Shown: one piece after another, positions 1 to 31,416 of the stretch
Numbering within the stretch: the first letter of the stretch is position 1
How the letters are laid out: each line of letters begins with the position of its first letter
DNA from: a virus
Strand: one strand, 5' to 3'
Length of the DNA stretch: 31,416 nucleotides
IMG/VR virus record: IMGVR_UViG_3300021962_000409
Coordinates: 1-31,416 of that record
Position numbers and translations under genes: made by a program
Notes under the pieces: model-generated
What the model saw: the letters and a program-made list of their open reading frames with translations, nothing else
Databases searched by the model: none
Told to the model about the DNA's origin: nothing

Positions 1-2
1 TC

Positions 3-1574
3 GCCGGCGGTCAATCCAGCATTACTCGTCCAGCGCGCAGGAATCGTCTGGTTGATTCTTATGACTTAGACATGCCAGTGCGTCTGCGTAATGTTGAAAC
101 ACGCAATGAAGAAGGCAATCTGGTCAAAACAACCGAAACCGTTTTATATCGCGATGTACTTCCAAAAGAAACAGTAGACGCAATTGAACGCGGTGAACAG
201 ATGAATTTGGATGTTCCGTTTTTAGTTGATAAAAACAGAGCCATTGCTGTTGCAGAAGCAAATCCAACTATTGCAAATCGTTTGGATGCTGAACAATACA
301 AAGCAACAGGCCGAGCCTTGGTACGAGCACATCAAAAGATTGTTGGTCCTTATACCGCAGATCAATTTATTGCTGACGCACAAGAAACCTCTTATTTTCA
401 AACTGCGCTTAATCAAAGCCAGAAAGCACAACCTGATGTGACACCCGAGTTTGGTCGTGGATCTCAAAAAGGACGTTTAGTTGGTGGCGTCGCTGAACCT
501 CCAGCTAAAGAACCTGTTTACAACTTGTACTATGCGCCACATACAACTAAAGCTGGTACAAAAATACTTGTCAACAAAACCCAGGTTGTTGATGAAAATG
601 GAAACCTTGGTGAGTTTGGTATCACCGATTTAAGTCAATTAAACGAAATTGGTGTTGCCAAAGATGTCAATGGTGCTGAGCTGTATGTTTCTCCTGGCCA
701 GCAACTTGAGTACATTACTACTCAACCGATGGCTGTTAAGCGTCCATTAAAACAAGGTGCTCCACCGGTTGGTCAAATTGAACGAGAAGGTAAATATGGC
801 AAATTTACCAATGACGTATACGAAGCTGCTGAGACAATTGTGCAAGCACCGCTTCAAGTTCTTGATGCCAAAACAGGAGAAACAGTCAGTGCAACCGGTC
901 AAGTCAAACGAACTGAACTTGCTGGTTTCTTGAATGGACTGCGCTTTGCAACTGGTGCTACTGACTATGCGGAACTTGGTTCACTTGCTAATCGCATGCT
1001 GGCAGAACAAAAGGGAATTACTTTACCCGTCTTAGATTCTCCAACTGCATTTGATTTTATTGAAGGGGTGATCGGTCGCCCTGGTAGCCGTCCGTCACGC
1101 AAGTCTTTTGTAACGGTTAACCAAAAAACAGGTGATGTTTATCCTCTCTCCAGGGAAGAAGCACAGCAACTTGGTTTTGCAGGTGGCTCTGTTGTTGAAC
1201 CCGCTTTAACTCGTAAGTATGTTGGTCCGCCATCCCTAGACATTCGTGAGTCTCCTAAGAGCATGGAATCTTGGGCTCGCATGGGAGAAGGTGAAACTGA
1301 CTTCGAGCAGATGAAAGACTTTGGCGACGAAGCTCTTGGTGTTGCAAACGTTGGTGTTTTAATGCCTCGTCGCCCAGGGGAATTACAACAACGTCTTTCT
1401 CCTGCCACCACAGGTCCTGGGGCTGAATTGCAAGCTTTAAGGGAACAGATTGCTAAAATTGAACCTAAAGAAACTCGCTTCTCTTCTGAAACACTTCCTT
1501 CTAATTTGGAAGTGGTCACACAACAGTTGATGGCTCAAGCGGGTCGTCGCGCTGGTAAACGTCGTAATCGCTAA
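3..1574 (+). CDS. large unknown virion-like protein, 5'-truncated
   Basis: The frame is open from the left edge of the window. The first in-window ATG is at 72, but about 23 codons before it contain no stop and read like coding sequence, so the true start is probably outside. At least 500 residues are present from the ATG. There are no signal peptide, membrane segments or catalytic motifs that I recognise. The protein is rich in Gln, Ala and Glu, and the C-terminus is strongly basic (AGRRAGKRRNR). It is the first of a run of co-directional, closely spaced genes that look structural; the next gene starts 2 nt after its stop. I infer a virion or ejection protein from context only. Existence of the gene is sure, function is not. 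Confidence 0.8.
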   Translation, partial: AGGQSSITRPARRNRLVDSYDLDMPVRLRNVETRNEEGNLVKTTETVLYRDVLPKETVDAIERGEQMNLDVPFLVDKNRAIAVAEANPTIANRLDAEQYKATGRALVRAHQKIVGPYTADQFIADAQETSYFQTALNQSQKAQPDVTPEFGRGSQKGRLVGGVAEPPAKEPVYNLYYAPHTTKAGTKILVNKTQVVDENGNLGEFGITDLSQLNEIGVAKDVNGAELYVSPGQQLEYITTQPMAVKRPLKQGAPPVGQIEREGKYGKFTNDVYEAAETIVQAPLQVLDAKTGETVSATGQVKRTELAGFLNGLRFATGATDYAELGSLANRMLAEQKGITLPVLDSPTAFDFIEGVIGRPGSRPSRKSFVTVNQKTGDVYPLSREEAQQLGFAGGSVVEPALTRKYVGPPSLDIRESPKSMESWARMGEGETDFEQMKDFGDEALGVANVGVLMPRRPGELQQRLSPATTGPGAELQALREQIAKIEPKETRFSSETLPSNLEVVTQQLMAQAGRRAGKRRNR

Positions 1575-1576
1575 TC

Positions 1577-1795
1577 ATGGCTGAAGAAAAAAAGAAAGAC
1601 AAAAAGTGGATTCAAGGCATGCAAATGAAGGAAGGTGCCTTCACTGCCAAAGCCAAACGTAAAGGAATTACATCTGCACAACTTCAAGAAAACGTTTTAT
1701 CTAATCCTGATGAGTACGATGAAAAAACGGTGAAACAAGCACGGCTTCGTCAAACATTGGTAGGATTACATAAGAAGAAAAAAACTGAAGATTAA
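1577..1795 (+). CDS. small basic conserved phage protein
   Basis: A 72-residue, highly charged protein with lysine clusters at both ends. The core 'KKWIQGMQMKEGAFTAKAKRKG' pattern, followed by an 'SNPDEYDEKTVKQARLRQTL' segment, resembles a family of small basic proteins that I know from many marine and freshwater phages (KKWIQ...GaFtakAkraG...), usually near virion genes and without assigned function. It begins 2 nt after the upstream stop and its TAA overlaps the next ATG by one base (TAATG), so it is probably translated by coupling. A role in binding nucleic acid or as a small virion component is inference from charge only. Confidence 0.75.
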   Translation: MAEEKKKDKKWIQGMQMKEGAFTAKAKRKGITSAQLQENVLSNPDEYDEKTVKQARLRQTLVGLHKKKKTED

Positions 1796-2382
1796 TGGCT
1801 AAAGATGCACGCCTGGATCTAGGCCGATATATTGATTACGCAAAAGAACCTTTTGTAAAAAAGAAACAGCTTAATTTTGACGAGCTGTTCCAATCATCGG
1901 CTTCTTTGGGACAATACCCATGGAACCCATCTCGTTTTACGCAATCTGACTTGCTGCGTAAAATGATGACACGTAAGTTGTCATTAAACCCAGGCCTTAA
2001 TTTTATTGGTGAAACCGCAGAACAATACCAAGTTTTTGCTGGCATGCCAAATTTTAATCGTACTACTGAGTACGATTTTGTAAATGGTAGAGCTCTAACA
2101 ACCCAACGTCCAGAGACTCAACCAGGTTTTAATCAACTATGGCCAGAAACTTATAGGCTTAGTCCAACTATTTCTGCAGATAAAAAAATTAAAAATCCAA
2201 TGCCTCGTGCATCAGATCCTGATCCCCGTGGCTTCCTGATGGCAGCAGCCCAACAACAAGTTGATTCAGAAGCTACTGGTAAGGCATCGGTTTCTCAATT
2301 ATTATCAAAAAATACAGGTAGTCTCGGAGCACCTCCAGGAGCTTCAAATTCAAACCTTAAAGAAGAAGAGAAGAAAAAATAA
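1795..2382 (+). CDS. unknown virion-like protein
   Basis: A 195-residue protein whose ATG shares a base with the preceding stop. It is polar, with many Pro, Asn and Gln residues, and ends in a charged Lys/Glu tail (KEEEKKK). I see no membrane segment and recognise no domain. Its position inside a rightward block of probable particle genes suggests a minor virion protein. A short AT-rich gap of about 40 nt follows, which could hold a promoter element (TTGTACAATTAAATTAAG). Confidence 0.75.
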   Translation: MAKDARLDLGRYIDYAKEPFVKKKQLNFDELFQSSASLGQYPWNPSRFTQSDLLRKMMTRKLSLNPGLNFIGETAEQYQVFAGMPNFNRTTEYDFVNGRALTTQRPETQPGFNQLWPETYRLSPTISADKKIKNPMPRASDPDPRGFLMAAAQQQVDSEATGKASVSQLLSKNTGSLGAPPGASNSNLKEEEKKK

Positions 2383-2421
2383 TAACCTCTTGTACAATTA
2401 AATTAAGTCGAAGCCAATGAA

Positions 2422-2991
2422 GTGAGATTAGCTGGGCTAGGCAAGTTTTTTGCTAAGAATAAAGATATTGCTGCCAATGTTGGAACCGGTAGCGCGATGG
2501 CCGGTGCTTTTGGTGCGCTTGCTGGTGGCCCTGGCGTCGGTATTGGTTCTGCATTGATTGATTTTGGCGTTACATACCCATTAACTGCACTTGCCAGAAA
2601 ATTGCGCCCACCCAAACAATCAACCACTAATTTTATTCGTACGCCAGACGGCAAATACACTCCAGCTCCTGAGTATTCAAGAGTTGAAACAATAGCAAAC
2701 TTAGGTGGCTCTGTTTTATCTGCTGGACTATCCGCAGGTTTAATGCCTGGCATGCCAGTTGAACCAACGATTAGTTCACAAGACCAAACGTTGTATCACC
2801 AGATGTTGCAACGTCAAATTATTAATGAGCTTCAAGTTCCACAGGCTGTAGCTCCTGGGACACAATTTCAAACGGCAGGAATTGAATTCTTAAATCAATA
2901 CATTAATCCTTTGACGCAACCACAGTATGCGCTACCTGTTCCAGCAAGAGCGCAACAAGCCTTAGATCAAGCAGGTGTGAGGTTAATGTAA
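2422..2991 (+). CDS. glycine-zipper membrane-like virion protein
   Basis: The start is GTG, because the nearest ATG at 2417 is out of frame and stops at once. The 189-residue protein opens with an Ala/Gly-rich hydrophobic stretch (about residues 19-50) full of GxxxG spacing, and has a second one near residues 92-112 (NLGGSVLSAGLSAGLMPG). Such segments pack as membrane helices or oligomeric channels. The C-terminal part is Gln/Pro-rich and soluble. The stop overlaps the ATG of the next gene (TAATG). Together with the glycine-zipper genes at 2991, 3908 and 14249 it could contribute to a DNA-delivery channel; this is inference, no homologue is recognised. Confidence 0.75.
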   Translation: MRLAGLGKFFAKNKDIAANVGTGSAMAGAFGALAGGPGVGIGSALIDFGVTYPLTALARKLRPPKQSTTNFIRTPDGKYTPAPEYSRVETIANLGGSVLSAGLSAGLMPGMPVEPTISSQDQTLYHQMLQRQIINELQVPQAVAPGTQFQTAGIEFLNQYINPLTQPQYALPVPARAQQALDQAGVRLM

Positions 2992-3887
2992 TGAGTTTTG
3001 CTTCTGATTTTATCAAGGGATTTAAAACAACAGAACAGCGACAAAGAAAGTACGACACCAAGACTCTTTCTGTTGGTGATCCAGGTTTTAAAAAGGGTAT
3101 TGCTCAAGAAGGTATCACCATGCGTGGTACCCCCGTTCAATTTCTTGGTGCATACGCAGCACGTGTTGTAACTGACTTAACAAACGATGGAACCCGTACA
3201 CTTTGGTGGCGTGCAAATCATCCAAATGCCATTGCAGATATGGTCGGAAGTGCAGCATTAGGAAAAGAAACAGCAACAAAATTAGGACCACTTAAAACTG
3301 GCTTAGTTATGACTGCAGCGTTAGCACCAGCTGCTGCGGCATCTGGAGCATATGATCTATTAAATATTAGTGAGATGGGTAGGCCAGAAGGTTTTGCCCA
3401 AACGTATGCAGCAGTCGGCTCAGAAGATCGTCGTGAAACTGAACAACCTGTACAGGAAGCATTTGAGCGTTTCTTCTTGGGGCGCACAGGTCGTCCACTT
3501 GCGTACGAAGAAGCTAAAAAAGATATCCCCGATTTAACGCCAGAACGTTATGGTAATTTCTTGCGTAGCTATTACCAAGATCGTGGATTCCTTGGTGTAG
3601 CAAAAGCAACATCAGAAAACTTACAAGGTGTACCAGAGGCACGTTTACTTGGTTATCCGATAACAATCCCATCTGCATTGGGTGTTGCAGGCGGCTCTGC
3701 TGCGCTGGCCGTAGCTTCTCGCGCAAGTAAGCAACCAAGAGCATCACGCCTTGGCCTCGCAGGCCTCGCTGGATCCCTTGGCGGCATCTTGACGGGTAAT
3801 GTAATTAACGAAATTATTGCTGCCGGCAATCGTCCTTCTTTACCAACAACGGCTGAGTACGGAGTGTTGGGTACTGATAGAATCTAA
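2991..3887 (+). CDS. unknown virion-like protein with hydrophobic segments
   Basis: A 298-residue protein overlapping the previous stop by one base. The N-terminal 100 residues are basic and soluble. An Ala-rich hydrophobic stretch lies near residues 103-125, and two more near 229-244 and 253-279, the last with glycine-zipper spacing (LAGLAGSLGGILTG). Between them is a soluble stretch of about 80 residues with Tyr, Arg and Glu. The pattern resembles phage internal or ejection proteins that insert in the host envelope, but I recognise no family. An AT-rich gap with a short TAAAA-GCG-TTTTA inverted repeat follows before the next gene. Confidence 0.75.
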   Translation: MSFASDFIKGFKTTEQRQRKYDTKTLSVGDPGFKKGIAQEGITMRGTPVQFLGAYAARVVTDLTNDGTRTLWWRANHPNAIADMVGSAALGKETATKLGPLKTGLVMTAALAPAAAASGAYDLLNISEMGRPEGFAQTYAAVGSEDRRETEQPVQEAFERFFLGRTGRPLAYEEAKKDIPDLTPERYGNFLRSYYQDRGFLGVAKATSENLQGVPEARLLGYPITIPSALGVAGGSAALAVASRASKQPRASRLGLAGLAGSLGGILTGNVINEIIAAGNRPSLPTTAEYGVLGTDRI

Positions 3888-3907
3888 AATATAAAAGCGT
3901 TTTAATA

Positions 3908-4759
3908 ATGGCATATCCAGATCCTTGGTCTACGCCAACCCAACCATTATCTAGTCCTTTATATACCAATCCAACTGCAGGAGCAAATGCTCTTGCTGAG
4001 CGAGCTTTAATTGAGCAGCTTAAAAAACAAGCTGCTGCAGGTAATGAATTTGCAAAAGCAAAACTTGCAAAACTTGGTGAAGTGGCTTCTTCTGCTGGCG
4101 AAGCAGTTTTAGGTGTTGCTAAAAATATTCCTAAACGTGCCATTGTTGGTGGTGGTGCTGTTCTTGCTGGTGTACCTGCCTTGATGCAGGGTGATCTTGC
4201 TGGTGCCGCCGGTAGTTCTGCTGGTGCCGTCATTGGCGGTGTTCTTGGCGCTCCACTTGGACCTATCGGTAGTGCGGTAGGCACAACCATTGGTGCAATG
4301 GCAGGTGGTGCCTTAGTTGGCGGAACTAAAGCTGCCCTGGAGAAAACTCCTCAAGCAGTGAGTATCCCAACTCCTTTCGGTGATCTGCCCCTGAATGCTT
4401 CTGCACAACAGATGAAGTACATGCAGCAGTTAAGCGAGCTGGGTCTGACTCAAGAACGTAATGCTCTTCAGACACGCGTTAGTGCCACGATTGATCTGAC
4501 CAAGAAACTAAACGATGAGGATCTGCGTGCACGTCAGGCAGGTTTCTCCATTCTGCAAGCAGAACAGAATGCAGACTTGACCCGCGCTCAAGCATTGATT
4601 AATTCTCAAAACAATGCTTATCAACAGCAGATGATTCTTGGCGGTGCAATTAACCAAACAATTGAAGCACAACGTGAGCGTGGTGCTTTCATGCGTCAAG
4701 CAATTGCTACTAACCCATACGTCACAGCCCTTGCTGCACCTTCTATTGGGATTGGTTAA
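3908..4759 (+). CDS. glycine-zipper ejection-like protein
   Basis: A 283-residue protein. Residues about 79-139 form a long Gly/Ala hydrophobic region with repeated GxxxG spacing (VIGGVLGAPLGPIGSAVGTT), typical of glycine-zipper two-helix membrane segments. The N-terminus is amphipathic, and the C-terminal third is Gln/Ala/Asn-rich and predicted helical, like internal core proteins of podoviruses. An ATG follows an AT-rich leader without a Shine-Dalgarno sequence. The next gene begins 3 nt after the stop. The likely job is passage of DNA through the envelope during infection, inferred from composition and context. Confidence 0.75.
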   Translation: MAYPDPWSTPTQPLSSPLYTNPTAGANALAERALIEQLKKQAAAGNEFAKAKLAKLGEVASSAGEAVLGVAKNIPKRAIVGGGAVLAGVPALMQGDLAGAAGSSAGAVIGGVLGAPLGPIGSAVGTTIGAMAGGALVGGTKAALEKTPQAVSIPTPFGDLPLNASAQQMKYMQQLSELGLTQERNALQTRVSATIDLTKKLNDEDLRARQAGFSILQAEQNADLTRAQALINSQNNAYQQQMILGGAINQTIEAQRERGAFMRQAIATNPYVTALAAPSIGIG

Positions 4760-4761
4760 TT

Positions 4762-5205
4762 ATGTCTGATATTTCATATGCTGGTTTCCGTTTAGCGGGC
4801 AACCCACTTGGTGCCGCTTCTTCTGACGCATTTGGTACTTTAGTATCTTCCGGACCATCTCAAATGACCCCTGGTTATACAGGCGGCTTTAATTACACTA
4901 CTATTTCTGGTATTGATCCGAATACCGCAGCTTTATTTGGTCATCTTGATATGAGAGATGAACGGGCTTATGACCGTGAATTAAAAGCTGTAGAACTTAT
5001 GAAGCAGCAACGGAAAGAAGAAGCACAAGACGCATTTAAAATGAAAATGATTGGTGCAATTCCTGGTCAAATCCTGCAAGGCTTTGAATCTATTGCACGT
5101 TTATCTTATCCAGCTGCAGCTCTTCAAATTAAAGCAAATACCCCAGCATTGCTTGCAGGTGTTTATCAAAGCAATCCATTCGCTGGTAAGCGTTTACTTT
5201 CGTAA
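4762..5205 (+). CDS. unknown virion-like protein
   Basis: A 147-residue protein that begins 3 nt after the preceding stop. The first 60 residues are Gly/Ser/Thr-rich, and the middle is a charged helical stretch (KAVELMKQQRKEEAQDAFK). The C-terminus is moderately hydrophobic and ends LLS. No domain is recognised. Its size and arrangement match the neighbouring small structural-type genes. A TAGAATAA motif, shared with several other gene junctions in this window, directly follows the stop and touches the next start codon. Confidence 0.72.
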   Translation: MSDISYAGFRLAGNPLGAASSDAFGTLVSSGPSQMTPGYTGGFNYTTISGIDPNTAALFGHLDMRDERAYDRELKAVELMKQQRKEEAQDAFKMKMIGAIPGQILQGFESIARLSYPAAALQIKANTPALLAGVYQSNPFAGKRLLS

Positions 5206-5220
5206 CCTGGCGGTAGAATA

Positions 5221-5676
5221 ATGGCAGGAATAGGTACTGTACCGACTACCAGTTATCTGGCACCTACTACAAATAGTTTTTTACCAAGGACGGGTATGGA
5301 TCCGGGAACAGCTCTAGCAATTAGCGCAGGAAGTAGCGCACTCAGTGGCGGCCTTGGTGCTGCTGGCTCTAAAAAAGCTGCAGATAAAGCATCGGCTGCT
5401 TCAGAAGCTCAGGCTAAAGCTGTTCAATCAGCTGCTCGTGAAGCCCCTTTTCTCGGGTTCGGTGCGGAGTCCTTGGCTAAGAAGCACGATTTATTTGTTG
5501 GTGGTCCCCTGGATCGAGCTAAAGCTTTTGAAGACGCCAAGATGGCAGGTGCTATGGCATTTAGTCCCGATGCAATGGCACAACAGCGATTGCAACTTGC
5601 TCAAGAAATGGCAGCGCTTAAGCAGCAACAATCAGGAGGCTCCTTTGGCCTGGATCCTCTCAATAGGTTTGTTTAA
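5221..5676 (+). CDS. Ala/Gly-rich virion-like protein
   Basis: A 151-residue protein. The N-terminus is Thr/Pro-rich, followed near residues 30-50 by an Ala/Ser/Gly stretch (GLGAAGSKKAADKASAAS) of the kind common in phage internal and tail-associated proteins, then by a helical Gln/Ala-rich C-terminus. The ATG lies directly on the 3' end of a TAGAATAA element, so if that element is a -10 box for this gene the start would have to be internal to it; more likely the motif serves a different purpose. A second overlapping frame here (5345-5692) is low in coding signal and was rejected. Confidence 0.72.
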   Translation: MAGIGTVPTTSYLAPTTNSFLPRTGMDPGTALAISAGSSALSGGLGAAGSKKAADKASAASEAQAKAVQSAAREAPFLGFGAESLAKKHDLFVGGPLDRAKAFEDAKMAGAMAFSPDAMAQQRLQLAQEMAALKQQQSGGSFGLDPLNRFV

Positions 5677-5709
5677 AGTAAACTTTATTTAACTTAACGC
5701 GTAATTAAA

Positions 5710-6414
5710 ATGGATAATGCTGCTTCGCAATACAGTTATGGATATGGATATGGATCAACTGATCCAATCAAAGAATTGACTGAAAAAGTCGATGCTTTAA
5801 GTAGTAATTTTGGTGGTCAGATTAACAAATACGGCCGTATTGTTCCAAGGAGTTTTAAAGATATTACACGTGGAGAGATTGCTGATGTATTTAAACAAAC
5901 AAAAGCAACTCGCAAAGATTTACCCTACATATTTGAATCTTTTTTAAATCAAGTCAACAGAGGCTCTTTTGATCCTTCAGAAGCTCGTTACGCATATCTA
6001 GATCTTGCACGTTCCGCAGGTGTAAAACCAAGACAAGCTTATAAGCAAGCTGACATTTTAGGCAGTACTCCCATGGGGTTTGCATCAGCTGCAAACTATG
6101 ACCGCTATAAACCAGCAGCGGCCTTAGCCTTTGATCAGCTACTTGGTCGTCCTATTGGAGAGCAAGAGTTTAAAAATTACGTAAGCGCAGCGCAAGGTTT
6201 AGGTATCACGAAAGGCGCAGACTTCCAGGCGTTCCTTGGTGAGACGCTCTTGTCCAGTCCTGAATATAAGAGTAAAGAAGTAGTCTTTAATCCTGAAAAA
6301 GTTTCTGGAGCCTTAAAGACACTGTTATCTGTTACTCCAGCGTCAACAAATTCAAATTCTTCTGGGGGTATGAGTGTTTCTGAGTACGCTCAGATGCTAG
6401 GTGGTTTAACTTAA
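5710..6414 (+). CDS. virion protein with DUF4214-like segment
   Basis: A 234-residue protein. It begins with a Tyr/Gly-rich tail (SYGYGYGST) and a short coiled-coil stretch, then a soluble helical domain. Residues about 130-188 read like a DUF4214 repeat: a hydrophobic-LLGR core (144-147), a variable aromatic segment and the terminal SSPEY (182-186). In bacteria and phages DUF4214 is found in secreted or particle-associated proteins of unknown function. The gap before it is AT-rich (TAAAGTAAACTTTA inverted repeat). The assignment to DUF4214 is by eye and moderately sure; the role as a virion component is inferred. Confidence 0.72.
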   Translation: MDNAASQYSYGYGYGSTDPIKELTEKVDALSSNFGGQINKYGRIVPRSFKDITRGEIADVFKQTKATRKDLPYIFESFLNQVNRGSFDPSEARYAYLDLARSAGVKPRQAYKQADILGSTPMGFASAANYDRYKPAAALAFDQLLGRPIGEQEFKNYVSAAQGLGITKGADFQAFLGETLLSSPEYKSKEVVFNPEKVSGALKTLLSVTPASTNSNSSGGMSVSEYAQMLGGLT

Positions 6415-6450
6415 CACGCAGTAGAATCATAAAATAAAAAGTATCCCAAA

Positions 6451-7185
6451 ATGGCCGGCACTGGAGCAATACAAGCGTTAAAAAACGTTGGGGCCAACCT
6501 TGGCGCTGGAGAGTACAATAAACTTGTAAACCAATTTGGCGCAGCAGCGGCTCAAAGAGCTTTTGACTACGCAAAAGAGTCACCAAATATTAGTGTTGAT
6601 TCCGGAACTAGGCAGGCGTATCAAAAAAGCTTAACTCCTCAGGTTTCTTCAGTAGTCCCCTCTGCATCACAGGTGCCTTATATAAGCGCAGTGGGTGGCC
6701 AGGGTATTCCAGCAGGTAGTTACTCTATACCCGAGTATAACCTTTTGGCTGAAATGACCATAAGACAGCTAGACGGAAGTATTTCAAAAGAAATTGAACA
6801 AATCCGTGGTGTTACCGCGTCTAATGTGGCTAATATCCAAGGGGGTTATAGCGTTCAAGTCGCTCAAGTTGGAGCAGACGCAAACAGGTATATGGCTGAT
6901 CGTGATTTAGAAGCTAAAAGATATATTGCTGATCAAGACTACGCTAAAGCGGTCAAAGTAACTGAACTCCAAGGACGAAACAATCTTGATTTGCAAGCAA
7001 TTGTTAACGCTGGTTTAAAAGAAGTAGAAGGTATCCGTGGCCAAACGGCAAAAGACGTTGCGACAATTGGAGGAGAATTTGGTGTTAAACAAGAAGAAAC
7101 ACGTCAAAAAGGCCAAAAAGATATTGCATTAATTGGAGAAAGGTCTGGTTATCGAAACGCATTGATTAGCGCGTTTAGTTTTTAG
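6451..7185 (+). CDS. helical repeat virion protein
   Basis: A 244-residue protein. The C-terminal half (about residues 105-240) is a long helical region with an imperfect repeat: 'IRGVTASNVANIQGG' near residue 118 and 'IRGQTAKDVATIGGE' near 195, with a partial third unit (DIALIGERSG) near 223. Polar heptad-like spacing suggests a coiled coil or fibre shaft. The N-terminal region is Ala/Gly/Gln-rich. It could be an internal core or tail-fibre-type component; I recognise no family. Its TAG stop is the start of a TAGAATAA motif. Confidence 0.74.
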   Translation: MAGTGAIQALKNVGANLGAGEYNKLVNQFGAAAAQRAFDYAKESPNISVDSGTRQAYQKSLTPQVSSVVPSASQVPYISAVGGQGIPAGSYSIPEYNLLAEMTIRQLDGSISKEIEQIRGVTASNVANIQGGYSVQVAQVGADANRYMADRDLEAKRYIADQDYAKAVKVTELQGRNNLDLQAIVNAGLKEVEGIRGQTAKDVATIGGEFGVKQEETRQKGQKDIALIGERSGYRNALISAFSF

Positions 7186-7230
7186 AATAATTTGCGTTAA
7201 AATACTTAAAGTTAGTTCTGAAAGCTATTT

Positions 7231-7485
7231 ATGACTTACTCCGAGACAATTGCAGGTATCAATAGTGCTCTTGCAAGGGGCGAAATTGATGCTGCAACTG
7301 CAACTGCCCTCAAAAAACAGGCTGCTGAAGGCGAATACGGTGCCAAGTCTTTTAACATCACTGAATTCGAAGACCTCCTGGGACGCCTAGAGGGTTCTAA
7401 AATGCGTCAACAACGTCAGAAGAGTGTTGAAGGTCGTCGTGACATCATGAGCCAGGGTCTGGCTTCTATGATGAGCAACTTCTGA
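7231..7485 (+). CDS. small helical protein, SHOCT-like
   Basis: An 84-residue protein. The start of the sequence (INSALARGEIDAATATALKK) resembles the short SHOCT-type motif (L...G.I....y...K) seen at the ends of oligomeric proteins. The rest is charged and helical with a basic patch (KMRQQRQK). An AT-rich leader of 45 nt with no Shine-Dalgarno sequence precedes it. Function unknown; probably a small virion or assembly protein. Confidence 0.68.
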   Translation: MTYSETIAGINSALARGEIDAATATALKKQAAEGEYGAKSFNITEFEDLLGRLEGSKMRQQRQKSVEGRRDIMSQGLASMMSNF

Positions 7486-7495
7486 TTCTTTTGTA

Positions 7496-7684
7496 ATGAA
7501 TCCTAAATTTGCAGCCCAGCAAAATCAATCTAGCATTCAATCAGACTTGAATCGCTACAAGCAGGCTGCAGAGTTAGCTTATCGTTACGCCAGAGATCGA
7601 GTAGAAAAACAAAAGGTAAAAGAAAAATCTCCCTTCGGGGAAGAAGACAAAAAAGAACCAACACAAGATAAAGAAACGGTGTAA
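7496..7684 (+). CDS. small charged helical protein
   Basis: A 62-residue, Gln/Lys/Glu-rich protein without hydrophobic core, likely helical or disordered. It is set between two other small genes (10 nt after one stop, 2 nt before the next start). The mRNA of its 3' half has a CTTCGG tetraloop hairpin (TCCC-TTCG-GGGA at about 7629-7640). No function can be assigned. Confidence 0.62.
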   Translation: MNPKFAAQQNQSSIQSDLNRYKQAAELAYRYARDRVEKQKVKEKSPFGEEDKKEPTQDKETV

Positions 7685-7686
7685 CA

Positions 7687-7971
7687 ATGGCAGTTGATTT
7701 TCTTGGAACAGGAACAGAATTAGATTCTGATCCGTATGGATTTTTGTTCGATGAAGATAAAGCACGTAAAGCTGCATCTGCCGTGAAACTCTTCCAGGAC
7801 GTTTCCGTTGGTTCTACCATACAAAAAATGAAGGAATCTGGTGCACAAGAACGTGAAACCATCAGTCGAGGCGCACAAGAGCAACGTGCAGGCGCAGAAC
7901 AAGCCCAGCGTTTTGCCGAAAGTGACGAAGCACGAGATTACCGCCAGGCCCAACGAGCTTATCGATATTGA
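7687..7971 (+). CDS. Glu/Arg-rich virion-like protein
   Basis: A 94-residue protein. The second half (residues about 50-94) is a run of Ala, Gln, Glu and Arg (SRGAQEQRAGAEQAQRF) of coiled-coil or disordered type, similar in style to the helical repeats of the protein encoded at 6451. Its 3' end, from 7841, overlaps the only canonical start of the next frame (small terminase candidate) by 131 nt, an unusual arrangement discussed under that gene. Function unknown. Confidence 0.66.
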   Translation: MAVDFLGTGTELDSDPYGFLFDEDKARKAASAVKLFQDVSVGSTIQKMKESGAQERETISRGAQEQRAGAEQAQRFAESDEARDYRQAQRAYRY

Positions 7972-8458
7972 GGTTTTTGATACCTGGGTTGATAATTTAG
8001 ACGCCGCTTCCCAGGAATCTTTTACTTCTTTTTGCTCTGAAAATTATTCAGTCATTGAATGTTTTCTTTACGCACGGTTTCTTGACTACCGTGGCAGTAT
8101 TACAGCATGTGATCTTTGGGTAAACAAACATTATCCCAAACCCGATCACCGTAAAGTTTTACTGTACGAGATTGATGAGATGCGAGAAGACATCAGGAAA
8201 CTCCGTGATGACGTAGAAGCTGGTATTGTCAAACGTGATGCAGGCGTGGCACGTATTGCATCAATGCAAAAAGAATTGCGTGGAACTATTCAACAGATTG
8301 ATCAATACACTTCAACCAAAGACCGCAAAGGATTACTGATGGCTGGTGCTGATCGTGCCATTCGTGAACTCATGTTTATTTTTAAAGATGATCCAATTGA
8401 GGCACCTTTGCATGAAGCATCGATGAGTGTGTGGGCTCGCATGCAGTTAGAAGAATAA
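7841..8458 (+). CDS. probable terminase small subunit
   Basis: A 205-residue frame lying upstream of the large terminase. From about residue 42 (IDIEVFDTWVDNLDA) the sequence looks solid: an aromatic/acidic N-terminal helical domain, TACDLWVNKHYP, then a charged coiled coil (YEIDEMREDIRKLRDDVEAG) and a C-terminal helical part ending MQLEE. Small terminase subunits share this plan of DNA-binding N-terminus plus central oligomerising coil, and the place fits. The only canonical start before the conserved part is GTG at 7841, which has an AAGGA 5 nt upstream but overlaps the previous gene by 131 nt. The alternatives are an ATT start at 7967 or a frameshift from the upstream gene. Existence is sure, start is not. 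Confidence 0.6.
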   Translation: MHKNVKPSVEAHKSNVQAQNKPSVLPKVTKHEITARPNELIDIEVFDTWVDNLDAASQESFTSFCSENYSVIECFLYARFLDYRGSITACDLWVNKHYPKPDHRKVLLYEIDEMREDIRKLRDDVEAGIVKRDAGVARIASMQKELRGTIQQIDQYTSTKDRKGLLMAGADRAIRELMFIFKDDPIEAPLHEASMSVWARMQLEE

Positions 8459-8490
8459 AACATTTAGAATAAAAAATAAATTTTAAACAT

Positions 8491-8670
8491 ATGGGTGCCA
8501 ACGTAGACGCTTCTGAATTTGCGGGCAAACTGTCAGGTATTGTTCGAGAAATTCAACGCAATCGAATGGGCCGTTCTATTAGTCAACCCACTCAAAACGT
8601 GCAAGGTGCACAAGAAATTCAGCTAGCTGGTTTCAACAATAAAACGGTGCTTCCAAATAAAAATGTCTAA
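8491..8670 (+). CDS. small ORF, 59 aa
   Basis: An ATG frame of 59 codons starting MGANVDASEFAGKLSGIV and ending in LPNKNV. It begins 32 nt after the small terminase stop, behind an AT-rich stretch that contains a TAGAATAA element (8465-8472). The 5' half is helical and hydrophobic at intervals, the 3' half Gln/Asn-rich. No Shine-Dalgarno is visible, as in most genes here. Its stop overlaps the next small ORF by 8 nt, which argues for a real, coupled pair. Function unknown. Confidence 0.55.
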   Translation: MGANVDASEFAGKLSGIVREIQRNRMGRSISQPTQNVQGAQEIQLAGFNNKTVLPNKNV

Positions 8671-8803
8671 CAAGATGCCTCCGGAAATTCTGGCACACTT
8701 TAAATCAGAAAATACGGGTGACGATAAAACAACAGATAAAGAGAAAAGAAAAGCAGCTTTAGATAAAGCGCGTCAATATCAAAAAACCAAAAAACAAAAA
8801 TAA
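8663..8803 (+). CDS. small basic protein, MPPEIL-type
   Basis: A 46-residue protein beginning MSNKMPPEILAHFK and ending in a Lys/Gln-rich tail. The 'MPPE-hydrophobic-FK' start followed by a lysine-rich helix (DKEKRKAALDKARQY) recalls short proteins found near terminase and virion genes in other cyanophages and pelagiphages. It overlaps the previous small ORF by 8 nt and lies 29 nt before the large terminase start. Its role is unknown; association with packaging is inferred from position. Confidence 0.55.
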   Translation: MSNKMPPEILAHFKSENTGDDKTTDKEKRKAALDKARQYQKTKKQK

Positions 8804-8832
8804 GTTAGTATTTTATTAACTGCTTATTTATT

Positions 8833-10359
8833 GTGCCTTCTTATCTTTATCTTGCGCATCGCCGTAACGCTAAAGCTGCAGCACAAAATCAACAGATTAA
8901 GAAACCACGCAATTTAGAACTTCTCCAGAAAGCACGAGAAGATTTTGCATTCTTTTGCGAGTATGTAGCTGATAAGCCTCCCGCTGAGCACCACAAAGAT
9001 TGGCATCGTCATTTCGTTACCAACGAAGATAGTTCTTGTTTAATTAAAATTGCTGGTCCAAACATTGATCTTCTTGCCCCACGAGGATCTGCGAAAAGCA
9101 CAGTGTTGGGTTTGTTGACCGCTTGGGCTATTGGCATCCATACTGCTGCCAAGCTTCCATTGCAGATTCTTTATCTTTCTTATACCGTTGACATTGCCCG
9201 CTCTAAATCAGCAACCATCAAGCGAATCATTGAAAGCAAACGATATCAAGAAGTTTTTCCAACCGTACGTCTTTTAAAGAACGTAACCAGTAACGAGTAC
9301 TGGTCCATTGACCATAAGTTCGCTGGCATTGATACCACTGGTGAAGAGCAGTTTACACTCTGCGCTGCAGGTCTTAAAGGTTCGGTGACCTCCAAGCGTT
9401 CTCACCTTGTGATGATTGATGACGCCATTAAATCTGCTGCGGACATTGCAAACCCTGACATTCGTAAACAGATGCAGGAGAACTGGAACGCAGTGATTGC
9501 TCCAACTATGTTTGAAGGCGCACGTGCCATCTGTCTTGGAACGCGCTTCCGTCATGATGATATTCACGCAACGACCTTTAACGCACAGAATAATTGGTCG
9601 CAGATTGTATTATCAGCAATTAATTCTAACCCCAAAACGGGAGAAGAAGTGTCTTATTGGCCCGAGATGTGGTCGCTGGATTATTTAAAAGAAAAGAAAC
9701 GGCAGGCACCGATTGCTTTTTCTTTCCAGTACATGAATAAAATCATCAGGCAAAACGAGCTATCGCTTGCGCCTGAGCTGATTGTTAAAGCAGAGATTGC
9801 TACAGAATTTGACACGTTAGGGATTGGGGTTGATCTGTCTGCTGGCACAAAAGAGAAAAACGATTACACCGTATTTGTTCTTGGCGGACGCATTGAAGAT
9901 CGAATTCACATCATTGATTACCGGCGCATGCGTGTCATGGGCAACCTTGAAAAACTAGATGCTCTCAAGGAACTGATGAATGATTGGTCGATCATTGGCA
10001 AAGATGACAACGGTAATTATTTTCCCACGTTCTCCACGTGTGACGTGTGGTCAGAAGCCGTGCAGTACCAGGCATCATTGGAGGCTGACTTCAAACGAAT
10101 CTGTTTAAATAACGAAGGACTGTATAACATTCTTTGGCATCCCGTCAAAGGATTCCGTGCCGATAAATTGGCTCGATTCCGTGGCATCATGGGTATGTTT
10201 GAAGATCGCAAGATTATCTTTAATCGTTACCGCAATTTCACTGCCATGTTTGAGGAGTTGACTAACTTTGGCGTCAGTGGTCACGATGACTGCGTTGACG
10301 CTCTTGTGTGGCTTGTTAATGGTCTAATGAAAAAAGGAAACTTGCAACTTGATTACTGA
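8833..10359 (+). CDS. terL: terminase large subunit (packaging ATPase/nuclease)
   Basis: 508 residues from a GTG start. The ATPase half shows a Walker A motif APRGSAKST (83-90), a Walker B hydrophobic run ending in two aspartates, VMIDD (193-197), and a C motif region LGTRFRHDD (235-243). The nuclease half begins near 330 with the RNase H-like first acidic strand GIGVDLSAG (D334), and a late acidic region HDDCVDALVWL follows near 485. This enzyme cuts concatemeric DNA and drives it into the prohead at the portal vertex. Length is normal for the family. GTG is chosen because no ATG lies upstream in frame and the N-terminus from it is plausible. No Shine-Dalgarno is seen. Confidence 0.95.
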   Translation: MPSYLYLAHRRNAKAAAQNQQIKKPRNLELLQKAREDFAFFCEYVADKPPAEHHKDWHRHFVTNEDSSCLIKIAGPNIDLLAPRGSAKSTVLGLLTAWAIGIHTAAKLPLQILYLSYTVDIARSKSATIKRIIESKRYQEVFPTVRLLKNVTSNEYWSIDHKFAGIDTTGEEQFTLCAAGLKGSVTSKRSHLVMIDDAIKSAADIANPDIRKQMQENWNAVIAPTMFEGARAICLGTRFRHDDIHATTFNAQNNWSQIVLSAINSNPKTGEEVSYWPEMWSLDYLKEKKRQAPIAFSFQYMNKIIRQNELSLAPELIVKAEIATEFDTLGIGVDLSAGTKEKNDYTVFVLGGRIEDRIHIIDYRRMRVMGNLEKLDALKELMNDWSIIGKDDNGNYFPTFSTCDVWSEAVQYQASLEADFKRICLNNEGLYNILWHPVKGFRADKLARFRGIMGMFEDRKIIFNRYRNFTAMFEELTNFGVSGHDDCVDALVWLVNGLMKKGNLQLDY

Positions 10360-10388
10360 ATTTAAAATAATAAAAAACATGTAGTCCA

Positions 10389-10682
10389 GTGGGTCCAGAG
10401 TATTTTGCAATTGGTTTAACTGCCATTGTTTCGGCTGTAACAGGAGGTTCTTGGGTAGCCAATAAAATTCTGGACCGACAGCAAGAGCGGATCCAGCATG
10501 CTTTTGATTACACCAATTCCCAAAAACGTAGGATTGACATTTTGGAAGATCAAATCAATCGCATGCCAATGGAGTACGTTCTTAAAGTTGACTTCTTAAG
10601 GGAAATTCAAGAAATGCACGATAATTTCCGCGAAATTAACAATAAACTTGATAAGCTTATGGAAAAGCTTTTGTCAAAATGA
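10389..10682 (+). CDS. small membrane plus coiled-coil protein
   Basis: A 97-residue protein with a GTG start. One hydrophobic segment (about residues 5-28, YFAIGLTAIVSAVTGGSWVANK) is followed by a charged coiled coil (about 30-97). This one-helix plus coil plan occurs in some holins, antiholins and spanin-like or tail-chaperone proteins, but it lies far from the endolysin (27517), so a holin call would be weak. It overlaps the next ATG by four bases (ATGA). Function unknown; a membrane anchor is what the sequence shows. Confidence 0.65.
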   Translation: MGPEYFAIGLTAIVSAVTGGSWVANKILDRQQERIQHAFDYTNSQKRRIDILEDQINRMPMEYVLKVDFLREIQEMHDNFREINNKLDKLMEKLLSK

Positions 10683-10864
10683 ACAGCTACATTCTTGAGG
10701 TTGAAGAAGATGAAAACGGTGAACTGTATATTACATTTCCAGATGAAGTAATTGAAGAGCTGGGCTGGCAAGAAGGCGATATCTTAAATTGGGACGTTAA
10801 GGGCGAAGGGATTGTTTTATCTAAAGTCCATGATGCGTCTGGGTATGAAGTAATAGAAGAGTAG
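10679..10864 (+). CDS. AbrB/MazE-type fold small protein
   Basis: A 61-residue acidic protein. The central pattern (ELYITFPDEVIEELGWQEGD followed by an aromatic strand) matches the SpoVT-AbrB swapped-hairpin fold, in which '(hydrophobic)-P-x-E-(hydrophobic)2-x-L-G-W/(hydrophobic)-x-x-G-D' precedes a final strand. Such proteins usually bind DNA as dimers and regulate transcription. This one is strongly acidic, which is unusual for DNA binding, and similar acidic versions are known from cyanophages. It overlaps the upstream gene by ATGA and its stop forms a TAGAATAA motif. Role as a phage regulator is inference. Confidence 0.7.
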   Translation: MNSYILEVEEDENGELYITFPDEVIEELGWQEGDILNWDVKGEGIVLSKVHDASGYEVIEE

Positions 10865-10888
10865 AATAAATAAAAAAGTAAGATAAAA

Positions 10889-11503
10889 ATGCGTTACTTT
10901 GGTGAATCAAATGTCCCCGGTGCTCCAGGGAATTTTCTAGCTGGGAGCCCAAGTTTTCAGATTGGGCCTCGCAGCCCGTTCAAGGGAATGTCGCAGGAAG
11001 AATTAAATAAATTAAAAGAGTGGGATAGTCGTCCCGGTGATTTGCAGAAATACTACGAACAACAAAATCGGCCAGGTCCGCAACTTCCGTTTGCTGGATT
11101 CCCAGGAGCCATTGGGAATATGGGTGGCCTTGTCGCACAGGCTCAAAACGTCGGTGCAATGGCAGGCGCTGGAGCTTTGGGCGGTGGTATGGGAATGAAC
11201 AGTGAGCAGATGCAACGCCAAATGCAGGAGATGCAACAACAAGGGGGCCCTCCTGTAAAATTTGGTGTTGATATTGAAAATGAAAAAGTTAAAAATTTTC
11301 GTGGCTCTGTTAATGCTAACTTAGATCAGAATCAATCTATTCGTTTTGGTGGCAATTATAACGTTCAAGATCAAACTGGACAGTTAGGAATTGGCTATCA
11401 AACTCCCACCTTTGGTTTTGATGTGAATGTTATGCGTACTCTTGGGATGCCAAACGCAGCTCCTGGTTATGGCGTTCAAGGAAACGTAATGGGTCGCTTT
11501 TAA
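10889..11503 (+). CDS. Gly/Gln-rich virion-like protein
   Basis: A 204-residue protein. The middle (about residues 76-122) is rich in Gly, Ala, Met and Gln and low in complexity. The last 70 residues are beta-rich with regular Asn/Gln/Gly repeats (RFGGNYNVQDQTGQLGIGY), reminiscent of beta-barrel or fibre shafts. It lies directly before the portal gene behind an ATAAATAAA element (10866-10874). A virion component is inferred; no family recognised. Confidence 0.7.
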   Translation: MRYFGESNVPGAPGNFLAGSPSFQIGPRSPFKGMSQEELNKLKEWDSRPGDLQKYYEQQNRPGPQLPFAGFPGAIGNMGGLVAQAQNVGAMAGAGALGGGMGMNSEQMQRQMQEMQQQGGPPVKFGVDIENEKVKNFRGSVNANLDQNQSIRFGGNYNVQDQTGQLGIGYQTPTFGFDVNVMRTLGMPNAAPGYGVQGNVMGRF

Positions 11504-11537
11504 ATCTGTTATCATAAAACTAAAAGAGAGATAACTC

Positions 11538-13853
11538 ATGTCAATGGATGCCAAGTATCGTCTCAAAGAGATGGTCGATTCCTATCTTGAAAAAGATGGG
11601 TCAATGACCGTTGATACGGGCATCATTGCATCTCATGTGGCCCAGATGAAACTCTTTGGTATCCGCCAAGGAGTTGAATTTTTTCCTTCCCAGGACAACT
11701 TTGGTAATCAACGGAAAGATTTCATTGATCGGGTCCTGAAGTACAACAAGCTTGACACCAGGCTTGATTCAATTTGGGAATATTTCCTTTGCGATGGTAA
11801 AGGGCTGTTTTACATTCGTCCCACTAAATTTAGCTATCGTCTTTACTACTTCCGTGCTCACGAGTACCGCTCGTTCTATAACGTTGATGGTGAGCTGGAT
11901 GAAGTGGTAATCATCTACAGCTACAAAGTTCGCAAGGGCTTTGGCGCAACAGATGGTATTAACCTCGCCACTCTTGGAGCAGGTGGCGCAGCATTTGAGC
12001 AAGGTGCAAAACGCTACATCCGTTTAGCAATCAAATCAGACACCATTGAAGAAACTCATTCAGAAGGTGAACTTTCGTTTGAGACAACTAACTATTCAGC
12101 CCTTGGTAAAACAAAAACGTTTAAAAATACGCTTGGTTTTATTCCCTGTGTAGAGATCTTCAACAATCCAAAGGGCTTCTCTAACGAAGGTGTTGGTGAG
12201 TTTGATGGTATGGCTAATCACATCGTCATTCATGATGAGATGGTTCGTACCATGCGTAAGAACGTTCAGTTCTTTGGTAATCCAACTCTTCTCTCTTCAC
12301 GTCCCAAGAGTGACCTGATGGAGGCAGGTGGTGATACATCTGTTCAGCGTCCATCTATTGCTGCAAACTCTGGTTTCACTGGTCTTGGTGCGTTGAGTCA
12401 GTCACGCTTCAAGGCAGATCCCATCATGCGTGGTGTTGATGGTCAGCTCCGCGTGCCACGCATCATTGCAAACCTGGAACCAAATGACCGAGTTGGCTAC
12501 ATCGTTCCAGATGCCATCACGGGCGATCAAAATGCTTTTGCTCGTCAGTATCGAGAAGAGATTCGCACTGCTCTTGGTGGTGTTGATGAGCTTTCTATCT
12601 CTGCTGGTGTTACCGCAACTGAGTACAAATCTCTTTTTGGCCGCGTTTCCGCAACATCGAAAAAGAAAGCAAACGCTATCTACACCCACGGCATTTGCCG
12701 CTGCCTTGAATTGATTATTTATCAAGAAGAGCAGTTATTTAAAGACAGTCTTGCTCAGGCCGCAAGAATTGAAAAACCAATCTCTCCTTCCAAAGAAGCT
12801 CCAGCAGAAGAAGTTGCGTCCTACGAAGATGCGTTGAAGCAATACAACGAACAAGTCAAACAAATTATGGTGGCGTGTGTGGAGGCACAACAAATACCTC
12901 CCGGCGTCCAGGGTTTGATTCCAGATGGTGATGTCACTATGCTCTGGAGGTGGTTGGGACCTGTTTACGAAGATTCTACGCAAGACATTTTGAACAACTC
13001 CATTGTTGTTCGAAATCTTCAGGAATTAGGTGTTGATAGCATTGAAGCACTGAAATACCTCTTTCCGTCTAAGACGGATGAGGAACGAGCCGAGATGTTA
13101 TCTGGGTTCCCATTCAGGATGGTGAACGAGTTGCAGGGTGCATACTCTCAATTCGCAAAACTAGTGGGGGGCATGATGCAGACTCCTCACCCGCAAGCAC
13201 CGGATCTTCCGATGGCTGCGGATCCAAGATTGGATTTAACGCCATATCTGTATCGAACTTTAGAAGCCTTACAAAAGGAGATGAGTTATGCAGGACGCTA
13301 CCGTCCAATCGATCCCACAGACGAGCCCCGTACCAGCGGCGGTGGCTCCGAGCAGCTACGTGGCACCGGCACCAAGCAATTACCAAGCAGCTCCGGTGGC
13401 GTACCAAGCGGCAGCCCAGGGTTACCAGGCAACGACACCTCAGCCGAATATCAGTTACCAATCCGCCCCTACTCAGTACGCCCCCCAATCCCAACCGGAG
13501 GCACCGGCGGGGAATCCATGGGAATCGGCGTTCAACAAAGTGGTGAACCTGCTGAGCGCACCAGTTCAATCCCCGTTCCAGGGGCAACCATCAGCTCCGA
13601 CGACAGCGTATACCCCGGCCAATTACGGACTTCCCAGCGCCCAGCCTACGCTGAACTCGGCAGCGCAGATTTGGTCAACCAACCAGGACTTATCGCCCAG
13701 CTATTCCCAAACTTCCTCGAATCCTTCCTTGGCGGAAATCGCGGATTACCTGGATCTGAGCCAGGAAAGCCGTCAGGTGATCGACGCGTTCGGGGTGGAA
13801 GCTCCGGCGGTTCTAAACCAGTACGCTCTAAACCTGGAAGGAATGCTCGATAG
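11538..13853 (+). CDS. portal protein with overlapping C-terminal extension
   Basis: 771 residues. Residues 1-580 read as a portal: N-terminal helical domain, the beta-rich wing, a loop with an aspartate-rich stretch (SSRPKSDLMEAGGDTSVQRP), and a long helical stem/crown (IYQEEQLFKDSLAQAARIEK). The portal is the dodecameric ring at the packaging vertex and docks terminase. From about residue 585 the protein becomes Gly/Ser/Pro-rich and basic at its end (SKPVRSKPGRNAR), and this part (13288-13853) is also read in another frame by the next gene. Start ATG has a GAGAG-type ribosome site 6 nt upstream. Whether the tail is made in the particle is open. Confidence 0.9.
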   Translation: MSMDAKYRLKEMVDSYLEKDGSMTVDTGIIASHVAQMKLFGIRQGVEFFPSQDNFGNQRKDFIDRVLKYNKLDTRLDSIWEYFLCDGKGLFYIRPTKFSYRLYYFRAHEYRSFYNVDGELDEVVIIYSYKVRKGFGATDGINLATLGAGGAAFEQGAKRYIRLAIKSDTIEETHSEGELSFETTNYSALGKTKTFKNTLGFIPCVEIFNNPKGFSNEGVGEFDGMANHIVIHDEMVRTMRKNVQFFGNPTLLSSRPKSDLMEAGGDTSVQRPSIAANSGFTGLGALSQSRFKADPIMRGVDGQLRVPRIIANLEPNDRVGYIVPDAITGDQNAFARQYREEIRTALGGVDELSISAGVTATEYKSLFGRVSATSKKKANAIYTHGICRCLELIIYQEEQLFKDSLAQAARIEKPISPSKEAPAEEVASYEDALKQYNEQVKQIMVACVEAQQIPPGVQGLIPDGDVTMLWRWLGPVYEDSTQDILNNSIVVRNLQELGVDSIEALKYLFPSKTDEERAEMLSGFPFRMVNELQGAYSQFAKLVGGMMQTPHPQAPDLPMAADPRLDLTPYLYRTLEALQKEMSYAGRYRPIDPTDEPRTSGGGSEQLRGTGTKQLPSSSGGVPSGSPGLPGNDTSAEYQLPIRPYSVRPPIPTGGTGGESMGIGVQQSGEPAERTSSIPVPGATISSDDSVYPGQLRTSQRPAYAELGSADLVNQPGLIAQLFPNFLESFLGGNRGLPGSEPGKPSGDRRVRGGSSGGSKPVRSKPGRNAR

Positions 13854-14244
13854 TGCTGTTGCCTGGGGCCAACAAGCACAAGATTTACTTCAAGGTTATG
13901 CCAATTTTGCTGTTAACGAGCACACCGAGAATCTGGCTTATAACGAAATTCTGACCAATCCGGATGTTCTGAGTGATTACACTCTGAAGTTCTTTGGTCC
14001 AGAAGGTCCATACCCTGTGTATGAAAACGAAGCTCAGCTGGAGACCCGTGGTTATCCCACTGCTCCTGCTCAAGCTGCATATGGCAACTTCCCTGCACCC
14101 CCTGCAGCTTCTGCTCCCCAACAGCCTGAAAACTTCTGGGGCAGCTTCAAGCAGCAAATGGATGTAGATCCGGCACAAGCCTGGCGTCTTCTGAACCAAG
14201 CTCAGCCTCAAGTTGTTGCAAACAAACTGTTTGTGATGGAGTGA
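13288..14244 (+). CDS. scaffold-like protein overlapping portal
   Basis: 318 residues, starting ATG at 13288 inside the portal gene and continuing past its stop for 391 nt. The first 185 residues are disordered, rich in Pro, Gln, Ala and Ser (QAAPVAYQAAAQGYQATTPQ); the C-terminal part from about 145 (AEIADYLDLSQESRQVIDAF) has helices and aromatic residues, ending MDVDPAQAWRLLNQAQ. The place between portal and capsid and this disordered-then-helical plan fit a scaffolding protein, by inference. Codons such as CCG, TCG and GCG dominate only in the overlapped part and vanish after 13853, consistent with two-frame constraint. A weak ribosome site (GGAGATG) lies a few bases upstream. Confidence 0.82.
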   Translation: MQDATVQSIPQTSPVPAAVAPSSYVAPAPSNYQAAPVAYQAAAQGYQATTPQPNISYQSAPTQYAPQSQPEAPAGNPWESAFNKVVNLLSAPVQSPFQGQPSAPTTAYTPANYGLPSAQPTLNSAAQIWSTNQDLSPSYSQTSSNPSLAEIADYLDLSQESRQVIDAFGVEAPAVLNQYALNLEGMLDSAVAWGQQAQDLLQGYANFAVNEHTENLAYNEILTNPDVLSDYTLKFFGPEGPYPVYENEAQLETRGYPTAPAQAAYGNFPAPPAASAPQQPENFWGSFKQQMDVDPAQAWRLLNQAQPQVVANKLFVME

Positions 14245-14248
14245 TGCC

Positions 14249-14884
14249 ATGCGTGGCCCTCTTAAATACGGTGTACCTATTGCCGCTGGTTTAGCCACGG
14301 GTGGGTACGCCCTTTCTCAAGGTGAAGATCCAGGATCTGCCGCACTTGCTGCAGCAGCTGGTGGCCTTGGTGGAGCGGCTGGATTACTTGGCGCACGTGC
14401 TCTGGCTGGTAGATATGCAAAAGATGTTGCAGGTTTAGTTAATACCGGCAAAGAAGCCGCAGTTCGAAATTTAACTTCTGCATCTCAAAATATTTATCCA
14501 CCTCTCAAAACATCTGTTCGCACGGTATCCCCTGCTGAAGCTGCGGAAGCAGAAAAGATCAATAGGTTGCGTGCGCAGATGGCAGGGGAAAGCAAGCGTG
14601 CTGCTTTGCTTGGCGGAATGGCCGGTGCTATTCAAGGATTACCTCAAGCCACTGAAGCCGGTATGTATTCTGGACTTAAGAAAGGCTTAGGTGCTATCGC
14701 TGCCCCAGCTGGTGCTCTTGCTGCTGGTCTCGGCGGTGTAGCACTCGGTGCCATCCCTGGTGCCGCTGGTGTACCAGGATTCCAGCAAGGAATTGCCATT
14801 GACCCAGAATCCCCTGGGTCTAGCAATACGGCAAATGCCAAATATGGTGTAACTCCATACGCAACAACGATGCAGTACGTGTAA
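14249..14884 (+). CDS. glycine-zipper hydrophobic virion protein
   Basis: A 211-residue protein starting 5 nt after the previous stop. Two Ala/Gly-rich hydrophobic stretches, about residues 8-50 (GLATGGYALSQ, AAAAGGLGGAAGLLGA) and 147-175 (GALAAGLGGVALGAIPGAAG), flank a charged soluble middle. GxxxG spacing resembles oligomeric membrane helices. It sits between scaffold-like protein and capsid gene, a slot where particle-internal proteins are common. A C-terminal Tyr/Thr tail follows. No family is recognised. It may join the set at 2422, 2991 and 3908 as an infection-channel component (inferred). Confidence 0.75.
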   Translation: MRGPLKYGVPIAAGLATGGYALSQGEDPGSAALAAAAGGLGGAAGLLGARALAGRYAKDVAGLVNTGKEAAVRNLTSASQNIYPPLKTSVRTVSPAEAAEAEKINRLRAQMAGESKRAALLGGMAGAIQGLPQATEAGMYSGLKKGLGAIAAPAGALAAGLGGVALGAIPGAAGVPGFQQGIAIDPESPGSSNTANAKYGVTPYATTMQYV

Positions 14885-14990
14885 TAAATAAAATTACCGG
14901 CTGCTAAAATTTGTGTTAGATAAGACATATTAATGTCTGAATCTTTCACCCGATAAAAACACTTCCTGCGACACTGGAGGATAAAACAAA
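14884..14990 (+). promoter_or_regulatory. capsid gene leader: promoter-like, hairpin and strong RBS
   Basis: A 107-nt leader before the capsid gene. It contains an ATAAATAAA element (14884-14892), a short inverted repeat AGACAT-ATTA-ATGTCT (14923-14938), and at the end a strong Shine-Dalgarno GGAGG (14976-14980) placed 10 nt before the GTG at 14991. Strong SD sequences are rare in this window, which suggests the capsid gene is translated at high rate. The promoter part is inference. Confidence 0.5.
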
Positions 14991-16154
14991 GTGTTCATTG
15001 ATAACGACTTTCCAAAGATTTTAGGTGCGGAACTTTACCGTCCCCACCCTGCGTATATCGCAGAAATGGCAGTCGAGCCTGTGGTCGTTCACGACTTCAC
15101 TCGTCAGCCTGGCCAAACGGTGCAGCTCGACCGCTATAAGTTCTGGGGGACCCCTGGTACTAAGGACAGCCGTGAGCGTATTGCCGATCAGACCATCGGT
15201 ACCGCCAACAGCCGCAACATCACCAAAGAGAAGGTGCTTGTTGTGCTGAAGGAATACACTGGTCCTGCTGATCCGGGCGATCCGACCCAGCCATCGACCT
15301 TCAAGATTGCTCGTGAGACCCTGATCACGGCCCAGCGCCTTCTGCTGGACACGGGCAACCTCAACATGTTCCACCAGTCCATCGGTAGCCTGACGCTGCT
15401 CGATGACTATCGTCGTTGGCGCGACCGCGTGTTCATTGATGAACTCGCCAAAGCCGAAGCCAATGGTGCCGCTTCTAGCAGCCAAGGTGGTTACTACTTC
15501 GCTGGTGGCAAGACCAAGGATTCCTCTGGTCGCGTTGCTTACACCGCCGCTGAGTATGCCGCTCAAGTGCAGCAGTTCCAGGTGCGTACCGACCTGCTGG
15601 AAGTGGTGAAGGATCTGCGTAAGCGCAACGTGCCGACCTTCGCTGATGGTCTGTATCGTTGCATCTGCGATCCTACTTTCATGATGCACCTGCGTCGTGA
15701 TCCTGACTTCCGTGAGATCGCTCGCTACGCTGGTAATCCTGGTCAAGGCATGTACATGGGTAACCCCATGATGCCTAACAACGCCAGCTTCTACATGGGT
15801 CCCCAAGCTGGTCAAGGTTACTTCCTGGCCGGTGAGCCCGTGATGCCTACTGGCGTCCAGTTCGAAGGTGTGAAGTTCTTCGAGTCGACCAACTTCCCGA
15901 CCAAGAACGTGAGCGCAAGCTTCACCGATACTCCTTCCTACAGCAGCCAAGAAGTTGCTCAAGGTTACTTCTTCGGTCCTCAATCGATCGGCGTTGGTAT
16001 CGGCGGCCCGAACGCTCAGGTGCTGATCAATAACAACGACGACTTCAGCCGCTTCATCATCCTGATTTGGCAACTGTATGCAGGTTTCGAGATCTTGAAC
16101 AAGGACTTCGTGACCACCGCATTCAGCTTCCTGTCTGATGACGGCAGCATCTGA
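14991..16154 (+). CDS. major capsid protein, N4 gp56-like
   Basis: 387 residues from GTG, set by the GGAGG site. The body looks like the HK97-fold coat family that includes N4 gp56: N-terminal charged arm, central beta stretch, and near residues 219-240 the conserved-type segment GLYRCICDPTFMMHLRRDPDF, followed by a Gly/Met-rich loop (GNPGQGMYMGNPMM) and C-terminal beta strands. It is the main shell protein. Codon use is C/G-rich at third positions compared with neighbours, typical of a highly expressed gene. It lies between scaffold-like/portal genes and a decoration-like gene, as expected. Confidence 0.85.
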   Translation: MFIDNDFPKILGAELYRPHPAYIAEMAVEPVVVHDFTRQPGQTVQLDRYKFWGTPGTKDSRERIADQTIGTANSRNITKEKVLVVLKEYTGPADPGDPTQPSTFKIARETLITAQRLLLDTGNLNMFHQSIGSLTLLDDYRRWRDRVFIDELAKAEANGAASSSQGGYYFAGGKTKDSSGRVAYTAAEYAAQVQQFQVRTDLLEVVKDLRKRNVPTFADGLYRCICDPTFMMHLRRDPDFREIARYAGNPGQGMYMGNPMMPNNASFYMGPQAGQGYFLAGEPVMPTGVQFEGVKFFESTNFPTKNVSASFTDTPSYSSQEVAQGYFFGPQSIGVGIGGPNAQVLINNNDDFSRFIILIWQLYAGFEILNKDFVTTAFSFLSDDGSI

Positions 16155-16187
16155 TAATTCTTAGTTTTAAAACAACGGGAAAAATAA

Positions 16188-16985
16188 ATGTCCTATTTAT
16201 CTTCGAAAAAAATCTACCCTGGTAACTGGGTAGAAGCTCTGAACGGTTGGTACAAGAATATTGATACCAACGATGATGGTACTAATAACGCTTCCAAGGG
16301 CGGCCCTACTTCGGTGCTGGCCGTTCCTGGTTATCGTTATTTCCAGCAGCGTGGTTATGTGGCGGTGACCCAGACTTCTGGTGCACCTCTGGTGACCGGT
16401 AACGTGATTGTTCCGTCCCCTTACCGCCAAGACGACACTCGCCCTGACATCACCGGCATGGTGATCTCTGGTGAAGCTGCTCGTCCTGTGTATGTGTACC
16501 GCGCCGCCATTTCCGTTGGTTCTGGCTGGGGTGATGGCCGTGCTGCTAGCGGTGTGTATGCCGCTACCGGTAACGTGATTTCCTTCGGTCGCGATTCCAG
16601 CGGTCCTACTGCTGCTTCCGGCATTGGCGAAGGTCCTATCCAAGCCAACCTGACCTCCACCACCTCTGGTGACGCCGCTACCAAGATCTTCTTCACTGGT
16701 GGCAGCCAAGCCTTTGGTACCAACCCCTTCATCACCGCTACTGGCGCTGCTGGTGTGTCTGGTGGCACCCTGTACTACACCAGCACTGGTGCAGTAACTC
16801 TGAAGGTGTTCGCCAAGGGTGCTGCTAACGATACCAGCACTTCCGGCGGTATCTACATCTCTGATGCAGATTCTGCTGCAGGTCGCACCGGCTATCTGTT
16901 TGTTGAAGTGTGCTACATCCAGCCCGATGATGCTCCTGCATATGAGGACATGGATGAGTATCTTCTTGGTCGTACCGTTAGCTGA
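16188..16985 (+). CDS. capsid decoration-like protein
   Basis: 265 residues, rich in Gly, Thr, Ser and Ala, beta-type, with few charged residues (e.g. GSQAFGTNPFITATG). The start ATG follows an AACGGGAAAAATAA leader. Codon use is as G/C-biased as in the capsid gene, suggesting high expression in the same transcript. Its place next to the major capsid and its composition suggest a head decoration or head-fibre protein; no homologue recognised. It resembles in style the protein at 20428. Confidence 0.75.
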   Translation: MSYLSSKKIYPGNWVEALNGWYKNIDTNDDGTNNASKGGPTSVLAVPGYRYFQQRGYVAVTQTSGAPLVTGNVIVPSPYRQDDTRPDITGMVISGEAARPVYVYRAAISVGSGWGDGRAASGVYAATGNVISFGRDSSGPTAASGIGEGPIQANLTSTTSGDAATKIFFTGGSQAFGTNPFITATGAAGVSGGTLYYTSTGAVTLKVFAKGAANDTSTSGGIYISDADSAAGRTGYLFVEVCYIQPDDAPAYEDMDEYLLGRTVS

Positions 16986-16997
16986 TTAGGTTAAACT

Positions 16998-17020
16998 AAG
17001 ACCAGTAATACACTGGTCTT
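16998..17020 (+). other. perfect 9-bp hairpin abutting the HhH gene start
   Basis: AAGACCAGT (16998-17006), loop AATAC, ACTGGTCTT (17012-17020). The stem is perfect and its last base is directly next to the ATG at 17021. In mRNA this would sit in the ribosome footprint and could gate translation or form a transcript end between capsid-type genes and the HhH gene. No U-run follows, so it is not a classic terminator. Sequence is certain; function is inference. Confidence 0.6.
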
Positions 17021-17449
17021 ATGTCAGCTACTGCGGCAATGCTTTATCAGCACAAAAAAACAGGCGCACGAGTCAAGATTGTAAGCGAATGGGATAACGG
17101 CGATTGGTTCATGGTCGAAGACCAGGACGGTCGCCTTTATACTGCTTACAAGACTGAATTAACGCCTGATGAAGAGGCTACCAAGAAGGTGAAAACTCTT
17201 CAGGTAAAAGATAAAGCAGCACAGGAAGAGCCTCGCACTTTCCCCCCTGACAACCGTTTAAATATCAATACAGCTACCGCTCAAATGATCGCTGATCATA
17301 TTAAGGGTATCGGATTGAAGACAGCTCGCGAGATAAAAGATCTTCAGATGTCACTATCGGGTGAAAGATTTAATAATCTTGAGCAGTTGCGACAAATCAA
17401 AAGAGTTGATTGGGACGCTGTTTTTGCAGCAGACCTGGTCCGCGTTTAG
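17021..17449 (+). CDS. ComEA-like helix-hairpin-helix DNA-binding protein
   Basis: 142 residues. The N-terminus (about 8-48) is a small beta-rich SH3/KOW-like stretch (HKKTGARVKIVSEWDNGDWF); a charged linker follows; residues 80-135 carry a ComEA-type HhH fold: LNINTA (80-85), a helix, the GIG hairpin (96-98), and the second half with an F-x-x-L-E-x-L-R motif. HhH domains bind DNA backbone without sequence specificity; in bacteria ComEA does so during DNA uptake. In a virion operon it may help hold or thread the genome, which is inference. It sits before a terminator and behind the hairpin at 16998. Confidence 0.78.
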   Translation: MSATAAMLYQHKKTGARVKIVSEWDNGDWFMVEDQDGRLYTAYKTELTPDEEATKKVKTLQVKDKAAQEEPRTFPPDNRLNINTATAQMIADHIKGIGLKTAREIKDLQMSLSGERFNNLEQLRQIKRVDWDAVFAADLVRV

Positions 17450-17471
17450 TCAAGGCTTCTATAACTAACAG

Positions 17472-17494
17472 CCCCTGGGAAACCAGGGGTTTTT
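17472..17494 (+). terminator. intrinsic terminator
   Basis: Perfect 7-bp GC-rich stem CCCCTGG / CCAGGGG with a GAAA tetraloop, followed by five Ts. It ends the capsid-decoration-HhH transcript and separates it from the peptidase gene at 17523. This is the clearest rho-independent terminator in the window. Confidence 0.92.
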
Positions 17495-17522
17495 CCGTTT
17501 TACAATAAAAATAAAACATAAG

Positions 17523-18146
17523 ATGGCCGAAAGATCAATTGTTGATATTGGCAAATACCTGCAACGTTTTGGTTTACGTGTAGGTGAAAATCCAGCCTTT
17601 GGTGGTGTTGGCGGGGGACATTCTCCTACTGGATATCATCCAAAAGGTTTAGCAATTGATGTTACTGATTGGCGTCCTGATGTTGCTCCTGCTTACGAAG
17701 GAGGGAAACCTATCTCCTGGAAGCAACGCACAGGGGAGTTAAGTTGGCGTGCAAAACAGTTAGGAGCATTTAACGAGGCTTTGGGACCTGGGGATCCAGG
17801 GCACGACACACATGTGCACCTGGCGCTCCAAGGTAAGAAATACCTGACAGACCAGCAGCTTGAATGGCTTGCCACTGGTCGATACAAAACCCCAGAAGGG
17901 AAGTTAACAGATGTGATGCCAACAGCAACACAGCCAGTATCTTCTGAGAATCCTGGATCTGTTAATACGTTAAATGAGACTGCCTCTTTATTTGGTGCTT
18001 TACTTAATGCACTGCAACCAAAGAAGAAAACATTACAAGAAACATTAACGCAATCATTGCTTGCTGATGCAATGTCTCCACAGCGTTCATCTTCTTTATT
18101 AATGCAGGCTTCCACTGGCCCTCTAGATGAAATTATCTACGGATAA
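17523..18146 (+). CDS. M15-type peptidoglycan peptidase
   Basis: 207 residues. A zinc peptidase core fits the M15/hedgehog DD-peptidase fold: HPKGLAID (H39 and D46, with the S/G-rich loop before) and the late HVH (H97/H99, with H94 nearby) give the usual H-D-H zinc ligand set. Such enzymes cut peptide cross-links in the wall, here probably from the particle during entry, since it lies among structural genes far from the lysis cassette. The C-terminal third (from about 130) is Thr/Ser-rich and helical without known domain. The start follows an AT-rich leader after the terminator. Good family assignment, exact bond cleaved unknown. Confidence 0.8.
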   Translation: MAERSIVDIGKYLQRFGLRVGENPAFGGVGGGHSPTGYHPKGLAIDVTDWRPDVAPAYEGGKPISWKQRTGELSWRAKQLGAFNEALGPGDPGHDTHVHLALQGKKYLTDQQLEWLATGRYKTPEGKLTDVMPTATQPVSSENPGSVNTLNETASLFGALLNALQPKKKTLQETLTQSLLADAMSPQRSSSLLMQASTGPLDEIIYG

Positions 18147-18183
18147 CTAGCGTTTATAATTGATAACATAACGGAAATAGACT

Positions 18184-18645
18184 GTGCAGCTGTCTGATTT
18201 TGACAAAAGCAGGGTCCGGTATCACCTGGGCTACTTCACGGTTTCCGTGCCAGCGGGCGATTATGCTCGTTTGGAAGAAGCCATGAATACGGTCCCAGAC
18301 TCGTATTTCTACGACAAGATCATTATTCAGATTGGTCGTTGTGATACGGCAGAGAAGAAGACTGAAGTCGCCACTTCACCTTCTACTCGCCTTGAAAGTA
18401 TTGCTGGTGACGTGGATCGTACGATTCGTTCCAGCAATGCCAAGGAGGCACTCAAGGTTTGGGATGAGATTTATCTCTACGAAACCAACCGTTTAGCAAA
18501 CATCCTTTACGTCCCGAACTATAAGGATCCGTTCCAAGCCAGGTATCGTTACGAACGCTCTGGTGCTGAATTTATCCAGGCATTACCTGGTCCCGCCGAC
18601 ACAGCAGTTGGTTCTCGTCTTTATTTACATGAAGTTTGGAGGTAA
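18184..18645 (+). CDS. unknown connector-like virion protein
   Basis: 153 residues from GTG at 18184; no in-frame ATG is upstream and a TATAAT-like box (18155-18160) precedes it. The protein is an alpha/beta mixture with a charged middle (ESIAGDVDRTIRSSNAKEAL). It ends EVWR, with the next gene's ribosome site GGAGG inside its last codons. Size and place after capsid genes resemble head-tail connector proteins, but I recognise no motif. Function inferred from position only. Confidence 0.7.
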   Translation: MQLSDFDKSRVRYHLGYFTVSVPAGDYARLEEAMNTVPDSYFYDKIIIQIGRCDTAEKKTEVATSPSTRLESIAGDVDRTIRSSNAKEALKVWDEIYLYETNRLANILYVPNYKDPFQARYRYERSGAEFIQALPGPADTAVGSRLYLHEVWR

Positions 18646-18647
18646 TT

Positions 18648-19511
18648 ATGCCAGGACAACGAGGGGCATCTATCAGCTCTGCTGCACGAGCAAAACAAAT
18701 TAAAGAACAGCAAGCTGTTCTTAATCAATTGCGTCAAGGAAAGGGTATAGCTGGTGCCCTTCCAGCTAATCCAATTATGGGGGCGATTCAAGCATTAACA
18801 GGTGTTGGTGCTGGTCAGATCCCTCGCCTTTATGCAACAGCGCAACAAGGACAAGAACGTTTAATTGCTCGAGGTGGCTGGAATCCGGTAACGGCTGGAA
18901 GTGGGCCCATCAATGTTGGTGGTCAAACTTGGTATCCTGCTCAGAGTGGACAAGATCTTATTTATAAGCGTGCCCCTGGTCAAGTTGGTGGTCAATATGG
19001 AAGTATTCTGCAAAGCGATCAATTAAAACCGCCTGCCGCACCTAAGTTACCTCCAGCTGCAGAACGTGCATTTGAAGCTGAAAAAGCTCGTGTTGCTCAG
19101 CTAACTGCTCAAGATCCCGAGCTTCAGCGTTATGAGAAAGCTCGTGCTGCTGCCAAGACTCAAGAGGAGATGAACGCTGCACGCGATATTGGCATGCAGA
19201 TCTGGCAACAAAAGTATGGTAATACTCCAATGGCACAACCTAAGGGTGCTGTTGGTGCATTTAATCCTTTAATGCGTGATACGTTTGGTTACCAATCTGG
19301 TTCTGCTCCAGGGCAACAGATTGGTGAGCCAACACTTGGTCCATCCCCTCTGGTTCCTCAGATCGACCAGTCCCTAAACCCGGCGAGCCCTAACTATATT
19401 GGTGGTGAAGGTGCTCCTTTGATGGACTTCACGCGAGATGAAGTTACCCCTGAGTTGATCGAGGCATATCAAAAACAATTACTTCAACAGGCGGCTGCTG
19501 GACGTAAGTAA
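18648..19511 (+). CDS. unknown Gln/Ala-rich virion protein
   Basis: 288 residues. The ATG at 18648 is chosen because a GGAGG site (18638-18642) sits 5 nt before it; an earlier TTG at 18636 is in frame but lies inside the preceding gene and has no site. Ser/Ala/Gly-rich N-terminus, proline-rich stretch near residues 122-133 (KPPAAPKLPPAA), a charged helical middle and a helical Gln/Ala tail (YQKQLLQQAAAGRK). No family recognised. Likely a virion component by context. Confidence 0.74.
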   Translation: MPGQRGASISSAARAKQIKEQQAVLNQLRQGKGIAGALPANPIMGAIQALTGVGAGQIPRLYATAQQGQERLIARGGWNPVTAGSGPINVGGQTWYPAQSGQDLIYKRAPGQVGGQYGSILQSDQLKPPAAPKLPPAAERAFEAEKARVAQLTAQDPELQRYEKARAAAKTQEEMNAARDIGMQIWQQKYGNTPMAQPKGAVGAFNPLMRDTFGYQSGSAPGQQIGEPTLGPSPLVPQIDQSLNPASPNYIGGEGAPLMDFTRDEVTPELIEAYQKQLLQQAAAGRK

Positions 19512-19727
19512 TAATCTTGGCATTGCTTAGCATGTAAGCCCAACCTGCTGGACACGAATCTTTGATTCATGGGGGCCAGTGTTGTTGCTTTAAACCGATG
19601 ATTCTCTGTCCAAATCTTGTTAAACGTACCCTTGTATACCTGGCCACGACTCTGGCACTCCAAACAGTATTCGTTCCCGGTCTTAGGGCAAGTTCAAATT
19701 GGGTAGGAGAACAAAACTAATGCAGCC
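19512..19727. other. 216-nt intergenic region with antisense open frame
   Basis: A gap between two + genes. It holds a GAATC-TTT-GATTC inverted repeat and, just before the next gene, GGAG upstream of a tiny reading frame (MQPCH) that overlaps the real start at 19728. On the opposite strand a 69-codon frame runs from 19693 down to 19487 without stop, with a Cys-x6-Cys-x2-Cys pattern near its start (CPKTGNEYCLEC), but it has no good initiation codon. It may be a gene remnant or chance. I see no tRNA. Confidence 0.4.
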
Positions 19728-20402
19728 ATGTCATTAGATCCCAACGCTCTTCTTATTGCTAAACGCATGCAAGCTGCGGGTTATACTCGCGGACAGATTG
19801 CAGGTGCGCTTGGTAATTTCCAACTTGAGTCTGGATTTAATCCACGTATCAACGAAGGCGGGAAAGTTGGCGCACCTCTTGGTGTCGGCGGTTTTGGCGT
19901 AGGTCAATGGACTGCGGGTAGACAAAAAAACTTAATTAACTTTGCCAAACAAAAAGGATTAGATCCAGGTAGTGTCGAGGCACAAGCTGATTTCCTTATC
20001 CATGAATTAGCTGGTCCTGAAAAACGAGCAGGCGAGTCTCTCCGTGGAGCTGTATCGCCAGAAGAAGCTGCGCGTCGTTTCGTAACCGACTATGAACGTG
20101 CTGGCATTCCTAAAACAGAAGCTCGTCAACAAGCTGCCAGGGCAATTTATGAAAAGCTTGGGGCTTTAGATCAAACACCACAGCAAACAACAGCACAATC
20201 TCTTATTGATCCACAGGATTTGCTTGCAGCTTTTACTGGAGATTTGCTTTTAAATTCACCAAGGTTACAAGATTCTGTCTTGCAGTTAGCAATGAAGAAT
20301 ATGTCGCCTGTGCAACGTGATGTTTTTTCTGCTCAATCGTTGACACCTGTATCTCCTTATCTATCCGCATTAACTGGCAGTGCTCGATTGCCAGGATTAT
20401 AA
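19728..20402 (+). CDS. phage tail lysozyme
   Basis: 224 residues. The N-terminal 120 residues match the phage tail lysozyme fold: a helix then IAGALGNFQLESGFNP with the likely catalytic glutamate E34, a Gly-rich GFGVGQWTAGRQ loop, and the helical VEAQADFLIHEL segment. The helical stretch ending FVTDYERAG fits the typical end of the domain. Such enzymes are carried on the particle and cut peptidoglycan locally. The C-terminal 85 residues are Pro/Leu/Ser-rich without known domain. Start at 19728 follows a leader with GGAG some 20 nt upstream. Confidence 0.82.
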   Translation: MSLDPNALLIAKRMQAAGYTRGQIAGALGNFQLESGFNPRINEGGKVGAPLGVGGFGVGQWTAGRQKNLINFAKQKGLDPGSVEAQADFLIHELAGPEKRAGESLRGAVSPEEAARRFVTDYERAGIPKTEARQQAARAIYEKLGALDQTPQQTTAQSLIDPQDLLAAFTGDLLLNSPRLQDSVLQLAMKNMSPVQRDVFSAQSLTPVSPYLSALTGSARLPGL

Positions 20403-20427
20403 TAAATAAAAAATAAGGTATAGAACA

Positions 20428-21207
20428 TTGTCTTCGACTTCTACAAATAAACAGCCGTTACTGGTTGACCGTCCGCTTTTTGATTCTGTTCGAATCACAA
20501 CTCAGACGGTTGGTAGTGCGTCATCCAACACCTTATTCGTTCAGGGTGGACAAGCTCCGTCCATCCTGGTGGATATGGATGCAGAATTAAGTGAAGACAA
20601 CAATAATGGAGGTGTAGTTGATTCCATTACAATTGCACGTAATGATTTTTACCGAGCACCTGATTACACGGTTAATGCAACAACTTCTGGCACTGTTATA
20701 TCTCTTAGCAGTGGTCAAATTGTGTTTATTGCTTCCACTGGGGTCTTAAGCACCGCTGCTGCGAGTGGTTACGGTTACTATACCTATACAGGCGCTTCAA
20801 CACTTACTGGTGTTAATACTTCGCTCGTTTATTCGGGCGGCACTTCCAGCGGTTTTACTTATAACGGTGTTGCTTACGGCAATCAACCAGCTGTTACCTT
20901 TGTGTTCTACCAGACGCGTGGTACAACCACTCCAATCCCCGGCTCTGGTGATTACCGTTTACTTTTTGCAAAAACTGTTCCAGCAAATAGCGGAGTCATT
21001 GATTGCTCTGATGTAATGCCACAACTTGCGGCACCTGTCGTCCAGGCAGGAAATACTAATGGTCTTGGGCCAAGCGCACCATTACGCAACAAAGGCATTT
21101 ATTTAGAGCGTGGTGATCGCATCTACGTTGGTGTGTTCCCAGATGGAGCAAACATCTCTGGTTACACTCCTGGTGCTCACGTCACAGCTCAGGGCGGCTT
21201 CTTCTGA
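20428..21207 (+). CDS. beta-rich virion protein, decoration-like
   Basis: 259 residues from TTG at 20428: the first in-frame stop upstream is close, and no ATG or GTG precedes the conserved-looking start SSTSTNKQPLLVDRPLF. Thr/Ser/Gly-rich with many Tyr, beta-type throughout, ending VTAQGGFF. The codons are mixed. An ATAAATAAA element (20402-20410) lies 18 nt before the start. It resembles head-decoration or tail-tube-type proteins in composition. The stop is 2 nt before the next ATG. Function inferred. Confidence 0.72.
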   Translation: MSSTSTNKQPLLVDRPLFDSVRITTQTVGSASSNTLFVQGGQAPSILVDMDAELSEDNNNGGVVDSITIARNDFYRAPDYTVNATTSGTVISLSSGQIVFIASTGVLSTAAASGYGYYTYTGASTLTGVNTSLVYSGGTSSGFTYNGVAYGNQPAVTFVFYQTRGTTTPIPGSGDYRLLFAKTVPANSGVIDCSDVMPQLAAPVVQAGNTNGLGPSAPLRNKGIYLERGDRIYVGVFPDGANISGYTPGAHVTAQGGFF

Positions 21208-21209
21208 TC

Positions 21210-22760
21210 ATGGCCAAAAAGAGTGGCAACTCTTTTGGTGATTTTACACATGTAGGTAGTTTTGACCCTCGTCAGGTCAAACCTATAACCACAGAATTTT
21301 CCAAGGGTTCAGTTCGAGGTTCTTTGTATGCTGTAAACAGAGAATCTGCCTGGTCCCGCTGGAGGAGAGGGTATGAACTAGCTACAGCAACAACACACAA
21401 TAATGATTACAGCTATCCATTTCGATATGAAATTCCTAATTCCACAACAAGTGGAAATCCTTCTCCTGTAATCTCAGGTGCTTTTATTGGATATCCGACA
21501 ACAAGTAAAGAACTTGGAATGCATTGGGCTATATGGCGCTATGCGGGTTCTGTGCGTTGTGATAAGTTAACAGATCCAGTCAGTACTCAAAAACTTTTTA
21601 TTGAATCAGTTACGGAAGACGCAAATTATTGGTATGTAAAATTGGCTGGTACATGGAGTACATCCAACCCGCTCCCGGCTCCTTTTTATATCCCCGTACC
21701 AGGAGAGCCTGACGGTTTAAAACCAGCAAACACAGAGATCTTTGAAGATCGTATTATTTCTGTTGATGGAGAAATCATTGATAAAAATACAATTGATCCA
21801 TCTACACAAAAACGTTATGGTTACGTGCAAGCTGTTGTTGTTGCTATTAACCAAAACACTGGTGTTCTAACGTTTAAGAAAGCAGGATCTGTTCAGGTAA
21901 CTCCAGATGCTGTTTTTATTACTCCTTCGCCCATAGGCTTTACACCTGGGCGATACTTAATTACTGGATCAAGATATAGCTGTACTTGTCAAGATTTTAC
22001 TCGACGAGATTATTCGTTTTTATCTGCTGCTGGTGAGAGTAATAAGAAACAGTTTCCGCGCACAGGTCTTTCAAGTATTAAACCCGGTCGTTTTGAGTTA
22101 ACAAAACGAGACGGCATTCTTGACAATAATTCAATGACAAGAGCAAATCAAAATAGATCTTTACAAGTTTTTTCGCCGGAAGGATTTGAGTTAAATTATG
22201 AAGTTACAGATAGTGCGGTAGTTGATTTACGTTCAACAAGAGATAATCCAGGAGTATACAGAGAGTTTGGTTCCACGTACACAAGAAGTACATTTAATAT
22301 TGCAGTTGCTGGTTCCAGCGCTGATGGCATGCCTAACTACAACGATTATTCATCAATAACACAAAGTACAGATAAAGATTCTATTGAACAAATTACTATC
22401 ACAGCAATTGATGACACCTGGACTCCGCTATTAGACGAGCTTAGGTACTGCAAACATATTTATGCACTTAAATTTAAAGATGAAGTATTTCCTTCTGAGC
22501 CATCTGATTTTCCAGTGGGTATAGGAAGCATGGCAGCATGGGAACAAGAAATTGTTTTTAAATCGCAGAAAGAACAAGAAAGTTTGAGAGAATTTAATCA
22601 AACAAAAAATGCACTATCAAAGATGGACGTTCCTCCGTATAACTGCCAATCACCAATAATGTTTCCAATGCTTCAGCGGTTATTTAACTTTGCAACTGAT
22701 CGCATTGAAATTCAAAACTTCACAATGTTTGATAAAAATGGAAAAGAGTACACTCCTTAA
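21210..22760 (+). CDS. large beta-rich virion protein with Cys-x-Cys motif
   Basis: 516 residues, mostly beta and loop with few helices except the charged C-terminal quarter (WEQEIVFKSQKEQESLREF). A YSCTCQDF motif about halfway (near residue 255) resembles the CxC start of SWIM-like zinc sites, though the second pair is not clear. I do not recognise a family; size, composition and position next to a decoration-like gene suggest a tail or baseplate/fibre component. Ordinary codon use. The gene ends just before the structured region at 22781. Confidence 0.74.
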   Translation: MAKKSGNSFGDFTHVGSFDPRQVKPITTEFSKGSVRGSLYAVNRESAWSRWRRGYELATATTHNNDYSYPFRYEIPNSTTSGNPSPVISGAFIGYPTTSKELGMHWAIWRYAGSVRCDKLTDPVSTQKLFIESVTEDANYWYVKLAGTWSTSNPLPAPFYIPVPGEPDGLKPANTEIFEDRIISVDGEIIDKNTIDPSTQKRYGYVQAVVVAINQNTGVLTFKKAGSVQVTPDAVFITPSPIGFTPGRYLITGSRYSCTCQDFTRRDYSFLSAAGESNKKQFPRTGLSSIKPGRFELTKRDGILDNNSMTRANQNRSLQVFSPEGFELNYEVTDSAVVDLRSTRDNPGVYREFGSTYTRSTFNIAVAGSSADGMPNYNDYSSITQSTDKDSIEQITITAIDDTWTPLLDELRYCKHIYALKFKDEVFPSEPSDFPVGIGSMAAWEQEIVFKSQKEQESLREFNQTKNALSKMDVPPYNCQSPIMFPMLQRLFNFATDRIEIQNFTMFDKNGKEYTP

Positions 22761-22780
22761 CCAATAATGTATACTTATAT

Positions 22781-22798
22781 TAAGTCTCACGGGACTTA
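22781..22798 (+). terminator. possible hairpin at the end of the late operon
   Basis: TAAGTC, loop TCACGG, GACTTA: a perfect 6-bp stem 20 nt after the last structural stop. No U-run follows, so any termination or processing role is uncertain. Confidence 0.3.
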
Positions 22799-22821
22799 TT
22801 AAGCTTTCCTTTACCCCTTGC

Positions 22822-22862
22822 GAGCTGTCCCCATCGTTCGATATGGTGCGGGTACTCAGCTC
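22822..22862 (+). other. structured leader before integrase-like gene
   Basis: GAGCTG (22822-22827) pairs perfectly with CAGCTC (22857-22862), enclosing a second nested pairing CCAT/ATGG around a GTTCGAT loop. The 41-nt element ends 8 nt before the ATG at 22871. It could be a regulatory RNA structure; the GTTCGAT loop recalls a tRNA T-loop, and integrases often use tRNA genes as att sites. No complete tRNA is present. Confidence 0.4.
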
Positions 22863-22870
22863 ATACTGAT

Positions 22871-23293
22871 ATGACTCACCAAGCGCCCCTGGATCAGCGG
22901 ATCGTGGATGAGTATTTCCGCTTAGCATCCAGCAGAAAAACTAAAGACGTTGCCTGGCTTTATGGTATGGTCGCAACTTATGGCTTAAAGCCAGAAGAGC
23001 TGTGTGGGATTGACTGGGGACCAGATACCTCTCTATCTGTTCTTGGTAAAAAGCGACTTGTACGCCCACTTCATCCACAGTGGGTTTTCTTGTTTGAGCT
23101 AAAAGAAAAGCAGCCCCGCAATTTGCAGAGCTGCTTATTGTCCCTTTCTTCGTCCCTTTATGAAGCAATGGCTTTTCAGAATGTTGAACTCAACATCACT
23201 GATTTAGTCCTTGCTCATAAACTCCGCAAAAATCACTATAGGCAGCTCAAGCAACAGAAGGCATCATACCCTGCTTTTGCAGGTGTTTCCTGA
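22871..23293 (+). CDS. truncated tyrosine-recombinase-like protein
   Basis: 140 residues. The segment WLYGMVATYGLKPEEL (29-44), then RLVRPLHPQWV (62-72), and AHKLRKNHY (115-123) align by eye with the catalytic domain of picocyanobacterial integrases: the catalytic first arginine of YGLRPxEL is Lys40, the second-box HxxR is present (H116, R119), and the C-terminal tyrosine motif is absent because the frame ends soon after. So it looks like an integrase that has lost its N-terminal and nucleophile parts, possibly inactive or kept for DNA binding. Its 3' end overlaps the convergent HTH gene by 47 nt. The start at 22871 follows the structured leader. Confidence 0.68.
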   Translation: MTHQAPLDQRIVDEYFRLASSRKTKDVAWLYGMVATYGLKPEELCGIDWGPDTSLSVLGKKRLVRPLHPQWVFLFELKEKQPRNLQSCLLSLSSSLYEAMAFQNVELNITDLVLAHKLRKNHYRQLKQQKASYPAFAGVS

Positions 23294-23465
23294 CAGCTGA
23301 AACATTCCAGCGATAGCTGTCCCTGGAGAAAGTACCAGGGAATGCAGCAAAGTGTGGACCCAGCTTCAGAGTGCCGTCATCGCGGTACTTGAAGAGCGTC
23401 TTGCGGTCAATGCCCAGGAGTTCTTCTGCTTGCTGGGCCGAGACCCAGCCTGGATGCTTAGCCAT
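23247..23465 (-). CDS. excisionase-like HTH protein
   Basis: A 72-residue, Lys/Arg-rich protein on the opposite strand. WVSAQQAEELLGIDRKTLFKY forms a winged-helix/MerR-type DNA-binding helix pair of the kind used by phage excisionases and small regulators in cyanobacteria; the following segment (RDSYRWNVSAVRKHLQ) is the wing and last helix. It is the convergent partner of the integrase-like gene, matching an int/xis pair. Upstream lie a TTGACA-N16-TAAGGT promoter-like pair and helical-phase direct repeats (23499-23518), which suggest self-regulation. Family call is by eye, role inferred. Confidence 0.74.
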   Translation of the reverse strand: MAKHPGWVSAQQAEELLGIDRKTLFKYRDDGTLKLGPHFAAFPGTFSRDSYRWNVSAVRKHLQKQGMMPSVA

Positions 23466-23489
23466 TGGAGTGGCAGTGGTTACTCATAT

Positions 23490-23518
23490 ACCTTATCCGG
23501 CGTCAAGGGGGTGTCAAG
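23490..23518 (-). promoter_or_regulatory. promoter and operator-like direct repeats of the HTH gene
   Basis: On the minus strand, TTGACA (complement of 23512-23517) and TAAGGT (complement of 23490-23495) are spaced 16 nt, close to a sigma-70 type promoter for the HTH gene at 23465. Overlapping it on the + strand, GGCGTCAAG (23499-23507) and GGTGTCAAG (23510-23518) are 8 of 9 identical, starting exactly 11 bp apart, about one helical turn. Such spacing lets a protein bind both copies on one face, as excisionases do. Confidence 0.55.
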
Positions 23519-23601
23519 AGCCTTAATTAAAATTTTATCTCTTTACTTGGTCTGAGAAAATGTGTGGGGAAATTAAAATGAATTAACGGCAATTAAATAG
23601 C

Positions 23602-23940
23602 ATGTTTTGCAACGAGCACGAGCCCCTCGCCCTGCTAGTTGAATTAACACCAAAACTTGCAAAAAAACGATTCAGAGAAAGTATATATCAGGCCTGGAAC
23701 CACAAGTGCGGATATTGTGGAGAAGCAGCAACAAGCCTGGATCATATTGTGCCCAGGTTTAAGTCTGGTTCTTCTAATCGACATAATTTAATCCCATGCT
23801 GTCGTCGTTGCAATGCTCATAAAGGATCAGAGGATATGAAAAATTGGTTTGAAAAACAATCTTTCTTTTCTCCCGAAACTCTTGGTAGGATTGAAGGCTG
23901 GGTCAAACAAGAATCAATTTTTATTTTTGGTGAGTGCTAA
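23602..23940 (+). CDS. HNH endonuclease
   Basis: 112 residues. A clear HNH fold: zinc pair CGYC (residues about 36-39), LDHIVPR (H and D of the first catalytic strand), a Ser/Asn loop, then NLIPCCRRCNAHKG with the central Asn and the second Cys pair. These enzymes nick or cut DNA; phages use them as homing nucleases or in packaging next to terminase. Here it stands between the HTH gene and the large repeat protein, away from terminase, so a free-standing homing-type nuclease is plausible. The stop overlaps the next ATG by one base (TAATG). Confidence 0.85.
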   Translation: MFCNEHEPLALLVELTPKLAKKRFRESIYQAWNHKCGYCGEAATSLDHIVPRFKSGSSNRHNLIPCCRRCNAHKGSEDMKNWFEKQSFFSPETLGRIEGWVKQESIFIFGEC

Positions 23941-26900
23941 TGCCTGTATTTGGTGATTACGTTGGGTCATACAAGGATCTTGTAGATGCATACAACGCAC
24001 AAAATCAAGATACGACTAATGCTCAAGGGCGCAGTGTCATTAATCCACTGCGTCAAAATCTATATCATGAACTCGCTGGAACACTAACAGACTTTCAAAA
24101 CGCAAGGGAAAACAACAAAAACTGGGAACATTACGTCTGGACAGGCGGTAGTTCTGTATGGAAACCTTCTGATGGTCCATCAGATCTTGATAATTACTGG
24201 AACTCAAACGCTGATTTAAGAAAAGCCTATAACAACGATAAAGCAGCTTGGGGTAAAGCTCATTACGAAAGCAATGGACAAAAAGAAAATAGAGAAGTTC
24301 CTTTTAATGGGTTAGGTACCGTTCTTTGGAACAGCCATCAATATATAGTACGCCATTCGCAACTGTATGGAAATAGTTATATTCCAAACGTCTTTCAGAA
24401 AGCGGATGGAAAAGTTGTTGCCGTAAATGGACCAGATGGCTGGGGTCAACAGCACTGGGAACAAAGTGGCCAAAATGAAACACGAATTCTTCCTGGAGCC
24501 AAGATAGGACTTAATGCTAGCGGATCTGCTTACATTGCAAATCCAAACCTCATTGGTGCGGGTGCAAAATCTACTTACGATTCTTTAGTTAATTTAATTA
24601 ATAACGCAAGCTCTGGAAACTATTCGGCTTTAGTTAGCAGTGTTGGTAAGACTTTAGATTCAACAGAATTAAATGATTTTATTAAGAACGCTGGTATTGA
24701 TGTAATTGAAGCTTCTTATACAACAAAAATTAGTCCATGGGATGGCAAAAAACAAGGTGCCCAACCTCCTTTTGGAGCATTTAATGCAAATTATTATGGA
24801 TCTTCCACAACAAGTGGAGCAAACGCACTGAAGGAATGGAAAAAAGCTCAATCAGCTCTTTCTTTAGGTGGCATCAGTATACCTGATCTTGACATCACAA
24901 AGCGGTACACACAAGATAGTTATTTGCACTGGCACTATACAACGCAAGGGAAAGCAGCTGGCGCTAGGGGGAACTCTCCACTTGCCGAAGAAACAACGGA
25001 AGCTTACAAATACACAGAAAAACTAACTGATTATGAAAAACAACTTTATCGTGATCAAGTTCTTGGGATTACTACTGATCCTTTAGGACAACAAAAAATT
25101 GTTATAGCAGCACCTCAATACGATGAGGAAGGTAATTTAATCAATGAAGGAGATGTTGATACGTTATTAGAAAAGACTTTTGCTCAAACTGTCTCAGGTG
25201 AAGATTTAAAAAAAGAAAATATGCTTGAAACATTCGCGCAAGATGTATTAAAAATGAGTATTGATCAGTTGAAAAAAGCAAAACTAATTGAATCAAATTT
25301 GTCAATGATGTCTCAACTACCCGGATATAACGAGATCATGAATATAAATACAACACTGGCAAATTCAATTATCGGAGACAGTGGCATTGGTGGTATCCTT
25401 AATTTAAGAGGAGCTGGAAATGAATACCAAAAAGAACTAGAAAAAAACCTCGGTGAACTTACAGGAGTAAGTTCTAATTCAACAATTTATAACTGGCAAA
25501 AATGGTTTGATGAAACGTTGTTAAAAAAATATGAAAATTACGAAATAGAAGGACGGGTTTTTTCCACTGATGAACTAAAAAGTTTGCAAAAAATTGCACA
25601 AGAAGACATCGATATTTATAACAAAGATAAAGCTTCCGTCAAGCCTATTTATTTAGAAATTGCTGAAAAGTATAAAGAAGGCACAAGAGTATTAAATGTT
25701 AATGATATTGAAGATTTTAAAAAAATAATGATGTATATCGATAAAGAGTCAAACCAAGCTTTTGTTAAAAGTTTTGTTGATGATTATCTTAAGCCACGAT
25801 TTGATCAATCTAAATCAATGGATGAGTTTGTTAGTTACTTAGATGTAAAAGAAGAAGAGCAAAACGTTTTTCAGTCTCAAACAACAATTAATAAAATAAA
25901 ACAAATTGCTGATTTAAGAACAAGAACATTTTTAGATTTAATGCAATCGTCAGAAAAAGCAATGTCAAGATTTGATCCTGCTTTTTACCTTGATCCGGTT
26001 ACTAACAATACCAAGCAAGTTGGTAGTACAAAGTTAGGTCAATATCAATACCAAAAAGAACTAATTGCAGCAGATTTTGAAAATGCAAAAAAAGGAATTG
26101 TAGGAAGCGACGGGATTGATTGGGCAACACAAGCATACATTTATGGTTATGAAGGGACATATAAAACAGATCCAAAAGTTTTTGCTAAATTGCATTATCA
26201 GGCAAAAGGAAGCACTGGAGCGGTAAAAGATCCAAGCACAGGAAAGTCTATTCTTTTAGATCCAGCACAAGACATCTTGCCATACGATGAGCTGGCACAA
26301 AAAATTAAAGACTTTGGCGTAGAGATGGCCGCAAGAAAAGAATTTTATGGTGGCGCTGGTTTCATGAAATTTGTAACACCTGAAGAATTTGCAGATGCAG
26401 TTTTAGGTTCTGTTAGCCCAGAAGAAAATAAAGAAGAGTGGGACAAAATACTACAATCAATTGGCTTGGAAGGCACAGACGCAACTATTGAACAAGTTAA
26501 AGAATATTTAATTGAACAACTAAGAACAGAAGAAGCAAAAAATATTCGTGAAAGTATCAAGTATTTAAACGAGAACCAAGAAGAATTAAACCAAAAAACA
26601 CTAGGAGTAAGTTACATTGAAAGACCTACAGATGTAAAAACAGAAACAGGAGAAACAACATTTTTGTATGATGTTTTTAAAAACGCTGGTTACGGCGGAA
26701 CAGAAGATGATTTTTATAATGAATTTTTTCCAGATGTGGACAGAACAGAGCAACAGGTGATTAGTAAACTCAGCTCAGGACAAGGTTTAGAGTCTTCTTT
26801 AGGAGATATGGACAATCCGTTTGCCGCTTTTGTAACTGTTGGTAGTTTGTTTGAAGATGATAGTAGTATTGGTGGAGCAGCTTTTATTAAAGACCCAGAA

Positions 26901-27038
26901 GAAGAGGAGCAAAAAGCCGCTTCACAATCTTCTTATTTTAAAATATTTGAAGATGAAGAGGAAGAGTTGCCGGAAAAAAGCGCTGCAGCAACTTCATTTT
27001 TAAAAGATTTTACTTCTTTATTTAAAGGATTTAATTGA
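23940..27038 (+). CDS. 1032-aa repeat virion protein (HYxxxGxxExR repeats)
   Basis: The largest gene. The ATG at 23940 shares a base with the HNH stop; a GTG at 23934 is inside that gene and less likely. The N-terminal third has degenerate repeats with the pattern 'W-G-x-x-H-Y/W-x3-G-x2-E-x-R': AAWGKAHYESNGQKENR (102-118), DGWGQQHWEQSGQNETR (166-182), YLHWHYTTQGKAAGAR (328-343), and a weak copy near 740 (FAKLHYQAKG). Similar repeats occur in cyanobacterial secreted proteins and cyanophage tail proteins. The middle is long, charged and helical; the C-terminus is acidic. It is probably a tail or ejection-type particle protein, inferred from size and context. Confidence 0.78.
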   Translation: MPVFGDYVGSYKDLVDAYNAQNQDTTNAQGRSVINPLRQNLYHELAGTLTDFQNARENNKNWEHYVWTGGSSVWKPSDGPSDLDNYWNSNADLRKAYNNDKAAWGKAHYESNGQKENREVPFNGLGTVLWNSHQYIVRHSQLYGNSYIPNVFQKADGKVVAVNGPDGWGQQHWEQSGQNETRILPGAKIGLNASGSAYIANPNLIGAGAKSTYDSLVNLINNASSGNYSALVSSVGKTLDSTELNDFIKNAGIDVIEASYTTKISPWDGKKQGAQPPFGAFNANYYGSSTTSGANALKEWKKAQSALSLGGISIPDLDITKRYTQDSYLHWHYTTQGKAAGARGNSPLAEETTEAYKYTEKLTDYEKQLYRDQVLGITTDPLGQQKIVIAAPQYDEEGNLINEGDVDTLLEKTFAQTVSGEDLKKENMLETFAQDVLKMSIDQLKKAKLIESNLSMMSQLPGYNEIMNINTTLANSIIGDSGIGGILNLRGAGNEYQKELEKNLGELTGVSSNSTIYNWQKWFDETLLKKYENYEIEGRVFSTDELKSLQKIAQEDIDIYNKDKASVKPIYLEIAEKYKEGTRVLNVNDIEDFKKIMMYIDKESNQAFVKSFVDDYLKPRFDQSKSMDEFVSYLDVKEEEQNVFQSQTTINKIKQIADLRTRTFLDLMQSSEKAMSRFDPAFYLDPVTNNTKQVGSTKLGQYQYQKELIAADFENAKKGIVGSDGIDWATQAYIYGYEGTYKTDPKVFAKLHYQAKGSTGAVKDPSTGKSILLDPAQDILPYDELAQKIKDFGVEMAARKEFYGGAGFMKFVTPEEFADAVLGSVSPEENKEEWDKILQSIGLEGTDATIEQVKEYLIEQLRTEEAKNIRESIKYLNENQEELNQKTLGVSYIERPTDVKTETGETTFLYDVFKNAGYGGTEDDFYNEFFPDVDRTEQQVISKLSSGQGLESSLGDMDNPFAAFVTVGSLFEDDSSIGGAAFIKDPEEEEQKAASQSSYFKIFEDEEEELPEKSAAATSFLKDFTSLFKGFN

Positions 27039-27337
27039 TGTCAGATAAAAGGAAAAAAGCAGCGTCTGTCGCTAAGCTTGCCAAGGACAAAATGGCATGC
27101 AACAAACCAAGGAAAACCCCTGGTCACCCTACAAAGTCACATGTTGTAAAAGCATGTAAAGACGGCAAAGAAAAAATCATCCGTTTTGGCCAGCAGGGTG
27201 TAGAAGGTGCGGGTAAAAACCCTAAAACAGAAAAAGATAAAGCAAGAAAACGGTCTTATTATGCGAGGCATAATGCTCAAGATGCAAATCCTGACATCAT
27301 GTCTGCCAGATACTGGTCGCACAAGGTAAAGTGGTAA
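27038..27337 (+). CDS. small basic conserved phage protein, DUF5872-like
   Basis: 99 residues. ATG at 27038 overlaps the upstream stop (TGATG); an adjacent TTG would add one residue. The order MACNKPRKTPGHPTKSH, a KIIRFGQQG segment, a lysine-rich stretch, then SYYARHNAQ and a terminal SARYWSHKVKW matches a small protein family widespread in marine and freshwater phages and some bacteria (DUF5872-like). Its function is unknown; the basic charge suggests nucleic-acid contact. It heads a small group of basic genes before the endolysin. Confidence 0.8.
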   Translation: MSDKRKKAASVAKLAKDKMACNKPRKTPGHPTKSHVVKACKDGKEKIIRFGQQGVEGAGKNPKTEKDKARKRSYYARHNAQDANPDIMSARYWSHKVKW

Positions 27338-27355
27338 GGACAATTCATTCTTGTC

Positions 27356-27481
27356 ATGGCCAAACCTAAATCAAGCGCATCTATCAAAATTGAGTCCAAG
27401 CCTAAACTGACCAGACAGGGCGATGGAAAACATTCGAAAGCAAACCATGGACGTAAATTGTCTCGTGGTCAAGGTAAATAA
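27356..27481 (+). CDS. 41-aa basic protein
   Basis: A short ATG frame (41 codons) starting MAKPKSSASIKIESKPKL and ending LSRGQGK. It is strongly basic and Lys/Ser/Gly-rich, with no hydrophobic segment. It begins 18 nt after the previous stop, and its 3' end runs almost up to the endolysin leader. Codon use resembles its neighbours. Small basic proteins in this slot accompany DUF5872-like genes in other phages as far as I recall. Real but functionally unknown. Confidence 0.55.
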   Translation: MAKPKSSASIKIESKPKLTRQGDGKHSKANHGRKLSRGQGK

Positions 27482-27494
27482 TTTATGTATGATT

Positions 27495-27516
27495 GGAGAT
27501 ATTGTTAAATATCTCC
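27495..27516 (+). other. perfect 9-bp hairpin directly before the endolysin start
   Basis: GGAGATATT (27495-27503), loop GTTA, AATATCTCC (27508-27516): the stem is perfect and ends on the base before the ATG at 27517. In RNA it would block the ribosome at the endolysin start unless opened, or place the upstream sequence close to the start. It also contains the only GGAG near the gene. In phage T4, the lysozyme gene e is silenced early by a hairpin at its ribosome site, a known parallel. Confidence 0.6.
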
Positions 27517-28179
27517 ATGAAGGATTATCGTTCTGCCGTTGAGCTAATTCGTAAATACGAAGGCTTTAACGAGAAGGCGTACCCCGATCCCGCGACCGGA
27601 GGTGCGCCTTTTACTTTTGGTTTTGGTAGTCAGTATTACCCAGATGGTAGTCCTGTACTTAAGAACCATTGCTGCACAGAACAAAAAGCACTGGAGTACC
27701 TGCTCCATGAATTAGAAGTCATCGATGCTCTCTTGGAGAAAGAGAATGTAAAGCTTGACTCCTACATGAACCAGGCGCTGCTTTCCTTTATTCATTCCGT
27801 TGGCTGGGAACCATTTCGTTACAGCGAGATTCTGGATGACATTGAAAACGAGGAATGGTCAGCAGTCGTGGATTGCATGATGCAATGGATCTTTGACCAT
27901 GAGGGCAATGCAACAGGAGGTCTCCTGAACCGTCGCAAGGAAGAGATCAGCCTCTTTCTGTACGATATCAATCCAATCCAGGAGTGCTCCCCCAACATCC
28001 TCCTGAAGGCGTTCAGGAACTACACTGGCTCCCAGCAGGAGATTGATGCCATCAAAGATCTAGAGGCACTGATCAATCCGTATGTTCTTACATCCTTTGC
28101 AAATTCTTTTAATTTAGATCGCACCAGCTGGATTGATGACCTCCTGGAGCAGGACGGATTGATTAATGCTTGGTCGTAG
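27517..28179 (+). CDS. endolysin, GH24 lysozyme
   Basis: 220 residues from the ATG at 27517; an earlier TTG at 27493 is in frame but lies before the hairpin. IRKYEGFNEKAYPDPATGGA gives the GH24 catalytic set: Glu15, Asp24 and Thr33 (in FTFGFG), matching T4 lysozyme E11, D20 and T26 in order and spacing. A helical catalytic domain follows with LLSFIHSVGW near residue 87. The C-terminal 70 residues (NPIQECSPNIL onward) have no known domain and may bind the wall. No signal peptide, so export needs a holin or the hairpin-timed pathway. The stop forms a TAGAATAA motif. The NblA-like gene follows in 18 nt. Confidence 0.85.
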   Translation: MKDYRSAVELIRKYEGFNEKAYPDPATGGAPFTFGFGSQYYPDGSPVLKNHCCTEQKALEYLLHELEVIDALLEKENVKLDSYMNQALLSFIHSVGWEPFRYSEILDDIENEEWSAVVDCMMQWIFDHEGNATGGLLNRRKEEISLFLYDINPIQECSPNILLKAFRNYTGSQQEIDAIKDLEALINPYVLTSFANSFNLDRTSWIDDLLEQDGLINAWS

Positions 28180-28197
28180 AATAAACTAATAGAAATC

Positions 28198-28494
28198 GTG
28201 GATGCCATGGAAAAGTCGGTGGAATCGCGGCAGTTTGAGCTTCCTCTCGAACTTCAGTTCTCCATGCGTAGGGCTGAACTAGAAGCTCAAGAAATGACAT
28301 GGGAGCAGCTATATGCCGCACTGCTGAACTTATACCATCAGCGGCTGATGGAATGGTTTGCGATTAAGGACATCTTGGCCGACGAGAACATTTCTATCGA
28401 CTTTGATATTCCCACCGATCTAGAATTAGCAGAACTCGCCGCCGCATTTATTTGCGACGACGAGGATGATGATGACGAGCTTCAACCGTTTTGA
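28198..28494 (+). CDS. nblA: NblA-like phycobilisome degradation protein
   Basis: 98 residues from GTG at 28198; ATG at 28207 is an equally possible start. Residues about 13-60 align without gaps by eye with cyanobacterial NblA: E-L-x-L-E-x-Q-F-S-M-R core (14-24), Q-E-M-T-x-E-Q (31-37), LLNLYHQ (42-48) and a K-x-x-L end (57-60), with about 19 of 49 positions identical to the sequence I remember for Anabaena NblA. NblA binds phycobiliproteins and brings them to ClpC for digestion. An extra acidic tail (DDEDDDDE, near 87-94) follows, absent from normal NblA of 55-65 residues. It overlaps the convergent DUF3310 gene by 13 nt. Good family call, activity inferred. Confidence 0.75.
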   Translation: MDAMEKSVESRQFELPLELQFSMRRAELEAQEMTWEQLYAALLNLYHQRLMEWFAIKDILADENISIDFDIPTDLELAELAAAFICDDEDDDDELQPF

Positions 28495-28751
28495 GCTTCG
28501 TCAAGTTGAATTAAACGCTCCAAGTACCACTGCGCTTTCTTAAGCGACTCGGTGGAGCCTTTCATGCGTTCGCGCCAAATATATTTAGCGATATTGCCTT
28601 TGAGATAACCACGATATTCATCGTTGGTCAGTTGTGCTTCTAAAGCTTCAATACATTCGATGCCGCCATCGGTGTAATGAGAAGGGTGGTTAACGGTATC
28701 TGGAACAATAACCGGAGCTTCTTCTTTTACTGCCCAGGGTACAGGGCACAC
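28482..28751 (-). CDS. DUF3310 family protein
   Basis: 89 residues with the DUF3310 core NHPSHYTDGGIECIE, then GNIAKYIWRERMKG, and KKAQWYLERL. This domain is found in many phages; function is not firmly known, though it is often discussed as nucleotide-metabolism linked. Start choice: GTG at 28751 has an AAGGA 5 nt upstream and lies 18 nt after the neighbour's stop; an ATG at 28964 would add 71 low-complexity residues overlapping the upstream gene by 196 nt, and is less likely. The + strand NblA-like gene ends 13 nt inside its 3' end. Confidence 0.75.
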   Translation of the reverse strand: MCPVPWAVKEEAPVIVPDTVNHPSHYTDGGIECIEALEAQLTNDEYRGYLKGNIAKYIWRERMKGSTESLKKAQWYLERLIQLDEAQNG

Positions 28752-28768
28752 ACCATCCTTACATTCAA

Positions 28769-29122
28769 TCAGCGCATCAGGCCCCGGCGTTTGGCTGACA
28801 GCATTTTCTCCTCCTCTTCCGGTCCTTCCAATTCCAGAATCAGTGTCTTTGGTTTTGGAGATGCCCCCATTGCTAACCCCTGTTCCATCGATGGGATCAA
28901 ACCAGTCGTTCCAGGTCGTTGCCCCTCGAGATTCAATGGATTCCGCTCCAGCCCTTGCTCGCATAAAGTCAACCCTCGGTTGTACATATCATATAAGGGT
29001 ACATCATTTTCTTCATTATCGAGCGGCGCACCAAAATCTTCTTCCGTCAAACAACGGCACTTCAACTCGTCTTGAACAAAGCTATCTAAGAAACCGGCTG
29101 CGGTATGCATTGATATAGACAT
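28769..29122 (-). CDS. unknown acidic protein
   Basis: 117 residues, polar and Glu/Leu-rich (EEEEKML tail, then a basic KRRGLMR end). It starts ATG at 29122 behind a divergent promoter region with a GATAAT-like box. No domain recognised. It precedes DUF3310 in the same leftward operon with a gap of 17 nt, so it may share its role. Existence fairly sure. Confidence 0.62.
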   Translation of the reverse strand: MSISMHTAAGFLDSFVQDELKCRCLTEEDFGAPLDNEENDVPLYDMYNRGLTLCEQGLERNPLNLEGQRPGTTGLIPSMEQGLAMGASPKPKTLILELEGPEEEEKMLSAKRRGLMR

Positions 29123-29148
29123 AAAGTTATCTCATTTACAATATTATC
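29123..29148. promoter_or_regulatory. divergent promoter region
   Basis: Only 26 nt separate two start codons on opposite strands. On the minus strand GATAAT (complement of 29143-29148) is a near-consensus -10 box giving a short leader for the gene starting 29122. On the plus strand TACAAT (29134-29139) would place the transcript start almost on the ATG at 29149, a leaderless mRNA. Boxes are visible; their use is inferred. Confidence 0.45.
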
Positions 29149-29526
29149 ATGGCAAGTATATACAGTCCTTTATACGAAACAGGGCAAAGGTCCGGTGGAA
29201 CCTCTGGAGCGGAGGTTTCAGATCTTCGTCCTGAACAGGCGTACGATACTGATTTGCGCCGTTTAGATCCAGAAGAAAGATCTGCAGCAGCTTCTTTAAA
29301 TAATCAACAAGAACGCGTTGCTAGATTCACAAAAGCAGCAAAAAGTGCTGCAGCTTTTAAGCAAAGAAAAGATATTGAAGACCCACAAATTCGCGGTAAA
29401 ACACCACGATCAGCTTTGAGCAACGCTGGAACAATCCTCCCCAACCTTGGCGAACGCTTTGGTCGAGGAGGAGGAACTAACTACGCAAATAAACCGCAGG
29501 GACAATTCGGTAAACCTTTTGGTTAA
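29149..29526 (+). CDS. isolated rightward unknown protein
   Basis: 125 residues, Arg/Ala/Ser/Gly-rich and probably disordered at the C-terminus (RFGRGGGTNYANKPQGQFGK). It is the only + gene within a leftward block and its stop overlaps the convergent dCTP deaminase stop by 4 nt. No family recognised. The Gly/Arg tail resembles RNA- or ssDNA-binding low-complexity tails, or a virion protein left beside the metabolic block; both are guesses. Confidence 0.62.
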   Translation: MASIYSPLYETGQRSGGTSGAEVSDLRPEQAYDTDLRRLDPEERSAAASLNNQQERVARFTKAAKSAAAFKQRKDIEDPQIRGKTPRSALSNAGTILPNLGERFGRGGGTNYANKPQGQFGKPFG

Positions 29527-30110
29527 GCGCGAGAAAATACAACTTCTCTTTTTTGGTTTTGATACTTTCCCTTCCGGTCCTGGTACGTTACCTCGCAAGG
29601 ATTACCACGATAGAAAAGCAGTTGAGTAATCCCTTCATTCGCGTAGATGCGATTGAAAAGCCCTGTGCAGTTACTGATTTCAAGCGTCAGGTAACCTTCC
29701 CAACCACTTTCGGCTGGCGTGATATTAACTAGGATTCCCGAACGCGCATACGTGGATTTGCCAACTGCAACAACCGTCACATCACCAGGAAGCTTAAGAC
29801 GTTCTTGTGCAACGCCCAGGCAGTAGCCATACGGAGGCAACAAGAAATACTGCCCTCGCTCATCTTCTAAGAGATCCGCAGGCTTTAAGATATCAGGATC
29901 AAAGTTCTTTGGATCGCAATCTCCAGCTTGAACTTTACCAAAAATCAAGCACTGTTCTGGAGAAAGCCTGATGTCGTAACCGTATGAGCTGAGACCATAA
30001 CTGAGAAGTTTACGGCCATTTTCTTTGCTGACCAAATGATCCACAAACGGTGCAATCATCTCTTTTTTTTCGGCCAGCTCCCGAATTTCCCAGTCAGCTA
30101 ATACGCTCAT
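29523..30110 (-). CDS. dcd: dCTP deaminase
   Basis: 195 residues from ATG at 30110; an in-frame TTG 12 nt upstream is less likely. The sequence follows the bacterial Dcd plan: SSYGYDIRLSP near the start, ILPxY-type strand, VGKSTYARSG, and TPAESGWEGYLTLEIS with the catalytic Glu at the LTLE position, then YANEGITQLLFY and a GKYQNQ tail. It converts dCTP to dUTP, feeding dTTP synthesis during phage DNA replication. It resembles cyanobacterial Dcd more than the E. coli form (S-YGYDIRLSP, TPAE), suggesting host origin. A TATAGT box lies just upstream. Confidence 0.9.
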   Translation of the reverse strand: MSVLADWEIRELAEKKEMIAPFVDHLVSKENGRKLLSYGLSSYGYDIRLSPEQCLIFGKVQAGDCDPKNFDPDILKPADLLEDERGQYFLLPPYGYCLGVAQERLKLPGDVTVVAVGKSTYARSGILVNITPAESGWEGYLTLEISNCTGLFNRIYANEGITQLLFYRGNPCEVTYQDRKGKYQNQKREVVFSRA

Positions 30111-30142
30111 GACATGACTCAATCGATATCACTATACAGAAT

Positions 30143-30730
30143 TCAAGTGAGAATGCGACCTTTTTCCGAGTAAATATCGATGAAACGTTCAGTCGCAGAC
30201 GCGACGCGATCCTGGGGCTGAAGGTACACTAAAAATGATGTGCAGGTTTTATGACTTGACACTCCACTGCTGGTATTTTTCTTTAAAGTAGGTGCCGTTT
30301 TTAAAATACAAATCGGGAAATCAAAGATCCGCTGATCGTACCGGAACATGTCTGGACAGTTTGAAAAGTAAAGACCCTGCTCAATCTCTCCAGCAAGCCA
30401 GGATTTGTAAAGTTTCTCAAACCAGACAGCATGAGATGAACGCAAAGTCTTAGATGTTGCCCTGGTCATCTTCCACCGTTGGTTCTTTGCCTCCCAGAAG
30501 TAAGCACCACTAGGAGGAAATAGATAGACACGGCCAAACCATTGCTGACAATTCAAGCCATCTTGCGTTGGCGTGTAGAAATGCTCTGCCTCTACAAAAG
30601 AATTTGCCGTAATTGAGCTTGCAACATCAAGTTGAATACCATCAAGAAGAGCATGTGCCGCAGATACCAGATCGTAATTGGTAATCAGTTCAAGATCTTC
30701 TTTTTTGTATCCGGGGGATGTAATGCTCAT
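30143..30730 (-). CDS. degenerate phage Dam-like methyltransferase
   Basis: 195 residues. LDVAS (34-38), the AN...E segment, DGLNCQQWFGRVYLFPPSG (57-75) and the following helix mirror the phage N6-adenine methyltransferase (Dam-type) layout, in which 'LDaAAs...N...DGL...W.g.vw.NPPYG' carries the catalytic NPPY. Here the motif reads FPPS (71-74), so catalytic residues Asn and Tyr are missing. It may be an inactive DNA-binding relative or have a different chemistry. It sits between dCTP deaminase and an unknown gene, overlapping the latter by ATGA. Family call moderate, activity doubtful. Confidence 0.6.
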   Translation of the reverse strand: MSITSPGYKKEDLELITNYDLVSAAHALLDGIQLDVASSITANSFVEAEHFYTPTQDGLNCQQWFGRVYLFPPSGAYFWEAKNQRWKMTRATSKTLRSSHAVWFEKLYKSWLAGEIEQGLYFSNCPDMFRYDQRIFDFPICILKTAPTLKKNTSSGVSSHKTCTSFLVYLQPQDRVASATERFIDIYSEKGRILT

Positions 30731-31116
30731 TTCTGTTCTGATGCCTTGTTGTAATCAATTTCTAGATAACGGATGCCTTCTTTGTCATTGATGACGTATC
30801 CAGCTTTTTCTGTTGGATCAATCTTCTGCGCTGCCTCTAGAATCCGCCTGAAACTTTCCGCAAGATCTCCATTGTTTTCGTTTTCGCACTTTTCTTGTGC
30901 CGAATGAATCTCTTCCAGGGTCCAAAAGAACATGGAGCGTTCTTTGTCTTCTGGCTGAAATACCATAACGCCAGGGCCTTCTGCCTCCCACATCTTGCAG
31001 TAGTGCTGGCCCATATCACCAAGGATCAGCTTGAGTGTAGCCGAGAGCATCCTGGCGCTTGTCTTGTCCATCTCTGGACCAATCACGGAAGCAATAAGTT
31101 TTTCGCGTCGATTCAT
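30727..31116 (-). CDS. unknown protein
   Basis: 129 residues, Glu/Lys/Met-rich. A helical N-terminus (LIASVIGPEMDKTSARML), an aromatic middle (SMFFWTLEEIHSA) and an ILEAAQKIDPTEKAGYV segment, then a Glu/Tyr-rich tail. No motif recognised. It overlaps both neighbours by 4 nt (ATGA), so it belongs to a coupled leftward operon with the Dam-like and dCTP deaminase genes. Function unknown. Confidence 0.66.
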   Translation of the reverse strand: MNRREKLIASVIGPEMDKTSARMLSATLKLILGDMGQHYCKMWEAEGPGVMVFQPEDKERSMFFWTLEEIHSAQEKCENENNGDLAESFRRILEAAQKIDPTEKAGYVINDKEGIRYLEIDYNKASEQK

Positions 31117-31382
31117 TTTTCAATTAATCCCTGACGTGTCAATGATTCCAACAGTTTAGGCAAAGGCTGGTAAATGACAACCATCTTGCCAAGATTGCCG
31201 CGTTTTTTGATGAGCTTACCATGTTCGTCTTTTAATTTATCAAATTCACCAGAACGAATTAGGTATTCTGCCACGCAACGCAAGCGTCTTTTGAGGGGAA
31301 GTTCAGCCAAAGGAAATTTGCCACAAATTGTATCGGGATTTAGATCTTTAAACGCTAAACGCAACCGATTTGCCAGCGTCAT
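31113..31382 (-). CDS. unknown basic protein, start uncertain
   Basis: 89 residues from ATG at 31382. Basic and helical with a possible winged-helix feel (RLRCVAEYLIRSGEFDKL, then a lysine loop and VVIYQPLPKLLESL), but no clear family. The frame stays open to the window edge upstream (acidic codons EEEDENSS), so a longer form is possible; alternatively another gene ends at the TGA overlapping the ATG (ATGA). It overlaps the next gene by 4 nt. Function unknown. Confidence 0.6.
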   Translation of the reverse strand: MTLANRLRLAFKDLNPDTICGKFPLAELPLKRRLRCVAEYLIRSGEFDKLKDEHGKLIKKRGNLGKMVVIYQPLPKLLESLTRQGLIEK

Positions 31383-31416
31383 GCTGGAGTTTTCATCCTC
31401 TTCCTCATAATTTTTT

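Follow-up and report, generated by a model that had tools for sequence, protein, structure and literature searches.

A divergent NblA-family protein with an acidic, SSB-tip-like tail in S-EIV1-like cyanophages

The stretch of viral DNA analysed here (hereafter the window; 31,416 nucleotides, IMG/VR record IMGVR_UViG_3300021962_000409) comes from an S-EIV1-like Synechococcus phage and covers part of its genome. An initial annotation had placed an NblA-like gene beside the endolysin, and the open reading frame (ORF) at 28198-28494 on the forward strand is present as it described. The GTG at 28198 would add three residues, and the reading frame is open there only in near relatives. As the alignment of homologues begins at the ATG at 28207, the most likely start, the gene (28207-28494, +) probably encodes a protein of 95 rather than 98 amino acids. 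Directly upstream lies a lysozyme-type endolysin gene (27493-28179, +; Pfam Phage_lysozyme), and a lysozyme gene is found in this place in all loci that extend far enough (229/229). Because the NblA-like gene starts only 27 bases past the lysozyme stop, it is probably expressed in the late phase of infection. On its other side, a convergent DUF3310 gene (28482-28964, -) overlaps its last 13 bases, and in every testable locus (223/223) a DUF3310 gene likewise lies downstream in convergent orientation. Over the core of the NblA-like protein, pN/pS is 0.167 (n = 128 distinct nucleotide sequences), indicating a real gene under selection at the protein level.

Several neighbouring features deserve mention in their own right. 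The DUF3310 gene probably starts further in than its 160-aa ORF suggests, since the DUF3310 gene of S-EIV1 encodes only 79 aa. The N-terminal part of this 160-aa ORF is overlapped in another frame by a 117-aa ORF (28769-29122, -), which has a position like that of S-EIV1 74488-74850 and a similar C-terminal end. A 195-aa ORF (30143-30730, -) that weakly matches DNA methyltransferases in PHROGs (E 8.5e-7) adjoins the dCTP deaminase gene, and S-EIV1 has the same order. Further upstream in the window, a 1034-aa ORF of no clear family (23934-27038, +), with a G+C content down to 30% compared with ~44% around it, corresponds in position to the 901-aa protein AHV82241.1 of S-EIV1. Shortly past the terminase gene, a 61-aa MazE/AbrB-type DNA-binding protein is encoded (10679-10864, +; Pfam MazE_antitoxin, 30.7 bits), with no evident toxin gene adjoining.

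The best annotated relative of the NblA-like protein is AHV82245.1 of Synechococcus phage S-EIV1 (68% identity over residues 4-81), annotated as 'hypothetical protein' and set in the same gene order as in the window. The NblA-like gene had been taken as the best host evidence in the window; this counterpart, 68% identical and in the same setting in a Synechococcus phage, is better evidence. An S-EIV1-like prophage has been described from S. elongatus UTEX 3055 (PMC9239245). Besides S-EIV1, scans of IMG/VR yielded 249 loci with the gene, encoding 81 distinct proteins; some contigs among these loci are counted twice with different flanks, so separate contigs are fewer. At least 523 relatives of the protein were found in one scan of viral contigs. 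As all these counts come from one phage lineage, the tail described below was probably acquired once rather than many times. Run against 84,980 species genomes of bacteria and archaea, the phage profile retrieved no relative, and hence no host copy with the tail. Previous work lists hli and ptoX for the S-EIV1 genus, and nblA is absent from that genus entry (Nishimura 2017, PMC5332604, Table 2), although it may have been noticed earlier elsewhere. Elsewhere in the S-EIV1 genome, an unannotated 92-aa ORF (14786-15064, +) with homologues in five relatives ends in GDDTPF, an ending found in S-EIV1 only. It is overlaid in other frames by the annotated genes 14686-14889 and 15000-15209, and the S-EIV1 record may be misannotated in this region.

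The C-terminus of the NblA-like protein consists of an acidic run, DDEDDDDE (28456-28479, +), which differs in length and sequence among relatives, and a terminal Pro-Phe (28486-28491, +). The acidic run had been noted as new to the NblA family, and none is found in our set of 82 host NblAs (54-72 aa), drawn from 194 cyanobacterial genomes and a few Nostocales. That part of the initial description of the tail stands; the conserved Pro-Phe and a predicted third helix had been missed. Pro-Phe ends 75 of the 81 distinct proteins, the six exceptions ending in REFSVF (n = 2) or LTPFFG (n = 4). Constraint within the gene is strongest at the last two codons (pN/pS 0.083), although synonymous change there is free: each of the four Pro codons and of the two Phe codons is used at the tip somewhere in the family. 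The preceding six codons are loosely constrained (pN/pS 0.469). The dipeptide might be a by-product of overlapping the convergent DUF3310 gene, which in 146 of the loci with a Pro-Phe end extends over these two codons. However, Pro-Phe is retained in 96 loci where the two genes overlap little or not at all, and together with the codon variety this rules out the overlap as the cause of the conservation across the lineage as a whole and makes a by-product exceedingly improbable.

A conserved Pro-Phe end is otherwise a mark of the single-stranded DNA-binding protein (SSB) in these phages. Among the ends of 741 long ORFs in the loci, only six are Pro-Phe, and five of these six are SSBs. When all ORFs with a Pro-Phe end and a length of 50 aa or more were compared across S-EIV1 and seven near-complete relatives, two families were found to conserve this end, SSB in 8/8 genomes and the NblA-like protein in 7/8; the SSBs of S-EIV1 and 17 relatives all have it. 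Because only these two families conserve the Pro-Phe end, the tail resembles the C-terminal tip of SSB rather than a ClpC contact. The tip of Escherichia coli SSB is DDDIPF (PMC5872125), several cyanobacterial SSBs end in DEVPF, DDIPF, DEIPF, or EEVPF, and the SSB-tip pockets of many replication and repair proteins take the terminal Phe and acidic residues (PMC5872125, PMC10143822). In searches against Pfam and NCBIfam the NblA-like protein has no SSB match, while the separate SSB gene of the lineage does match. We also tested for co-variation of the two tips and rejected it, as one phage (L341) has TPFFG on the NblA-like protein and KEPF on its SSB. In another genome (L438), a 131-aa ORF (12636-13031, +) has an SSB-tip-like end, TLEEIPF, that is not kept in the homologues of three other genomes.

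Judged by profile and alignment evidence, the phage protein is a member of the NblA family, though much diverged. The window protein matches Pfam NblA (PF04485, positions 1-47; 28237-28377, +) with 26.6 bits against a cut-off of 25, and in hhalign the phage and host NblA profiles align over 53 ungapped columns (probability 95.5%, E 1.5e-8), the latter bearing out the gap-free core alignment first proposed. Of 48 distinct cores, 43 match the Pfam profile with an E-value no higher than 0.05 and the other five do not; the S-EIV1 copy is under the cut-off (16.3 bits, E 0.013). The host NblA profile matches each of the 45 phage proteins tried with it, and 57 host NblAs are in turn matched by the phage profile. 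Applied to 12,748 ORFs from the viral loci, the host profile gave 85 matches, all to the NblA-like phage family, and zero when the same ORFs were reversed as a specificity control. Searches of PHROGs and NCBIfam returned no family for the protein. With a Nostoc-type NblA as the tblastn query no phage was found, and other host NblAs as queries reached only Microcystis and Planktothrix phages and did not retrieve the marine podovirus or S-TIM5 NblAs.

The predicted structure is consistent with this assignment. AlphaFold models the core as a helix-loop-helix monomer (AF2, mean pLDDT 88), as expected for NblA, with helix 1 at residues 14-28 (28246-28290, +) and helix 2 at residues 32-59 (28300-28383, +); in this monomer model the helix pair agrees with the NblA fold that the initial annotation anticipated. 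A third helix, absent from host NblA, is predicted with low to middling confidence at residues 71-86 (28417-28464, +), after a conserved FD(I/V)PT.LEL segment and before the acidic run. Foldseek searches, run both with the whole model and with just its core, retrieved no NblA chain from the PDB, the ~50-residue hairpin being near the limit of the tool, and a fold search of BFVD gave only weak matches.

Alternatively, the protein could be a small helical component of the replication or lysis module that is no adaptor at all, its likeness to NblA being distant or convergent and its tip binding the replication enzymes of the phage. The acidic tail of T7 gp2.5 binds that phage's own replication enzymes, the S-EIV1-like phage encodes its own DNA polymerase and primase, dCTP deaminase and DUF3310 genes adjoin, and the distant members of the family score weakly against NblA. 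Yet the NblA profile matches are specific over a background of zero, the motif is conserved without gaps, and the gene follows the lysozyme gene at the end of a forward-strand module, so that we consider a non-adaptor role unlikely.

The divergence from host NblA is unevenly spread over the core. According to PMC4103541 (citing Karradt 2008 and Bienert 2006), NblA contacts ClpC through a conserved motif close to its N terminus and phycobiliproteins close to its C terminus. The phage motif LPLELQFSMR (28240-28269, +), the counterpart of LSLEQQFSIR in Anabaena NblA at the reported ClpC-contact end, is retained. Over columns 7-16, phage-host agreement is 0.51 compared with 0.67 among hosts, whereas over columns 44-56 it falls to 0.13 compared with 0.36. 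The host R/K44 is replaced by E in all 56 distinct phage cores examined (E49 in the window protein), and K53 by A, E, D, or Q in 56/56 (A58). In host NblAs position 53 is K or R in 70 of 82, common without being universal, so its loss is no bar to family membership. These agreement values and the loss of R44 and K53 show that the end reported to contact ClpC has been kept and the end reported to contact the phycobilisome rewritten, the rewritten part of the window protein being the C-terminal half of helix 2. The proposal that the tail may replace the ClpC contact does not fit this pattern, as the N-terminal motif is intact and the phycobilisome end is the altered one.

Such a pattern could mark a retargeted adaptor, which would keep ClpC recruitment, lose its phycobilisome end, and use its tip to capture SSB-interacting host proteins for degradation or to block their pockets; RecO, RecQ, PriA, RecG, primase, or nucleases are suggested captives. 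The intact N-terminal motif, the conserved SSB-like tip, and the absence of R44 and K53 from every distinct core argue for it, in contrast to the NblAs of Planktothrix phage PaV-LD and Microcystis phage MaMV-DC, which keep basic residues at both positions. Bienert 2006 reportedly linked K53 to phycobilisome binding. On the other hand, the tip is imperfectly invariant, and other surfaces of the adaptor may bind phycobilisomes. We regard retargeting in this form as unlikely.

A simpler alternative is a plain phage NblA that promotes phycobilisome degradation, with a tail that does no more than adjust solubility, turnover, or electrostatics. Expression of other phage NblAs in cyanobacteria leads to loss of pigment (see the review PMC9602691), and Synechococcus is among the hosts of the S-EIV1-like lineage. 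This explanation is possible but doubtful, as the phycobilisome end is rewritten and constraint on the gene peaks at its last two codons, something not required of a loose electrostatic tail.

The reading that we prefer, while giving it only about an even chance, is that a divergent NblA-family protein has become fixed in S-EIV1-like cyanophages as a ClpC adaptor with an SSB-pocket docking tail. Its NblA half would hold the host ClpC protease in an adaptor role, and the tail would form a second docking element, seating in pockets that normally take the SSB tip. By family precedent the phycobilisome would be the single likeliest cargo, with a probability that we put a little short of even; its degradation by this protein is possible, even with two basic residues at the phycobilisome end lost. 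Proteins that bind SSB, captured by the tip for Clp, are an unlikely second candidate, and autoregulation or a non-adaptor role makes up the remainder of our estimates. Full redirection of the adaptor from light harvesting to DNA metabolism, with SSB-docking host proteins either sent to Clp or barred from SSB, seems to us rather unlikely; if true, the retargeted set would comprise enzymes of replication restart and recombination as well as nucleases. Against the preferred reading of a ClpC adaptor with a docking tail stand the five of 48 cores that lack an NblA match at E 0.05 and the S-EIV1 copy below the cut-off, the six of 81 proteins without the exact tip, and the phage with LTPFFG that keeps a Pro-Phe SSB.

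Phage NblA has hitherto been viewed as a copy of a host light-harvesting switch. In a lineage this common (at least 523 relatives), one end of the adaptor has been kept, the other rewritten, and a tip of the kind used in DNA metabolism added, which bears on whether phages retarget Clp adaptors. Our result also names a previously unannotated, testable gene in S-EIV1-like phages.

Comparison with known systems shows both parts of the protein to have counterparts. With NblA of Anabaena sp. PCC 7120 (PDB 1ojh) it shares the L.LE.QF..R motif, the M(S/T) turn, and the predicted helix pair; unlike cyanobacterial NblA, which at 54-72 aa has no acidic tail, it adds the predicted third helix, the acidic run, and Pro-Phe. 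Phages Ma-LMM01, MaMV-DC, and PaV-LD likewise carry NblA homologues, although those of PaV-LD and MaMV-DC (54 and 65 aa, respectively) are tail-free and lie in other gene contexts than the S-EIV1-like copy. Like the E. coli SSB tip, the tail is a disordered acidic run ending in Pro-Phe, but it sits on an NblA-type hairpin without an OB fold, and most members have Q, L, A, S, or T ahead of the Pro, where E. coli SSB has Ile. Also close to the window are S-EIV1 itself, whose record carries the gene (AHV82245.1) without the NblA annotation that we propose, and the 249 IMG/VR loci, all with the same gene, the same neighbours, and the same plan of the tail.
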